Program-made: the position numbers and the translations under genes
In this document: one piece after another, positions 1-59,706 of the stretch
Numbering within the stretch: the first letter of the stretch is position 1
Layout of the letters: every line of letters starts with the position of its first letter
Source of the DNA: Desulfuromonadales bacterium
GTDB taxonomy: Bacteria > Desulfobacterota > Desulfuromonadia > Desulfuromonadales > BM103
Length of the DNA: 59,706 nt
Reading direction: 5' to 3'
Assembly: GCA_014860225.1 (NCBI GenBank)
Contig: JACZKE010000037.1
Coordinates: 1-59,706, forward strand
The notes under the pieces: model-generated
Database searches by the model: none
What the model was told of the DNA's origin: nothing
What the model saw: the letters and a program-made list of their open reading frames with translations, nothing else

Positions 1-160
1 ACCCTGTAACCCATAATCTTTCGCACCTTGCTTGTTCTTTGCCGCGTCAGCTACGTTCCGATTTCAGCTGCTTAGCTACGGCTAGGCACCAGAAATCGCG
101 CCTTGCTGACACGGCAAATCCCTACGCAATCCATCGAAATCATATAGGTTACAGGGTACT
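1..160. repeat. palindromic repeat family 1, copy 1 (left end cut by window)
   Basis: The right end carries GGTTACAGGGTACT at 147-160, and the window opens with its inverted partner ACCCTGTAACC. Inner arms CTTTGCCGCGTCAG and CTGACACGGCAAA are also inverted. The same design recurs at 7833-7959. This copy carries about 37 extra bases in the centre. It ends 7 bases before the stop of the aminotransferase gene. It encodes nothing recognisable and looks like a MITE or REP-like element. Confidence 0.75.
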
Positions 161-166
161 CGCAGC

Positions 167-1336
167 CTACAACCAGCCGCGCTGTCGGAAAAAGTCGCCG
201 AGCCGATCGACGGCTTTGTCCAGGTTCCCCATGGAATTGGCATAAGAGAAACGCAGAAAACCTTCAGCGGCCTGACCGAAATCGATACCTGGAGTGAGAG
301 CTACTCCGGTGGCTTCCAGGATTTCTCTGGCCAGGGCGAGTGAATCGTGGGAAATGTGTCGGGCATCGGCAAGCACGTAGAAGGCACCTGCCGGGCGGGT
401 ATGAATCTTGAGGCCAATCTCTTCGAGGCGTGGTATCAGATGGCGCCGGCGGCGATCGTATTCGGCACGCATCTCTGCAACGTAAGGTTCCCCTTCACGC
501 AGTGCCGTCACCCCGGCCAACTGCACAAAGCTGTTGGCGCTGATCACAATATTCTGGTGGAAAGTCTGTAGAGCCCTGACCGCACTCTTCGGTGCAATCA
601 GATAGCCAAGTCGCCAGCCGGTCATGGCATAGGCCTTGGAGAAGCCGCCGAGGACGAACGCATTTTCGGTGAACTCCAGGATGCTGTGCTCCTCTCCCTC
701 ATACGTCAGCCCATGGTATATTTCGTCTGAGATCAGCGGAATCGGAAGCTCCGCCAGCTTCTTCAACTCGGCCCGGGAGAGGATAGAGCCGGCCGGATTA
801 GCCGGGGAATTTATCAGCAGGGCGCGCGTTCGATCGTTGATCAGAGTCCGCACATCATCTGGTTGCGGTTGAAAACCTTGCTCCGGTCTGGTCTGCAGAA
901 AACGCGGCTCACCGTTGACAAAGCGGATAAAGTTCGGGTAGCAGGCGTAGCAGGGGTCAGTAAGGATGACTTCGTCACCCGGATTGCATAGCGCTGCAAA
1001 GAGCAAAAGCATCAATGGGCTGGTGCCTGAAGAGACGATGACCTGTTCCGGATCAACTGTCACCTTGTAACGGTCTTTATAATGTTCTGCCAATGCCTCG
1101 CGTAGTTCGATCCGGCCGAGAGAGTGGGTGTAGCGTGTTTCCCCGGCCTGCATTGCCTCACATGCGGTCCTGACAATGGGTTCAGGGGTCGCAAAGTCCG
1201 GCTCTCCAAGGCAGAGGTAGATAATCTCACGACCATCAGCCTCAAGTTGTTTGGCACGCTCCATGATTTCCATGGCGAGAAACGGGGTGACTTCAGTGAC
1301 GCGTTGAGCGAGGGGGATTTTGATCGGGTTCGGCAA
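167..1336 (-). CDS. PLP-dependent aminotransferase, class I/II (aspartate/alanine type)
   Basis: Fold-type I PLP aminotransferase of about 390 residues, the usual family length. Seen: the Schiff-base lysine in GGFSKAYAMTGWRLGY (near residue 236 of the longest frame), NSPANPAGS for the cofactor/substrate site, SDEIYHGL, and the C-terminal arginine in GFLRFSYANS. The substrate cannot be told from sequence; related proteins use aspartate, alanine or aromatic amino acids with 2-oxoglutarate. The frame opens with a TTG at 1342, but a second TTG at 1336 sits 8 bases after GGAG and is the better start; no ATG lies nearby. It is cytoplasmic and probably monocistronic. A palindromic repeat lies directly downstream. 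Confidence 0.88.
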   Translation of the reverse strand: MPNPIKIPLAQRVTEVTPFLAMEIMERAKQLEADGREIIYLCLGEPDFATPEPIVRTACEAMQAGETRYTHSLGRIELREALAEHYKDRYKVTVDPEQVIVSSGTSPLMLLLFAALCNPGDEVILTDPCYACYPNFIRFVNGEPRFLQTRPEQGFQPQPDDVRTLINDRTRALLINSPANPAGSILSRAELKKLAELPIPLISDEIYHGLTYEGEEHSILEFTENAFVLGGFSKAYAMTGWRLGYLIAPKSAVRALQTFHQNIVISANSFVQLAGVTALREGEPYVAEMRAEYDRRRRHLIPRLEEIGLKIHTRPAGAFYVLADARHISHDSLALAREILEATGVALTPGIDFGQAAEGFLRFSYANSMGNLDKAVDRLGDFFRQRGWL

Positions 1337-1485
1337 TCTCAAGGCTCCAGTCTGTCTCTGCTCGCTGCCGAGCCCCTGCCCTGAGAGAACTCAACCTGGA
1401 ATTCAGTCGCGAGTGATGACAGTTAAACCGATTTTTACTTCGTTAATGCAGACTATCCCATACTGCCTCTGAGCTTTCAAGTCCC

Positions 1486-1512
1486 AGGAGACTGTTTATG
1501 AGATGGTCTCCT
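1486..1512 (-). terminator. hairpin just after the lipoprotein stop
   Basis: AGGAGAC (1486-1492) pairs with GTCTCCT (1506-1512). It lies 8 bases downstream of the minus-strand stop at 1520. There is no clear T-run, so it may be a Rho-dependent or mRNA-stabilising end. Confidence 0.4.
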
Positions 1513-1519
1513 ACGATGC

Positions 1520-2185
1520 TTACTGGCCCTGTATCGGGCCGCTTAGTGGCGCCTGATCCTTGCTGTTCAGAGTCTTGAGCTTTGTCAATTGCAGTTGTGT
1601 GGTCTGGATTGAGTTACGGGCGTCCTGATGCTGCGGGTTGTATGCGAGAATTTGCTCCCAGAATTTAACAGCTCTGGCGAGTTCTCCGGAGCGGTAGGCA
1701 ATTAGTCCTGCCTCCATGAGTTTTTCCGTGCAGAGATCGATTTTGTCTGTGAGCTGAGTGGGGGAGGCTGTCACCTGTTGCTGCAGTTCAAGGCTCTGAG
1801 GGAAGCTGGCCTGAACGGTTTTTAAAAGAATGGCAGCTCCTGGGTAATCGCCCTTTCTCATCAGGGCATCCGCCTGGTCCAGACTGCTGTTTGCAGCCTG
1901 CAGGTATTCCTCGGACAGAATTTTCTCACCTGCCCCTTTGTTTCTTTCATCCTGAATAAAATTAATGGTGCCGATATAGTCCTGCGCGTCCAGTAAGTGG
2001 CGGGCCTGCTGCTGAGCCAGTGTATTGTTTAATACTGGCAGGTCAGACAGGTCAGGGGATTCAATGGGTGCTTGAACGTTTACCCTCTTTGGCAAATCTT
2101 TGGCTGCACGCGGCGGCACTCCGCAGGCTGTAAGCATTGTGACCGGCAGAAGTACTGTGAGTATATAAAAATTTATGAGTTTCAT
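1520..2185 (-). CDS. putative lipoprotein with TPR-like helices
   Basis: A 221-residue lipoprotein. The N-terminus has a basic residue, a hydrophobic stretch and a lipobox ending LTAC, so it is expected to be lipidated and membrane-anchored. The rest is alpha-helical with TPR-like segments (for example YRSGELARAVKFWEQILAYN near the C-terminus). The start is ATG at 2185, preceded by GGAGGACCAC; the frame is open further upstream but without a better start. Its first 125 bases overlap the 3' end of the HD-GYP gene in another frame, so the two are probably translationally coupled. The function is unknown; a role in scaffolding or peptidoglycan/envelope assembly would only be a guess. Confidence 0.75.
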   Translation of the reverse strand: MKLINFYILTVLLPVTMLTACGVPPRAAKDLPKRVNVQAPIESPDLSDLPVLNNTLAQQQARHLLDAQDYIGTINFIQDERNKGAGEKILSEEYLQAANSSLDQADALMRKGDYPGAAILLKTVQASFPQSLELQQQVTASPTQLTDKIDLCTEKLMEAGLIAYRSGELARAVKFWEQILAYNPQHQDARNSIQTTQLQLTKLKTLNSKDQAPLSGPIQGQ

Positions 2186-3623
2186 GTGGTCCTCCATGAG
2201 AGAATAAAGCCTGATCGTCTTCATAATCATTCAATGCAAGCAGAAAAAGGTCCGTCAATTCAGGGTTGAACTGGGCGCCACGGAACTTCATGATTTCCGT
2301 TATGGCCTCGTCTCTGGAGCAGCCTTTACGGTAAGGACGCGATGTGGTCATGGCATCATAAGCGTCGGCAATAGAAACGATCTGGGCATAGCTGTTAATT
2401 TCATCCCCCTGCAGGCCGTGTGGGTAGCCTTTGCCGTTATACCATTCATGGTGATGAAGGACGACGGGAATGTATTTATGAAGTGACTCGGCCAGATGGA
2501 GAATCTCGGCCCCCTGCTCCGGGTGTTTCTTGACGACCCATGATTCTTGTTGGTTAAGTGGAATTGGTTTGTTGATGATGACATCTGGAATGTGAATTTT
2601 GCCGATATCATGAAGAAAACAAGCTATTTCAAGTTCTTTAAGCTCCTCTGCGCTGAGGCCGAGATGTTGGCCAAGCAGGATGGAGAGTCTTGCCACCCTT
2701 GCAGAATGGCCAAGAGTATAGTTGTCGCGAGCATCGAGGGCTGCGGCGAGAATCCGTATGGTAGAGACGTAGGCTTCCTCGAGGTTGCTGGCGTAGCCTC
2801 CCAGGTTCTCCTGCTGTGACATGATCACCCGCGACATTTCATTGAAGCTGTGCGTCAATTCACCAAGCTCATCCCGTGAGCTGACTTTGACTTCGACGTG
2901 ATAATTGCCGGCGGTGATCTGGGATACTCCTGCTGTCAGGCGTTCAATCGGCGCAGTTATCAGCTTCGACAGCATGAATATACAAAGGGCTCCGAAAGCC
3001 AGCACTGCCAGGGAGATCAGGAGAATCCTCCTGCGGGCAAAGTCTTTGGCCATCTGCAGTGTAGAGGTGTCCATGCCGACGATGATGCTGCCGACCTGAT
3101 TGTCGGCAAACTGTATGGGTGACCGGAACTCATAGCTGGCAAGGCCATCACGGTCAACCCGGTGCATGGTAAAATCGGGGCCATGCTCTAACGGAGCACC
3201 AACTGCCGCTTTAAACAGAGAGCCGGTTTCTGCCATCTTGTTGTGGGCAAGAATATTGCCATCTTTATCGAGAATTGCAAGGTAGGAGATATCCTCTTGC
3301 GAGGCCTCGATTTTCGCTGCCAGGTTGTCAAGAGCCAGGCGGTCATCGGTGAGGATGCTGTAGCCCGCCGGAATTGCGGCACTGAGAGCGATAGAAGCAC
3401 CCCGCTTCACCAATGAATCGAGCAGTTCCCGATCCATGTTCTGGATCGCGACTATGGATGAGCCCGTGGTGATCAAGGCGATAATGACCAGAGTGAGAAC
3501 CGTCAGTTTGATCCTGATGCTCACAACCTTCCGGCTGGGACGGTCTGTCCGGAAAGGCTGGTCCTTGCGCTTCGACGGTCGCTTGCCCCGGGGGAACAGC
3601 AGCTTGTCATTCACTTGTGTCAT
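2061..3623 (-). CDS. HAMP/HD-GYP cyclic-di-GMP phosphodiesterase with periplasmic sensor
   Basis: Membrane-bound c-di-GMP phosphodiesterase candidate, 520 residues. Order seen: basic cytoplasmic tail (1-35), TM1 (about 36-60), periplasmic Cache-like sensor (60-195), TM2 (199-223), HAMP (224-277), HD-GYP (290-470). The metal and signature residues are present: HSARVARLS, HDIGKIHIPD, HHHEWYNGKGYPHGL and SIADAYDAMTTSRPYRKG. The last 40 residues overlap the start of the downstream lipoprotein gene out of frame and look non-conserved. The ATG at 3623 lacks a clear Shine-Dalgarno. By family knowledge it hydrolyses c-di-GMP to pGpG or GMP in response to an unknown periplasmic ligand. Confidence 0.9.
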   Translation of the reverse strand: MTQVNDKLLFPRGKRPSKRKDQPFRTDRPSRKVVSIRIKLTVLTLVIIALITTGSSIVAIQNMDRELLDSLVKRGASIALSAAIPAGYSILTDDRLALDNLAAKIEASQEDISYLAILDKDGNILAHNKMAETGSLFKAAVGAPLEHGPDFTMHRVDRDGLASYEFRSPIQFADNQVGSIIVGMDTSTLQMAKDFARRRILLISLAVLAFGALCIFMLSKLITAPIERLTAGVSQITAGNYHVEVKVSSRDELGELTHSFNEMSRVIMSQQENLGGYASNLEEAYVSTIRILAAALDARDNYTLGHSARVARLSILLGQHLGLSAEELKELEIACFLHDIGKIHIPDVIINKPIPLNQQESWVVKKHPEQGAEILHLAESLHKYIPVVLHHHEWYNGKGYPHGLQGDEINSYAQIVSIADAYDAMTTSRPYRKGCSRDEAITEIMKFRGAQFNPELTDLFLLALNDYEDDQALFSHGGPHETHKFLYTHSTSAGHNAYSLRSAAACSQRFAKEGKRSSTH

Positions 3624-3940
3624 ATGAAATTAATATTCTTGTATTGTCAGCAGGCCCCGGGAAGATGGTACTTTGTACCCAAGAGGGGGTGGGGCATGAT
3701 CATGATAATTCAGCGTAAGTTGCCATACTTGCGACGAAAACTCCACACTGAAATAATTAGATTTGCGAAATAACCTGAGCGCAAAGGTGAGCGCGGAGTT
3801 AACGTTCTGATATGATAGGGATAAATGGGATGTGGTTTTTTAAACCGAGCTTTTAATCGAGCTGCCTGGCTTGTGGGTTGGTAATGGCTCAGGCAGGGAC
3901 CGATTATGCAGGGTTATCCTCCTCTGATTCAGTTCACTTT
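3624..3940. other. intergenic region without a supported gene
   Basis: 317 bases between the HD-GYP start and the entericidin-like reading frame. I see no convincing reading frame or strong terminator. GGTACTTTGTACC (near 3667) is a short palindrome of unknown meaning. The minus-strand promoter of the HD-GYP gene must lie here. Confidence 0.5.
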
Positions 3941-4030
3941 TTACCGGGCCCAGCCGCCGGCTTTTTCCAGATCCTTGCCGAAACCCTGCATGGTTTCGCA
4001 AGCAGAAAGGCTGCATATCATTGCGGCCAT
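3941..4030 (-). CDS. entericidin A/B-like mini-lipoprotein, start uncertain
   Basis: Immediately after lspA the minus strand reads ...LAMAAMICSLSACETMQGF and then GKDLEKAGGWAR before a TAA at 3941-3943. This matches the small entericidin lipoprotein family: a short hydrophobic segment, lipobox LSAC, then ETMQGFGKDLEKAG. From the ATG at 4030 only 29 residues are encoded and the signal lacks its basic N-terminus. The frame stays open upstream into lspA (...DREKVLTGLAMAAM), giving a proper signal sequence but no ATG, GTG or TTG. A CTG start, a sequence error or decay are all possible. Related proteins are tiny envelope lipoproteins of poorly known function. Confidence 0.5.
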   Translation of the reverse strand: MAAMICSLSACETMQGFGKDLEKAGGWAR

Positions 4031-4058
4031 GGCCAGACCAGTCAGAACCTTTTCCCGA

Positions 4059-4568
4059 TCAAACCACTTTAGACTCGTTAACAGGGCTTTTCGCCTGCTT
4101 ATGGCGATCTTCGCGCCACATTTCGATAAAAAGCAGGGTTACGCCCACGGTGATGGCAGAGTCTGCAACATTGAAGGCAGGCCAGTGATGGCGCTGCCAG
4201 AAGATATCGATAAAGTCGATCACTTCACCGAGACGAATGCGGTCAATCAGGTTGCCGAGGGCTCCGGAAAAAATCAGAGAAAGGGAAAAGAAGGTTAATT
4301 TCTGGTCGGCTCTGATGTGCTTGATGTACCAGAGGATACCAATCATGGCGATGGTTGACACAGTGATGAAGAACGGGATGCGCACAGCATTGTCGGCGAG
4401 AATACCGAAGGCAGCACCCTTGTTGCGTACGTAGGTCAGATGGAAAAAGCCGCGGATCACCGGGACCGATTCGTGGAGCCGGAAGTTGGCATCCACATAC
4501 AGTTTGGTCGCTTGGTCGAAGACCAGAATGACTGAAGTGATGATCGCTAGTGTGCGGTATCTGGACAT
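4059..4568 (-). CDS. lspA: lipoprotein signal peptidase (signal peptidase II)
   Basis: Inner-membrane aspartic protease that removes the signal peptide from diacylglyceryl-prolipoproteins. At 169 residues it has the normal length, with four hydrophobic segments. Conserved blocks are seen: DQATKLYV (about 18-25), VRNKGAAFGIL (47-57), GNLIDRIRLGEVIDFID (105-121) with catalytic Asp near 118, and FNVADSAITVG (132-142) with catalytic Asp near 136. The start is ATG at 4568 with GAGAG upstream. It lies downstream of ileS, the common ileS-lspA order, but separated by about 370 bases including a repeat, so co-transcription is not certain. Confidence 0.97.
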   Translation of the reverse strand: MSRYRTLAIITSVILVFDQATKLYVDANFRLHESVPVIRGFFHLTYVRNKGAAFGILADNAVRIPFFITVSTIAMIGILWYIKHIRADQKLTFFSLSLIFSGALGNLIDRIRLGEVIDFIDIFWQRHHWPAFNVADSAITVGVTLLFIEMWREDRHKQAKSPVNESKVV

Positions 4569-4940
4569 AAACTCTCGTATGCGGAACGTAAAAAACTTAA
4601 GTGGTTATCCACTTAACTCAAGTCGCCCTCTGATTGGAACATTATAAGCCGGAAAAGCAAATTTAACGCGGAGGCGCAAAGACGCGGAGGACATCACGAC
4701 GGTTTTACCCTGATCAAAGGTCTTTGCCTCTCTCAGCGTCTTGGCGTCTCTGCGTTAAATTCAGGTTTTTTTGGTTCGTCTTTGTCCGTGCAAGACTTTG
4801 CCCATTTTCGGTTTGGTGCTGCCTTTACTGGAGTGAAGTGGATAACCAGAAAAACTTAAATGTTTTCGTCTGAAATGGGCCGTTTCAAGATCGAATACTG
4901 CATTTATGCGTTCGGGTTTTCCTCGTCGCGCGTCTTGCTC
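4569..4940. other. ileS-lspA spacer
   Basis: 372 bases with no gene. It contains the palindromic repeat at 4661-4760 and an inverted pair of TTATCCACT-like 9-mers (4605-4613 and 4837-4845). Otherwise I see nothing coding. Confidence 0.5.
4661..4760. repeat. palindromic repeat of the AACGCAGAGACGC type
   Basis: The left arm ATTTAACGCGGAGGCGCAAA continues as GACGCGGAGG. The right arm ends ...CGTCTTGGCGTCTCTGCG followed by TTAAAT and is its imperfect inverse. Arms are about 30 bases around a 35-base centre. This motif type is widely dispersed in intergenic DNA of many environmental bacteria (general knowledge, not searched here). Confidence 0.7.
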
Positions 4941-7715
4941 TTAGTCAAGTGCCTCAAGACAACGGTGACAAATTTCCGGATGTTCTTCGGACTGTCCGAC
5001 CGAAGTGGCGTAGTTCCAGCAGCGTGAACATTTTTCACCGTCAGCCTTGCTGACCCGGATTCTTAAATCCGGAAGGTTCTCGCCGTTACTGCCGTCTTCC
5101 AGGCTGTCGCAGATTTCGACCTGGGAGACGATAAAGAGACTGGCAAGCTGTTCTGCTTCGCTTCTGAGCAGTACCCCCAAGTCGCCATCGGCAGCGATTT
5201 CCACCCGTGCGTCGAGGGAATGTCCGATGGTCTTTTCTGCTCGGGCCAACTCTAAAATTTTGGCGACGTCGCTGCGTACTGCCAGCAAACGTTCATACTT
5301 CGCTTCCAGGGTGGCATCGATCAAACTTGATGCAAAGCCGGGAAAACCTGACAGGTGGACGCTCGCTTCGCGCTCGCCGGGTAAAAACCCCCAGATCTCT
5401 TCTGCTGTGAATGACAGCACCGGAGCGGTCATGCGGGTGAGGGCGTCAAGGATGCGGTACATTGCGGTCTGGGCGCTGCGGCGTGCCAGGCTTGCGGTCG
5501 GCGAGGTGTAGAGCCGGTCCTTGAGGACGTCGAGGTAGAATGCACTCATCTCGATAGAGCAAAAATTATGCACAGCATGATAAAGCACGTGGAATTCGTA
5601 GACGTCGTAAGATTTCAGTACCCGGTTGGCCAGGCTTTCCAGACGGGAGAGGGCCCAGCGGTCAACCTCGAGCAGATCACTGTCGGCAACACTATCGGTA
5701 GCCGGATTGAAATCGTGGATATTGCCAAGAATGTAGCGGGCCGTGTTGCGAATTCGCCTGTAGGCCTCGGAGACCTGCTTGAGGATCGCATCGCCGACGC
5801 GTGTGTCGTTGCGGTAATCCTGAGTGGCGACCCAGAGGCGCAGAATCTCGGCACCATACTGATTGATGACTTTCTCCGGAGCGATCACGTTGCCCACTGA
5901 TTTGGACATCGGCCGACCCTTTTCATCGAGGACAAAACCGTGCGTCAGAACCGCCTTGTAGGGTGCAGCATCACGGGTGCCGACTGCGGTCAGCAGGCTG
6001 GAATGGAACCAGCCGCGATGCTGGTCGCTACCTTCCAGGTAAAGGTCTGCCGGGGATTGAAGCTTGTCGTTCTTTTCGACTACCGCAGCATGTGAGACCC
6101 CGGAATCGAACCAGACATCAAGGATGTCCATCTCTTTGCGGAAATCGTCGTGGCCACAGTACGGGCAGACCGTTCCTGCCGGGATCAGCTCCTTTGCGTC
6201 TTTTTCAAACCAGATGTCGCTGCCGGTTTTTTCGAAGAGGTCGGCAACATGATGCATGATTTTGCCATCAGCCAAGGCCCCATCGCATTTGCTGCAATAG
6301 AAAACCGTGATCGGAACGCCCCAGCTGCGTTGGCGACTGATGCACCAGTCGGGACGATTTTCGATCATGTTGTAGATGCGATTGCGTCCCCAGGGTGGAA
6401 TCCACTGCACGTCATTGATATGGTCGAGCGCCTTCTGGCGCAGCTGGTTGGCTTCCATGGAGATGAACCACTGCTCGGTGGCCCGGAAAATAATCGGCTT
6501 TTTGCAACGCCAGCAGTGCGGATAACTGTGCGACAGTTTACTTTCTTTCAGCAACGCTCCGACTTCAGCCAGCTTGGCGGTAACCTGTGAATTGACTTCC
6601 GGAACCTTTTCGCCGCCGAAGAATTCCAGGTCTTTCCGATAGCGACCGTAGTCATCCACCGGGTTGTAGATTTCTAAACCGTAGCGCAGCCCGGTCTGAT
6701 AGTCGTCCTGGCCGTGGCCGGGGGCGGTATGCACGCAGCCAGTACCGGCTTCAAGAGTGACGTAATCGCCGAGTACCAGCAGGGAAGCGCGATCATAAAG
6801 AGGGTGGCTGCATTCCCGTTTTTCGAAAAGCTCAGCCGAAAAGGTTTTGACGACCCTGAAATCAGTAATGTTGAGCTCAGCCAGGACCTTGGCATACAGG
6901 CCCTCGGCCATCACCAATAGCTCTGCGCCGGTGTCGACAGCGACGTAAGGCAATTCAGGATTCAGGCAGACCGCAAGGTTGGCCGGAATTGTCCACGGCG
7001 TTGTCGTCCAGATGACGAATGAGAGAGGCTTGCTCCCCAGTTCGCCAAGACTTTCGGGAAGCGCATCTTTGTATGGAAACTTGACGTAGATAGAAGGTGA
7101 CGTGTGATCTTCGTACTCAACCTCGGCTTCAGCAAGAGCGGTGACGCAGGAGGAACACCAGTGGATCGGTTTGCGTCCCTTGTAGAGTCCACCCCTTTCG
7201 GCAAAGCGTGCCAGTTCGCGGGCAGTGGCTGCTTCGTAGTCGGAGGTCATGGTCAGATAGGGGTGTTGCCAGTCACCGAAGATGCCGAGACGACGGAATT
7301 CATCACTCTGAATGTCGACCCACTCTTTGGCATAGGCACGACACTCCTTGCGAACTTCGGCCTTGCTCATCTCGCGTTTCTTCTTGCCGAGTTTCTGGTC
7401 GACCTTCAGCTCAATCGGCAGGCCATGACAGTCCCAGCCCGGGACGTAGGGCGCGTAGTAGCCCTGCATGCGCTTGCTCTTGATGACGATGTCTTTGAGG
7501 ATCTTGTTCAGTGCATGGCCGATATGGATGTTGCCGTTCGCATAGGGAGGACCATCGTGCAGGGTGAAGTTCGGCTTGCCCGCCGCCGGTTCGCCAAGTT
7601 GCTGGTCCAGGTCGAGTTCGGCCCAGCGCTGCATGATTTCCGGTTCGCGTTGTGGCAGGTTGCCGCGCATCGGAAAGTCGGTTGCCGGAAGATTAAGCGT
7701 CTCTTTATAGTCCAT
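4941..7715 (-). CDS. ileS: isoleucyl-tRNA synthetase
   Basis: Class I aminoacyl-tRNA synthetase that charges tRNA-Ile in the cytoplasm and edits valine. 924 residues, the usual bacterial length. Seen: the HIGH motif as GNIHIGHALNK (61-71), the KMSKS motif as GRPMSKSVGNV (near 600), the editing-domain block TTTPWTIPANLAVCL, the WFDSGVSHA block, and a C-terminal zinc finger CSRCWNYA...CHRC. The start is ATG at 7715 after GGGG. No T-box leader is visible upstream. lspA follows after a repeat-containing spacer. Confidence 0.98.
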   Translation of the reverse strand: MDYKETLNLPATDFPMRGNLPQREPEIMQRWAELDLDQQLGEPAAGKPNFTLHDGPPYANGNIHIGHALNKILKDIVIKSKRMQGYYAPYVPGWDCHGLPIELKVDQKLGKKKREMSKAEVRKECRAYAKEWVDIQSDEFRRLGIFGDWQHPYLTMTSDYEAATARELARFAERGGLYKGRKPIHWCSSCVTALAEAEVEYEDHTSPSIYVKFPYKDALPESLGELGSKPLSFVIWTTTPWTIPANLAVCLNPELPYVAVDTGAELLVMAEGLYAKVLAELNITDFRVVKTFSAELFEKRECSHPLYDRASLLVLGDYVTLEAGTGCVHTAPGHGQDDYQTGLRYGLEIYNPVDDYGRYRKDLEFFGGEKVPEVNSQVTAKLAEVGALLKESKLSHSYPHCWRCKKPIIFRATEQWFISMEANQLRQKALDHINDVQWIPPWGRNRIYNMIENRPDWCISRQRSWGVPITVFYCSKCDGALADGKIMHHVADLFEKTGSDIWFEKDAKELIPAGTVCPYCGHDDFRKEMDILDVWFDSGVSHAAVVEKNDKLQSPADLYLEGSDQHRGWFHSSLLTAVGTRDAAPYKAVLTHGFVLDEKGRPMSKSVGNVIAPEKVINQYGAEILRLWVATQDYRNDTRVGDAILKQVSEAYRRIRNTARYILGNIHDFNPATDSVADSDLLEVDRWALSRLESLANRVLKSYDVYEFHVLYHAVHNFCSIEMSAFYLDVLKDRLYTSPTASLARRSAQTAMYRILDALTRMTAPVLSFTAEEIWGFLPGEREASVHLSGFPGFASSLIDATLEAKYERLLAVRSDVAKILELARAEKTIGHSLDARVEIAADGDLGVLLRSEAEQLASLFIVSQVEICDSLEDGSNGENLPDLRIRVSKADGEKCSRCWNYATSVGQSEEHPEICHRCLEALD

Positions 7716-8074
7716 AATTCAGCCCCGCGGATCCCTTTTTTGTACAGATTTAGAACACCGCAACTTATCAAAATGGCTGAATAAGTCAAGGTAAATCAGG
7801 GTTTTTGCGCTTAGGTCTGCTATTGAACAGGGCTAGTACCCTGTAACCTATAAACTATCGCATCTTGCTGGTTCTTTGCCGCGTCAACGGCGTTGCGCCT
7901 TGCTGACACGCCAAATCCCTGCGCAATCTTGCGTAATTCTATAGGATACAGGGTACTAGTGCAGATCGGATATGTTGTATCGGGAAACTCGCTGTGATTC
8001 ATATTCGGTTGGTCGCTGAGTTACGGCAGGCATTGCTGTGACAGATTCTGAGATGCTGATTCCGGATTCTTCAC
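7716..8074. other. spacer with repeat
   Basis: 359 bases between ileS and the endonuclease III-like gene. It holds the family 1 palindromic repeat and otherwise nothing I can support. Confidence 0.5.
7833..7959. repeat. palindromic repeat family 1, copy 2 (complete)
   Basis: 127 bases bounded by near-perfect inverted ends: AGTACCCTGTAACCTATA on the left and TATAGGATACAGGGTACT on the right, with CTAG at both borders. Inner inverted arms are TTTGCCGCGTCA and TGACACGCCAAA. It matches copy 1 but lacks about 37 central bases. No open reading frame is present, so any mobility would depend on a protein in trans. Confidence 0.85.
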
Positions 8075-8806
8075 TCAAGTGTTGCGAAATTCCCTTTGGG
8101 TAACGCTCGAACTTCCTCGTTTCGCGAAGCTGCATTCTCTGTTGACAGGGCAGTCTGCACAGAGGGTTTTGTTCTTCCGGCAGCAGGTCTTCGCCAGTTG
8201 CACAATCTGCGCATGGAATTCATTGTAGAGGTTGGCATCCTCGGGGAGGCTTTGCATGAACATCCGGCGGATCTCGTCATACTTCTCCTGACCCTGCAAC
8301 AGACCGATGCGTTCGAAAATGCGTCTGGTGTAGGCGTCAACGACGAATGAAGGGCGGTCGGCCGCATAAAGCAGGATGGAGTCGGCTGTCTCTGGACCGA
8401 TCCCCGGCAAAGCCAGCAGTCTTGCCCGGGCGTCATTCAATGGGCCGGCGCAAAAATCAGCCAGACTGCCTTGCCAGTCTTCCAACAGATGTGTTGCGAG
8501 ATTTTGCAAACGAGCGGCTTTCTGACGGTAAAAGCCGGAGGGCCTGATCATAGCTTCGAGCTGATTGACGGGGAGGGCAGCTAGTCTTTCCGGAGATAAG
8601 GCTTCAGCCTGTTTGAGGTTGCAAATGGCCCATTCCACATTAGTCCAGGTCGTGTTCTGAGTAAGGATAGCCCCTACGGCAACCTCGAAAGGGCTGTCAG
8701 CCGGCCACCAGTGGAGCGAACCGAAATGATCGTGGAGGCGGCGCTGGATGTGCAAATATTGCTGGTTTGGCAAGGTGCTCATTTCAGGTTGGGTACGAAG
8801 GGTCAA
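8075..8806 (-). CDS. endonuclease III-like HhH-GPD DNA glycosylase
   Basis: DNA base-excision repair protein, 243 residues. Seen: helix-hairpin-helix LLALPGIGPETADSILL (130-146), catalytic aspartate in VVDAYTRRIF (Asp157), and a [4Fe-4S] motif C-x6-C-x2-C-x5-C near 212-228. The lysine that makes endonuclease III a lyase is replaced: KTAN in the family becomes ETAD here (Glu139). It is therefore more likely a monofunctional glycosylase, in the manner of the MagIII-type alkyl-purine enzymes (inference). The TTG at 8806 has GAGG close upstream; an ATG at 8782 is the alternative but has no ribosome site. Confidence 0.88.
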   Translation of the reverse strand: MTLRTQPEMSTLPNQQYLHIQRRLHDHFGSLHWWPADSPFEVAVGAILTQNTTWTNVEWAICNLKQAEALSPERLAALPVNQLEAMIRPSGFYRQKAARLQNLATHLLEDWQGSLADFCAGPLNDARARLLALPGIGPETADSILLYAADRPSFVVDAYTRRIFERIGLLQGQEKYDEIRRMFMQSLPEDANLYNEFHAQIVQLAKTCCRKNKTLCADCPVNRECSFAKRGSSSVTQREFRNT

Positions 8807-8836
8807 ATCACCTCACTTGAGTCGTTTGTTTCCAGG

Positions 8837-10339
8837 TTATGGCTCATCTTCGGCAGGTTTGCCGAAGACGGAGGCTTTTGGCAGAGACACGCAAAACGTA
8901 GCCCCTCCACCCGGGGTCTGCTCTACCCAGGCCTCCCCCTGGCAGCGTAGTGCAATCTTACGTACTATGGCCAGGCCGACACCGTTACCAGGTTTGCCCT
9001 GGGAGGTTTTACCTCGATAGAAAATGTCGAAGATAGTTTCCCGCTCCTGGAAAGGGACCCCGGGACCGTAGTCACGCACAAAATAAGTCACCCGATTGTC
9101 CTCATCCCAATAGCCGACTTCAATGGGAGCCCTTCCTTCCGGTGCATAGTGGCAGGCATTCCTGAGCAGGTTGGTGAAAAGCTGGTAAACCAGAGCTTTA
9201 GGAAGCCAGGACTGCGGCAACTCTTCGCTCTTGACCTCAGGATAGCTGCTGTTTTCCAGGCTCAACTCATTCATGATCACAGTGACTATCATATTCACAT
9301 TGGTGGGGTGGTCACCTGGCTTGACATGGCCGACCTGGGCCAGTTCGAGAAGATCATCGAGTAACGCAATAGCCCGTTCACCCTGCTGCTCCACTTCGCC
9401 GAGGATATGCAGAATCTGTTCATCAAAAACCTCACTATAGGTCAAACGGAGAAAATCCATGTAGGTGACCACCGGAGCCAGGATACCGCGCAGGTCGTGA
9501 GAGATGGAGTGGGCAAAAGCATCGAGTTCGCGGTTGGCCTCCCTTAAATCAAGCTCGGCTTTTTTCCGTTCGGTGATGTCCCGGCATACTGCGAGTTTCT
9601 GTCGTATGCCGTTTTCATTCGGCAGTGGGGAATGGACGATCTCGTAGATTCTCGCCTGGTTGCCCAGTTGGCGTTCATCGCGCACCGTGCGATGCTTGAA
9701 CACCTTGTCCATTGGACACCAGGAACACGTTGTTGGTTCATCGTGCAGAACCTTGTAGCAGGAGTCACCGACCCGATTACCGAAAATCTCCAACATGGAC
9801 CGGTTCATGAACGTCAGAACATATTCTTCCGTGGCGATATAGGCCAGATCGTCCATGTTGTCGAGAACGCTGCGGAAGCGTTCTTCGCTCTGCTTAAGCT
9901 CGGCGGTCCGTTCCTTTACCCGAACCTCGAGTAATACGGTCTGCTCGTGTAGAGACTCTTCCAGAGTGTGTTGTCGTGTGACATCGGTGAAAGATTCGAT
10001 GCCACCGATAATCTCTCCGGCAGTATCGCGCAGGTACTCCATGTTTTTGAGCAGGTGCACCTTCTCCCCTGATTTTGTGACGATTGTGCAGCGTGCGCCG
10101 ATTATCGGCTTGGGGATTTCAACGTTATAAAGTCCACAGCCGTCACCGCACGGAATGCCCTGCAGAAATGAGCAGTGCTGACCGACGATTTCCTTTGCGG
10201 AAAAGCCTGTGATCCGCTCTGCAGCTGGATTCCAATAGACAATCGTCCTCTTCTTGTCAACGACATAGAGTCCACTGGGAATAGTGGCTAAGGCCTGTTC
10301 AAGGGTAATGCTCTGTATGATGGAATTCCCGGGTGTCAT
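8837..10339 (-). CDS. two-PAS sensor histidine kinase (cytoplasmic)
   Basis: About 500 residues without membrane segments. Order: PAS1 (about 15-125), a short coiled coil, PAS2 (about 155-265), HisKA with phospho-acceptor His in AHSISHDLRG (near 285), then HATPase with N box NLLRNACHYAP, G1 DYGPGVPF and G2 GNGVGLAIVRK. PAS1 has PCGDGCGLYN and PAS2 has CSWCPMD, cysteine clusters that could bind metal or sense redox (inference). The start is uncertain: ATG at 10339 with GGAG 13 bases away, or GTG at 10360. No response regulator is adjacent, so it is an orphan kinase. Confidence 0.88.
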   Translation of the reverse strand: MTPGNSIIQSITLEQALATIPSGLYVVDKKRTIVYWNPAAERITGFSAKEIVGQHCSFLQGIPCGDGCGLYNVEIPKPIIGARCTIVTKSGEKVHLLKNMEYLRDTAGEIIGGIESFTDVTRQHTLEESLHEQTVLLEVRVKERTAELKQSEERFRSVLDNMDDLAYIATEEYVLTFMNRSMLEIFGNRVGDSCYKVLHDEPTTCSWCPMDKVFKHRTVRDERQLGNQARIYEIVHSPLPNENGIRQKLAVCRDITERKKAELDLREANRELDAFAHSISHDLRGILAPVVTYMDFLRLTYSEVFDEQILHILGEVEQQGERAIALLDDLLELAQVGHVKPGDHPTNVNMIVTVIMNELSLENSSYPEVKSEELPQSWLPKALVYQLFTNLLRNACHYAPEGRAPIEVGYWDEDNRVTYFVRDYGPGVPFQERETIFDIFYRGKTSQGKPGNGVGLAIVRKIALRCQGEAWVEQTPGGGATFCVSLPKASVFGKPAEDEP

Positions 10340-10411
10340 ACGAATATAAGATCTCCGCACAAGGTCTTCGCATTTTACACAGATATGTAATTAATGACAA
10401 TAATTGGTTGG

Positions 10412-11137
10412 TCAGGCTCGGCCAACGACTGCAACTTGAACCTCGTCAATGCCACCTGCCAGAAGAGTTCGGCTGCACTCTCGCACTGTCTCACCGGTGG
10501 TCATGACATCATCGATCAGCAGAATCCTGAGTGCCGGTGCTCTAGAGGTGAGGGTAAATGCATTGCGCAGGTTGCTTCTGCGCTCGGTCGCAGACAAACC
10601 CTGCTGCTGTGGTGTGTTGCGGGTGCGTTGCAGGAGTGTTGTGTCGAGAAGGAGGCCAGACTGTTGAGCAATCGGCCTGGCCACTTCGAGGGCCTGGTTA
10701 TAGCCGCGCTGCCGCAATCGCCGGGGATGTAGCGGTACCGGTATGATGCGGTCCGGAGCAAAGCCATTCCCCGCGGCAACGATGCTCTTGCCGAGGAGTT
10801 GACCGAGCGGTTTCGCCAGGGCGAGCCGGTTGCGGTATTTCAGCTTGTGAATAGCTTCCTTGAGTTTGCCCTGATAAATGCCGGCAGCATGGACAATCGA
10901 GAAGGGTGGTGGTCGCTGCAGGCAGATGCCGCAGAGATGGTTTGAGGTAGTGTCCGGAAAAGGTTGAGCACAACATCGGCAGTGCGCTGAAGTCAAGGGG
11001 CGCATGGTTGCCAGGCAGTCGCGACAGAATGTTTGCGCGTCATGGCCTGTCGGCAACAATCCTCCACAGAGCAAGCAGGCTGGCGGCAGCAGCAGGTCGA
11101 TACTCGCCGTAAGTGCCAGGCGAAAGCGGGTCCACAC
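10412..11137 (-). CDS. comF: ComF family phosphoribosyltransferase-like protein
   Basis: 241 residues. An N-terminal four-cysteine zinc ribbon (PPACLLCGG...FCRDC) and a second set (CRCCAQPF...LCGIC) precede a phosphoribosyltransferase-like domain with the PRPP loop ILLIDDVMTTGETVREC near the C-terminus. By family, ComF/GntX proteins act in DNA uptake or recombination-linked steps; the exact reaction is not settled. The frame opens at a TTG (11164), but GTG at 11137 has TGGAGGGG six bases upstream and is the better start. The gene lies downstream of gpmI in the same orientation. Confidence 0.88.
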   Translation of the reverse strand: MWTRFRLALTASIDLLLPPACLLCGGLLPTGHDAQTFCRDCLATMRPLTSAHCRCCAQPFPDTTSNHLCGICLQRPPPFSIVHAAGIYQGKLKEAIHKLKYRNRLALAKPLGQLLGKSIVAAGNGFAPDRIIPVPLHPRRLRQRGYNQALEVARPIAQQSGLLLDTTLLQRTRNTPQQQGLSATERRSNLRNAFTLTSRAPALRILLIDDVMTTGETVRECSRTLLAGGIDEVQVAVVGRA

Positions 11138-11199
11138 GGATATCCCCTCCAGAGATGTCGACAATAAATTACGAACGCCACAGTGTCTGGCAGAATAAA

Positions 11200-12729
11200 T
11201 CAGGCTACAAGGTTTTTACCGGTCATTTCTGCCGGCACATCCAGACCCATCAGATTGAGAATGGTTGGTGCTATATCGGCAAGGATACCTGGTTTTAGGA
11301 CGGTACTGCGGTTGTCGGGATCAACAAGGATTAACGGCACCCGGTTGGCTGTGTGTGCGGTGTGCGGTGAGCCGCTACCGTCGGACATCTTCTCACAGTT
11401 GCCGTGATCGGCTGTAATCAAAGCGCAGCCGCCGGCTTCGAGCAGAGCGTCGACTATGCGTCCGGTGCAACTGTCAACTGTTTCCATGGCAGAAATGGCC
11501 GCCTCAAGTACACCGGTGTGGCCGACCATGTCAGGGTTGGCAAAGTTCAGGACAATCAGGTCGTAGGTCCCCTTCTTGATGCGCTGGATCACTTCATCAG
11601 TCACCTCGTGAGCGCTCATCTCCGGTTTCTGGTCGTAGGTGGCGACATCCTTGGGTGACGGGATCAGCACGCGGTCTTCATTGGCAAAAGGTGTTTCCAA
11701 GCCGCCATTGAAGAAGAAGGTGACATGGGCATATTTCTCGGTTTCCGCGATTCGCAGCTGGCGCAGGCCCGCCTCAGCGACAACCTCACCGAGGATCTTG
11801 GGAAAGCTTGTTGCAGCAAAGGCTACCGGCAGGTTAAAGGTCTCGTCGTATTCAGTCAGGCAGACAAAGGTTGAAAGTTGCGGAACTTCAGGCCTTTCGA
11901 AAGCGGCGAAGCCCGGCTGGGTAAAGCTGCGGGTTATTTCCCTGGCCCGGTCGGCGCGGAAATTGAAAAAAATAATGCCGTCATTGTCGTTTACGCGGCC
12001 AACCGGTAAACCCTCCTGCTGGATAACCCGCGGTTCGACAAATTCGTCGTTCTGGCCGGCCGCATAGGCGGCCTGAATTGCTGCTGCGCCTGAGTCCGCT
12101 GGTTGACCCTGTCCCAGTGTTATCGCCTGCCAGGCCCGCTGTACGCGATCCCAGCGATTGTCACGGTCCATGGCATAGTAGCGGCCGATCACGCTTGCCA
12201 GTCGGCCATGTCCCAGGCGCTTCATCTCCGCTTCGAGTTGCTCGAGGTAGGTAGCGCCGCTCTGCGGTGGGGTGTCACGTCCGTCCATAAATGCATGAAC
12301 GCAGGCTGCAACTCCCTCACGTTTTGCAAGAGTAATCAGGGCATAGAGATGGTTGTTATGGGAATGGACACCGCCGTCTGATAAAAGTCCCATCAGGTGC
12401 AGTTTGCCGTTGGCGCTGCGAATGCGGGCCAGGGCATCAATCAGGATCGGATTGGTAAAGAAGTCTCCTTCTTCAATACTGAGGTTGATGCGGGTAAGCT
12501 CCTGGTAGATAATGCGACCGGCACCAATGTTGAGATGGCCGACTTCCGAATTGCCCATCTGGCCTTCGGGCAACCCGACATTGAGGCCGGAGGCATCCAG
12601 CCAGGATGTCGGGTAGTCGTTGGCAAGCTCATCAAGGTGCGGGGTGCGTGCCTGGCAAACGGCGTTGTCCTCGCAGCTTTCGCTGAGGCCCCAACCGTCG
12701 AGAATAATTAGTGCAACCGGTTTCCTCAT
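11200..12729 (-). CDS. gpmI: 2,3-bisphosphoglycerate-independent phosphoglycerate mutase
   Basis: Mn-dependent glycolytic enzyme interconverting 3- and 2-phosphoglycerate. About 509 residues, the normal length. Seen: [11 protein letters not shown] at the N-terminus (metal Asp), the phospho-serine motif [16 protein letters not shown] (about 55-70), [22 protein letters not shown], and metal ligands in [12 protein letters not shown] and [11 protein letters not shown]. The start is ATG at 12729, forming an ATGA overlap with the stop of the upstream TPR gene and preceded by AAGG. A longer frame from 12741 is possible but less likely. Translational coupling to the upstream gene is expected. Confidence 0.97.
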
Positions 12730-14108
12730 GCACCTTGCCATTCTTTTTGCTCACCGTGATGAATGATCATCTTGTCCAGCGAAAGCGGGCGGGCATTCTG
12801 AATCAACTTGCGGTCAACCAGGCTGGTGGTGTTCCATTTGCCGCATGAAGGGCAGCGGCTGTTCCACTCGGGAGTGATATGCTGACACTCTTCACAAACG
12901 AAGTTGAGGTGAAGACGCCTGGAGATACCCAACGCTTTCTGGTACTCATTGATCGCTTGTTCAGATTCGCGGCAGCGGCGATAAGTCTCTGCCAGCAGCA
13001 GATGAAGCTGTGAGGATTCCACACCGGAGCTTTCCACCGCCTGCAACTGCTCTTTGGCTTCATCGATCATTTCCAGGCGCAGGCAAAGCTTGCCGTAAAA
13101 GAGTCTGAACAGCAGGTCTTCACCCTGCTCAAGAACCTGGCTGCGAAAAAAGTTGAGCAGCGAAGAGGGGTCTTCGCGCTTCATGAAATAAGCCTCCAGG
13201 CGATCCAGAAAAACGCCTTTGCCCTGCTTCCTGTAGCCTTCCTGCCAGGTCTTGACAGCATCGTCACCATGGTTCATGGCGACGTAGGCATCGCCCAGTG
13301 AAACCTGTGCCGGAGTAAAATCGGCCTTTTGATTAAGGATGTCCTTTAACTCTGACTTGGCCTCTGCAGGAGAGCCGTTGCTGATTGCCTGGCGGGCCAG
13401 TTCATAGCGCAGGTGGAGAAGCATCTCCTTCTCTTCGGTGACGCGGTTGGTGCCGGGGCCGGCCTTGAGGACTTGACGTTGGCTCTCCAGGGCCTCCTGC
13501 CAGCGGTTGTGTTTGATGTAGAGGTCCCGCAGATTGCGCAACGCTTTGCGATTGCCTTTTTCCAGCGCGATCAATGACTGGTAAGTCGCTATGGCCTCTT
13601 CGTCGTCCCCGATCTCTTCCTGAATAGCCGCGGTCTTGAAGAGCACCTCCATACTTTTCGGTTCGATCTCTCTGGCTTTGCGCAGCAGTTCCAGGCCTTC
13701 TGCGTGATTGCCCTCCTGACTGTTCAGACTGGCCAAAGCAATCAGAGTGTCGACGCGTCTAGGGTCGCGATCGAGTGCTTTTTTGAGTAGCACCCTGGCT
13801 TTTTTCAGGTCACCGGACAGAAGACGGCCGACGCCCTCGCGGTAGATGACACTGATTTCCTGTTGCTTCTTTTCGGAACGTTCCCGATTCCAATGTCTCA
13901 TCCATTGGATCGCAGTGCTGTAGATATGGGCACCGAAGCCAAGGATCAGACCAACAAGGATACAGCCGATTACGATTATTGCTGCCGGATGGGTCAGGCT
14001 TTGCTCGGGTAGATAAAAGATCGTGACCATCTGGGGATTAAGGCCCCAGAAATAGAGAAAAAACAGAACGAAGAAAATAAATAATAGTATCACGGCCATG
14101 AATGTCAT
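12726..14108 (-). CDS. LapA-LapB-like fusion: membrane anchor, TPRs and rubredoxin-type metal site
   Basis: 460 residues. The N-terminus has two hydrophobic segments (about 4-20 and 43-65) with the intervening [15 protein letters not shown], resembling LapA (DUF1049). TPR repeats fill about 85-400, and the C-terminus has a rubredoxin-like pair CEECQH...CPSCGKW as in LapB/YciM. In enterobacteria LapA and LapB are separate proteins that regulate LpxC turnover and hence lipopolysaccharide synthesis; here both parts appear in one chain. The start is ATG at 14108 with GGGAGG. Coupled to gpmI by an ATGA overlap. The role is inferred from domain order only. Confidence 0.82.
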
Positions 14109-14147
14109 TGTTTCCTCCCGGAATTCACTCCGTAAAGCGTCATGGGA

Positions 14148-14501
14148 TTATTGTTCCCCAAATTTTTCAATATCCGTTTTGCACTCAATACAGTAACGCG
14201 AAAAGGGTCGGACTTCCATGCGGCGTGGCGAAATTTCTTCACCGCAGCTCATGCAGATTCCATACTCCCCTTTTTCAATCTGGTCCAAAGCCACGTTGAT
14301 GTCGTGAATGCGCTGGCGTTTGGTTTCACTGACGTTAAACAGCACGTCACGACTGTAAGCCACAGAGGACATGTCGCCGATGTCAGGTACACCATCCTGG
14401 CCTATTTCACGGCAGGTCTCGTAAGAATCGCTGACTTCTTTCAGCAGGTCCTGGCGCTCTTTGAGCAGCTGCCTTTTGACCTGGTCAAACTGTCCACTCA
14501 T
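14148..14501 (-). CDS. DksA/TraR-family C4 zinc-finger protein
   Basis: 117 residues. A coiled-coil half (about 1-70) precedes a C4 zinc finger CMSCGEEI...CIEC. The segment GDMSSVAYSRD lies where DksA carries its loop between helices, but the canonical DxxDxA acidic tip is not obvious. DksA-type proteins bind the RNA polymerase secondary channel and modulate rRNA and stress promoters, often with ppGpp. The start is ATG at 14501 (GGAGAGTGGC upstream), not the upstream in-frame ATG. It is the first gene ahead of the LapA-LapB/gpmI unit, about 40 bases away. Confidence 0.88.
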   Translation of the reverse strand: MSGQFDQVKRQLLKERQDLLKEVSDSYETCREIGQDGVPDIGDMSSVAYSRDVLFNVSETKRQRIHDINVALDQIEKGEYGICMSCGEEISPRRMEVRPFSRYCIECKTDIEKFGEQ

Positions 14502-14636
14502 GCCACTCTCCTTCATATCTTAAAAACTCAGTCTAAAATATATTCTGGCAGTTAACCACAAAAGTAGGGTTTCAGGCGAAGAAAAAATCATTCATAAAAG
14601 GTGGGGTTCTGTTCGTGGAGACACAAAAATAAGTCA

Positions 14637-15107
14637 TCAATGGTGATATGGCTCGTTGCGGATGATCGTGCAGCATCGATAGAGTTGCTCCAGCAATAAC
14701 AGCCTTGCCATCTGATGAGTCAAGGTCATGCTCGACAGGGAAAGAATCAGGTCGGCGCGATTTATCAATGCATCACTCAGTCCGTAAGGGCCGCCGATCA
14801 GCAGGGTCCATTCCGGTATGCTGCGTACCATGTGGTTGCTCATAAGCTCGGCCAACTGCTCCGAGCTCAAACTTTTTCCGCGTTGATCCAGGGCGATGAC
14901 ATAGGCCCCGCCAGGAATGCGTTGTTCGAGATGCCCCCCCTCTGTCGCTTTGATGCGGAGCAGGTCCTGCTTGCTGCCGGTCTTATGCTCCTTGATCTCA
15001 GTGATTGAAAGGGGCAGATAGCGCTTGAGACGTTCGGCAAATTCGGCGCAGCCATCATTCAGATACGGCAGGGATAGGCGTCCGACACAGAGCAGGTTCA
15101 ATCTCAT
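14637..15107 (-). CDS. rlmH: 23S rRNA (pseudouridine1915-N3)-methyltransferase
   Basis: SPOUT-class methyltransferase of 156 residues, the standard length. Seen: LCVGRLSLPYL at the N-terminus, ALDQRGKSLSSEQLA, IGGPYGLSD (SAM-binding knot) and the C-terminal EQLYRCCTIIRNEPYHH. It methylates helix 69 of 23S rRNA in assembled ribosomes. The start is ATG at 15107, 8 bases after the rsfS stop with no strong ribosome site, so coupling to rsfS is likely. Confidence 0.97.
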   Translation of the reverse strand: MRLNLLCVGRLSLPYLNDGCAEFAERLKRYLPLSITEIKEHKTGSKQDLLRIKATEGGHLEQRIPGGAYVIALDQRGKSLSSEQLAELMSNHMVRSIPEWTLLIGGPYGLSDALINRADLILSLSSMTLTHQMARLLLLEQLYRCCTIIRNEPYHH

Positions 15108-15115
15108 GGGGTGAG

Positions 15116-15481
15116 CTAGACCGTTTCCGGAACATCATCGAGTATTTGGATCTCTTCAGCGTCACTCCAGAGCCCGTCCAGATCGTAAAAGAGTCGGACC
15201 GGTTCGTGGAAAACGTGGACCATGACATCGCCATAGTCGATCAATACCCAGCGACCCTCATTGATGCCTTCGATGCCGATCGGCATGGTTTCGTATTCTT
15301 TTTTTAGACCAAGGTGAACCGCCTCGGCCGCCGCTTTGACCTGGCGGTCGGAACTTCCTGAAGCGAGTACGAGAAAATCCGTAAGGGATGAAATCTTGCG
15401 AACGTCGAGAATGCGGACGTTGAAAGCTTTTTTGCCGAGGACAAAGGCGGCGCATTTTTGCGCCCGGTCTTGCGATTGCAA
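15116..15481 (-). CDS. rsfS: ribosomal silencing factor RsfS
   Basis: About 121 residues. RsfS binds uL14 on the large subunit and blocks subunit joining when nutrients are scarce. Seen: VRILDVRKISSLTDFLVLAS, GSSDRQVKAAAEAV, GRWVLIDYGDVMVHVFHE and the acidic C-terminal tail. An ATG-initiated frame would overlap nadD by 41 bases. The TTG at 15481, 8 bases after AAAGGAG and right behind the nadD stop, gives the family's usual N-terminus and is preferred. Confidence 0.95.
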   Translation of the reverse strand: MQSQDRAQKCAAFVLGKKAFNVRILDVRKISSLTDFLVLASGSSDRQVKAAAEAVHLGLKKEYETMPIGIEGINEGRWVLIDYGDVMVHVFHEPVRLFYDLDGLWSDAEEIQILDDVPETV

Positions 15482-15482
15482 A

Positions 15483-16148
15483 TCAATGACTCCTTTTAGT
15501 TGCTGTCGTTTGGTAGAGACCATGCTCTTGAATGTAATCTGCGACTGCAGGTGCAACCAGGTGACGGATCGACTGTCCGGTGCTCAACATCTGCCGAATC
15601 TTGGTCGAGGAAATATTCAGGTAAGTTTCCTTAAGAAAAATCACGTTGTTGCCTGATTTGTGTCGAATTATTTCTGCATCACTATCGTAGCAGAAGTCTT
15701 CGCGGGCCGCAACGGGCAGGGGGTCGAGCGGATCGCTCAGCGCAACTCCGGGACGGGTCATCACCACCAGGTGGCTCAGGCTGAAGATACGGGTAAAATC
15801 TTTCCAGGAGGCGATGTCACGATATGAGTCAAGGCCGACAATGAAAAAACGCTCACCTTGCGGATCCTGTTTGCGTAGAATCTCGAGAGTGTCAACGGAG
15901 AAGCTTTTGCCGCTACGCCGGATTTCCAGATCTGAGACCTGGAATTTTGGATAGTCCCGGATTGCCGCTTTTACCATTGCCAGGCGATGCTCGAATGAAA
16001 CCTGTCCTGCAACGTCCTTGTGGGGTGGTTCGGCCGCCGGTATAAAAAGCAGTCGGTCGAGATCACACGCTTGCTGCACCTCTTCGGCGATGCGCAGATG
16101 AGCAAGGTGAATCGGGTTGAATGTGCCGCCGAGAATACCGGTTTTCAT
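15483..16148 (-). CDS. nadD: nicotinate-nucleotide adenylyltransferase
   Basis: NAD biosynthesis: transfers AMP from ATP to nicotinate mononucleotide. 221 residues. Seen: nucleotidyltransferase signature GILGGTFNPIHLAHLR at the N-terminus, VGLDSYRDIASWKDF in the middle, and the ISSTKIRQMLSTGQSI motif near the C-terminus. The start is ATG at 16148, 14 bases after proA. It sits in the order proB-proA-nadD-rsfS-rlmH, known from Geobacter relatives. Confidence 0.97.
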   Translation of the reverse strand: MKTGILGGTFNPIHLAHLRIAEEVQQACDLDRLLFIPAAEPPHKDVAGQVSFEHRLAMVKAAIRDYPKFQVSDLEIRRSGKSFSVDTLEILRKQDPQGERFFIVGLDSYRDIASWKDFTRIFSLSHLVVMTRPGVALSDPLDPLPVAAREDFCYDSDAEIIRHKSGNNVIFLKETYLNISSTKIRQMLSTGQSIRHLVAPAVADYIQEHGLYQTTATKRSH

Positions 16149-16161
16149 AGCGCCTGTGCTG

Positions 16162-17418
16162 TCAAGTGCGAATCTGGCCGTTGCCGAGCACAATGAATTT
16201 GCGCGTGGTCAGATCTTCCAATCCCATGGGCCCGAACGCGTGCAGTTTTGTGGTGGAGATGCCAATTTCCGCGCCGAGACCGAACTGGTTGCCGTCGGAA
16301 AAACGTGATGAGGCGTTAACCATGACGACGCTGGAGTTGATCTCGCGCAGAAAGCGTTGTGAGTTCACGTAGTCGCGGGTGACGATAACTTCAGTGTGCA
16401 GTGAGCCATACCTGCGGATGTGGCCAATTGCCTCGTCGAGGCTCTCGACAACCTTTACGGCAAGGGTTAAGTCGAGATACTCAGCGTGCCAGTCGTCTTC
16501 GGTTGCCGGCAGGGCTTCGGCCGCAAATTCACGGGTGGTTTCGCATCCGCGCAGTTCTACACCCTGGGCTCGCATGGCCGCGGCGATGCGTGGCACAAAG
16601 GTTTCCGCGATGCCCTGGTGGATCAGCAGGGTCTCCATGGCATTACAAACCCCCGGGCGCTGGACCTTGGCATTGATGCAGATCTTTTCCGCCTGGTCAT
16701 AGTCGGCGCTGGCATCAACAAATGTGTGGCAGACCCCCTTGTAGTGCTTGATGACCGGAATCCGGGAATTTTCACTGACGAAACGGATCAGGCCTTCACC
16801 GCCGCGTGGAATAATCAGGTCAATCTCCTCTTCCAGTTTGAGCAGCTCGAGAATAGCAGCCCGATCCGTCATCTCAATGACCTGCAAGGCTGCGGCAGGA
16901 AGTCTCATTCGCTCCAGTTCGCTTTTGAGAATCCTGCCGATTGCCAGATTGGAATGAATTGCCTCTTTGCCGCCCCGCAGGATCACGGCATTGCCGCTCT
17001 TCAGGCAAAGACCTGCTGCATCAGCGGTAACGTTGGGGCGCGATTCATAAACGATGCCGATAACCCCGAGCGGGATCCGCATACGGCCAATCTGTAGGTC
17101 ATTGGGGCGTCGCCACATACCGGTAATCTCACCTACCGGGTCCGGTAACTCGGCAACTTCGCGCAAGCCGTCAGCCATGCTCCGGATGCGCTGGGCATCG
17201 AGTGTCAGTCGATCGACCATGGCCGGGGCAAGGTCTGCTTTCCGGGCAGCCGCCAGGTCTTTTTCGTTGGATTCAATCAGCTCTTCAGTATGGTCGAGAA
17301 GGCTTTGAGCCATGCGATGCAGCAATTCGTTCTTGACTGCTGATGAGAGGCTGGCCAGGGATTGGGATGCCGCCTTGGCATCCTGTGCGATTTTCAGCAT
17401 CTGTTCGGCTACGCTCAT
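16162..17418 (-). CDS. proA: glutamate-5-semialdehyde dehydrogenase (gamma-glutamyl phosphate reductase)
   Basis: Second step of proline synthesis: NADPH-dependent reduction of gamma-glutamyl phosphate. 418 residues, the normal length. Seen: the catalytic cysteine block [40 protein letters not shown] split across the cofactor region, and the C-terminal [15 protein letters not shown] at 17418 with AAGGAG. It lies 67 bases downstream of proB and probably shares its transcript. Confidence 0.98.
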
Positions 17419-17485
17419 TATTAAACTCCTTCAAGTCGCCAATGGCCGCAGGGTGTGTTGGAGAGAATCATGTGCTTTGCTCGAT

Positions 17486-18631
17486 TTATTCTTTGCTGTT
17501 GTCGATAACCATGTTGTCGCGATGAACAATCTCGTCGCCATACTGGTAGCCGAGGATCGCTTCGATCTCCCGGGTTTTCTTGCCCATGATGCGATTCAAC
17601 TCCGCCGAGGTGTAATTGGTTACGCCCTTGGCGAACTCGTTGCCATCAGCATCACAGAGACGTACCGCGTCGCCACGTTCGAAACTGCCGTCAAGTTTAT
17701 GGATCCCCGATGGTAACAGGCTTTTGCCGCGTTCGGTTACGGCTTTAAGAGCTCCTTCGTCGAGCATCAGCCTACCCTTTGGTTTCTTGGTGAAGGCAAT
17801 CCAGTGCTTGCGGGCGGCCATCGGGTCGCGTGCCGGTAAGAAATATGTGCCGAGTTCATGGCCGTCAAAGAGATACAGCAGGTTGTGCGGCGTGCGGCCA
17901 TTGATGATGGCTGTGCCGGCACCAAACAAGGTAGCACGTTTGGCGGCTTTGAGCTTGGTCGTCATGCCGCCGGTACCGAACTCCGTTCCTATGAGGCCGG
18001 CCATGGCTTCAATCTCCGGGGTGAGGCGTTCAACTTCTGAAATCAGCACGGCCGAGGAGTTGTGTCGCGGGTCGCTGTTGTAGAGGCCGTCTACGTCAGA
18101 AAGAATGACCAACAATTGGGCTTCAACCAGATTTGTGGCCATTGCCGAGAGGTTGTCGTTATCGCCGAACCGGATTTCATCTACCACAACGGTGTCATTT
18201 TCGTTGATGATCGGCACAACATCATATTCGAGCAGGGTCATCAAGGTATTGCGCGCGTTCAGGTAGCGGCGTCGATTGGCAAGATCGTCACGAGTCAGGA
18301 GGATCTGGGCAGCCTTCAGGCCATGTTGTCGCAGGGCATCCTTGTAGGCACGCATCAAACGACTCTGACCGATGGCCGCTGCTGCCTGTTTGAGTGGGAG
18401 TGGAATCGCGTGAGGCTTGCCGACAATCCCCAGGTCCGCCCTGCCTGCTGCGACAGCTCCCGAAGACACCAGGATGACTTCATATCCCCGTTGACGGAGT
18501 TTGTGAACATCTTCGCAGAGGGTTGCAATACGGTTGAGATCAAGGCCGTCGCTGTCAGAGATGACACCGCTGCCTATCTTGATGACCACGCGTTTTACAT
18601 GTGACAAAAGAATTGTGCGCATTGTCTTCAT
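17486..18631 (-). CDS. proB: glutamate 5-kinase with PUA domain
   Basis: First step of proline synthesis: ATP-dependent phosphorylation of glutamate; feedback inhibited by proline in the family. 381 residues. Seen: VVIKIGSGVI (substrate/ATP site), LVSSGAVAAG, PIINENDTV, FGDNDNLSAMAT, GTGGMTTKLKAA, then a C-terminal PUA domain (about 280-370) as in E. coli ProB. ATG at 18631 with AGG five bases upstream. It follows obgE by 43 bases. Confidence 0.98.
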   Translation of the reverse strand: MKTMRTILLSHVKRVVIKIGSGVISDSDGLDLNRIATLCEDVHKLRQRGYEVILVSSGAVAAGRADLGIVGKPHAIPLPLKQAAAAIGQSRLMRAYKDALRQHGLKAAQILLTRDDLANRRRYLNARNTLMTLLEYDVVPIINENDTVVVDEIRFGDNDNLSAMATNLVEAQLLVILSDVDGLYNSDPRHNSSAVLISEVERLTPEIEAMAGLIGTEFGTGGMTTKLKAAKRATLFGAGTAIINGRTPHNLLYLFDGHELGTYFLPARDPMAARKHWIAFTKKPKGRLMLDEGALKAVTERGKSLLPSGIHKLDGSFERGDAVRLCDADGNEFAKGVTNYTSAELNRIMGKKTREIEAILGYQYGDEIVHRDNMVIDNSKE

Positions 18632-18673
18632 ATTTGCCTGTTTGTGGAAGCTATTGAAAAAAACCCGGAAACA

Positions 18674-19714
18674 TCAGTGTTCATCACCAGAGCTGTCATG
18701 TGCGGCCTCCTGGCGCATGCGATCCAGCTCGCCGGCGACAGTTGTCACCAGTTCAGGAAGTCCCGCTCTGGTAACGGCCGAGATGGCCAGCGTCCGAAAG
18801 CCACGACTTTCGATGATCTGCCGTATTTCATCGGTCTGTTCCCGAACCTCGGTGATATCCTGCTTGGTAAAGACCACGAGCATCGGCCGTTCACTCAACG
18901 TCTGGCTGTAGCGTTTGAGCTCTTGGTTGATCTTGTCGAAGTTTTCAATCGGGTCACCTTCCTGAAGACAGGAAAGATCGACGAGATGGAGAAAAAGGTC
19001 GGTTCGTTCAATATGTCGTAAAAAGCGTGAGCCCAGGCCATGGCCGTCGCTGGCACCTTCAATCAAGCCGGGTATGTCGGCCATGACAAAAGAACGGAAG
19101 TCGCCATGACGGACTACGCCGAGGTTCGGCACAAGGGTGGTGAAAGGGTAGTCGGCAATCTTTGGCCGGGCTGCTGAAACACTGGCGATCAGCGTCGATT
19201 TGCCGGCATTTGGTAATCCGACGAGGCCGACATCGGCAAGCAGCTTGAGTTGCAGGCGCAGGGTGCGTTCTTCTCCGGGCATTCCCGGTTGGGTGTGACG
19301 GGGCGCCCGGTTGGTGGAGGAGAGGAATCGGGCATTGCCGCGACCACCCTGACCACCTTTGAGCAGGAGAAAGCCTTGATCGGTTCTGGTCAGGTCGGCA
19401 AGCAGTTCCCCGGTTTCGTCATCGTAGACCAGGGTGCCGGGCGGAACTTTGATAACCAGGTCGTCACCGCTTTTGCCGTGCTTGTTCTTGCCCAGGCCCG
19501 GCATACCGTTTTTGGCATGGAGATGGTGCTTGTAACGCAAGTCGAGGAGAGTCGAAAGAGCCATGTCGACTTCAAACAAAACATCTCCCCCCCGGCCGCC
19601 GTCGCCGCCATCCGGGCCGCCGAGCGGCACGAACTTCTCGCGCAGGAAGGAGAGGCATCCACGGCCGCCGTCACCGGCCTTGGCGTGTATTTTGACTTCA
19701 TCAATGAATTTCAT
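18674..19714 (-). CDS. obgE: Obg-family GTPase
   Basis: Ribosome-associated GTPase involved in 50S assembly and growth control. 346 residues from the ATG at 19714; a longer frame begins at 19735 but MKFIDEVKIHAKAGDGG is the family N-terminus. Seen: glycine-rich OBG fold (1-158), P-loop GLPNAGKSTL, switch region DYPFTTLVPNLG, G3 DIPGLIEGA, G4 FTKQD, G5 SAVT. It follows the rplU-rpmA pair, the usual rplU-rpmA-obgE order. Confidence 0.98.
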   Translation of the reverse strand: MKFIDEVKIHAKAGDGGRGCLSFLREKFVPLGGPDGGDGGRGGDVLFEVDMALSTLLDLRYKHHLHAKNGMPGLGKNKHGKSGDDLVIKVPPGTLVYDDETGELLADLTRTDQGFLLLKGGQGGRGNARFLSSTNRAPRHTQPGMPGEERTLRLQLKLLADVGLVGLPNAGKSTLIASVSAARPKIADYPFTTLVPNLGVVRHGDFRSFVMADIPGLIEGASDGHGLGSRFLRHIERTDLFLHLVDLSCLQEGDPIENFDKINQELKRYSQTLSERPMLVVFTKQDITEVREQTDEIRQIIESRGFRTLAISAVTRAGLPELVTTVAGELDRMRQEAAHDSSGDEH

Positions 19715-19810
19715 GTGTCGCAGTGTTAAGCGCAAAGAGCGAGTCGGGAAAAGAGTTGTCTCCCTTCCGGTTTCTCGCCACGTGTGTGTTCTCTTAATTG
19801 TTTAACATAA

Positions 19811-19844
19811 AAAACCCGAAGCTCACTAAAGAACCCCGGGTTTT
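19811..19844 (-). terminator. intrinsic terminator or attenuator after rpmA
   Basis: AAAACCCG (19811-19818) pairs with CGGGTTTT (19837-19844). Read on the minus strand it ends CGGGTTTTTTATG, a typical T-run. It lies 24 bases after the rpmA stop and would partly separate the ribosomal pair from obgE. Confidence 0.75.
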
Positions 19845-19867
19845 CCAAGTTGTGCAGGAGCCTGTCC

Positions 19868-20119
19868 TCAGATGTAGACGCTGACTTTCTTGCGATCCTT
19901 GCCGAGACGCTCGAACTTGACCTTACCCTCTATCAGGGCAAAGAGAGTATAGTCTTTGCCGCAACCGACATTGTTGCCGGGATGAATGGTCGTGCCGCGT
20001 TGACGAACCAGAATGGATCCGGCTGTCACCAACTGGCCGTCGAAACGCTTGACTCCGAGGCGTTTGCCTGCGCTATCGCGGCCGTTACGAGAACTGCCGC
20101 CAGCTTTTTTATGAGCCAT
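19868..20119 (-). CDS. rpmA: 50S ribosomal protein bL27
   Basis: 83-residue large-subunit protein next to the peptidyl transferase centre. Seen: [39 protein letters not shown] and [11 protein letters not shown]. There is no N-terminal prosequence, as in proteobacteria. ATG at 20119 with GGAG upstream. It follows rplU by 11 bases. Confidence 0.99.
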
Positions 20120-20130
20120 GATCTTACTCC

Positions 20131-20439
20131 TTAAGCTTCAATATCCATGATCTTGAGACGGGTGAGGGGCTGACGGTGGCCGTACTTCTTGCGATAGTTT
20201 TTGCGGCGCTTCGATTTGAAGACCAGGATCTTTTTGTCTTTACCCTGTTCAACGATCAGCGCTTTAACTTTCGCATCAGGTAAGAGAGGTGTTCCGATTT
20301 TAACCTCTTCTCCGCCAACCATGAGGACTTCGTTCAGTTCGATGGTATCACCCACCAAACCATCAAGTTTTTCGACCTTGAGAAGGTCGCCTGCGGAAAC
20401 TTTATATTGCTTCCCTCCGGTTTTAATGACCGCGTACAT
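20131..20439 (-). CDS. rplU: 50S ribosomal protein bL21
   Basis: 102-residue large-subunit protein binding 23S rRNA. Seen: [18 protein letters not shown], the basic block [17 protein letters not shown], and the C-terminal [13 protein letters not shown] at 20439 with GAGGTGAAC upstream. It is the first gene of the rplU-rpmA unit. Confidence 0.99.
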
Positions 20440-20471
20440 AGCCTGTTCACCTCGCTTTCGTTCCTTAGATT

Positions 20472-20487
20472 GCGGACCTTGGTCCGC
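20472..20487 (-). promoter_or_regulatory. leader hairpin upstream of rplU
   Basis: GCGGACC-TT-GGTCCGC, a perfect 7-bp inverted repeat that would fold in the rplU leader 33-48 bases before the ATG. Ribosomal protein leaders often carry autoregulatory hairpins; this role is inference. Confidence 0.35.
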
Positions 20488-20699
20488 TCAGGAACTGGTA
20501 CTTATACTTCTGTGCCTGCAGATATGTCAAGAAAAAATCAAAATCTTGCGAAACAGACGTTTCTGGATGGATAACACTGAACGACTGTTCCCGGCTTGTG
20601 TAAGCCTTAATGATGCAGACAACGATATCATGGATTTCCGGACTTTTCGAGGGCGGCGTCTTGTGATAATCTTCGGCCGTCAGTTTCCGGATAGGGGCT

Positions 20700-20729
20700 G
20701 CGCTAGTGCCATCCCGGTTTTCCGGATGG
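20700..20729. repeat. repeat family 2, partial copy (end palindrome)
   Basis: GTGCCATCCCGGTTTTCCGG followed by ATGG resembles the end palindrome of the family 2 elements at 40202-40376 and 53161-53292. It lies 28 bases before the XRE-cupin start. Confidence 0.45.
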
Positions 20730-20756
20730 TGATCTTCTACAAAGGGAGTCCTAATC

Positions 20757-21332
20757 ATGCCTGTTACAAATAAACTCGGAGGCAGAGTTCGCCAATTACG
20801 GGAAATGAGAGAGATGTCGCTTGTGCAACTGGCGGAGCAAAGCCAGTGCCATGTTGATCTCCTTCTGCGGATTGAGGCCGGAGAATTGGTCCCTTCTCTG
20901 GCGCCACTGATGAGTATTGCCCGCGCCCTTGGCTTGCGTCTCGGCACGCTGCTTGACGACGAACCGCACGACGGACCTGTTCTGGTCAAGGCTGGAGAGT
21001 CTGCGAACGTGATCCGCTTTTCCGGCAACGATCCCCACGCAGCCAGCAGCAACCTCGTGTTCAATTCTATGGCTGCCGGCAAGCAGGATCGGCACATGGA
21101 ACCCTTTCTGATCGACGTTCAGCCCTGTGCAGATGAGACACCATCGACCTCGTCACATGAAGGAGAAGAATTTGTTTATGTCCTTTCCGGCAGCATCCGG
21201 GTCAACTATGGTGAAACGGTGTACCAGCTCGAATCCGGAGACAGCCTCTATTACGACTCCATCGTTCCCCACAACGTCTGTGCCAGCGAAGGCGTCGCCC
21301 GTATCCTGGCCGTGGTTTATGCCCCTTTCTAA
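20757..21332 (+). CDS. XRE-family regulator with C-terminal cupin domain
   Basis: 191 residues. The N-terminal helix-turn-helix (about 7-62) reads VRQLREMREMSLVQLAEQS and on to LRIEAGELVPSL. The C-terminal cupin (about 110-190) has HEGEEFVYVLSGSIRV and GDSLYYDSIVPHNV with metal-ligand-like histidines and glutamates. Such proteins sense a small ligand or metabolite. It lies 22 bases upstream of an acyl-CoA synthetase gene and likely regulates it (inference). ATG at 20757 with GGGAG. Confidence 0.9.
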   Translation: MPVTNKLGGRVRQLREMREMSLVQLAEQSQCHVDLLLRIEAGELVPSLAPLMSIARALGLRLGTLLDDEPHDGPVLVKAGESANVIRFSGNDPHAASSNLVFNSMAAGKQDRHMEPFLIDVQPCADETPSTSSHEGEEFVYVLSGSIRVNYGETVYQLESGDSLYYDSIVPHNVCASEGVARILAVVYAPF

Positions 21333-21354
21333 CAGCCTGCTGGAGGAATAACCG

Positions 21355-23013
21355 ATGCCCTATACGGAATTGACTCTTGGAGAGTTCCTGGAAAAGCAGG
21401 CGCGGAGACTTCCGAACCATGAATTTATCGTTTACCCGGATCGTGACCTGCGCTGGAGCTTTGCAGATTTCAACGCCCGCGTTGACAGCCTGGCCAGAGG
21501 ATTGCTTGCCATTGGCCTCGGCAAGGGGGACCACGTCGGTATCTGGGCGAGGAATGTCCCTGACTGGCTGACATTCATGTTCGCGACCGCAAGGATCGGC
21601 GCCGTCCTCGTGACCATCAACACCCTCTATCGCAGCTTCGAAATGGAATATGTGCTGTGCCAGGCCGACATGAAAGCCCTGGTGCTAATCGATAGCTTCC
21701 GTGATCACGATTACCTGGAAACTGTTTACGGGATGATTCCTGAATTGCGCAGTTGTCAGCGTGGTCACCTGAAGAGCGAGCGGTTCCCAAAGCTGAAGAG
21801 CGTCATCTATATCGGCCAGGAAAAACACCGCGGCATGTACAATACCCGCGAGTTGCTGGTGCTCGGCAACCAGGCGGACAATCGACAACTCGATGCCGTG
21901 AAAGCAACCCTTACCCCGCACGATGTTGTTAATATGCAGTACACTTCAGGCACCACCGGCTTTCCCAAAGGGGTCATGCTGAGCCATTACAATATACTTA
22001 ACAACGGTTATTTTATCGGTGAGCGCCAGAAGCTCAGTGAACAGGACCGGCTCTGCCTGCCGGTTCCTCTGTTTCATTGCTTCGGCTGCGTGCTCGGCGT
22101 TATGGCCGCGCTCAGCCACGGCACCACCCTGGTGCCTCTGGAGATATTCGACCCGCTCATGGTGCTCGCTGCCATTCAGAAGGAAAAGTGCACTGCTGTT
22201 TACGGTGTGCCGACCATGTTCATTGCCGAACTCGACCACCCCATGTTCGATCTGTTTGACCTCTCATCGCTGCGCACTGGCATCATGGCCGGTTCCCCCT
22301 GCCCGAAGGAAACCATGAAGCAGGTCATGGAAAGAATGCACTGCCGTGAGATCACCATCGCCTACGGGCTGACCGAGGCCTCTCCCGTGATCACTCAGAC
22401 CCGTACAGACGACAGTATCGAGTACCGGGTTGGGTCGGTGGGGGCGACCCTGCCACAGATTGAAGTGAAGGTGGTGGACCCGGAGACCGGTGAAACATGC
22501 GGTCCCGGACAAAAAGGCGAACTCTGTTGCCGTGGCTACAATGTCATGAAGGGTTACTACAAAATGCCTGAACAGACTGCAGCGGCCATTGATGCTGAAG
22601 GCTGGCTGCTTTCCGGTGACCAGGCAGAGTTCGACGAGAACGGGTATTACCGCATCACCGGTCGCATTAAGGACATGATCATACGGGGCGGCGAGAATAT
22701 TTACCCTCGTGAGATTGAGGAATTTCTCTACACTCTGGGCAGCGTGCTCGATGCTCAAGTTGTCGGTATTCCCGACCACAAGTACGGCGAAGTGGTCGGT
22801 GCGTTCATTATCCGCAAAGAGGGAGCGGATCTGACTGAGGAAGATGTCCAGGATTTTGCCCGCGGTCGTATCGCCGCTTACAAGAAGCCCCGCCATGTGT
22901 TTTTTGTAGACAGCTTTCCGCTCACTGCCAGTGGTAAGGTACAAAAGTACAAGCTGCGTGAAATGGCCATGGAGAGACTTGGCTTGGGCGAGGAGTCCAC
23001 TGAGGCAAGTTGA
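21355..23013 (+). CDS. AMP-dependent acyl-CoA synthetase/ligase
   Basis: 552-residue ANL-superfamily enzyme that adenylates a carboxylic acid and transfers it to CoA. Seen: P-loop [16 protein letters not shown] (near 200), [46 protein letters not shown] and the C-terminal catalytic lysine in [12 protein letters not shown]. Overall resemblance is to medium/long-chain fatty acid ligases; the real substrate is unknown. GGAGGAATAACCG precedes the ATG. It forms a two-gene plus-strand unit with the XRE-cupin regulator, breaking the otherwise minus-strand rng-rplU neighbourhood. Confidence 0.93.
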
Positions 23014-23105
23014 CGAACCTGTGCGGCCGCATGGTTTTAAAAGCGTTATTTCCGATCACACCCGCGGGAATGACAGCTTTTCCCATTGTGGTGAATGGTT
23101 ACGGT

Positions 23106-24617
23106 TCAGCCGACAATGATCTCGAACTGTTCGAGATGAAAATTCGGCCGTGCTGTAATCGTGATCTGCTTTTCAAATTTCTTCTCCAGTTCTTCGATGC
23201 CATGACGTTCGTCATCAAAGAGGAGGGCGGCAATGTCCGGATGAACCAGCAGGGTCATGCGGTAGCCCGGTGCCGGCCCCATCTCACGCTGAAGTTCGCG
23301 GAAAATTTCGTAGACTGTGGTCGTGCGGCTTTTTACGTAACCCTTGCCGTCGCAGTAGGGGCAGGCCTCGCAGAGGGTTCGGCCGATACTTTCGCGGACG
23401 CGTTTACGGGTCATCTCCACCAGGCCGAGTTCCGAGATCTTGAGAATGTTGGTCTTTGATTTGTCGTTTTTGAGGGCCTCTTCGAGGGAACCATGAACCA
23501 TCTCGCGATGGGCCTCTTTTTCCATGTCGATGAAATCGATAATGATCAGGCCGCCTATGTTGCGCAGACGCAGCTGGAAAGCTGTCTCCTTGACGGCCTC
23601 CAGATTGGTTTTGAGAATGGTGTCTTCCAGGTTGTGTTTGCCGACAAAGCGGCCGGTGTTGACATCGACGGCCGTCAGCGCCTCGGTTTGCTCAATGATG
23701 ATGTAACCGCCGCTCTTCAGCCAGACCTTGCGTCCCAGGGCCCGGGCGATTTCCACCTCGAGACCGAATGTGTCGAAAATCGGTTCACTGCCTTGGTATT
23801 GCTCGACCTGGAAGTTATGACCGGGCATGAAAGTGTTGAGAAAGCGGACGATTTTGTTGTGTTCGACAGGGCTGTCGACGACGATCCGTGCGACGTCCTC
23901 GGTGAGGATATCGCGTAACACTTTGCTGGTGACATCAAGGTCTGAATGGATCAGGCAGGGCGCGCCTTTGTCTTCGCGGTGTTCGCTGATATGCTCCCAG
24001 AGATTGACCAGGTAATCCATGTCTGCTTTGAGCTCTTCACCGTCGCGGCTTTCCGCCACTGTGCGGACAATAAACCCGGTCCCGGCCGGCCGCATGACAT
24101 CAACCAGGTGACGCAGACGCTCGCGTTCCTCTTCATTCTCGATGCGACGGGAGATGCCGACGTGATCGACGGTTGGCATGTATACCAGGTTGCGGCCCGG
24201 CAGGGAGATGTGTGAGGTGATGCGTGCGCCCTTGGTGCCGATCGGTTCCTTGGCAACCTGGACCAGGATCTCCTGACCTTCCTGCAGCAGTTCCTCGATC
24301 GGTGGCAGCGGCGGTCGTTCTTCACTGGCCTCTTCGCTGGGAGGTTCGTGGCGGTGGCCGACTTCAACGTAGTGTTCCACCGCTTCCATCTCGTCGAGCA
24401 CATCGGCGACATAGAGGAACGCCGCCTTCTCCAGGCCGATGTCGACGAAGGCCGCCTGCATGCCGGGCAGGACCCGGATGACCCGGCCCCGATAGATGTT
24501 GCCGACGATGCCGAGCTCGCGGCTGCGTTCAATGTAGAGTTCGGCAATGTGCCCGCTCTCCAGGAGCGCAATGCGCGTCTCGTGGGACGTGGTGTTGATG
24601 ACCAGTTCTTTGGCCAT
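23106..24617 (-). CDS. rng: ribonuclease G (Rne/Rng family)
   Basis: Single-strand-specific endoribonuclease that matures rRNA and decays mRNA; cytoplasmic. 503 residues, the RNase G size without the RNase E tail. Seen: N-terminal KELVINTTSHETRIALLE, the S1 domain (about 35-125) with a short acidic/proline insertion (EEASEERPPLPP), the catalytic block TAVDVNTGRFVGK and IIIDFIDMEKEAHR, and the zinc-link motif CEACPYCDGKG. ATG at 24617 with AAGGAG. It lies 152 bases downstream of the radical-SAM gene. Confidence 0.97.
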   Translation of the reverse strand: MAKELVINTTSHETRIALLESGHIAELYIERSRELGIVGNIYRGRVIRVLPGMQAAFVDIGLEKAAFLYVADVLDEMEAVEHYVEVGHRHEPPSEEASEERPPLPPIEELLQEGQEILVQVAKEPIGTKGARITSHISLPGRNLVYMPTVDHVGISRRIENEEERERLRHLVDVMRPAGTGFIVRTVAESRDGEELKADMDYLVNLWEHISEHREDKGAPCLIHSDLDVTSKVLRDILTEDVARIVVDSPVEHNKIVRFLNTFMPGHNFQVEQYQGSEPIFDTFGLEVEIARALGRKVWLKSGGYIIIEQTEALTAVDVNTGRFVGKHNLEDTILKTNLEAVKETAFQLRLRNIGGLIIIDFIDMEKEAHREMVHGSLEEALKNDKSKTNILKISELGLVEMTRKRVRESIGRTLCEACPYCDGKGYVKSRTTTVYEIFRELQREMGPAPGYRMTLLVHPDIAALLFDDERHGIEELEKKFEKQITITARPNFHLEQFEIIVG

Positions 24618-24769
24618 AGCATGTCTCCTTCAGGGTCAAAAGTTATATGTAAGTTAAAGCATGAAATTTGTCGTTAATTGCAGTGACAGTGATCACGTCA
24701 AAATTGAGACGTAGAAAGAGGGGCTCACTCTTGTTTGACTCATTCATGTCAGCGATGCAATCCGCTCTA

Positions 24770-27289
24770 TCAATCTGCCTGTATCCCCGCGTCCTTCATC
24801 TCGACAGCAGTTTTGTAAATTCCCAGGGCCCGGACGAGTTCAACATCCTTCTCCAGCAGGTAGGCCGCCAGAAACAGAGGGCTGCCGGAATGCATCTTCA
24901 TCCAGAGAATGCTGCCTTCTCGTTTAAGGTCAAGCACCCAGGGGCGCAGGTCAAGTTCGATGGCACGCTGTTTTTTTGTCCTGGTGGCAATGACAGTGCT
25001 CTGTTCAAGGAAATCTTTAAGCCGATCTTCAAGTCCGTCGTCGGTATCTTCAGGTAAAGGGACTTTAAAGGTTGCTGCAAGGATGCTGTTCGCCGGAGAC
25101 TCTCCCTTGCGTGGCCAGCTCTCAGCCTTCAGGACACGTACCCCATCCGGCAGCTCCTGGTTGAGTCGCTCAAAGGCTTCTTGCGGTTGACAGGGTAGCG
25201 TCAATTCCAGGTCTATGAGCTCCGCGTCACTGGCAACGCCAAGGGGCAACGCGTCGCCGAAGCTGATGCGGGGGGCCGGATGGAATCCAGCAGAGTATTT
25301 AATCGGCAAGCCGGCCCGACGCACCGCCCGGTGGATCAGAGTCATGTACTCCAGGTGACTGAGGCTGGCGGTTCGGCCGGTTTTGGTCATGGTCAGACGG
25401 ATCTTCGGTAACAGTTCTGGCTCTGCAAGCATGGCCTCCGGTTGAGCAACCGGAGCTTTAAGCCGATGGCTGTCGGCCAGACGTGGCCGGACCGTGTCGA
25501 AATCACACAGACCACAGTCGCTGCATTGACCGTTGCGGCAATCGGGAGTGGCTTCACCGAGCAGGCCGGCCTGGCGTTCTCGCAACAGGAACTCTTTTGT
25601 GACCCCGGCGTCGATATGATCCCAGGGCAAGGTTTCTTCCGCTAGTCGCTGGCGCAGGTACCAGCTCGGGTCGAGGTTGGCAGCGGCAAAGGCCTCTTGC
25701 CATAAATCCCAGCGGAAATGTTCACGCCAGCCGTCGAAGCGACAGCCGCGTTTGACAGCTTCTTCGAGGACATCACCCAGCCGCCGGTCGCCGCGGGCAA
25801 AGACGCCTTCGAGAAAGGAAAGCTCAGCCTCGTGCCATTTGAGTCGCAAGCGTTTCTTCTTAAGGGCGTCGCGTAAATGTCTCTGGCGTGCCAGCGTCTC
25901 CTCGATGCCGATCTGGGCGTCCCATTGAAAAGGGGTATGGGCCTTGGGAACAAAGGTCGAGACCGACACGTTCACGTCGGCGCCGCCCTGTGTACTGCGC
26001 CCTGCGGTTTTGACCCGGGCTGAAAGGTCGACCAGCGCGGCAAGGTCTGCGTCGGTTTCAGTCGGCAGGCCGATCATGAAGTAGAGTTTGATGACGCGCC
26101 AGCCAAGTTCAAAAGCGGCGCGGGCGCTGTCCACCAGGTCTTCTTCGCGAATCCCCTTGTTGATCACCTGACGAAGACGTTCGCTGCCAGCCTCGGGGGC
26201 GAGGGTAAAGCCGGTCTTGCGCACCTTCTTGATTTCGTTCATCAACGCTGGCGTCAGGGAGCCGACCCTCAGGCTCGGCAGAGAGATCGCCACCCGCTGG
26301 TCAGCGTAACAGCCCATAAGATTCTGCATAAGCGTCTCGATGGCACTGTAGTCGCCGGTCGAGAGGGAGAGCAGGGAGACTTCGTCGTGGCCGGAATGAC
26401 GCAGCAGTTGATCGATCAGCTTGCGGACTGTGTCGGGCTGGCGCTCGCGCACCGGCCGATAAATGTAGCCTGCCTGACAGAAGCGGCAACCGCGGGTGCA
26501 GCCGCGCGCTACTTCGATCGCAACCCGATCGTGGATGGTTTGCAGAAAAGGTACGATCGGCTGTTCCGGGTAGGGGGCGGAGTCGAGATCCGCAAGGACC
26601 CGGCGACGCACTTTCGGCTGCTGCGGATCATTGGCGGTGATCGTTGCAACCCGACCGTCCGCTAGATATGTGACGGTAAAATGGGACGGGACATAAAGAC
26701 CTTCGATGGCTGCCAGGCGCTTCAACAGCGTTGCACGGCTCTCTCCAGCGGCTTTACAGGCGCGGACAGCAGCACAGAGTTCAAGGACAACCTCTTCGCC
26801 ATCGCCGATGACGGCACAGTCAAAAAAGTCGGCAAGCGGCTCCGGATTAAAGGCACAGGGACCGCCCACGATGATCAATGGCGCCTGTTCGCTGCGTTCG
26901 CTGGAGCGCATCGGCAAGCCTGACAAATCGAGCATCATCAGGACATTTGAGTAGCAGAGCTCGTACTGGAGGGAGAAGCCGATGATGTCGAAGTCAGCCA
27001 GATCCCGGCCGCTTTCCAGGGACGCTAGCTTCTCGCCGTCGTTGCGCAGCTGAACCTCGCGGTCCGGCCAGGGCGTGTAGGCGCGTTCAGCCGCTATCCA
27101 GGGTGTGTCGTTGAGGACCCGGTAGAGAATGGCCGAGCCGATATGGCTCATTCCGACTTCATAAACATCAGGGAAGGCCAGGGCGAAAGTCACGTCGACC
27201 TGGGTCCAGTCTTTACAGACACTGCCGCGTTCGCCGCCCAGGTAGCGTGCCGGGCGACTCAGCTCATATATGGATGATTTGTTAGTCAT
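24770..27289 (-). CDS. fused radical SAM protein (TIGR03960-type) and TIGR03936/DUF2344 domain
   Basis: 839 residues. The N-terminus resembles a cobalamin-binding-like domain (about 1-200). A radical SAM core follows with CTRGCRFCQAGYIYRP (CxxxCxxC near 260). A cysteine cluster CRNGQCSDCGLCDF lies near 590, and a C-terminal DUF2344 domain spans about 640-839. Fusion of these two parts ahead of rng and rplU is the usual arrangement in Geobacter relatives; the function is unproven, with RNA or ribosome-related modification suggested by context. ATG at 27289 lacks a clear ribosome site. Confidence 0.88.
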   Translation of the reverse strand: MTNKSSIYELSRPARYLGGERGSVCKDWTQVDVTFALAFPDVYEVGMSHIGSAILYRVLNDTPWIAAERAYTPWPDREVQLRNDGEKLASLESGRDLADFDIIGFSLQYELCYSNVLMMLDLSGLPMRSSERSEQAPLIIVGGPCAFNPEPLADFFDCAVIGDGEEVVLELCAAVRACKAAGESRATLLKRLAAIEGLYVPSHFTVTYLADGRVATITANDPQQPKVRRRVLADLDSAPYPEQPIVPFLQTIHDRVAIEVARGCTRGCRFCQAGYIYRPVRERQPDTVRKLIDQLLRHSGHDEVSLLSLSTGDYSAIETLMQNLMGCYADQRVAISLPSLRVGSLTPALMNEIKKVRKTGFTLAPEAGSERLRQVINKGIREEDLVDSARAAFELGWRVIKLYFMIGLPTETDADLAALVDLSARVKTAGRSTQGGADVNVSVSTFVPKAHTPFQWDAQIGIEETLARQRHLRDALKKKRLRLKWHEAELSFLEGVFARGDRRLGDVLEEAVKRGCRFDGWREHFRWDLWQEAFAAANLDPSWYLRQRLAEETLPWDHIDAGVTKEFLLRERQAGLLGEATPDCRNGQCSDCGLCDFDTVRPRLADSHRLKAPVAQPEAMLAEPELLPKIRLTMTKTGRTASLSHLEYMTLIHRAVRRAGLPIKYSAGFHPAPRISFGDALPLGVASDAELIDLELTLPCQPQEAFERLNQELPDGVRVLKAESWPRKGESPANSILAATFKVPLPEDTDDGLEDRLKDFLEQSTVIATRTKKQRAIELDLRPWVLDLKREGSILWMKMHSGSPLFLAAYLLEKDVELVRALGIYKTAVEMKDAGIQAD

Positions 27290-27485
27290 AAGTATTTCAC
27301 GTGTAGCTGATGTCAGCCTCAGTTGTTTTTCGGGGAAAGGTATTCCTGTTTGTCGCTATATGAAAACATTAAAAATAGCACGTTCTTTTCAGAGTAAACA
27401 AGGGCTCTGCAGGAAACAGCGACAGTTTTGTGGGGTTCGATACTTTGAAGCGTTCGCTTTACGTCAATTTCTGAAGATAAAAAAA

Positions 27486-27507
27486 CCCGGCTGGAGAACC
27501 AGCCGGG
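27486..27507 (-). terminator. intrinsic terminator of the porin-cytochrome operon
   Basis: CCCGGCTGG (27486-27494) and CCAGCCGGG (27499-27507) form a perfect 9-bp stem; on the minus strand it is followed by seven T. It lies 70 bases after the porin stop. Confidence 0.9.
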
Positions 27508-27547
27508 CATAACAGGATAAAAGCATTGCTGCGTTTCAGTCTGGTTT

Positions 27548-27574
27548 CCATCCGGAAACTCCGGACGAAAACTA
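27548..27574. repeat. repeat family 2, minimal copy
   Basis: CCATCCGGAAACTCCGG followed by ACGAAAACTA joins the two ends of the family 2 element without its centre. It sits directly behind the porin stop codon. Confidence 0.6.
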
Positions 27575-27576
27575 GT

Positions 27577-29940
27577 CTAGAAACGGTAACCGAAACCAAG
27601 GTAGCCGTAATAAGCGGTACCGTCTTCATCACCATAGACATACATTTCATCGCTGATGAACTTGTCGTAGGTCAGAGATGCGGTTGTATAGCAGCTCGGC
27701 GTGAAGTTGTAAGTGCCGCCGACAGTGACCTGGAATTGCTCGTATGACAGATCCGAGTAGGAGTCGATCAGATTGTTCATCTCCCAGGTATCGTAGTTGA
27801 CAGAAGCATATGCACCCGGGGCCTCGATGCCGGTATCCGCCAACGGAGTTGAGAGATCGTTTTCAGGAAACAGCGACGCCCTTTCGCTGAACTTCCAGTC
27901 CCAGCGATCCTTGGCGTTGTTATAGGTGAAACCTGCGTTCAGCTTCAGTTGTTCGGTGGCCTGGTAATCCATGTTGAGGGCAACGGTGTGGACGTCAGAC
28001 TGGTATTCCGTGGTGTTGCAGATCGAGCCAAACTGGCCCGACGAGACGTCGTTCGCTCAGCCATGGTACCAGCCGACGCACATCTGGTTCTCCGTCTCCT
28101 GCTTGTTGAAGGTATATGCCATGGTCAGGTTCAGCTTGCCGTTTGGTGCGTAGTATAAGGAGACGCCGGGAACATAGGTCTGCTGCTCATAGCTGACGTC
28201 ATCATTCTCCTCGATACGCACCCGGGCGAACAGGGTCGCGGCCATGTTGGTCGACGGTGACCAGGTGGTCGACAGCTTAGCTTCATGGACTTCGTCCGCC
28301 AGGTTGGTCGAGGCCAATTGCCGGTTCGGGTAAACATCGTTCCAGTACCAGACTTTCGGCACATCAGGCGCAGTTGTGAAATCCGAAGTGTTGTAATACC
28401 ACAATCCCGAACCTAGGGGGTCCTGGATAGCCATGGGATCGCCCTGGGCGATGCCGACATGAGCCCCGGCCAGCGGCTCGTCGATGTCCTGGTAAGTGTA
28501 GCTGATATTGCCTGAGAAAGCCCTGTTGATGCGCGATTTGAGCGCCGTCTTCAGAGTGTGGGTCTTGGTTTCTCCCAACTCCTCTTGATCGCGCTCCACT
28601 TCTTCGAATTCGTAGCCCAGGCGCAGAGTCGTTCCTCTTGCCAGACGGTAGACCAGGTCTATAGCAAGTTCCTGGACCTTACGCGCTTCGGCAGAGTGCC
28701 GTTCATCGATGGTGTCAAAGGGCAAGATGTTGCCATTCGGCACCAGCCCGCCGTCGGCGATCCTTTCCCGGCCGGGAAAGTAAATCGAAGTGCTGTCGAC
28801 ATCAATTTCATAGGCATTGGCGCGTAGAGACACGCGCAGGTTGTCAGTCAAACGGGTTGCCAGTTTACCGCCAAACGACTCGTAGTCGCTGCTCAGGGTG
28901 CTGCCTCCCAGCAACTCATATTCAGTCTGAGTTTGCGACTTGGAGCTTTCCACGTCGGATTTGACGTAGCTGGCGATGATGTTGGTGTCCCGGGCCAGGT
29001 CCACCCGCGCCTTCAGTGAGTGGCTGTCTTTCTCGGAGTCTGGTGTGCGAGCAAAGGCATAGTCTCCGGCCTCATAAAGCAGATTGTATGCTGTGGGATT
29101 GCCAGCATCTTCAAAAAAGCGTACAGGCGTTGCACCACCTTCGGAGAACGTCCGGGCCAGATAATCATAGTCAACCGTCACCGGACCGAATTTGCCGGTA
29201 GCGCCGAAGCCGATCTCTTCCGTGCGTTCGTCGATATCTTTGCCGGTTGCAGAGACGTGGCAATTGTCGCACTTGGTGACGCTGATCGCCTGCTCCAGTC
29301 CTTCACGGGTCTCGAGGCGCACCCCGGCATGAAATGTTATGTTCGGCAGAGAAGGCAGGGTTATGTCGGCCTCGCTCTTTAACTCGCGGCGGGTCACGAT
29401 GTAGTCGTTGGCCAGCTCCTGCCTGTAAGCCTCGCCGGCATCGTAATTGAGGGTTCCGCCGCCAACAGCGGTCACCGGGGTCGGCAGGGCCGCGAGATCC
29501 GAAAAGGTCTTGTCCGTAGTCACACTGGGTTGGGAGCCTCCTACGTCATCGCGGGCGGTCGCGCCCATCTGGTCGAGAGTCTCGTGATCCTTCCAGTGCT
29601 CCATCACCTGATAATCGATGCCGAGACGGAAAATGCGGTTAGCATCCACATCCAGGCTGTGTCTCTGGTCACGGGGACCCATTACGTCGATTTCCAGAGC
29701 AAACGCTGAGTTGCCTTCCTGCGATTCGAGGAACAGCTTCGGCGCGAAGCTGAAGCTTTCTTCGGAACGGGTGTTCACATATTCGTTGACGCGAGCAGGG
29801 TTGTCATTGGTATCCATACCTGAAACGCCGATCTCCACATGACCGCTGACTGATTTTTCTTCAGCGACAGCTGCGGTTGCGATCGTCATTAAGGTCAGGA
29901 CAGACAACACTGCAAGCAGCCAGTAATGGCACTTCTTCAT
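27577..29940 (-). CDS. MtrB/PioB-like outer-membrane beta-barrel with one in-frame TGA
   Basis: 787 codons in a single frame, interrupted only by TGA at 28057-28059. A signal peptide (MKKCHYWLLAVLSV... to AAVA, cleavage near 26) leads into a long beta-rich barrel ending in the outer-membrane signature GFGYRF. MtrB/PioB proteins form the porin sheath around a periplasmic decaheme cytochrome; the next gene upstream is exactly that. A CDNCH heme-type motif lies at residues 224-228. The TGA falls in ...CVGWYHG-[TGA]-ANDVSSGQFG..., with cysteines before and after. Selenocysteine, nonsense mutation (TGG to TGA) or base error are all possible; see findings. AGGAGGATAAAC precedes the ATG. Confidence 0.82.
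28022..28059 (-). promoter_or_regulatory. in-frame TGA with SECIS-like hairpin
   Basis: On the minus strand TGA (28059-28057) is followed after 23 nt by a GUU loop (28033-28031) closed by a 9-bp stem: GUCGGGCCA (28042-28034) with UGGCUCGAU (28030-28022), including two G-U pairs. Distance, loop size and the G at the start of the loop fit published criteria for bacterial selenocysteine insertion elements. Confidence 0.4.
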
Positions 29941-29956
29941 GTTTATCCTCCTAATG

Positions 29957-30946
29957 TTAACGGGTCAGACCGCGACCACTGAGCGGTTGCGATGGGTAAT
30001 CGCTGCCATGGACAACCTTATGGCAAGTTGTGCACTTGGTGCCGAAAGAGGTCTGGAATCCTTCATTGCCGTGGACGTTGACAACATCTGCAACCGCTTG
30101 CTGGGCTGGAGTTGTTGCTGTTTGTCCGGCGGCAGGGGTCGGCACGGTATAATTTGACTCTCGCAGAATATGGAAGTGTCCCTCATGACATTGCAGGCAA
30201 AGGAACGGCTCGTTCTGCACCAGCAAGTTGTTGGCCACCGAACCGTGTGGATCGTGGCAGATGGTACAGTCGTCCTCAACCGGCGCGTGACCGAACACGA
30301 ACGGACCCTGATAACGGCTGTGGCAGTTGAGGCAGAGATCGTTGGTGCGCTCGTTGGTGTTCAGTTCCCCGTGCGGATTGTGGCAGTCCGAGCAGGACAT
30401 CTTGCCTTCATTGATCGGGTGATGTGAGGGGAAGCTGGCCTTGGCCATCTGTTCCTGGTGGCAGGAGTAGCAGAGGCCCGGGTCCGACTGCTTGAGGGCC
30501 GTCTTGCCACCGGCGTGGATCGTGTGGCAGTCGCTGCAGGCGACATCGCTCAGCGCATGCAGGCTGTGCGTCCAGTCCATCAATTTGCCATCACTGTGGC
30601 ACTTGGCGCAGACCGCCGCCGATTCTTCCGGCAGAAGATCGCCGAATTTGAGAATCTGGTCGTTGTTGTCTGAATCGATATGCAGGCTGCCGCCGCCATG
30701 GCAGGTTTCGCACCCCTCGGTGCCGCCCATATATTCGAATCCGGCCAGGCGCGAATGAACCCCTGCGCTCATGCCTTCGTGACACTCCAGACAGGCCTCC
30801 TGGCCAATTGAAGTCGCGCCGTCAATGACTGGTAGTGTTAACTGCTTCTCCCTGATTGCTCCGGTGGCACATGCCCCCAGAAACAGTAACAGGGGGAGGA
30901 GTTTGACCAGCCAGGACGACCTGGATAGTGATCCCTTCCTGTACAT
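29957..30946 (-). CDS. decaheme c-type cytochrome lipoprotein (DmsE/MtrA-like)
   Basis: 329 residues. The signal sequence ends in the lipobox LGAC, so it is a lipoprotein; MtrA of Shewanella is a soluble periplasmic protein. Ten CxxCH motifs are visible: CLECH, CETCH, CAKCH, CSDCH, CYSCH, CSDCH, CLNCH, CTICH, CLQCH and CTTCH. MtrA/DmsE-type cytochromes carry electrons through an outer-membrane porin of the MtrB type, encoded directly downstream (16 bases). No surface MtrC-like cytochrome is in the window. ATG at 30946 with AAGGAG is preferred over an upstream in-frame ATG that lacks a signal context. Confidence 0.95.
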   Translation of the reverse strand: MYRKGSLSRSSWLVKLLPLLLFLGACATGAIREKQLTLPVIDGATSIGQEACLECHEGMSAGVHSRLAGFEYMGGTEGCETCHGGGSLHIDSDNNDQILKFGDLLPEESAAVCAKCHSDGKLMDWTHSLHALSDVACSDCHTIHAGGKTALKQSDPGLCYSCHQEQMAKASFPSHHPINEGKMSCSDCHNPHGELNTNERTNDLCLNCHSRYQGPFVFGHAPVEDDCTICHDPHGSVANNLLVQNEPFLCLQCHEGHFHILRESNYTVPTPAAGQTATTPAQQAVADVVNVHGNEGFQTSFGTKCTTCHKVVHGSDYPSQPLSGRGLTR

Positions 30947-31066
30947 AAGTTCTCCTTTTCTTGCTAATTGCCCCAAAAGTATTGAAATGAACGATTTCCG
31001 GCGGGTAGTATTGCGCTGACCTCCTTTCTTTGCATGCTGGCCGGACAGTCTGTGAATTGGCTCATT

Positions 31067-31076
31067 AAAGCTTTAG
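31067..31076. promoter_or_regulatory. palindrome in the LysR/cytochrome divergent region
   Basis: TAAAGCTTTA, flanked by ATT and GAAT, lies between the divergent decaheme-cytochrome and LysR genes. LysR regulators usually bind imperfect dyads in such regions; assignment is inference. Confidence 0.3.
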
Positions 31077-31181
31077 AATCTGTTGTATGATATTCAGCTT
31101 TGATGCTAGGGTAAAACGAATCATTTTAATGGCAGGCATAAGCAAGATTTATAGTTTTAATGTAGATATATGGATTCCTAG

Positions 31182-32126
31182 ATGGAAACACGTTATCTCA
31201 ACACCCTCATTACTTCTGTCGATGCGGGAACTTTTTCCAAGGCTGCAGAATTACTGCATATTACCCAGTCAGCCGTATCGCAGAGAATCAAGTTCCTGGA
31301 AGAGTATTTCGGCCAGCAGTTGCTTGACCGCAGTGGTCAGAGGCTTGTCCTGACATCCGCCGGCAAAATGGTTTTTGCCAAGGCCAAAGAAATCCTCGAA
31401 AAAGAGAAAGAAATGCTGGCTTGCCTGCAGGCCTCTGCTGTGCAAAAACGTCTTTCTCTCTGCTGTACACCAACCTTCGGTATGGCCTATCTGCCCCTTG
31501 TCCTCAGCAGCTTCCTTCGAGTTCACTCAGACATAAGTGATTTCAAGTTCATCTTTTTGCAGCCATCGGAAGCATTGCAAGGTCTGCGCAACGAAGATTT
31601 CGATCTGGCAGTCATTGAGCATCGCCTGGATCTGGATTTTGCCGGTTTCAACCGCTTTTTTATGCCGGATGACGAAATGCTGGTCGTTGCTTCCGCAACA
31701 CTGTTGATCCCGAATGTCGATGGTGTCGTCCAGCTTTCCGATCTGAAAAACATCAGGCTGTTCGCGCGTCGGGATGGCTGCAGTTCCAAGGAGCTGATGC
31801 GCAAAAATCTCGAAACGCATGGCTTTGATTTTAATGGTTTTGAGAGCGTTGTTGTCTCCGACGATTTGCATTTTACGATTCAGTCGGTTCTGCAAGGTGA
31901 CGGGATTGCCTATCTTTCGCAGGCGTTGGTCAGTAATTATCTGTTTTCCGGGGAGCTTGTCGGCTTGCGTGTCGAAGGTTTTCAGCATCGTCGTGGGCGC
32001 AGCGTGGTAATGCTTCCACAGAGAAGTGAGGATGTTTTGTTGATGGAGCTTCTCGAAAGTATTTTTACAGTGGTTTCGCCCTTATGGCGACCCCGGATGG
32101 TGAATGATGCTGTTTGCGACGGGTGA
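31182..32126 (+). CDS. LysR-family transcriptional regulator
   Basis: 314 residues. N-terminal winged helix-turn-helix (1-60): LNTLITSVDAGTFSKAAELL, HITQSAVSQRIKFLEE, LLDRSGQRLVLTSAG. The effector-binding domain (about 90-300) has the two-lobed LysR pattern (for example DFDLAVIEH, LFARRDGC, GDGIAYLSQALV). The effector is unknown. It is transcribed away from the decaheme cytochrome gene with about 235 bases between, so it probably controls the electron-transfer operon (inference). No strong ribosome site precedes the ATG. Confidence 0.92.
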   Translation: METRYLNTLITSVDAGTFSKAAELLHITQSAVSQRIKFLEEYFGQQLLDRSGQRLVLTSAGKMVFAKAKEILEKEKEMLACLQASAVQKRLSLCCTPTFGMAYLPLVLSSFLRVHSDISDFKFIFLQPSEALQGLRNEDFDLAVIEHRLDLDFAGFNRFFMPDDEMLVVASATLLIPNVDGVVQLSDLKNIRLFARRDGCSSKELMRKNLETHGFDFNGFESVVVSDDLHFTIQSVLQGDGIAYLSQALVSNYLFSGELVGLRVEGFQHRRGRSVVMLPQRSEDVLLMELLESIFTVVSPLWRPRMVNDAVCDG

Positions 32127-32245
32127 ATGATTGCTGTCGGGTTATTGATTGTAAAACAGGGGTACACAGTAGAACCATCGGGAGATGACAGGTTTTCCCC
32201 CAAATATATAACCGTGCTGAATTAATTGTAATTTTGTGAGGATTT

Positions 32246-32875
32246 ATGGAGAAATTGTTTAAAGGCGTCGCCAGGTTCCGTGAGGATGATTTCGAGGCGC
32301 ACAAGGAACTTTTCCAATCTTTGGGCCGAACCCAGAAACCGCATACGCTGTTTATCGGTTGCGCGGATTCGCGGGTGGTACCGGACCTAATTACCCGCAC
32401 CATGCCCGGAGAGCTTTTTACCGTCCGCAATATCGCCAATATCGTACCGCCCTATCGTGAAACGCAAGAATATGCAGGGACGACATCGTCTATTGAGTAC
32501 GCTGTACTGTCGCTGGGAGTGGAAAATATTGTCGTCTGCGGGCATTCCAATTGTGGTGGATGCGCGGCCATGAATCAGTCGCCCGAAGACTTGGCTCATC
32601 TGCCGAATGTGCGGCGTTGGCTGGAGATCTCCAGCGAAGTGCGGAAAAGGGTCGATCGACAGATGGATGTCGAGTGCCCGGAGAAACGTGAATGGCTGAC
32701 TGAGCAGATCAATATCCTTGTACAGATGCGCAACCTGCTTACTTACCCATACGTTCGGGAGCGTTATCAGCAAGGATTTTTGAATATCTATGGCTGGTAT
32801 TACATTATTGAGACGGGTGAAATCTTTAACTTCAATGATCAGAACGAAACCTTCGAGCTGGTGAATGGCCTCTGA
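32246..32875 (+). CDS. beta-class carbonic anhydrase
   Basis: 209 residues. Reversibly hydrates CO2 using a zinc ion. Ligands seen: Cys39 and Asp41-Arg43 in IGCADSRVVPD, His100 and Cys103 in VCGHSNCGGC. The overall pattern fits the clade A/B enzymes (FTVRNIANIVPPY, SSIEYAVLSLGVENIVVCGH). Likely cytoplasmic; no signal peptide. GAGG precedes the ATG. The 3' end nearly touches the convergent J-domain gene (2 bases). Confidence 0.96.
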   Translation: MEKLFKGVARFREDDFEAHKELFQSLGRTQKPHTLFIGCADSRVVPDLITRTMPGELFTVRNIANIVPPYRETQEYAGTTSSIEYAVLSLGVENIVVCGHSNCGGCAAMNQSPEDLAHLPNVRRWLEISSEVRKRVDRQMDVECPEKREWLTEQINILVQMRNLLTYPYVRERYQQGFLNIYGWYYIIETGEIFNFNDQNETFELVNGL

Positions 32876-32877
32876 AG

Positions 32878-33186
32878 TCAGTCCTCTTCGGCTTCACCCC
32901 GGCCACTCCAGACCGGGTCCCAATCGAACTGGCGGCGCAGGCGTTCTTCAGGGACCTGTTCAAGAAACTCCTCCTCAGCAAAACAATAACGGTAACTCTC
33001 GCAATAGGCGGTCAGAACCTCATAGGCGCAATTGACTCTGCAGATAACTTCGGGATCACTGGAACTCCCCCGGTCGGGGTGATGGGCCTTGACCAATTCC
33101 CGATGACGAGTCTTGATCTGGTCCAGAGTTGCCCGTTCACCGAGATCGAACACCTCGATCGCCTGCCTGAATTCACGATAGGTCAT
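32878..33186 (-). CDS. small J-domain (DnaJ-like) protein
   Basis: 102 residues. A J-domain occupies most of the protein (about 8-65) with the diagnostic HPD tripeptide in KAHHPDRGSS (36-38) and CAYEVLTAYCES on the final helix. There is no G/F region, zinc finger or C-terminal substrate domain, so it is a minimal Hsp70 co-chaperone or specialised partner. ATG at 33186 with AGGAG. Convergent with the carbonic anhydrase gene. Confidence 0.88.
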   Translation of the reverse strand: MTYREFRQAIEVFDLGERATLDQIKTRHRELVKAHHPDRGSSSDPEVICRVNCAYEVLTAYCESYRYCFAEEEFLEQVPEERLRRQFDWDPVWSGRGEAEED

Positions 33187-33399
33187 TTTTTTCTCCTGCC
33201 TGATGCGTGCACCCTTGCTCTTAAGTAAAACAGCAAATGGCCATAACTTTCAAGTGCTAAGCAGTTTTGAAGTCTGATGGCAAGTGGACTTTGCGAGACA
33301 ACGTTTTACTATATAATGTAAAAAATACCTTGTAAATTATACAGAGGAAGGTATGCTTCGTTTGCAGTTAAACTTGGTTGTCGGCAAAAGGAGCCTTTC

Positions 33400-33579
33400 A
33401 TGGAAGATCTCTGGCGCGTCAAGAATTCCTCAGTCGATATGAAAGACCTGGCTGACCTGGCTGAATATCACCGTTTCCTTGATCGTTTCCAGGCTGAAGA
33501 AGTTGGTGATCATGAGCGTAATCTATTGTACGGTGATGCCCGGTTCGGTTCAAAGGTCGACGCGGATCCAAAGGTCTGA
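33400..33579 (+). CDS. small acidic protein of unknown function
   Basis: 59 residues from ATG 33400 to TGA 33577-33579, with AAGGAG well placed upstream. The sequence begins MEDLWRVKNSSVDMKDLADL and is charged and helical, without signal peptide, cysteines or a family I recognise. It is free-standing, between the J-domain gene and the branched-chain aminotransferase. Coding is supported by the ribosome site and regular codon use. Confidence 0.6.
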   Translation: MEDLWRVKNSSVDMKDLADLAEYHRFLDRFQAEEVGDHERNLLYGDARFGSKVDADPKV

Positions 33580-33688
33580 AGATCTTCTGCTCAGAGTCTT
33601 AGGCCTTGCGTAAACGCTCTTCCCTGTGCTAATAAATTCAAGACTGAAGTCTTGCAAATAGCGGCATTTTAGGGAGGGCGTCAAACGC

Positions 33689-34756
33689 ATGGATCTGCAA
33701 ATTCTGCCTCTGGAAAAACTCAAACCACACATTGATGACGAAAGCAAATTGACCTTCGGCAAGCAGTTCACCGATCGCATGTTCGTCATGAAATACAAGA
33801 CCGGACAGGGCTGGCATGACGCGCGCATTCAGCCGTATCAGCCGTTCTCGCTTGATCCCGCTGCAATGGTGTTGCACTACGCCCAGGAGATTTTTGAAGG
33901 GCTCAAGGCCTTCCGCCGTCCTGATGGGCGGATTGCTCTTTTTCGGCCGATGGATAATTTCCGTCGTTTCAATCATAGTGCCAGACGTATGTGCATGCCC
34001 GAAATCGACGAAGCCTTTATGCTGAAGTCGTTGAAGGAACTGATCCGCCTCGAAGCGGATTGGGTGCCGCGAAGTGAAGGCACCAGCCTTTACATCCGGC
34101 CGGCCATGATCGCTTCTGAGCCGATGTTGGGTGTGCGCCCGGCCGACGAATACCTCTGCTATATTATCGTCTGTCCGGTGGGTGCCTACTACAAGGGTGG
34201 GTTGGCGCCGGTCAAGATATGGATCTCGGATCATTATGTCCGGGCCGCCGATGGCGGAACCGGTGAGGTCAAGACCGGCGGCAACTATGCGGCCAGTTTG
34301 TTGGCTGCCCGGGAAGCCTCCGCAAACGGTTACGACCAGGTGCTCTGGCTTGATGCCAAGCACAAGAAGTATGTCGAGGAAGTCGGCAGCATGAATATCT
34401 GCTTTATCTATGACGGCAAACTGGTGACTTCCCCTCTGGCCGGCACGATTCTCGATGGTATCACCCGTCGCTCGATTCTGGCTCTGGCCAAAGACCTGGG
34501 GATGGAGGTCGAGCAGCGTGCACTGTCGGTCGAGGAAATTTTCTCCGGCGCCGAGAGCGGCCGCCTGAGTGAGGCCTTCGGAACCGGTACCGCAGTTGTG
34601 GTTTCACCGGTTGGTCAGTTTACCTATCTCGACCGTACTGCAGTTCTGGGGGACGGCAAAACAACGGGTGAAGTGACACGCAAGCTGTACGACACCTTGA
34701 CCGGCATCCAGTATGGCCGAGTACCTGATCCCCATGGATGGGTTGACCTGCTCTGA
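33689..34756 (+). CDS. ilvE: branched-chain amino acid aminotransferase
   Basis: Class IV PLP enzyme that makes leucine, isoleucine and valine from the keto acids with glutamate. 355 residues, the long BCAT2/eukaryote-like subtype. Seen: LHYAQEIFEGLKAFRRPDGR, FNHSARRMCMP, the lysine block VKTGGNYAASLLA, LWLDAKHKKYVEEVGSMN and GTGTAVVVSPVG. ATG at 33689 with GGGAGGG upstream. It stands alone and ends in an intrinsic terminator. Confidence 0.95.
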   Translation: MDLQILPLEKLKPHIDDESKLTFGKQFTDRMFVMKYKTGQGWHDARIQPYQPFSLDPAAMVLHYAQEIFEGLKAFRRPDGRIALFRPMDNFRRFNHSARRMCMPEIDEAFMLKSLKELIRLEADWVPRSEGTSLYIRPAMIASEPMLGVRPADEYLCYIIVCPVGAYYKGGLAPVKIWISDHYVRAADGGTGEVKTGGNYAASLLAAREASANGYDQVLWLDAKHKKYVEEVGSMNICFIYDGKLVTSPLAGTILDGITRRSILALAKDLGMEVEQRALSVEEIFSGAESGRLSEAFGTGTAVVVSPVGQFTYLDRTAVLGDGKTTGEVTRKLYDTLTGIQYGRVPDPHGWVDLL

Positions 34757-34778
34757 TTGATTCAGGACAGCAAGTAAT

Positions 34779-34815
34779 AAAAACGCCTTCTGTTTATTTT
34801 TCAGAAGGCGTTTTT
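34779..34815 (+). terminator. intrinsic terminator after ilvE
   Basis: AAAACGCCTTCTG pairs with CAGAAGGCGTTTTT around a short T-rich loop, and a T-run follows on the plus strand. Confidence 0.92.
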
Positions 34816-34983
34816 GTGTTTAATTGTTACTCTCAATGAGTATGTTAATGCTCATTCGATTGATATTTTACTCTGCTAAGTACTCTTCCCGTCGACCTCG
34901 CCAAGATTTTACATTTCTTAGAACTGTATTATATCAAGCATTTATCTCTAATTTTTGAACGTTGTCCCGCCCAGTGAGATAAC

Positions 34984-34999
34984 TGGCATGCCGTTTGCT
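34984..34999 (+). promoter_or_regulatory. sigma-54-type promoter of the glutamate synthase operon
   Basis: TGGCATGCCGTTTGCT fits the -24/-12 consensus TGGCAC-N5-TTGC: GG and GC are separated by exactly 10 bases. It lies 67 bases before the first gene's ATG. A sigma-54 promoter suits nitrogen control through an NtrC-type activator. Confidence 0.7.
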
Positions 35000-35066
35000 T
35001 TTAATGCGACCGCACTGCTTCTTCTCTGCACCAAACAGCCATAAAGGATTTTCAGGAGGTACTCAT

Positions 35067-36173
35067 ATGTGCCGGATTGGCGCAATAAAAAGTTCAAACT
35101 ATGTTCATCCCAGCCAGGCTCTGAAACTGATGGAGTCACAGCAGAAAGGGCATGACAACTCTGGCTTTGCCATGGTCATGCACGATCTTGGCGGCATTTT
35201 TGAAAGTTACAAACATCTGCCGACGCTCTCCATGGCCTGTACCGATGAAGGGCTGAAGCTTGCTGAAGACATTCTGCACCAGGCTGGTTTCCAGCGTGTC
35301 ATGCAGTGGGTGCCGGAAACCGATCCGCAGCCCGGTCTGGATATTCTTGCCATGCCGAATTACGTTTTTGAAACCTTCGACTACCCTCGCCATTATCGCA
35401 ATGGCGTGCAGAAGGACAAGGAGGAGTTGCTGCTTGATATTCGTCTTAAACTGCGCAAGGCCCTTGAGCAGGATGAACAGGGTTTTGTCTATTCCTTCTG
35501 GCCTGATGTCGTCACTCTCAAGGAAATCGGCGATCCGCGAGATATCGGTACCTACTTCAAGCTCTGGACTGCGGATGACAAGTTCACCGCCAAGGTGATC
35601 ACGGCGCAGTGCCGGCAGAACACCAACTACGATATCGTCCGCTATGCCGCACATCCCTTCTTTCTGCAGGGATATACGGCACTGGCCAACGGCGAAAACA
35701 CTTTTTATCTGAAAAACGTCGAAGCCCAGCGCAAGCTGCATCGCGGCTACATCGGCTTCGAATCCGATTCCCAGTGTTTCCTCTACACGCTGCACTACGT
35801 GCATCGCGAGCTGCGCTGGCCGTTGCGTTATTACAAGCACGTAGTGACACCACTGCCTTTCTCGGAGCTGGAAAGACGTGATGACAAGGAACCCCTTCTG
35901 GCATTGCGGCAATCACTCGCCCATCTGGAGATCAACGGTCCCAACACCATAATCGGTGTGCTGCCTGACTTCACCCTGTTCACCTGTTGCGACGCCAAGA
36001 AACTGCGTCCGGTAGTGGTCGGTCGTACCGATGATACCGTGGTCATCTCCTCAGAGGTCTGTGGAATCAACGATATCCTGCCTGATCGAGATTGGGAATC
36101 CGACATCTATCCACACGAGCGTGAGATCGTGGCGATCGATAGCAATCTGGAGGTGCAGCGATGGAGACAATAA
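35067..36173 (+). CDS. glutamate synthase, glutamine amidotransferase (class II) subunit
   Basis: 368 residues. The N-terminal nucleophile cysteine immediately follows the start (MCRIGAIKSSNY), and HDNSGFAMVMHD, NGENTFYLKNVEA and later YTLHYVHRELR follow a glutamine amidotransferase fold. It hydrolyses glutamine and passes ammonia to the synthase subunit encoded next. In most bacteria this domain is the front of the large GltB; here it is separate. The start is ATG at 35067 (CAGGAGG upstream); an in-frame ATG at 34995 would hide the catalytic cysteine and overlaps the sigma-54 site. Confidence 0.9.
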   Translation: MCRIGAIKSSNYVHPSQALKLMESQQKGHDNSGFAMVMHDLGGIFESYKHLPTLSMACTDEGLKLAEDILHQAGFQRVMQWVPETDPQPGLDILAMPNYVFETFDYPRHYRNGVQKDKEELLLDIRLKLRKALEQDEQGFVYSFWPDVVTLKEIGDPRDIGTYFKLWTADDKFTAKVITAQCRQNTNYDIVRYAAHPFFLQGYTALANGENTFYLKNVEAQRKLHRGYIGFESDSQCFLYTLHYVHRELRWPLRYYKHVVTPLPFSELERRDDKEPLLALRQSLAHLEINGPNTIIGVLPDFTLFTCCDAKKLRPVVVGRTDDTVVISSEVCGINDILPDRDWESDIYPHEREIVAIDSNLEVQRWRQ

Positions 36174-37804
36174 GAGTTCAGCATGTCACACCCAATGACA
36201 TGCCATGGAAGATCAGGTATGACGCCAGCCGCTGCACCCTGTGTGGTTCCTGTGTGTCTGCATGTTCCTTCCGCGCCATTGGGGCCAAGGTGGAGCGTCG
36301 CCGCATGGTCTTCTCCGAGGGGGACCTGCCTGATCCGCAGCAGCGTTTCTCGGCCGTGCCGGTTATCCGTCAGGTCAAGGACGTGCGCCACTATTGCCGT
36401 GGTTGCGGCATTTGTGAAAAAGTCTGCCCCAATGATGCCATCGCCCCCCAGCGCAATCCCGATACGCGTCATCCGGTTGTCTCTCGCTGCCTGGGTGGCG
36501 ATTCGATCAAGCGAGGTGGTCGCAAGAATCTGGAAGGCACGACCCGCACTCTTGATAAACTACGGGTCGGCCGCATTTCGCAAATGACCGACCCGAGCCT
36601 TGATGCTCAACGCCATACCTTCGACCTGCTGGCGCCCTTTGGTCGCATCATGCCGCCCAAGGCCTTGCCGTTCAGCCTCGATAACCAGAACAACCTGCAG
36701 GTTGAAGACACCATGCCGCCGGTGCGTTGGGTCTACCCGGTGATCATTGGTGACATGTCGATCGGCGCACTCTCCTGGCGGATGTGGGAAGCGGTCGCAT
36801 TAGCGGTGGCTTACCTTAACGAGGAATGCGGCATGCCGGTACGCATGTGTTCTGGCGAGGGCGGTGTTCCGGTTCGCCTCCTGAAAAGCAGGTATCTCAA
36901 GTACATGATCCTGCAGATTGCCTCCGGGCATTTTGGCTGGAACCGGATAGCCAAGGCGATGCCGCACATGGTCGAGGATCCGGCCGGCATCCTGATCAAG
37001 ATCGGTCAGGGAGCCAAACCCGGCGATGGCGGACTTTTGCAGGCAAACAAGGTAGCCGAGCATATCCAGGCGATCCGCGGCGTGCCCAAGGCCGACCTGC
37101 TTTCACCGCCCAATCACCAGGGCCTCTATTCCATCGAGGAGAGCGTACAGAAGATGTTCCTCTCCTTCAACTCGGCCTTCAAGTTCCGTGTGCCGGTAGC
37201 GATCAAGGTCGCTGCGAGTGCGACCAGCGTCTCGGTGTTCAATAACCTGGTACGCGATCCCTACAATATTGTCGGGGGCTTCTTTCTCGACGGCATCGAC
37301 GGTGGCACCGGCGCGGCCCATGAGGTTTCTCTCGATCACACGGGGCACCCGATCGTCTCCAAGTTGCGTGACTGTTATCTGGCTGCGGTCAATCAGGGCC
37401 GACAGGGACAGATTCCGCTCTGGGCCGCCGGTGGCCTCGGCAAGACCGGTGATCTGGCCGCCGATGCTTTCAAAATGATCGCTCTCGGTGCCAACGGTGT
37501 CTTTACCGGCAAGCTGATTCTGCAGATGGCCGGCTGCGTAGGCAATGACATGGGGCGTTGCAACGCCTGCAATACTGGTCTCTGCCCGGTCGGCATCACC
37601 ACTCAGGAGCCAGCTCTGGTTCACCGTCTCGATGTCGATCGCGTCGCCCAGAACATCGTCAATTATTTCCTGGCCATGGACACCGAGTTCAAGAAGCTGA
37701 TGGCCCCGATCGGCAACTCGTCATTGCCGGTGGGCCGTTCAGACGCCCTGGTATCGACCGACAAGGCGGTCGCTGACCGGCTGTCTATTCAATACGTTTG
37801 TTAA
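36161..37804 (+). CDS. glutamate synthase, FMN/ferredoxin-type synthase subunit
   Basis: 547 residues. The N-terminus carries two ferredoxin-type [4Fe-4S] clusters: CTLCGSCVSACSF and CRGCGICEKVCP (about 25-95). The FMN barrel follows (about 150-510) with GDGGLLQANKVAEHI, DGIDGGTGAAHEVS, AAGGLGKTGDLAADA and the [3Fe-4S] cysteines in CVGNDMGRCNACNTGLCP. It makes glutamate from 2-oxoglutarate and ammonia. The start overlaps the amidotransferase stop by 13 bases. This is the archaeal-like split form. Confidence 0.95.
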   Translation: METIRVQHVTPNDMPWKIRYDASRCTLCGSCVSACSFRAIGAKVERRRMVFSEGDLPDPQQRFSAVPVIRQVKDVRHYCRGCGICEKVCPNDAIAPQRNPDTRHPVVSRCLGGDSIKRGGRKNLEGTTRTLDKLRVGRISQMTDPSLDAQRHTFDLLAPFGRIMPPKALPFSLDNQNNLQVEDTMPPVRWVYPVIIGDMSIGALSWRMWEAVALAVAYLNEECGMPVRMCSGEGGVPVRLLKSRYLKYMILQIASGHFGWNRIAKAMPHMVEDPAGILIKIGQGAKPGDGGLLQANKVAEHIQAIRGVPKADLLSPPNHQGLYSIEESVQKMFLSFNSAFKFRVPVAIKVAASATSVSVFNNLVRDPYNIVGGFFLDGIDGGTGAAHEVSLDHTGHPIVSKLRDCYLAAVNQGRQGQIPLWAAGGLGKTGDLAADAFKMIALGANGVFTGKLILQMAGCVGNDMGRCNACNTGLCPVGITTQEPALVHRLDVDRVAQNIVNYFLAMDTEFKKLMAPIGNSSLPVGRSDALVSTDKAVADRLSIQYVC

Positions 37805-37809
37805 AAGCA

Positions 37810-37865
37810 GAGGCTGGAGGCTAGGGGCTGGCTTTAACCAGAACCAAGTCCCCAGCCTCCAGCTC
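37810..37865. repeat. intergenic hairpin inside the glutamate synthase operon
   Basis: GAGGCTGGAGGCTAGGGGCT is followed 20 bases on by CCCCAGCCTCCAGCTC, its imperfect inverse. It fills most of the 85-base gap between the second and third genes. Such elements are often dispersed; it may also tune relative subunit expression. Confidence 0.55.
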
Positions 37866-37889
37866 CGAACCATCTTCAGAGGTTTTAAT

Positions 37890-40205
37890 ATGGCAGCAAT
37901 AATCTCAGGTTATGACCTAAAACAACGACGCATCTCAACCCAGGCGCTTCTGCAGCAGATATATCGATCGCTGGAGCAAGGTGAAACGGAATTCGAGGTT
38001 ACCTCTTCCGGGCATCACAATATCGGTGGCCCGCTGTGGACGGAAGATGGCAGGCCGCTCAAATTCCGGGTCAAGAATCCCGGTCAGCGCGTCGGTTCTT
38101 TCGGCCTGGAGGGGACTGAAATCATTGTCGAGGGCTCCGCCCCTGCGGATGCCGGATGGCTCAATGCCGGTGCTGAACTGACCATCCTCGGTGACGGCGG
38201 GGACACGACGGCGCACTGTGCCGCAAGCGGCAAGATCTTTGTTGCCGGGCGGGTTGGCACACGTTCCGGCTCCCTGATGAAGCATGACCCGGCCTACGCT
38301 AACCCCGAGTTTTGGATCCTCAAGAATACCGGTTCCTTCTCTTTTGAATTCATGGGCGGCGGCATCGCTGTGGTCTGCGGCTACGGTCGTGAAGATTTGC
38401 CCTCTGTACTAGGCGATCGCTCCTGCATGGGCATGGTCGGCGGCACCATCTACGTGCGCGGCCCGGTCGACGGTCTCTCCGACGAAGTCTGGATGCTCGA
38501 TCTCGACGTCGCCGATCAAAAGTTCCTGCAGGAGAATATGCCGGTTTTCCTCGGCAAAATCGGCAGGTCCGAGCTGGAACATGAGCTCACCGACTTCTCC
38601 AGGTGGCGGAAGATCGTTGCCAAGAGTTACGAGGAACGCAATGTCCATTCGCGCATGACCATGCGCGAGTTTCGCGACCAGAGATGGGTCGGTAACGGTG
38701 GCATCTTCGCCGATGTCCTCAAGGATGACTACAGCCACGTGGCCGGACTGGTCAATGCAGGCGCAGATCGCATCAAGATCCCGCACTGGCAGGACAAGCG
38801 TTTCGGTGCACCGTGCCAGGTCGCCTGCCCATCGAATATTCCGACCCAGGACCGCATCAATCTTTTGCGCCAGGGCAAGTACGAGGAAGCTCTCGCGCTG
38901 GTACTTAAATACTCACCGTTCCCGGCCAGCGTGTGTGGCGAAGTCTGCCCGAACCTTTGTATGGACGCCTGCAGCCGTCGCTATATCGACAAGCCGGTCG
39001 CCATGAAGGAACTCGGCCGACTGTCGCGCAACGTTGCACCCCCCGAGCTGCCGGCGGCCAGCGGCAAACAGGTCGCAGTTATCGGCGGCGGCCCCGGCGG
39101 CCTGGCAGCGGCCTGGCAGCTGCGTCTGCTCGGTCATGAGGTCACCGTCTACGAGGCCGATCAGGAGATTGGCGGCAAGCTGCGCCAGGTCATTCCGACC
39201 GACCGCCTGCCGGCTGATTCGCTTGCCTCCGAAATCCAGCGGATCAAGGATATTGGCATCACGGTCAGGAACAATACCAGGGTCGACGCTGATCTGTTTG
39301 AGACCATTCAGAAAGAAAACGACGCTGTGGTCATCGCCTCGGGGGCCCACAACGCCGTTGTGATACCTTTCCCCGGTCATGAACTGTTGACCAAGGGTCT
39401 TGATTTTCTCAAGGATGTCAACGCCGGCAAAAAACCCAGGGTCGGCAAACGGGTCATCGTCATCGGTGCCGGCAATGCCGGTATGGACGTCTGCCTCGGC
39501 GCATATGCCATGGGCGCCGAACAGGTGCTGGCGATCGACGTCCAGCGCCCGGCAGCTTACAAGCACGAGATCGACAGCGTCAAAGCCCTTGGTGGTGAGA
39601 TTCGCTGGCCGGTATTCACTGAGAAAATCACTGCGGAAGGGCTCTGGACCAAGGATGGCGAATTGCTACAAGCCGACGAGGTGATCATTGCCATCGGTGA
39701 GCGCCCCGATCTATCCTACGTTCCGCGCGAGTGGCTGACCGACCGGGGCATGATGGATGTCGATGCCTGCAACCACGTGGTCAAGACCAGGGGCGTGTTT
39801 GCCATCGGCGATACCACCAAGCCCGGTTTGCTCACTCACGCTATCGGCGCCGGCCAGGAAGCAGCTTTTCAGATCAATGATTACCTGGCAGGCAAGGAAC
39901 TCAAGCCGATCGTCAAGCCGGAGTTGATCAACCAGAGCTGTCTCTCCAAGGAACTCTTCAAGCCGCGTAACCGTGGAAGATTCTGTGTCACCGACGCCAA
40001 AGACGAGGCCCTGCGCTGCATTTCCTGCGGTACATGTCGTGACTGTTCCATGTGCCTGGAAGCTTGTCCTGAAGGCGCGATCAGGCGTGTCGAGAAAGCA
40101 GACGGTACGTTCGAATATGTCTCCGACGATGACGTCTGCATCGGTTGCAGCATCTGCGCGGGCATCTGTCCCTGTGGTGTCTGGGCGATGGAAATTATGG
40201 TTTAG
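37890..40205 (+). CDS. glutamate synthase GXGXG domain fused to GltD-like FAD/NAD(P)H subunit with ferredoxin tail
   Basis: 771 residues in three parts. GltB-type GXGXG beta-helix (about 30-260: GGDTTAHCAASGKIFVAGRV, FMGGGIAVVCGYG). GltD-like reductase (about 300-680) with N-terminal iron-sulfur cysteines CGEVCPNLCMDACS, FAD fingerprint GGGPGGLAAAW and NAD(P)H fingerprint GAGNAGMDV. C-terminal ferredoxin (CISCGTCRDCSMCLEACP and CIGCSICAGICPCG). It delivers electrons from NAD(P)H or ferredoxin to the synthase subunit. Its stop codon TAG is the first part of a family 2 repeat, so the insertion may have shaped the C-terminus. Confidence 0.92.
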   Translation: MAAIISGYDLKQRRISTQALLQQIYRSLEQGETEFEVTSSGHHNIGGPLWTEDGRPLKFRVKNPGQRVGSFGLEGTEIIVEGSAPADAGWLNAGAELTILGDGGDTTAHCAASGKIFVAGRVGTRSGSLMKHDPAYANPEFWILKNTGSFSFEFMGGGIAVVCGYGREDLPSVLGDRSCMGMVGGTIYVRGPVDGLSDEVWMLDLDVADQKFLQENMPVFLGKIGRSELEHELTDFSRWRKIVAKSYEERNVHSRMTMREFRDQRWVGNGGIFADVLKDDYSHVAGLVNAGADRIKIPHWQDKRFGAPCQVACPSNIPTQDRINLLRQGKYEEALALVLKYSPFPASVCGEVCPNLCMDACSRRYIDKPVAMKELGRLSRNVAPPELPAASGKQVAVIGGGPGGLAAAWQLRLLGHEVTVYEADQEIGGKLRQVIPTDRLPADSLASEIQRIKDIGITVRNNTRVDADLFETIQKENDAVVIASGAHNAVVIPFPGHELLTKGLDFLKDVNAGKKPRVGKRVIVIGAGNAGMDVCLGAYAMGAEQVLAIDVQRPAAYKHEIDSVKALGGEIRWPVFTEKITAEGLWTKDGELLQADEVIIAIGERPDLSYVPREWLTDRGMMDVDACNHVVKTRGVFAIGDTTKPGLLTHAIGAGQEAAFQINDYLAGKELKPIVKPELINQSCLSKELFKPRNRGRFCVTDAKDEALRCISCGTCRDCSMCLEACPEGAIRRVEKADGTFEYVSDDDVCIGCSICAGICPCGVWAMEIMV

Positions 40206-40376
40206 TTTTCGCCCGGAAACGGCCCTTTTCCGCAATCTCGACGTCAATCGGCGGATTTGATTGTGCGGCGTAAAGGACTACGCCTCCGCTCAAATCCTTG
40301 ATTTCCTTGACCTTGCGAAAAATTGCTCGCTTCCGGATCGAAAACAGTGCTTGTACCATCCGGGACTTCCGGATGG
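40202..40376 (+). repeat. repeat family 2, long copy A
   Basis: It begins TTAGTTTTCGCCCGGAAACGG and ends CCATCCGGGACTTCCGGATG. It matches, in opposite orientation, the copy at 53161-53292. Copy A carries about 36 extra bases containing the stem GGCGTA...TACGCC. It supplies the stop codon of the upstream gene. Confidence 0.8.
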
Positions 40377-40437
40377 GTAGGATTCAGCAGGCTGAAAGGG
40401 TGCGTTGATAGCGGGCCAACCTTCTGATTGAAGACAT

Positions 40438-40470
40438 GAAAAGGCCACCCGGAAATGGGTGGCCTTTTCA
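40438..40470. terminator. bidirectional terminator
   Basis: GAAAAGGCCACCC and GGGTGGCCTTTTC form a 13-bp stem around GGAAAT. It lies between the convergent glutamate synthase and DUF6448-like genes and has A/T tails on both sides. Confidence 0.8.
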
Positions 40471-40473
40471 TGT

Positions 40474-40493
40474 TTAGTTTTCGACCGGAGTTT
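40474..40493. repeat. repeat family 2, end fragment
   Basis: TTAGTTTTCGACCGGAGTTT, equal to one end of family 2. It lies just behind the stop codon of the DUF6448-like gene. Confidence 0.5.
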
Positions 40494-40498
40494 GAATC

Positions 40499-41119
40499 TC
40501 AATGATTATGAGCTGCCGGAGCCGTCTTTTCACCATGATGGGCCGAGGCATGGACGGCCTGAGCGATCCCTTCAACATAATGGACATAGGTAACGTAAGC
40601 CGCGACGTACTCCCGTCCTGCCTGAACGCTGTCCTGGGCATGCTTGCTGGTCTCCAGCGCGTGATTGAAGCGCTCGCGGATTCCTTTGTCCGTGTGGACG
40701 GCAATGGCCTTGGCCAGCTCGTCTACGGACCCTTGCTCCAGAGCCTTGTCGGCCTTGGCGACCACAGGTTCTACGCTGCCTGCTGCTTTGAGCCCGGTAT
40801 AGGGAGCCCCCTCACCGGCGCGATGAACCCTCACCAGGGTTTCGAAGAAGTAAGTGTCGGCCAACTCCTGTGCCTGGGGATTGAGCTTGCGCACCGCCAG
40901 GGTCTTCGCGAAGAGCTCACGAACTTCCTGCTCATCTTCGGCCTGCAGCCACTTCAATACCGGGGTAACGTCCTCCTTGACCAGCGCGATCCGGGCGTCG
41001 GCCACCACCGGTCCGTCGAGTGTGTCGCAATGGGCCAGGGCGAGTTGCGGTGTCAGCAGGATTGCCAGGGCAAAAGAAGCTGTGGTCAAAAAAACTTTGG
41101 TACGGTTCATCGTCTTCAT
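40499..41119 (-). CDS. exported DUF6448-like protein
   Basis: 206 residues. Signal peptide (MKTMNRTKVF... to LALA, cleavage near residue 29), so it is periplasmic or outer-membrane. The mature protein starts HCDTLDGPVVADARIALV, is helical and ends in a histidine-rich tail (HASAHHGEK...AAHNH) that could bind metal. The function of the family is not known to me. AAGGAGGAAAAC precedes the ATG. It faces an ECF sigma gene and shares a matched promoter element with it, so it is the likely target of that sigma factor. Confidence 0.82.
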   Translation of the reverse strand: MKTMNRTKVFLTTASFALAILLTPQLALAHCDTLDGPVVADARIALVKEDVTPVLKWLQAEDEQEVRELFAKTLAVRKLNPQAQELADTYFFETLVRVHRAGEGAPYTGLKAAGSVEPVVAKADKALEQGSVDELAKAIAVHTDKGIRERFNHALETSKHAQDSVQAGREYVAAYVTYVHYVEGIAQAVHASAHHGEKTAPAAHNH

Positions 41120-41161
41120 GTTTTCCTCCTTGGAATGTGGTTGTTTTTATGTTTTCAATGA

Positions 41162-41193
41162 CTAGAACGGAAGTGGCAGGATATTTGTGACAA
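41162..41193 (-). promoter_or_regulatory. candidate ECF sigma promoter of the DUF6448-like gene
   Basis: On the minus strand: TTGTCACAAA (41193-41184), 14 bases, CGTTCTAG (41169-41162). The gene's ATG is 42 bases further on. The element matches the opposite promoter at 41215-41246 in both boxes and spacing. Confidence 0.7.
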
Positions 41194-41214
41194 AAAAAAA
41201 CAAGAGAGTCAAAA

Positions 41215-41246
41215 TTGTCACAAAATTTCTTTATCATTCGTATTAG
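41215..41246 (+). promoter_or_regulatory. candidate ECF sigma autoregulatory promoter
   Basis: TTGTCACAAA (41215-41224), 14 bases, CGTATTAG (41239-41246), then 20 bases to the sigma ATG. The -35 box resembles the TGTCACA box described for ECF41-type factors, though the protein lacks the ECF41 C-terminal domain. Confidence 0.7.
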
Positions 41247-41266
41247 TTAATAAAGAAAGGTAAGCA

Positions 41267-41809
41267 ATGACCGACGAGGAACTTATGCTCGCCTATATCG
41301 ATGACGATATGGCGGCTTTCGAGGTCTTGTATGAACGGCACAAAAAAAGAGTCTTCGGATTTCTCATGGCCAGGTTAAAGGACCACGGCGAGGCTGAGGA
41401 TGTTTTTCAGGCGGTTTTTGCCAAGCTCCATCGCAAGCGGCACCAATACCGTCAGGATATCCCTTTTTTGCCCTGGCTTTTCACCCTCGTCAGAAACACC
41501 CTGATCGACCATGTTCGCAAGAGGGACGTTTATGAGAAGCATGTCGTGGTCTCCGCGAAGACCGTAGAAACTTATGCCGCACCGGTTCCCGACGAAACGT
41601 CCATCCATGTCGCCGTTGCCGAACTTTCCCGTCTGAACGAAAGTCAGCGACGGGCTCTCGAGTTAAGGTTTAACCAGGGATTAAGCTTCGCCGAGATTGC
41701 CGAGCAGATGCAGACCTCGGCGGACAATTCCCGCCAGATCATCAGTCGGGCTATCCGTAAACTCCGCACGCTGATGGTCAAGAAGGAGAAACACCATGAA
41801 AAAAACTGA
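41267..41809 (+). CDS. ECF-type RNA polymerase sigma factor
   Basis: 180 residues. Region 2 (about 5-85) has AYIDDDMAAFEVLYERH, GEAEDVFQAVFAKLHR and PWLFTLVRNTLIDHVRKR. Region 4 (about 120-175) has LSRLNESQRRALELRFNQGL and SFAEIAEQM, the DNA-binding helix. There is no C-terminal extra domain. It directs polymerase to a small set of promoters, probably including its own (see promoter entries). AAAGG precedes the ATG. It overlaps the next gene by 14 bases, which suggests translational coupling with a membrane partner. Confidence 0.93.
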   Translation: MTDEELMLAYIDDDMAAFEVLYERHKKRVFGFLMARLKDHGEAEDVFQAVFAKLHRKRHQYRQDIPFLPWLFTLVRNTLIDHVRKRDVYEKHVVVSAKTVETYAAPVPDETSIHVAVAELSRLNESQRRALELRFNQGLSFAEIAEQMQTSADNSRQIISRAIRKLRTLMVKKEKHHEKN

Positions 41810-42341
41810 TTCGGAACAACAGATTCTGAAGGAATTTGTTGAATTTATCGAAGTCGACCCGGCTGCCCCTTCGAAAAGGGCCGACGAGACAGTGCTGGCA
41901 ATGGTGGCAAAAGACCTTCAACCTGCTTTTTGGTCAGTCTTCGGCAAGCTGACTTTGATCGAAGTCGCTTGCGGTCTTTCGACGCTGGCCATCTGCCCGC
42001 AGTTCGGTCTGGGTGTCGGGCAACACAATGAATTTATTCATGCCTTGCACGCCGCGACCTCTCCCGTTGTTTTTTACCTGTTGTGTGGACTGTTTTTTGT
42101 CAGCATCGGCGTCGTTTTAAGCGGTCTGGTCTTGAGTAAAACGGAAATCCGCACCCTTGGTAACAGCAAATACTCATTTTTTTTCGGTTATAGTGTAATG
42201 GCCTATCTTATTCTGGTGGGGCTGGGGGAAGAGGCTTTTGTTGCCAGTTCAATGTTCTGGATGTTGGGAGCATTGCTGGGGAATGTGTTGGGATTTGAAT
42301 CAGTCATTCGGATGCGTTTTGCAAAGGTCAGACATGCTTGA
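41796..42341 (+). CDS. membrane protein, candidate anti-sigma factor
   Basis: 181 residues. A short cytoplasmic N-terminal part (about 1-48) precedes four hydrophobic segments (51-67, 90-113, 126-144, 149-166). No zinc anti-sigma motif (HxxxCxxC) is visible, so it is not a standard ZAS protein. The role as inhibitor of the upstream ECF sigma is inferred from overlap and topology only. AAGGAG precedes the ATG. Confidence 0.7.
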   Translation: MKKTDSEQQILKEFVEFIEVDPAAPSKRADETVLAMVAKDLQPAFWSVFGKLTLIEVACGLSTLAICPQFGLGVGQHNEFIHALHAATSPVVFYLLCGLFFVSIGVVLSGLVLSKTEIRTLGNSKYSFFFGYSVMAYLILVGLGEEAFVASSMFWMLGALLGNVLGFESVIRMRFAKVRHA

Positions 42342-42486
42342 CAAGAAAATCACCGAACCGGGCCAAAGGTTTTAGATTGCATGACTTAAGAGGGTTCGTA
42401 CGATAGAATGGAGTTCATCATGAACGTAATGCAAACATCGCCGATGTCTGTCCCCTTCAAAACCAATAATTAATGGGGAGAAAGCA

Positions 42487-43710
42487 ATGACCTGGTTCGC
42501 TGATCTTAAACTGAACACCAAATTCAACCTGATCCTGTCCTCCCTTTTGATTTGCCTGTTTCTCCTGACAGCCTTCCTGACCTATCGGGACCAGCGGCAA
42601 CTGGTTCTGGATATCGCGTTGGAACAGGGTCGCAATGTTGCCAGGCAGATCATTGTGACCACCGATTATATGTCTGATGTCGTTCGTGATGAGCCTGAAA
42701 ACAATTTCGCACTTGTCCCTCAAGTGGTCGCTACCCAGGTCGCCAAGAGGATCTCCGAAGGCAACCGCTATTTTGTTCGACAGGTCTCGCTGACTTACCG
42801 CAACCCTGACAACCGTCCTGATGCTTATGAAGTCGAACAATTGAAAGCCTTCAGTGCTACGTCTGAGGGTGAGAGCTATCAAGTTATAAAAGAGAATGGC
42901 GCCGGAGTTTTTCGTTATATGCAGTCCATGCTTGCAGAAAAGTCCTGTCTGAAATGTCATGGCAGCTATGAATCGGCCCCGTTCTTCATTCAACAGCGCT
43001 TTCCCCCCGATCACCCCTCATACAATTACAAGGTCGGCCAGGTCCTTGGAGCTGTTTCCGTCTCCAGGCCGATGGCTGATTTATATCGTGAGGTCGGTAC
43101 GAACTTGCGGCGTGAACTTTTTTACCGGGTGGGAACTCTGGCCCTTGTGTTTGTGGTTATGGGGATTTTGATCCGCCGCTTCATGATCAACCCGATACAA
43201 TCGGCTTCGGCAACGATCCATCGCGTCACAACCACAGGCAATCTCGGTGAAAGGATTCCAGCGAAGGCTTCCCGGGATGAGGTCGGTCAACTTATCAACG
43301 GTTTCAACGAGATGATGGCGGAACTGGAGCGCACAACGCTGCAACGCCAGGAATCAGAGTCCCGCTATCAGAGACTGATTGAAACGTCTCAGTCAGCGAT
43401 CGTCACGTTCCTGGAGAACGGCAAGATTGTTATTTCAAATCAGCTGGCAGAGAGTCTTTTAGGGCTTTCGCGTCACGAGCTTCTGGGTGAGACACTCTTT
43501 GACTATTTTGAGAATGGACAGGATCTAAAGCAGCGAATTGCCGATTACTGCCGGGATGGCAAATGGCATGAAATCAGTGAAACTTCAAGACAGAGACTTC
43601 TTCAAAAAGATGGTCAGCCAATTGATGTGGAGGTGACGCTCGTTCTGGCTTCCAATCTGGATCATGTTCCCATGTTCACGGCGATTATAAAGGATGCCGG
43701 CATATCGTGA
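42487..43710 (+). CDS. heme-binding membrane sensor: DUF3365 - HAMP - PAS, no output domain
   Basis: 407 residues. TM1 (about 14-33), periplasmic DUF3365/Tll0287-like domain (34-200) with a c-type heme motif SCLKCHGS (153-160), TM2 (214-230), HAMP (231-285) and one PAS domain (about 293-405). It stops after the PAS with no kinase, GGDEF, HD-GYP or methyl-accepting part, so any signal must pass to a partner protein. A redox or gas ligand at the heme is plausible. GGGGAGAAAGC precedes the ATG. It lies downstream of the sigma/membrane pair but separated by 145 bases. Confidence 0.87.
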   Translation: MTWFADLKLNTKFNLILSSLLICLFLLTAFLTYRDQRQLVLDIALEQGRNVARQIIVTTDYMSDVVRDEPENNFALVPQVVATQVAKRISEGNRYFVRQVSLTYRNPDNRPDAYEVEQLKAFSATSEGESYQVIKENGAGVFRYMQSMLAEKSCLKCHGSYESAPFFIQQRFPPDHPSYNYKVGQVLGAVSVSRPMADLYREVGTNLRRELFYRVGTLALVFVVMGILIRRFMINPIQSASATIHRVTTTGNLGERIPAKASRDEVGQLINGFNEMMAELERTTLQRQESESRYQRLIETSQSAIVTFLENGKIVISNQLAESLLGLSRHELLGETLFDYFENGQDLKQRIADYCRDGKWHEISETSRQRLLQKDGQPIDVEVTLVLASNLDHVPMFTAIIKDAGIS

Positions 43711-43793
43711 CAGGGTCTTTTTGCGGGTGCATCATATGGGTTTCCAGAATGAGAGGAGAATTTTAAACCATCTTCTTAGCTTTGAAAAGCGTC

Positions 43794-43846
43794 CTGAAAC
43801 AGACAACGCCGCCAGGCACAGCAGCCGGCGGCGTTGTCTGTTTCAG
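43794..43846. terminator. long perfect hairpin between convergent genes
   Basis: CTGAAACAGACAACGCCGCC (43794-43813) and GGCGGCGTTGTCTGTTTCAG (43827-43846) are perfect 20-bp inverses around a 13-base loop. It lies 15 bases beyond the isocitrate lyase stop. No T-run follows on either side, so it may end transcripts in both directions or protect 3' ends. Confidence 0.8.
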
Positions 43847-43860
43847 AGGTCGAAAAGTGG

Positions 43861-46116
43861 TCAGCTCTTGATGATGAGTTTCTTCAACGCGTCGCTATCA
43901 GGTTTAACCAGCTCCTTGACCCGTTCGGCGTTGACACGTGCCACGATGATCTGACCGATCTCGGTCTGGATGTCCTCGTAGAGGCCCAGGCCGAGCATGC
44001 CCTGGGCCTGTCGCTGATTATCCTCGGTGGGGGTGACATAATGTACCGTGTCGACCTTGTAGCGGTGAATCAGGAACAGGGAGATGAGCGTCATCAGGCG
44101 CTTCTGGCGAAAATCCTCGTTGAAGGTGTTCTGGTCGCGGATCGACAACATGTTGCGGTCGCGGCGGTCCTGCAAGGTGGCGAAGATGATATTGGCCATT
44201 CTGGTATGGTTTTCGTCGATGAGAGTCAGCTCCAGCAATTCCGAACCGGATACGTGCGGTTTGAGGACAACCTTCAACGTCACATCCAGATTATAGTGGT
44301 CAGTCCAGAGCTTGAGCCAGTCGGCGAGACGCTTCGGCGGTACTTCGGTTTCGACCAGATGCTGGAACTGGGTGGAACCCTTGCCCATCGCCTTGGTGGT
44401 TGCAGTCCCTCCGGACGAAGCAATCAGCCCTGCATCAGAGCGTGGGCCGCCGACGTAGCTCTGCGGTGTTTTGAAAGGTGAATCAATCAGGCGCAGCTTG
44501 CGTTGCAGGCGAGCCAGGGCGAGCATGCCGTCTTCCTTGAGGGCCGTGGCGAATTCCTCGCCCGCCAGCCCGTCCACCTGATGGCCGCCGTAAGTGATGA
44601 AGTTGAAGACAAAGCCCAGCTTACCCAGTTCAACCGGGAATTGCCGCATCTCATCTTCACTCATGCCTGTGGTATCCCAGTTGAAAGATGGCGACAGGTT
44701 GTAAGCGAGCATCTTGTCAGGGTAGACGGCGTGGATGGCCTCGGCGAAGATTCTGGCATCGTGCAGGTCTGCGGTTTTGGTCTCCATCCAGATGATGTCG
44801 GCAAACGGCGCTACGGCCAAAGATTTTGCAATCGCGTAAGGGATGCCGCCCTTGACCTGGTAATAACCCTCGGGGGTACGGGCGATGTCGCAGTTCCAGA
44901 TGATGTTGAAGCCCATGGAGCGGGCTTTCTGCCGAGTCTCGACAAACGACGACTCCTCCACATAGGAGAGCCATTCCTCAACCGTCATCGGTAATTCCGA
45001 GCCCTCATCGAGGTGAAAGGCCATGACGTCGGCAACGGCTTCTCCATAGGTTTTAAGGCTGGCTTCCATCTGCCAGAGTTCCAGCAGGCGCGTGGCTGCC
45101 TGGTCGAGAGCTGCGGTAATGTCGGCCGTGTTGCGAGTCGGCATCGCCTTGATTGCGGCGTCGATTTCTGCAGACAGGCCAGTCCGGTCGAGCCACTGGT
45201 CAGCTTCGGCATAGAGCGCATCCGAAATACGATACATCAGATGTCCGTTGATCTCGGCAACACCTTTGGTGTGAAACTGGCGCATAATCGCCAGAAAGGT
45301 GGTCTTGTAATTGGGGATGTTGGTGTTGGTAGCTCCCAGGATGAAATGGTGGTCACGTTCGTCGCCGCGGCCGTCGAGGAATGTGGCGGCCTCCGCATCG
45401 GTGCGTGCCACGATGATCCCTGCAACTTCCATGATGTCGAGTTGAAAGCGTGCTGCGTTGAGACGTTTAATCTGTTCATCCACCTGCACCAGCACTTTGC
45501 CGGCCTGGTGACCGCACTTCTTGACGCCGGGCTTCTGATCCTCGATATGATAGCCAGGCACGCCGACTTCGACAAAGCGGCGGATCAGGTTGCGCACATG
45601 GGCGTCGCCGCCGTGGCCGGTGTCGGCATCGGCAATGATAAATGGCCGATAGTCGATCGCCAGGGTCTGCTCGCGCTCATCTTCACTCATACGCAGGCGC
45701 AGGAAATACTGGTTGCGGTCTGCGGCGAGCAGGGCCCTGACCAGCGGTGCGGCCTCATCAGGAACCTGGCTTAAGGGGTAGCTGGCCAGATCGGGACCGG
45801 GATCTTCGTTGCCTGAACCCTTGGCCGAGGTTGCCCAACCACCCAGGTAAATCCCTTCGATGCCCACACGCTTGATGGCAACGGCCTGGCTGGGAGAGTA
45901 GGGGCCGAAGGTGGTAATCGACTTGCCTGCGGCGAACAGCTCGAGCAGGCGGTCGAAAAAGGCCGCAGCGGCATCCCGGGCAATGGTGTAGTCGACAGGG
46001 ATGGTGCCGCGCTGCTCGACGACCTGGCTGGCTGTATAAAGTCGTAGAATGCCTTCGAAGCGAGGGCTGGCGAACCAGTCTCGGGTTGCCTTGACCTTTT
46101 CAGTGAATGTGCTCAT
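43861..46116 (-). CDS. aceA: isocitrate lyase, long ICL2-type
   Basis: Glyoxylate shunt enzyme: splits isocitrate to glyoxylate and succinate. Active-site loop [12 protein letters not shown] (catalytic Cys near 201) and metal/substrate block ADADTGHGG (163-170). At 751 residues it is far longer than the usual 430-540. The extra C-terminal part contains [30 protein letters not shown] and [13 protein letters not shown], matching the ICL2 type best known from Mycobacterium tuberculosis, whose C-terminal domain is activated by acetyl- or propionyl-CoA (established for that enzyme). It follows malate synthase by 10 bases. TAGGAGAGTTGC precedes the ATG. Confidence 0.96.
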
Positions 46117-46125
46117 GCAACTCTC

Positions 46126-48042
46126 CTAACGGCTTTCGGCGGGTAAAGTGTCAAGATTCTCGGTGATGCGCACCCCATCGTTTTTGAAGGCGGCCATATA
46201 CCGGGCAATGCGTTGTCTGGCCACGCCCAGGTCATGATTGTTCAGGTTGATATTCAACAGGTCGATATACCAGGGAGCCTTGACCGGGTCGAGCACGTAG
46301 GCCTCAACGATGGCCCGCGCGATCGGCAGTGTGGTGTTTTTGGAGTTATCGTGAACGTCACGGTTGCTGGCAGCCAGCAGCTTGGCGTGTTCCTCGTCAA
46401 GCAGGCGGGCAAAGATCTCTTCAGTAAAGACGTCGCCCGCTTTCAGGCCGGTTTCGGAGTCGTCTTCAGTTAGAGCGGCACCTTTGTGAATCCACTCCCA
46501 CAGTATACTCAGACGGATTTCGCCGGTCGCCATGTCCTCCATCAGGTAAAGGATGTCATCGTTGCCGAAGAAGTCCGCGGGTTTCAGAGCCGCGGCCTGC
46601 AACCCTTGTCCGAAAGCGTTGCCGTACTGGAGTCCTACGCTCAGCAGATTGCGAGCGCCACGTACGGTGCGAGGCGCCGGTTCAAGCAGCGTCAAGCCGG
46701 CCGCATCCTCAGAGGTATAAGTCAAGGGTGGAAACTTGCGCCCGAGCTGGTTAGCCTCGCCCACTTCTTCCCAGACCGGGCGGATGATGTGTGCCATCTT
46801 CCAGTGGGCAATCCATTTGCCACTGGCGCCCTCCTGCTGTTCGCGGACGGCACCGGACCTGGCTTTTTTCATGCTGTTAGCGACGCCTTCGGCCGAGCCG
46901 ACCGGGATATTCGGCTCCATGCCCCCTTGCCACAGGGCATAGTTGCCGTTGGTATCCGCGGTGTTGACGGCACGGCGCACGCGGTCCTCGTAATTGCGCA
47001 TGTATCCGTAGGTCATGACGATCGATTCGATGTTGGGATTGACAAAGCCGGAATCCCAGCAGTTGGCATCGGATACGCTGTTGATATAGTCCCAGCGGCC
47101 GGTATTGAAACCGAGGAAGTGCAGACCAAGGGCGGCGCGGATTTCCATGAGCTGGAAGGTCGCCTCAAACTGCTCCACCAGTACGTAGACTTTGATGGTG
47201 CCCTCGTCAAGATGCAGATGCTCTTCGAGAGCAGTCAACATCCTGTTCCAGAACCCGGCCTCCTCGGCAGTCTGGATCTTCGGCAGGTAGAGCGCGATGG
47301 AGGACCCTGCACTCAGGAGGGCTTTATAATTGTTGACCACATAGAGTGACATATCGACGATGGAGGCAGAGAATGACTGGCCGTCGAGCCGGAGGTGACG
47401 ATCGTCAAGGTGCAGGCCGCGGGCGCGAAAAATCTTGGTGGTAAAATCGAGCTGATTGCGCCAGTCGCTGATAATCTCCCGGTCGAAGAAAGATCTGGCC
47501 CAGGCGTTCATCTCTCCGGCTACCTGCTCGGCGACTTCCAGAAAGAGTGGGTCGCGGGCGATGGCCAGCTTGAGGCTGCGCTGGTTGTCCAGCGACATGG
47601 TGGTGATCTGGCCGAGAGCATCCTCACCATCGAACATCCAGCCGTCGGCTCCTGAAAGCAGGGCGTAGGCGACATTGCGCAGGTTGGCCTCGACAGGAGA
47701 GTCCGGTTTGGCTGCCGGGCCGGTGCCCTGCAGCCACTGGCGCTGGAGGTCTCCGGGGATCACGGCGCCGACAAATCTTCCGTCGCGAGCATCCTGAACG
47801 CTGATGCTGGTGCCCTTGATTGTGGATGACGGATCGAGGAAGGTAATCGCTCTGCGCTCCATGATGCGCGCAGCACGACGCCGGGTACGCTCATTCATCA
47901 TGCGCTTCTGCTCAGCATTGAAGTGCGCCATGGAAGCGATTGCATCCAGCGCTTCCGCTGTGTAAATATCAGAATAGTCACTTGCGAGGTTGTCCCTGAT
48001 CTGCAGTCTCTGTCTTTGGTCTGCCTTTGTTTCCATGCTCAT
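46126..48042 (-). CDS. aceB: malate synthase (A-type)
   Basis: Condenses glyoxylate with acetyl-CoA to malate. 638 residues, about 100 longer than E. coli AceB. Seen: DGWMFDGEDALGQ, VLVEQFEATFQLMEIRAAL (acidic active site), LGFNTGRWDYINS, TYGYMRNYEDR and SILWEWIHKGA. Together with the ICL2-type lyase it completes the glyoxylate shunt, allowing growth on acetate or fatty acids; an acyl-CoA synthetase lies elsewhere in the window. ATG at 48042 with GGAGGGAGACACG. It is first in the operon. Confidence 0.95.
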   Translation of the reverse strand: MSMETKADQRQRLQIRDNLASDYSDIYTAEALDAIASMAHFNAEQKRMMNERTRRRAARIMERRAITFLDPSSTIKGTSISVQDARDGRFVGAVIPGDLQRQWLQGTGPAAKPDSPVEANLRNVAYALLSGADGWMFDGEDALGQITTMSLDNQRSLKLAIARDPLFLEVAEQVAGEMNAWARSFFDREIISDWRNQLDFTTKIFRARGLHLDDRHLRLDGQSFSASIVDMSLYVVNNYKALLSAGSSIALYLPKIQTAEEAGFWNRMLTALEEHLHLDEGTIKVYVLVEQFEATFQLMEIRAALGLHFLGFNTGRWDYINSVSDANCWDSGFVNPNIESIVMTYGYMRNYEDRVRRAVNTADTNGNYALWQGGMEPNIPVGSAEGVANSMKKARSGAVREQQEGASGKWIAHWKMAHIIRPVWEEVGEANQLGRKFPPLTYTSEDAAGLTLLEPAPRTVRGARNLLSVGLQYGNAFGQGLQAAALKPADFFGNDDILYLMEDMATGEIRLSILWEWIHKGAALTEDDSETGLKAGDVFTEEIFARLLDEEHAKLLAASNRDVHDNSKNTTLPIARAIVEAYVLDPVKAPWYIDLLNINLNNHDLGVARQRIARYMAAFKNDGVRITENLDTLPAESR

Positions 48043-48093
48043 CGTGTCTCCCTCCGATGCGGTTGAACGTATCCGATGTCATATTATCTGCGA

Positions 48094-48107
48094 GGTCAAA
48101 CATGACC
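48094..48107. promoter_or_regulatory. dyad upstream of aceB
   Basis: GGTCA-AACA-TGACC, a perfect 5-bp dyad 52-65 bases before the aceB ATG. It resembles operators of GntR/FadR-type regulators; none is encoded nearby. Confidence 0.4.
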
Positions 48108-48397
48108 AATTTAGTCAGTTAAGACATTTTTACCTTTCCAGGTCAATATGTTTTTTAACTGCATACGCTTTCTTGCAGTAAGGCAATCGGTTTCAGCATC
48201 TTTCAGGATATCGCAATTTTCCACAGATGAAAGGATTGCAAAGAAGGTTTTGAGCGTGACAAAGATTATGGTGTATTGTAGAAGGTGAGAAACAGACAAG
48301 CAGAGGCTCGTATTCCACCATTGAGGTCGACGCAGGAATTGCCGGGTTCGTTTGTTCCTTCAAGCAAGTCAGCACATGCCCTGCAGGACGATTTTCC

Positions 48398-48431
48398 GGG
48401 GAGCAGCCAGATGGCAGCTCCCCGCTCTTTT
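48398..48431 (+). terminator. GC-rich hairpin with T-run before the ABC-F gene
   Basis: GGGGAGCAGCC and GGCAGCTCCCC form a strong stem with one mismatch, followed by GCTCTTTT. It ends 10 bases before the ABC-F ATG, where it could act as an attenuator of that gene. Confidence 0.55.
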
Positions 48432-48441
48432 GAGGTAAACG

Positions 48442-50070
<1,629 letters not shown>

Positions 50071-50114
50071 GGCGTAAGGCGCCGGAAAACCTTTCTTGTT
50101 GTAGAGTTATTCTT

Positions 50115-53100
50115 ATGACCAGAGGCGTGCGCATATTGATCGGCTTGATCTTGCTGGTGCTGCTGTTCGCAGGTGGCGGACTCTGGCTCGCTGCCGACCG
50201 ACTTCTGGACGGGGTTGTCCGCCCCTGGTTGACCGCACGGGCGGCGGCCGAACTCGATGCCGAGGTTGGACTCGAGAAACTGGCCTATGCCGACGGCAGC
50301 TTGCGCCTGACCGACCTGACCTTTGTCCGGCCTGGAGAACTCAGGCTCGAAGTGGCAGCTATTGATGTGCAGTTTAGCTGGGTCGGTCTGCTGCAGCGCC
50401 GGATCAACGAACTGGTGATCCGCGAGCCGCAGCTGATCTGGACGGCCGCTGCGCAAGAGGCGGCGGCCGAACCGGCAACCTGGCCACAGGACGCGCCATT
50501 GTCAATCGATGCCTGGCGCCTCGAAAACGGCCGTGTCGAGCTGAGCTGGGGCGACCGTAAACTGCTGTTAGACCAACTGGCTGCCGAGGGTGGCCTGGGC
50601 CGTCAGTTTCCGTATGCCATGACAGCCAACGTTGGCATTGCTCCCGCTGTGCCGGTCAGCCTGGTTGGCAATGCCGTCTGGCAAGACGGCCTCGCATTGA
50701 CTCTTGATGAACTTTCCTGGGATGAGAAAAACCTGCTGGCCCAGCCGGTGTCGGTCACGCCGGGAGCCGACATGGCCCTTGGCACGAAGCTGACCCTGGA
50801 GAAACTCGATGACGCGCAGGTCGGCGAACTGCTTGTCGCACTGGGTGAGCCGGTGCCATGGCCGGCAGACCTGCACTGGCAGGTGACAGCGCCTGCTCTT
50901 GAACTCCGCCTTCGCGACGGAGGCCTTGAAGTCAAGCTGCAGAGCGGTGCCGGTTCTCTGCAGACGGCTGGTCAGCATTGGCCGTGGCAGAGCATGACTC
51001 TGGGGCTGCAGGGTGGTCCGGATCGCCTGGAACTAGGTGGCAGTGTCAGCCTGGGCGGTGCCACAACCATGACTTTGAACGGGATCTGGGCCGACCAGAA
51101 GCTGAACGGCAGCTGGAGTGTGGCGGCGGAGAGTCCTGCCGCGTTCTTGCAAAGTATCGGCATGGCTATGCCGACAGCAGCACCCGCGCCAAGCGATCTG
51201 AAGTTGCAGGGGCTGATTGAGGCGGATCGGAATTCAGCCCGCATCAGCAAGGCAGGGCTGGTGAGCAACTTCGGTAAACTTGGCACACTGGCGGGTGATG
51301 TGCGTGGCGAGTGGCGTGACCAACGGCTGACGCTCACCTGCGACCGCCTGACCCTCACCGCCCGCGATGGCAGGACCTCGTTGGCTGAGGCAGCGCTGTC
51401 TCTGGCGGGGACTCCGGCCGAATCCGACTGGCAAGGCGATTGGTCGCTGCAGGTGGCCGATGTGACCCGGTTGGCACTTAGCAGCGGTTATCCTTTGCCC
51501 ACCGGCCAGCCCGGGCTGCAGGAGCTGTCGCTGCAAGGCAAGCTGCGCTTGCAGAATGACCGCCTGAGCCTGCCGGGGGTGGACCTGTCCGGCATGTTGA
51601 CCGGTGCGGGCTTCTCCGGGCTCCTGCATGGGCGGCTCACGTTGCAGACGGCTCCCGGCATGGACTTGGCGGTCATCCTCGAGGCCATTACGCTGGATGC
51701 CCTGGAGTACCAGGCTGAAGATGGCATGGCCGGGCTGACCGGCGGCAAGCTCGACCTGCGCGGCCGACTGAAGCTGGACGGTGAGCGCGTGCGCTTTGAC
51801 CTGTCCGGGCGGGCCGGTGCCGGCGAGGCTCTGCTGGATAGCTGGTATGGCAGTTTGCAAGGGTTGCCCGTCAACTTTGTCGTCAAGGGGAACTGGTTGG
51901 GCGACCGACAACGCCTGGAGCTGACATCCGCCGATGTCGACCTGGCCGGCCTGGTCAACGGGCACTTCTCTGCAGTCTATGCCGAGGGTGAGACAAGCCT
52001 GCGTGGACAGGTCGAAGTTGCAGAGATGCAGGGTGATTTCCAGCAGACGATCCAGACCTTGGCCGGTGAGCTGCTGCCGGGTATCGATCAGGCCTCGCTG
52101 AGAGGTCAGCTGATGCTTGAGGGTGCCGCCCGCCAGCGAGAGGGCAGCTGGGGCCTCGACCTGAACATCGTTCCAACTGATGTGACTGTCGCCTGGGGTC
52201 AGGATGTCCGGGTTGACGGGCTGAACGGGCGCCTGCCGGTTCACCTGCGGCAAGGTGCTTCGGCCAGAGACGCGTTGGCTGAAATTGCAAACCTGCAATG
52301 GACCCGCTTACAGGCGGGTTTGCTCAATTCCGGGCCTGGCCGGCTGCAGCTGCAGGCGGCCACCAACCGCTGGCGGCTGCAGCAACCGCTCAAGCTGACC
52401 GTCGCCGGCGGCGAGCTGAGTTTGACTGTCCTGCAACTCGACCTGCCAAACCTGGTGCCACAACTGTGGGCATCGCTCGCAGTGGAGGATGTCGAGTTGC
52501 TGCAAATTTCCAGGAGCCTGGACTGGCCGGAAATGGGCGGTCGGTTGAACGCCCGTCTGGAAGAAATTCGTATCGCCGGAGCCGAGATCAGCACCGTCGG
52601 TGACGCATCAATGCACGTTTTCGGCGGCGACTTCTCGATCAACAATATGCGTGTGGAGGCGCCTTTCTCACGTTTTCCGACCTATCATGCCGATGTCGAT
52701 TTCACCGGTATCGACCTCTACCAGCTGACCAATACCTTTGAATTCGGCGAAATCAATGGCATTGCCGACGGCTATATTCATAGTTTACGCTTGTTTGATG
52801 GTATGCCATCAGCCTTTCGCGCGAAATTTGAGACACGTTCAGAAGGTACCCGCAATATCAGCGTCAAGGCAATCCGCAACCTCAACACCCTCAGCATGGG
52901 AGGCCTGTCGGCAGCCCTTTCCCAGGGGATTTATCAGTTCATCGATTTCTATCGTTACCGCAAGATCGGCATCGACTGCTGGCTGCAGAATGACCTCTTC
53001 CATCTTCAAGGGACCGCTCGTGAGGGTTCAGACCAACACCTGATTTACGGTGGCCTGTTGCCGCCACGAATCGATGTGATTGTTTCCTCGCCGACAATTT

Positions 53101-53153
53101 CATTCAAGGAAATGATGAGTCGCCTCAAGCGCATCGAACGTGCTGATAATTGA
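50115..53153 (+). CDS. YdbH-like large envelope protein (AsmA/DUF748-like)
   Basis: 1012 residues. One N-terminal membrane anchor (about 6-30: RILIGLILLVLLFAGGGLWL), then a long repetitive beta-rich periplasmic part. The C-terminal section (YHADVDFTGIDLYQLTNTFE, GEINGIADGYIHSLRLFDG, ISVKAIRNLNTLSMGG) matches the YdbH domain. YdbH proteins are proposed to bridge the periplasm and move phospholipid to the outer membrane. The following DUF1318 lipoprotein is the known partner gene. The start at 50115 lacks a strong ribosome site. Confidence 0.85.
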   Translation: MTRGVRILIGLILLVLLFAGGGLWLAADRLLDGVVRPWLTARAAAELDAEVGLEKLAYADGSLRLTDLTFVRPGELRLEVAAIDVQFSWVGLLQRRINELVIREPQLIWTAAAQEAAAEPATWPQDAPLSIDAWRLENGRVELSWGDRKLLLDQLAAEGGLGRQFPYAMTANVGIAPAVPVSLVGNAVWQDGLALTLDELSWDEKNLLAQPVSVTPGADMALGTKLTLEKLDDAQVGELLVALGEPVPWPADLHWQVTAPALELRLRDGGLEVKLQSGAGSLQTAGQHWPWQSMTLGLQGGPDRLELGGSVSLGGATTMTLNGIWADQKLNGSWSVAAESPAAFLQSIGMAMPTAAPAPSDLKLQGLIEADRNSARISKAGLVSNFGKLGTLAGDVRGEWRDQRLTLTCDRLTLTARDGRTSLAEAALSLAGTPAESDWQGDWSLQVADVTRLALSSGYPLPTGQPGLQELSLQGKLRLQNDRLSLPGVDLSGMLTGAGFSGLLHGRLTLQTAPGMDLAVILEAITLDALEYQAEDGMAGLTGGKLDLRGRLKLDGERVRFDLSGRAGAGEALLDSWYGSLQGLPVNFVVKGNWLGDRQRLELTSADVDLAGLVNGHFSAVYAEGETSLRGQVEVAEMQGDFQQTIQTLAGELLPGIDQASLRGQLMLEGAARQREGSWGLDLNIVPTDVTVAWGQDVRVDGLNGRLPVHLRQGASARDALAEIANLQWTRLQAGLLNSGPGRLQLQAATNRWRLQQPLKLTVAGGELSLTVLQLDLPNLVPQLWASLAVEDVELLQISRSLDWPEMGGRLNARLEEIRIAGAEISTVGDASMHVFGGDFSINNMRVEAPFSRFPTYHADVDFTGIDLYQLTNTFEFGEINGIADGYIHSLRLFDGMPSAFRAKFETRSEGTRNISVKAIRNLNTLSMGGLSAALSQGIYQFIDFYRYRKIGIDCWLQNDLFHLQGTAREGSDQHLIYGGLLPPRIDVIVSSPTISFKEMMSRLKRIERADN

Positions 53154-53160
53154 GTGTGTT

Positions 53161-53292
53161 ATCCGGAGTTTCCGGATGGCACGACTGCAGCTTTCGATCT
53201 GGATGTGAGCAATTTTTCGCAAAACCAAGGAAATCAAGTTCGCAGATTGATGCAGAGATTGCGGAAAAGCGCCGTTTCCGGACGAAAACTAA
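53161..53292 (-). repeat. repeat family 2, copy B
   Basis: Reads on the minus strand from TTAGTTTTCGTCCGGAAACG to CCGGAAACTCCGGAT, matching copy A at 40202-40376 without its extra centre. It sits 7 bases behind the YdbH-like stop, splitting it from the DUF1318 gene. Confidence 0.85.
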
Positions 53293-53404
53293 CTACATAT
53301 CGTGTATAGTCACGTGATATAGTGTTTCCGATAAAAACGATATTGTGTCCATGCGGATCTTGCGAATAGACATGACCCAAGCACACTCTGACCGGAGGTA
53401 TTAA

Positions 53405-53974
53405 ATGAAACGTCTCATCCGAGGATTTGGACTGCTGGCGATTGGCACAGTGATCTCCTGCGTGACCATCAATATCTACTTCCCTGCCGAGGAGATCCGC
53501 GGCGTTGCCGACCGCATTGTCGACGAGGTCTATGGCGAGAAAGCAAAGCCCGCTGATACGCCGCCCGCCCAACCCGGAAGCAGCTTCTACCGGATTTTCG
53601 CGCCGACAATTGCCCATGCTGCTCAGGACCTCAATGTGTCCACCCCGGAAATCCGTGCCATCAAAGCAGACATGACGGCGCGCTTCGCGCAACTGACACC
53701 CTTCCTCGACTCCGGACAAGTCGGCATTACCAGCAACGGTCTGCTCGAGATCCGCACCGCCGAAGGGCTCGGCATGAAGGAGAAGGCCGAACTCAGCCGT
53801 TTGATCAAGGTCGAGAACCAGGATCGACTGCGTCTCTACAAGGAAATCGCTACAGCCAATGAATTCCCCGACAAGGCTGACGAAGTGCAGGCGATCTTTG
53901 CCGAATCCTGGCGTGAAAAGGCCCGGCCGGGCTGGTATCTGCAGGGAGACGGCGGCAGCTGGCAGCAAAAGTGA
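53405..53974 (+). CDS. DUF1318 (YdbL-like) lipoprotein
   Basis: 189 residues. The signal segment ends in a lipobox-like VISC, followed by VTINIYFPAEEIRGVADRIV, typical of the DUF1318 family. A linker of about 35 residues precedes the helical C-terminal domain (DLNVSTPEIRAIKADMTARF, GQVGITSNGLLEIR). In enterobacteria YdbH, YnbE and YdbL are encoded together; YnbE is not visible here, and this protein may combine both roles (inference). CCGGAGG precedes the ATG. Confidence 0.85.
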   Translation: MKRLIRGFGLLAIGTVISCVTINIYFPAEEIRGVADRIVDEVYGEKAKPADTPPAQPGSSFYRIFAPTIAHAAQDLNVSTPEIRAIKADMTARFAQLTPFLDSGQVGITSNGLLEIRTAEGLGMKEKAELSRLIKVENQDRLRLYKEIATANEFPDKADEVQAIFAESWREKARPGWYLQGDGGSWQQK

Positions 53975-54000
53975 GCAATAAAAACCTGGATATTTAAGAC

Positions 54001-54042
54001 AAAAAAAACCGCAGCACGGATGATCGTGCTGCGGTTTTTTTG
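54001..54042. terminator. bidirectional terminator
   Basis: AAAAAAAACCGCAGCACG and CGTGCTGCGGTTTTTTT pair around ATGAT. It serves both the DUF1318 gene (plus) and the aminotransferase (minus). Confidence 0.93.
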
Positions 54043-54064
54043 TGGATAAGGACCCAGCTCTGTG

Positions 54065-55246
54065 TCAGCTGTTGAGTACTTGCTGCATCGCGGGCAGGGC
54101 GACGCCAGGTTTGATGCCGGCACCCATGTCCCCCAGCACCGATTCGAGTGCGCCGATACAGAGTAGAATGTTTTCTGCGCGGCTGGCATGCCCCATAAGA
54201 CCGATGCGCCAGACTTTGCCTGCCAAGGCGCCAAGACCGGCACCGATCTCCAGATTGTACTCGTTGAGCAGACGACTGCGCACAGCAGCATCGTCAACCC
54301 CCGCAGGGATGGTGACGGCGTTCAACTGCGGCAAACGGTCAGCCTCCTTGACGATGAATTGCAGCCCCATAGCTTCCAACCCCGCCCTGAGCGCCAGATG
54401 ATTCTTCAGGTGACGGGCCCAGGCGTTTTCCAAGCCTTCTTCTTGAAGGATCAGCAAGGCCTCATGCAGGGCATAAAGGGCGTTGATGGGTGCAGTGTGA
54501 TGGTAGGCACGTTTGGCGCCGGTCCCCCAGTAGCCCATGACCAGGTTCAGGTCCATAAACCAGCTCTGCACCCTGGCCTTACGGTTGCGGACTTTCTCCA
54601 GGGCACGCTCGTTGAAGCTCACCGGTGAGAGGCCGGGCGTGCAGGAGAGGCATTTCTGCGAGCCGGAGTAGACGGCGTCGATTTCCCATTCATCGACCTT
54701 GACCGGCGTCCCGCCAAGGGAAGTCACCGCATCGACAATCGTCAGGCAATCATTGGCATGGGCCAGCTTGACCAGAGCGGCTACATCGGATTGCGCCCCG
54801 GTGGAGGTCTCGGCGTGCACCATAGCCACGATCCTGGCGTCGCCATGAACCTTCAGCGTATCTTCAAGTTTATTGATATCGATCGCCTCTCCCCAGGTAT
54901 TCTCCACCATCACCGCGCTGCCACCGCAGCGCTCGACATTCTCTTTCATGCGACCGCCAAACACACCATTCTGACAGACAATCACCTTGTCGTCCGGTTC
55001 CACCAGGTTGACGAAACAGGTTTCCATGCCCGCCGAGCCCGGAGCTGAGACCGGCATGGTCATGGCATTGCCGGTCTGCAAAGCGTACTGCAGAAGCTCC
55101 TTCAACTCATCCATCATGGTGATAAAAGCCGGGTCCAAATGACCGATGGTCGGTCGGGAGAGCGCTTCGAGAACCCGCGGGTGAACGTCAGAGGGACCGG
55201 GACCCATCAGGGTGCGGACGGGGGGATTGAAAGTTCGAATCAGCAT
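54065..55246 (-). CDS. PLP-dependent aminotransferase (alanine-glyoxylate/serine-pyruvate type)
   Basis: 393-residue fold-type I, class V-like aminotransferase. Seen: MGPGPSDVHPRVLEA at the N-terminus, SAPGSAGMETCFVNLV, HAETSTGAQSDVAAL, VDAVTSLGGTPVKVDEW and the PLP lysine in YSGSQKCLSCTPGLSPVS. It may transaminate glyoxylate with alanine or serine, which would connect to the glyoxylate enzymes nearby, but the substrate is not proven. AAGGA precedes the ATG at 55246. Confidence 0.92.
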   Translation of the reverse strand: MLIRTFNPPVRTLMGPGPSDVHPRVLEALSRPTIGHLDPAFITMMDELKELLQYALQTGNAMTMPVSAPGSAGMETCFVNLVEPDDKVIVCQNGVFGGRMKENVERCGGSAVMVENTWGEAIDINKLEDTLKVHGDARIVAMVHAETSTGAQSDVAALVKLAHANDCLTIVDAVTSLGGTPVKVDEWEIDAVYSGSQKCLSCTPGLSPVSFNERALEKVRNRKARVQSWFMDLNLVMGYWGTGAKRAYHHTAPINALYALHEALLILQEEGLENAWARHLKNHLALRAGLEAMGLQFIVKEADRLPQLNAVTIPAGVDDAAVRSRLLNEYNLEIGAGLGALAGKVWRIGLMGHASRAENILLCIGALESVLGDMGAGIKPGVALPAMQQVLNS

Positions 55247-55895
55247 GTGGCAATCCTTTTCAGAGGGGATGTCGGGTTTACAGGAACATAAAGAAGCATA
55301 CCCACTCTTGTTTGTTGGTCAAGAAAATCGTGATGAGCTTTGATTAATACCAGGGCGAGTGAGCATTCCAGGTCGCTGAAGTCAGAGGTGAACTGTTTCG
55401 ACGGGATGGCGCTTGTCATGGAAGAGGATGAACTGGCGGTTCCAATAGGCATGGGCTACTTCGGCATGGGGCAGGTCCGAAATTACCGAATAATATCATG
55501 TCGATATAATTTATTTTTAGACCTGGGGCACATTCTAAATCCGACTTGGAGGCCCGATATTGTCAGGTCAATCCTCATCCGAGTCATCAACATCAAGTTG
55601 GCCAGTGAGGCGACGACGGACATGCGACCAGGATAGACCTGTGGCCATGATCGCAGAGAGAATGACCAGCAAGAGATAGACAAGGAGAGTGGTATTGGGG
55701 TCACCTAGAAGTCGACAAGATGACCGGAGGGACGTTCCTGCTTTGTGGTGGCTTGACTGGTCTGGGCTTCTGGATATGCTAAAATTAGTACGGATTCTGT
55801 GACCCATTGACGCAGAAGTGTCGGCCGAGCCAATGCCCTTCGACTGCGGTCGCATCGTTTTACTGCGGCGCGGCTCATCACGAAGGAGAAGTGAC
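55247..55895. other. 649-base region with at most one small gene
   Basis: It lies between the aminotransferase start and the VOC gene. Only a weak minus-strand frame with one membrane segment (55568-55807) is worth noting. No repeat or RNA gene was recognised. Confidence 0.5.
55568..55807 (-). CDS. possible small single-pass membrane protein
   Basis: 79 residues from an ATG at 55807. The C-terminal half has a clear membrane segment (TTLLVYLLLVILSAIMATGL) followed by SWSHVRRRLTGQLDVDDSDE, a basic-then-acidic tail. The N-terminal half looks like random translation and no ribosome site is seen, so the true start may be further in. No family recognised. Confidence 0.25.
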   Translation of the reverse strand: MGHRIRTNFSISRSPDQSSHHKAGTSLRSSCRLLGDPNTTLLVYLLLVILSAIMATGLSWSHVRRRLTGQLDVDDSDED

Positions 55896-56381
55896 ATGAT
55901 GAATCCAGCAAAGAACACGATTTGCCTTTGGTACGATGGCGATGCCGAGGACGCGGCGCGGTTTTACGCCAAGACCTTTCCCGATTCGTCCGTCGGCGCG
56001 GTGCATCGCGCACCGGGAGACTTTCCGTCCGGGAAAAAAGGGGATGTGTTGACGGTCGAGTTTACCGTGATGGGCATCCCCTGCCTCGGGCTCAATGGCG
56101 GACCTGCGTTCAAACACAACGAAGCGTTCTCGTTTCAGGTCGCAACCGTTGACCAAGCCGAAACGGATCGCTACTGGAATGCGATCGTCGGCAACGGCGG
56201 CCAGGAGAGCGCGTGCGGCTGGTGCAAGGACAAGTGGGGATTGTCCTGGCAGATTACGCCGATCGTCCTGACGAAAGCGGTCACCGATCCTGATCCCGCT
56301 GTCGCCAAGCGCGCCTTCGATGCGATGATGCAGATGAAAAAGGTCGACATCGCTGCAATCGAGGCGGCGCGCCGCGGTTGA
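55896..56381 (+). CDS. VOC-family protein (PhnB/3-demethylubiquinone methyltransferase-like)
   Basis: 161 residues. Glyoxalase/bleomycin-resistance fold: NTICLWYDGDAEDAARFYAK, TFPDSSVGAVHR, FTVMGIPCLGLNGGPAFKHN and WGLSWQITPIVL. The family covers diverse dioxygenases, epimerases and unassigned proteins. The start is ATG at 55896 with AAGGAG, not the upstream in-frame ATG. The gene opens the accessory-looking plus-strand cluster. Confidence 0.9.
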   Translation: MMNPAKNTICLWYDGDAEDAARFYAKTFPDSSVGAVHRAPGDFPSGKKGDVLTVEFTVMGIPCLGLNGGPAFKHNEAFSFQVATVDQAETDRYWNAIVGNGGQESACGWCKDKWGLSWQITPIVLTKAVTDPDPAVAKRAFDAMMQMKKVDIAAIEAARRG

Positions 56382-56577
56382 ACTTGCAATCTTCGAAGTG
56401 TGCATGCCCATCTATCGAAGTCGTTCCGCGGCCGCTCAACGTTCTCCATCTGGATCCGACCGGTGTTAGTCTGGCGACCCGACGGGGGGAGACGCTTCTG
56501 CGAGGCAGCCTGAGTTGTTGAAGACAATCATGGATTTAATAGATAAATAGATAATAGTGTCCCTGTGAGACCAACCC

Positions 56578-56585
56578 GTTATGTG
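56578..56585 (+). other. attC-like right core (cassette start)
   Basis: GTTATGTG, 8 bases before the DUF3024 gene. Its exact inverse CACATAAC lies 5 bases behind that gene's stop. In integron cassettes the first bases of a cassette pair with its own attC core in this way. Confidence 0.45.
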
Positions 56586-56593
56586 TAAATGAT

Positions 56594-56941
56594 ATGGCAT
56601 TAAGCGAATTTGAAATCAGAAGATGCGAAAAGTTGGTCGGGCAATACGTTGAAAACCGCCGGCCTCCCGCACACATTCGAAACGAGCTTGACCTTGCCTT
56701 CCGCATCAAAGGGCAAAGCGTCGAGATTTATGAAATACGTCCGTTATGGCGAGAGTCAGGAGTAAAGATCGAGTCGCCGGTCGCTAAAGCCACTTATGTC
56801 AAAACTCAAGGCATTTGGAAAATCTACTGGCAGCGAGCGGATCTAAAGTGGCATCGCTATGATCCTCAGGCAGAGGTAAAAACAATTGAGCAGTTTCTTG
56901 AAGTTGTAGAGCGAGATGAATTCGGTTGTTTTTTCGGGTAG
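56594..56941 (+). CDS. DUF3024-like small protein
   Basis: 115 residues. Begins MALSEFEIRRCEKLVGQYVE and contains FRIKGQSVEIYEIRPLW, AKATYVKTQGIWKIYWQRAD and a C-terminal DEFGCFFG, the pattern of DUF3024. Function unknown; the family is often seen in integron cassettes and genomic islands (general knowledge). No signal peptide. It is flanked by exact inverse 8-mers that look like cassette boundaries. No obvious ribosome site precedes the ATG, as is common for cassette genes. Confidence 0.78.
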   Translation: MALSEFEIRRCEKLVGQYVENRRPPAHIRNELDLAFRIKGQSVEIYEIRPLWRESGVKIESPVAKATYVKTQGIWKIYWQRADLKWHRYDPQAEVKTIEQFLEVVERDEFGCFFG

Positions 56942-56945
56942 ACCT

Positions 56946-57045
56946 CACATAACGCTTAAGCAGACTGGAAGATACGTAGACTGTTCGCGTAAAGGTTTCT
57001 ACACGCTTAAAAATGACCAGCTGCAGCCCGCTCAGCTTGGTCAGT
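56946..57045 (+). other. attC-like site behind the DUF3024 gene
   Basis: It begins with CACATAAC (56946-56953) and ends in the imperfect hairpin TGACCAGCTG...CAGCTTGGTCA. A clear right core GTTRRRY is not seen, so it is degenerate or only partly recognised. Confidence 0.35.
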
Positions 57046-57071
57046 GAGCCGATTTCCCACTGGAGCATTTG

Positions 57072-57842
57072 ATGGTATTCAAAAATTTCAAGCTCTTCGA
57101 CACTCACCTACACATCATCGACAATCGCTTCCCATTGGTCCCAAACAATGGTTATCTTCCGGCACCGTTCACTTGCAAGGATTACCTCGACCGGATGGAA
57201 GGGTATTCTCTAGTCGGCGGGGCCATCGTATCCGGTTCTTTCCAGGCACTCGATCAAATCTATCTGGTTGATGCGCTCAAGAAGCTTGGCCCATCGTTTG
57301 TCGGTGTTACGCAAGTACCCGTCTCGGTTTCGGATGAAGAACTTATTGAGCTCGACCTTGCCGGCGTACGAGCTGTACGATTCAATCTGAAACGGGGTGG
57401 TTCAGAGGAAGTTAAACATCTTGACAGTCTGGCCAGGCGTGTCTATGAGCTTCTCGGATGGCATGTGGAGCTGTATGTCGATTCCAGTGAGTTGGCCTCG
57501 CTATACCGTGTGCTGGTTGCGTTGCCCTCCGTCAGCATTGACCACCTGGGTCTTTCCTCGGAAGGCTTCGTCACCTTGCTTAAACTCGTTGAAAATGGCG
57601 TCCACGTGAAGGCGACAGGTTTTGGCCGGGTCAATTTCGATATCAAAACTGCTCTCAAAGATCTGTTTTCTGCCAATCCGGACTCCCTGATGTTTGGCAC
57701 CGACCTTCCATCCACACGCGCCCCTCACCCCTATGAAGACAATGACTTTGCTCTTGTTGTCGAGGCGCTGGGGGCCGAAGATGCGTGTAAGGTTCTTTAC
57801 GAGAACGCTGTGACGTTCTACCGTCCATCAAAAATCGGCTAA
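57072..57842 (+). CDS. amidohydrolase-like TIM-barrel protein
   Basis: 256 residues. Begins MVFKNFKLFDTHLHIIDNRF with the DTHLHI metal-binding signature; later VELYVDSSELASL, SIDHLGLS, VKATGF and FGTDLPSTRAPHPYEDND provide the remaining barrel ligands. It belongs to the 2-pyrone-4,6-dicarboxylate lactonase/metal-dependent hydrolase group; the substrate is unknown. ATG at 57072 has GGAG upstream. An attC-like site overlaps its stop codon. Confidence 0.88.
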   Translation: MVFKNFKLFDTHLHIIDNRFPLVPNNGYLPAPFTCKDYLDRMEGYSLVGGAIVSGSFQALDQIYLVDALKKLGPSFVGVTQVPVSVSDEELIELDLAGVRAVRFNLKRGGSEEVKHLDSLARRVYELLGWHVELYVDSSELASLYRVLVALPSVSIDHLGLSSEGFVTLLKLVENGVHVKATGFGRVNFDIKTALKDLFSANPDSLMFGTDLPSTRAPHPYEDNDFALVVEALGAEDACKVLYENAVTFYRPSKIG

Positions 57843-57943
57843 CAAGCCGCCCGAGCTGACGGGGAGAAACGGTCTTGCTTCCCGCAAAACATTCTACCTG
57901 CTTTAAGGGCGGTGGCCCGCAGCTCAGCTATTGCCGTTAGACC
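57837..57943 (+). other. attC-like recombination site
   Basis: Left core GGCTAAC (57837-57843) overlaps the stop codon of the amidohydrolase gene. Right core GTTAGACC is at 57936-57943. Inner arms GAGCTGA (57853-57859) and TCAGCTA/AGCTCAGC (57921-57930) are inverse. Length about 107 bases. Core spacing and inner inverted arms match attC sites of integron cassettes. Confidence 0.55.
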
Positions 57944-57964
57944 GACATAGGATCAGGAGGGCCA

Positions 57965-58330
57965 ATGCTCCAATATGAACTAAATAAAGCCGATGGCATA
58001 TTGATCATCAAGCCAAAGGGCCCATTGGAATCCGCCGATTTTGAGAAACTGGTTCGTGAGGTGGATCCGTATATTGAAGAAAAGGGCAATCTCAGTGGTT
58101 TGATGATTTACACGAAATCATTCCCGGGATGGGAAAATTTTGCCTCCTTTCTTTCGCATATAAAATTCGTCAAAAACCATCACCGCAAAGTGAAGAAGAT
58201 CGCAGCCGTGACAGAAGGCGGTTTTCTGTCGATCATGCCGCAAGTCGCCCAGCATTTTGTGCAGGCCAAAGTGAGGCATTTTGACTATAAGGACAAGGAT
58301 GCGGCGCTGAATTGGCTGAAAACAGCCTGA
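57965..58330 (+). CDS. SpoIIAA-like (STAS/DUF3478-type) protein
   Basis: 121 residues. A beta-alpha STAS-like fold: MLQYELNKADGILIIKPKGP, LESADFEKLVREVDPYIEEK, GLMIYTKSFPGWENFASFLS, KVKKIAAVTEGGFLSIM, KVRHFDYKDKDAALNWL. The family has no settled function, and the phosphorylated serine of true SpoIIAA is not evident. CAGGAGGGCC precedes the ATG. It starts 22 bases behind an attC-like right core and ends just before TTCTAAC, a candidate left core. Confidence 0.85.
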   Translation: MLQYELNKADGILIIKPKGPLESADFEKLVREVDPYIEEKGNLSGLMIYTKSFPGWENFASFLSHIKFVKNHHRKVKKIAAVTEGGFLSIMPQVAQHFVQAKVRHFDYKDKDAALNWLKTA

Positions 58331-58337
58331 TAATTTT

Positions 58338-58344
58338 TTCTAAC
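58338..58344 (+). other. attC-like left core behind the SpoIIAA-like gene
   Basis: TTCTAAC, 8 bases after the stop codon; it pairs with GTTAGA at 57936-57941 at the start of the same putative cassette. The rest of the site is not clear. Confidence 0.35.
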
Positions 58345-58471
58345 CGCGGTCAAACGGCCGGCTGTAGTTGATGGCTGCCACTGAAAGTCCCGAAGTCCCG
58401 CAGCTTAGCGGTGGATTCTATTTGCAAGTCCCTTTTTTAATTGTCCCGCTGGCCGAAACCCGGGGTCTGGG

Positions 58472-58951
58472 CTACTGCTTCATCACGATGTCGTCTTTGG
58501 TCGAATCGACAATGTCGAGCAGTTCCGCGGTCTCCCCTGGCGGCACCTGGTGCCTGGCGAGGACCTCCTTGAAGATGGTGAGCATGCGCTCCCACTCGCT
58601 CTCGGTGATGTTGAGGTGTACGTGAGACTCGTACATGCCACGGCCATTATACTGGCACGGCCCGCCGGTTGCCTGGCAGACCATGGCGGTCACGTGATAC
58701 TTCAGGTAGGGGGCCGGGACCCTCTTGCGCGCGGCATCAATCGCCGGGTTGGCGTTGAGGACCGGGTCGGGAACCATGGCATCAATAAAATCGCTGACCA
58801 CCACCGTGATCGGCATCAGCCCGCCCAGGCGTTCGTACAGGGTCGGTTGCCCCTGCACAGCCGGATCCTGGGCGGCCGCCGTGAGTGCACTGCCCAGTAT
58901 CAGGATCATGCCGAGCACGGCGATACGGGTTTTCCAAGAACCTGTTTGCAT
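58472..58951 (-). CDS. exported truncated hemoglobin (group 1-like)
   Basis: 159 residues. An N-terminal signal sequence (MQTGSWKTRIAVLGMILILG, SALTAAAQ) is followed by a truncated globin: LYERLGGLMPITVVVSDFID, VTAMVCQATGGPCQYNGRGM and the proximal-histidine region YESHVHLNITESEW. Most truncated globins are cytoplasmic, so export is unusual; the protein would be periplasmic and might bind O2, NO or nitrite. ATG at 58951 with AAGGAGG; a longer frame upstream lacks that site. Confidence 0.88.
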   Translation of the reverse strand: MQTGSWKTRIAVLGMILILGSALTAAAQDPAVQGQPTLYERLGGLMPITVVVSDFIDAMVPDPVLNANPAIDAARKRVPAPYLKYHVTAMVCQATGGPCQYNGRGMYESHVHLNITESEWERMLTIFKEVLARHQVPPGETAELLDIVDSTKDDIVMKQ

Positions 58952-59309
58952 GGCGTCCTCCTTGCTGGTTCTGCTTGTGAAAAAGGTGGTTACCTTGGCA
59001 CCGTAGGATTTTGCACCACCTGACACGACTATACTGCGACTTTTGCGAAGAGCAACCTTGGGGCGGTGGTCGAAGCAGGTCGGAGGCGGCCCAGGTTGAA
59101 CTATTGGAATAGAATTAAAAGGTTGGAAAAAACCACTGGAGCACATGCGCTAGTCAAATTTCCAGGCAGGTATTATGACCATCTCAGGACGCCGACCGTT
59201 GGTTCTGCGCCCCTTGTTTGCCTTTATCTGAAATCAGGGGCATAATGGCCGCGCTGGGATATCGATTCTGAATCAGACTGCAGAGATTATTACGGGAGAC
59301 AACAACGAC

Positions 59310-59519
59310 ATGGAAAGATCTCCCTGGATCTGCCACATCTGTGATTACACCTCGGCCGAAACCGAGAGTAAGACCTGTGACCTCTGCTATCGGGTGACCT
59401 GCTCTTTACATCTGCGCCCGGCGTCTATTTATAATCAGAATAACGGTCTTTATGAAACAGCCGCAGTCTGCATCTCCTGTGCGGCTGATAATGCCAAAAA
59501 AAATCAGTCATTCCATTAA
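59310..59519 (+). CDS. small zinc-ribbon-like protein
   Basis: 69 residues. Cysteine/histidine pairs CHIC, CDLC, CSLH and CISC suggest two zinc sites of the B-box/RING-like kind (MERSPWICHICDYTSAETES, CDLCYRVTCSLHLRP, AAVCISCAADN). No membrane or signal segment. Function unknown. GGGAG lies 11 bases before the ATG. Confidence 0.65.
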   Translation: MERSPWICHICDYTSAETESKTCDLCYRVTCSLHLRPASIYNQNNGLYETAAVCISCAADNAKKNQSFH

Positions 59520-59637
59520 ATCAGTCGTTTAGTCTCGTTATTGAATCTCCTTGTTGTAAAACAAACATCATTAGTGTCCCAACGTTGGGCAGTCACTGAG
59601 TCGTAATAGCCCGCAAATTCTAGGAGAAATAGGCATC

Positions 59638-59706
59638 GTGCCATTTAACGACTTGAACTTTTTCCGGCGGACCAGCCATCTTCGTACAACAATGTGCGGA
59701 GGGCTG
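59638..59706 (+). CDS. possible 5' end of a gene running off the window
   Basis: GTG at 59638 with AGGAG 12 bases upstream opens a frame MPFNDLNFFRRTSHLRTTM that continues to the end of the window. It is too short to assign a product. Confidence 0.3.
   Translation, partial: MPFNDLNFFRRTSHLRTTMCGGL

Follow-up and report, generated by a model that had tools for sequence, protein, structure and literature searches.

Results

A porin gene with one in-frame TGA

The window, by which we mean the whole stretch of 59,706 nucleotides analysed here (contig JACZKE010000037.1 of assembly GCA_014860225.1, from a Desulfuromonadales bacterium), carries on its minus strand the gene of an MtrB/PioB-type porin, whose frame runs from an ATG at 29940 to a TAG at 27579-27577 and whose sole interruption is a TGA at 28059-28057, at residue 628 of 787. 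The frame is intact on both sides of this codon, as the initial annotation had claimed. Gene calling with the standard bacterial code splits the porin at the TGA into pieces of 627 and 131 residues, by which the last five predicted strands are lost. The features of the locus are as follows.

27577..29940, minus strand: Sec-containing MtrB-type porin (GSU2204/OmcL-like), 787 residues with, very probably, selenocysteine (Sec) at position 628; from translation with TGA as U, NF041027, PF11854 and the MtrB fold
28057..28059, minus strand: in-frame TGA, very probably the codon of Sec628; from the reading of the frame and the comparison of relatives
29863..29940, minus strand: probable signal peptide, residues 1-26, ending in AVA; translation judged by eye
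28078..28080, minus strand: Cys621, 7 residues N-terminal of Sec
28018..28020, minus strand: Cys641
29257..29271, minus strand: single CXXCH (CDNCH, residues 224-228), which may bind a c-heme and sits on a hairpin tip predicted to lie outside
28022..28042, minus strand: SECIS-like hairpin with a 9-bp stem and a GUU loop that starts 23 nt past the TGA; from sequence, folding and covariation
29957..30946, minus strand: OmcK-like decaheme cytochrome c (GSU2203 family), MtrA homologue and probable lipoprotein (LGAC); from profiles, MtrA match, ten CXXCH motifs, lipobox and adjacency
31182..32126, plus strand: divergent LysR regulator of the multiheme-cytochrome-associated type (NF041036, 373.1 bits)

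Over residues 14-627, that is, the part before Sec, the porin matches the NCBIfam family NF041027 (GSU2204 family (seleno)protein) with 639.2 bits (cut-off 350), and it also passes the gathering cut-off of the Pfam family MtrB_PioB (PF11854; 71.4 bits, cut-off 23). With only 33.8 bits against the MtrB/PioB decaheme-associated porin family TIGR03509 (cut-off 240.05), it represents a distant branch outside that subfamily. It has the MtrB barrel fold. A scan of the contigs of the genome with the porin found a single locus, a tblastn search of plasmids gave no match, and an Rfam search of the window had no match at gathering score.

A decaheme partner of MtrA type

The gene directly upstream of the porin, whose start we took to be the ATG at 30946 (the mechanical open reading frame starts at a TTG at 30976), encodes a cytochrome with ten CXXCH motifs that scores 442.8 bits with NF041028 and, above the cut-off, 215.3 bits with the DmsE family TIGR03508. 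In the Protein Data Bank, it matches MtrA best (6r2q_A, E-value 2.5e-42, OmcK residues 57-332 aligned). Apart from MtrA, only NrfB (1.2e-11) and, weakly, a chain that looks unrelated (0.0085) matched up to an E-value of 0.01, with no MtrC chain among the matches. Such a decaheme gene lies upstream in all 88 distinct porin rows collected across the phylum, with ten CXXCH motifs in 86 of them and a gap to the porin of 15 to 80 bases in 84 (-4, 117, 258 and 1481 in the others); two of these upstream genes run off the end of the DNA. By a simple pattern, 67 of the 84 untruncated distinct OmcK N-termini have a lipobox.

The divergent LysR gene is the probable regulator of the pair, and a LysR-like gene lies within the fetched DNA of 29 of 49 loci. 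The window copy also has a weaker match, at 122 bits and below the cut-off, to a selenium-metabolism-associated LysR family. It is followed by a carbonic anhydrase gene (32246-32875), homologues of which occur near the pair in four other loci (L063, L068, L069 and L071), so that this neighbourhood is conserved. Among the 15 open reading frames of the window examined between 21355 and 43710, we found no gene for an MtrC-like surface cytochrome. In the 49 loci, no further gene with at least 3 CXXCH motifs was found except in L026, where a gene with seven (L026:1-1158) lies beside the pair; most flanks span about 1.5 kb, so that a surface cytochrome gene may be encoded elsewhere.

The TGA is conserved across the phylum

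Among 118 genomes searched as relatives, including the genome of the window itself, 55 have a match to the porin, some of them weak matches to other porins. In the loci fetched first, the TGA is found at the identical place in 29 of 31 (window copy included), and the contigs of the other two end before the site. In a sample of 395 genomes of the phylum, 50 match the porin with an E-value of 1e-10 or better, and 36 of the matches, as counted from the table, cover at least 700 of the 774 profile positions. All but one of these long matches (that in genome G439) hold one TGA, which in one case (G163:C87) is placed elsewhere, and two of the 35 have a further stop.

Phylum-wide, 74 of the 88 distinct porin rows, a count restricted to matches with a given and fetched locus and thus leaving out other matches of both searches, carry the TGA in the context [YF]xG-U-[AG], while seven are paralogues with Cys. 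The remaining seven comprise two that are cut by the contig end and hence are not true losses (L029 and L039), one with a further stop (L081), and L074, L102, L110 and L111. Sequence conservation does not fade behind the codon: over 30 rows, residues 3' of the TGA are at least as conserved as those upstream (56.6% versus 50.5% mean identity to the window).

The initial annotation had stressed the cysteines that flank the site, an emphasis that comparison bears out only in part. Cys is found 7 residues before Sec in 64 of the 74 Sec rows; a pair on both sides, with the second about the place of Cys641, is present in only 39 of the 74, although in 28 of the 29 nearer Sec loci, and 10 of the 74 (e.g., L075 and L079) have neither. 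The CXXCH motif is present once in 73 of the 74 Sec rows, the exception being a partial frame (L066), and its columns C224, C227 and H228 are invariant in alignment A1. By these counts, what the Sec rows have in common is Sec and CXXCH, and the flanking cysteines vary.

The hairpin is maintained as RNA

The hairpin had been described exactly in the initial annotation: 28042-28034 pairs with 28030-28022 around the loop GTT at 28033-28031, at the stated spacing of 23 nt. It is a hairpin of the bacterial SECIS type, 3' of the TGA and with a G early in the loop, by criteria taken from that annotation and otherwise from general knowledge. By itself, it is only moderately unusual and its fold energy is not special. 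Elsewhere in this gene, the sequence after 6 of 766 codon positions forms a stem at least as long whose loop has an early G, and after 120 of the 766 it folds with -12.8 kcal/mol or better. What raises it above chance is the conserved place of the TGA together with the covariation of the stem in relatives.

In 29 distinct sequences, 86.5% of the cells are paired (77.7% in shuffles) and 22 are doubly changed (8.3 ± 2.4 in shuffles), with a covariation score of 0.327 (0.128 in shuffles, and at most 0.128 in slid registers); none of 500 shuffles, which ignore the relatedness of the sequences, reached any of these values. Two of the five covariation measures, two-sided-change pairs and further pair types, are attained by 121 and 151 of the 500 shuffles and so do not clearly stand out. 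Not all 9 bp of the window stem are shared, since its outermost pair does not form in 20 of 27 rows. Across the phylum, we fixed the register by counting from the TGA, with a shift of one base for a PSFG class and of three for two rows, and collapsed identical 15-base stem-loops to 32 distinct ones. Here, 91.1% of the cells are paired (70.4 ± 2.0% in shuffles) and 33 are doubly changed (9.4 ± 2.1), values that none of 1000 shuffles, again blind to relatedness, reached, and all 32 loops begin with G. A stem of at least 6 bp, under a strict rule of contiguity, is found in 61 of 71 distinct stretches (L074 and L106 left out).

Codon usage fits selection at the RNA level. Phe637 is encoded by TTT in 27 of 27 Phe rows, whereas in each of the 7 other conserved Phe columns TTC is the most frequent codon. 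For Gly638, GGG is used in 58% of the rows, and it is the most frequent codon in none of the 26 remaining conserved Gly columns. These comparisons indicate that the hairpin is under selection as RNA, and so bear out the earlier proposal with compensatory changes in relatives.

The genome encodes the selenocysteine machinery

The initial annotation had named the selenocysteine genes as a point on which its reading would turn, and they are present. The genome has selA (531.6 bits), selB (394.4 bits) and selD (362.4 bits), consecutive on one contig, and a tRNA-Sec (74.9 bits) with the anticodon TCA (UCA). The selD gene carries one in-frame TGA of its own (L060, G000:C41:9180-10103), so that the selenophosphate synthetase of this genome is itself probably a selenoprotein. 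SelA is found in 44 of the 45 genomes with a TGA porin, a number counted by hand from the search of relatives, and in 60 of the 73 others (Fisher p 0.016); the lone exception is a genome of 84% completeness in about 570 contigs. Within this order, the presence of SelA is a weak test.

With selA, selB, selD and tRNA-Sec present and Cys as the homologous residue, we rejected a reading of the TGA as Trp by another code. Taken with the conserved TGA, the Cys paralogues and the covarying hairpin, the machinery supports the selenocysteine first suggested for this site, and the porin TGA is very probably read as Sec.

Paralogues with Cys and relatives without the site

In all seven Cys paralogues, the Cys follows a Tyr at 19 residues, and in six it precedes YQAT-like residues by 31, both spacings being equal to those of the window. 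The alignment of homologues thus gives TGA in relatives and Cys in paralogues, the pattern by which the initial annotation would recognise selenocysteine. The paralogues have no common hairpin at the site, and two have a different one of 6 bp. In a quick tree with a midpoint root, the seven Cys rows form one clade within the tree, next to a Sec row, which fits a single change from Sec to Cys. This tree omits L074, L106, L081 and the rows with under about 580 aligned residues; its rows without a Sec site include the contig-cut L029 and L039, and long branches may account for the grouping of L102, L110 and L111.

Both forms can occur in one genome. G439 has one of each, a Sec porin and, in a different place, a Cys paralogue (L103 and L104), and both are also found in G052, G060, G069, G081, G084 and G087.

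A further paralogue of the Cys type, L074 (G163:C87:18572-20998; the same place was fetched a second time as L106), has an in-frame TGA where relatives, judged by eye, have Arg, with no matching hairpin. This TGA is likely a true nonsense change and provides a contrast to the Sec site.

The distant relatives L102, L110 and L111, the latter two only about 600 to 670 residues long, keep the CXXCH and the upstream decaheme gene and have no Sec site that we could find, which argues that Sec is not essential to the conduit.

Predicted position of Sec and CXXCH in the barrel

The structure model shows an alternation of short turns and longer loops, with the final strand reaching the C-terminus. Outer-membrane barrels usually end inside. 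The tight turns of MtrB lie on the periplasmic side, according to the accessible part of PMC7198977. Taking the strand count, the rule for barrel ends and this statement on MtrB together, the Sec loop (626-635), at the tip of a long hairpin, and the tip of the CXXCH hairpin (222-228) are both predicted to be on the cell-surface side. Model confidence is low at the Sec loop (pLDDT below 50 for residues 626-635), and in the order of strands the two hairpins lie well away from each other.

Discussion

Relation to known porins and conduits

The initial annotation knew of no selenocysteine described in an outer-membrane porin. The family is in fact already listed, and the porin is therefore not new as a selenoprotein: besides NF041027, the accessible parts of two reviews (PMC9312934, 2022; PMC13188914, 2026) list the GSU2204 family as an MtrB/PioB-type selenoprotein family, and the window porin belongs to the same family, which includes OmcL of Geobacter sulfurreducens. 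We take GSU2204 to be OmcL, partly from general knowledge and partly from excerpts of PMC10553843. In their accessible parts, the tables of the reviews give the family a name and an accession with a dash in the motif column; the site and a SECIS analysis are absent there, and so is any word on topology or function. None of the terms outer membrane, MtrB, porin and cytochrome occurs in the main text of PMC2398784 (2008), which the reviews cite for the family, or in that of PMC5029168, and in the open-licence literature we found no published mechanism for, or experiment on, the Sec of this porin family. What is added here is the Sec site, the RNA evidence, the Cys paralogues, the topology and the pairing with an MtrA-like gene.

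In the MtrCAB complex of Shewanella baltica, a Tyr of MtrB (PDB 6r2q, chain B) aligns at the Sec column of the profile, in a weak alignment. The window porin differs from MtrB in bearing a CXXCH at the end of a hairpin, and next to the pair we found no gene of MtrC type. HotSeep-1 and Seep-SRB2, which are bacterial partners of methane-oxidising archaea, have an OmcKL conduit that in the available text of PMC10553843 consists of a porin and a cytochrome named as homologues of OmcL and OmcK of G. sulfurreducens. OmcK is termed extracellular there, and a periplasmic cytochrome is remarked to be missing, whereas the OmcK sequence of the window is MtrA-like; its kinship to MtrA suggests instead that OmcK is the through-membrane part and the surface cytochrome the missing one. 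The word selenocysteine is absent from the main text of that paper.

The ExtKL/ExtI system of G. sulfurreducens likewise combines a porin with a predicted selenoprotein within a single cytochrome cluster, as far as the accessible part of PMC5877670 goes. There, the selenoprotein is the cytochrome-like ExtKL and the porin ExtI is reported with one Cys and no Sec, whereas in the window the porin itself has Sec. We considered ExtI as the same porin and set it aside as the one-Cys, non-Sec porin of that cluster.

As to expression and composition, excerpts of PMC4070692 give transcripts of GSU2203 and GSU2204 as raised 2.68- and 2.36-fold on hematite and 1.65- and 1.53-fold on magnetite, and a table in the accessible part of PMC9961858 lists a GSU2204 homologue as outer-membrane with a 1 in the column that we take to be heme motifs.

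A proposed selenocysteine porin at the electron exit

We consider it likely that the locus encodes the Sec-decoding porin of a two-gene conduit of the OmcK-OmcL type, with Sec and CXXCH on the surface at the electron exit. Sec decoding, the kinship to MtrB and MtrA and the pairing of the genes emerge from comparison of sequences; for the threading of the barrel by OmcK, a heme on the CXXCH and a role in electron exit, we infer as follows. Decoding of the TGA as Sec would yield the full porin, the barrel partner of an outer-membrane electron conduit. The MtrA-like decaheme lipoprotein would run through the MtrB-like barrel in the manner of MtrA. Together with what is probably a c-heme bound to the porin CXXCH, Sec would most likely form a surface redox or ligand site, from which electrons could leave the decaheme for an acceptor or partner. 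The porin's own surface site would then take the place that MtrC has in MtrCAB. More doubtful is a stronger version, in which the porin is itself a redox protein whose surface-loop c-heme and Sec jointly constitute the electron exit, in place of the surface cytochrome that MtrCAB has. Taken furthest, this version would make the selenolate an axial ligand of the CXXCH heme, a kind of ligation that is not known to us from nature.

Set beside selenocysteine by the initial annotation, a recent nonsense change, or equally a sequencing error, would truncate the porin and leave the hairpin to chance. A hairpin of this kind is indeed not rare within the gene (the 6 of 766 positions above), and probable nonsense changes do exist in the family (L074/L106, of the Cys type and with no such hairpin), but a TGA kept at the same place in 74 of 88 rows across the phylum, a covarying hairpin, Cys in seven paralogues and conserved sequence 3' of the TGA refute this reading, to which we give practically no credence. 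Sec enzymes commonly pair Sec with Cys, and with Cys 7 residues before Sec in most rows and on both sides in nearly all of the nearer loci, Sec could form a selenenylsulfide with Cys621 and/or Cys641 and serve in a surface thiol or metalloid reductase (e.g., of selenite or metal ions) and not in a heme-linked exit. Against this stand the 10 Sec rows with neither Cys and the constancy of CXXCH where the flanking Cys vary, and we regard it as unlikely.

The position of the TGA before the last five predicted strands means that termination there should be a total loss, and so lends itself to a reading as a selenium switch, by which low selenium would leave a 627-residue fragment with no barrel closure; the conduit would then need selenium, and the chemistry of Sec would be secondary. 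It also speaks for this account that such a switch could apply to any UGA-Sec gene. Against it, the Cys paralogues keep a chalcogen residue at the site without a switch, and we regard the account as quite improbable. The probable lipobox of most OmcK N-termini, by a simple pattern, and the term extracellular in the accessible text of PMC10553843 would suit an OmcK that is a surface cytochrome, with a porin that merely anchors it or passes something else and a Sec loop that docks it. Yet OmcK aligns with MtrA, which in the solved complex is the decaheme within the barrel, scores above the cut-off of the DmsE family and has no MtrC chain among its matches up to an E-value of 0.01, so that we hold this arrangement for distinctly unlikely. 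For the preferred reading, that of a Sec-decoding porin at the electron exit of an OmcK-OmcL-type conduit, the Sec site offers a direct, single-residue test.

A selenocysteine in the outer-membrane barrel of the conduit would couple extracellular electron transfer to the supply of selenium across many lineages of a single phylum, a coupling that perhaps extends to the bacterial partners of methane-oxidising archaea.
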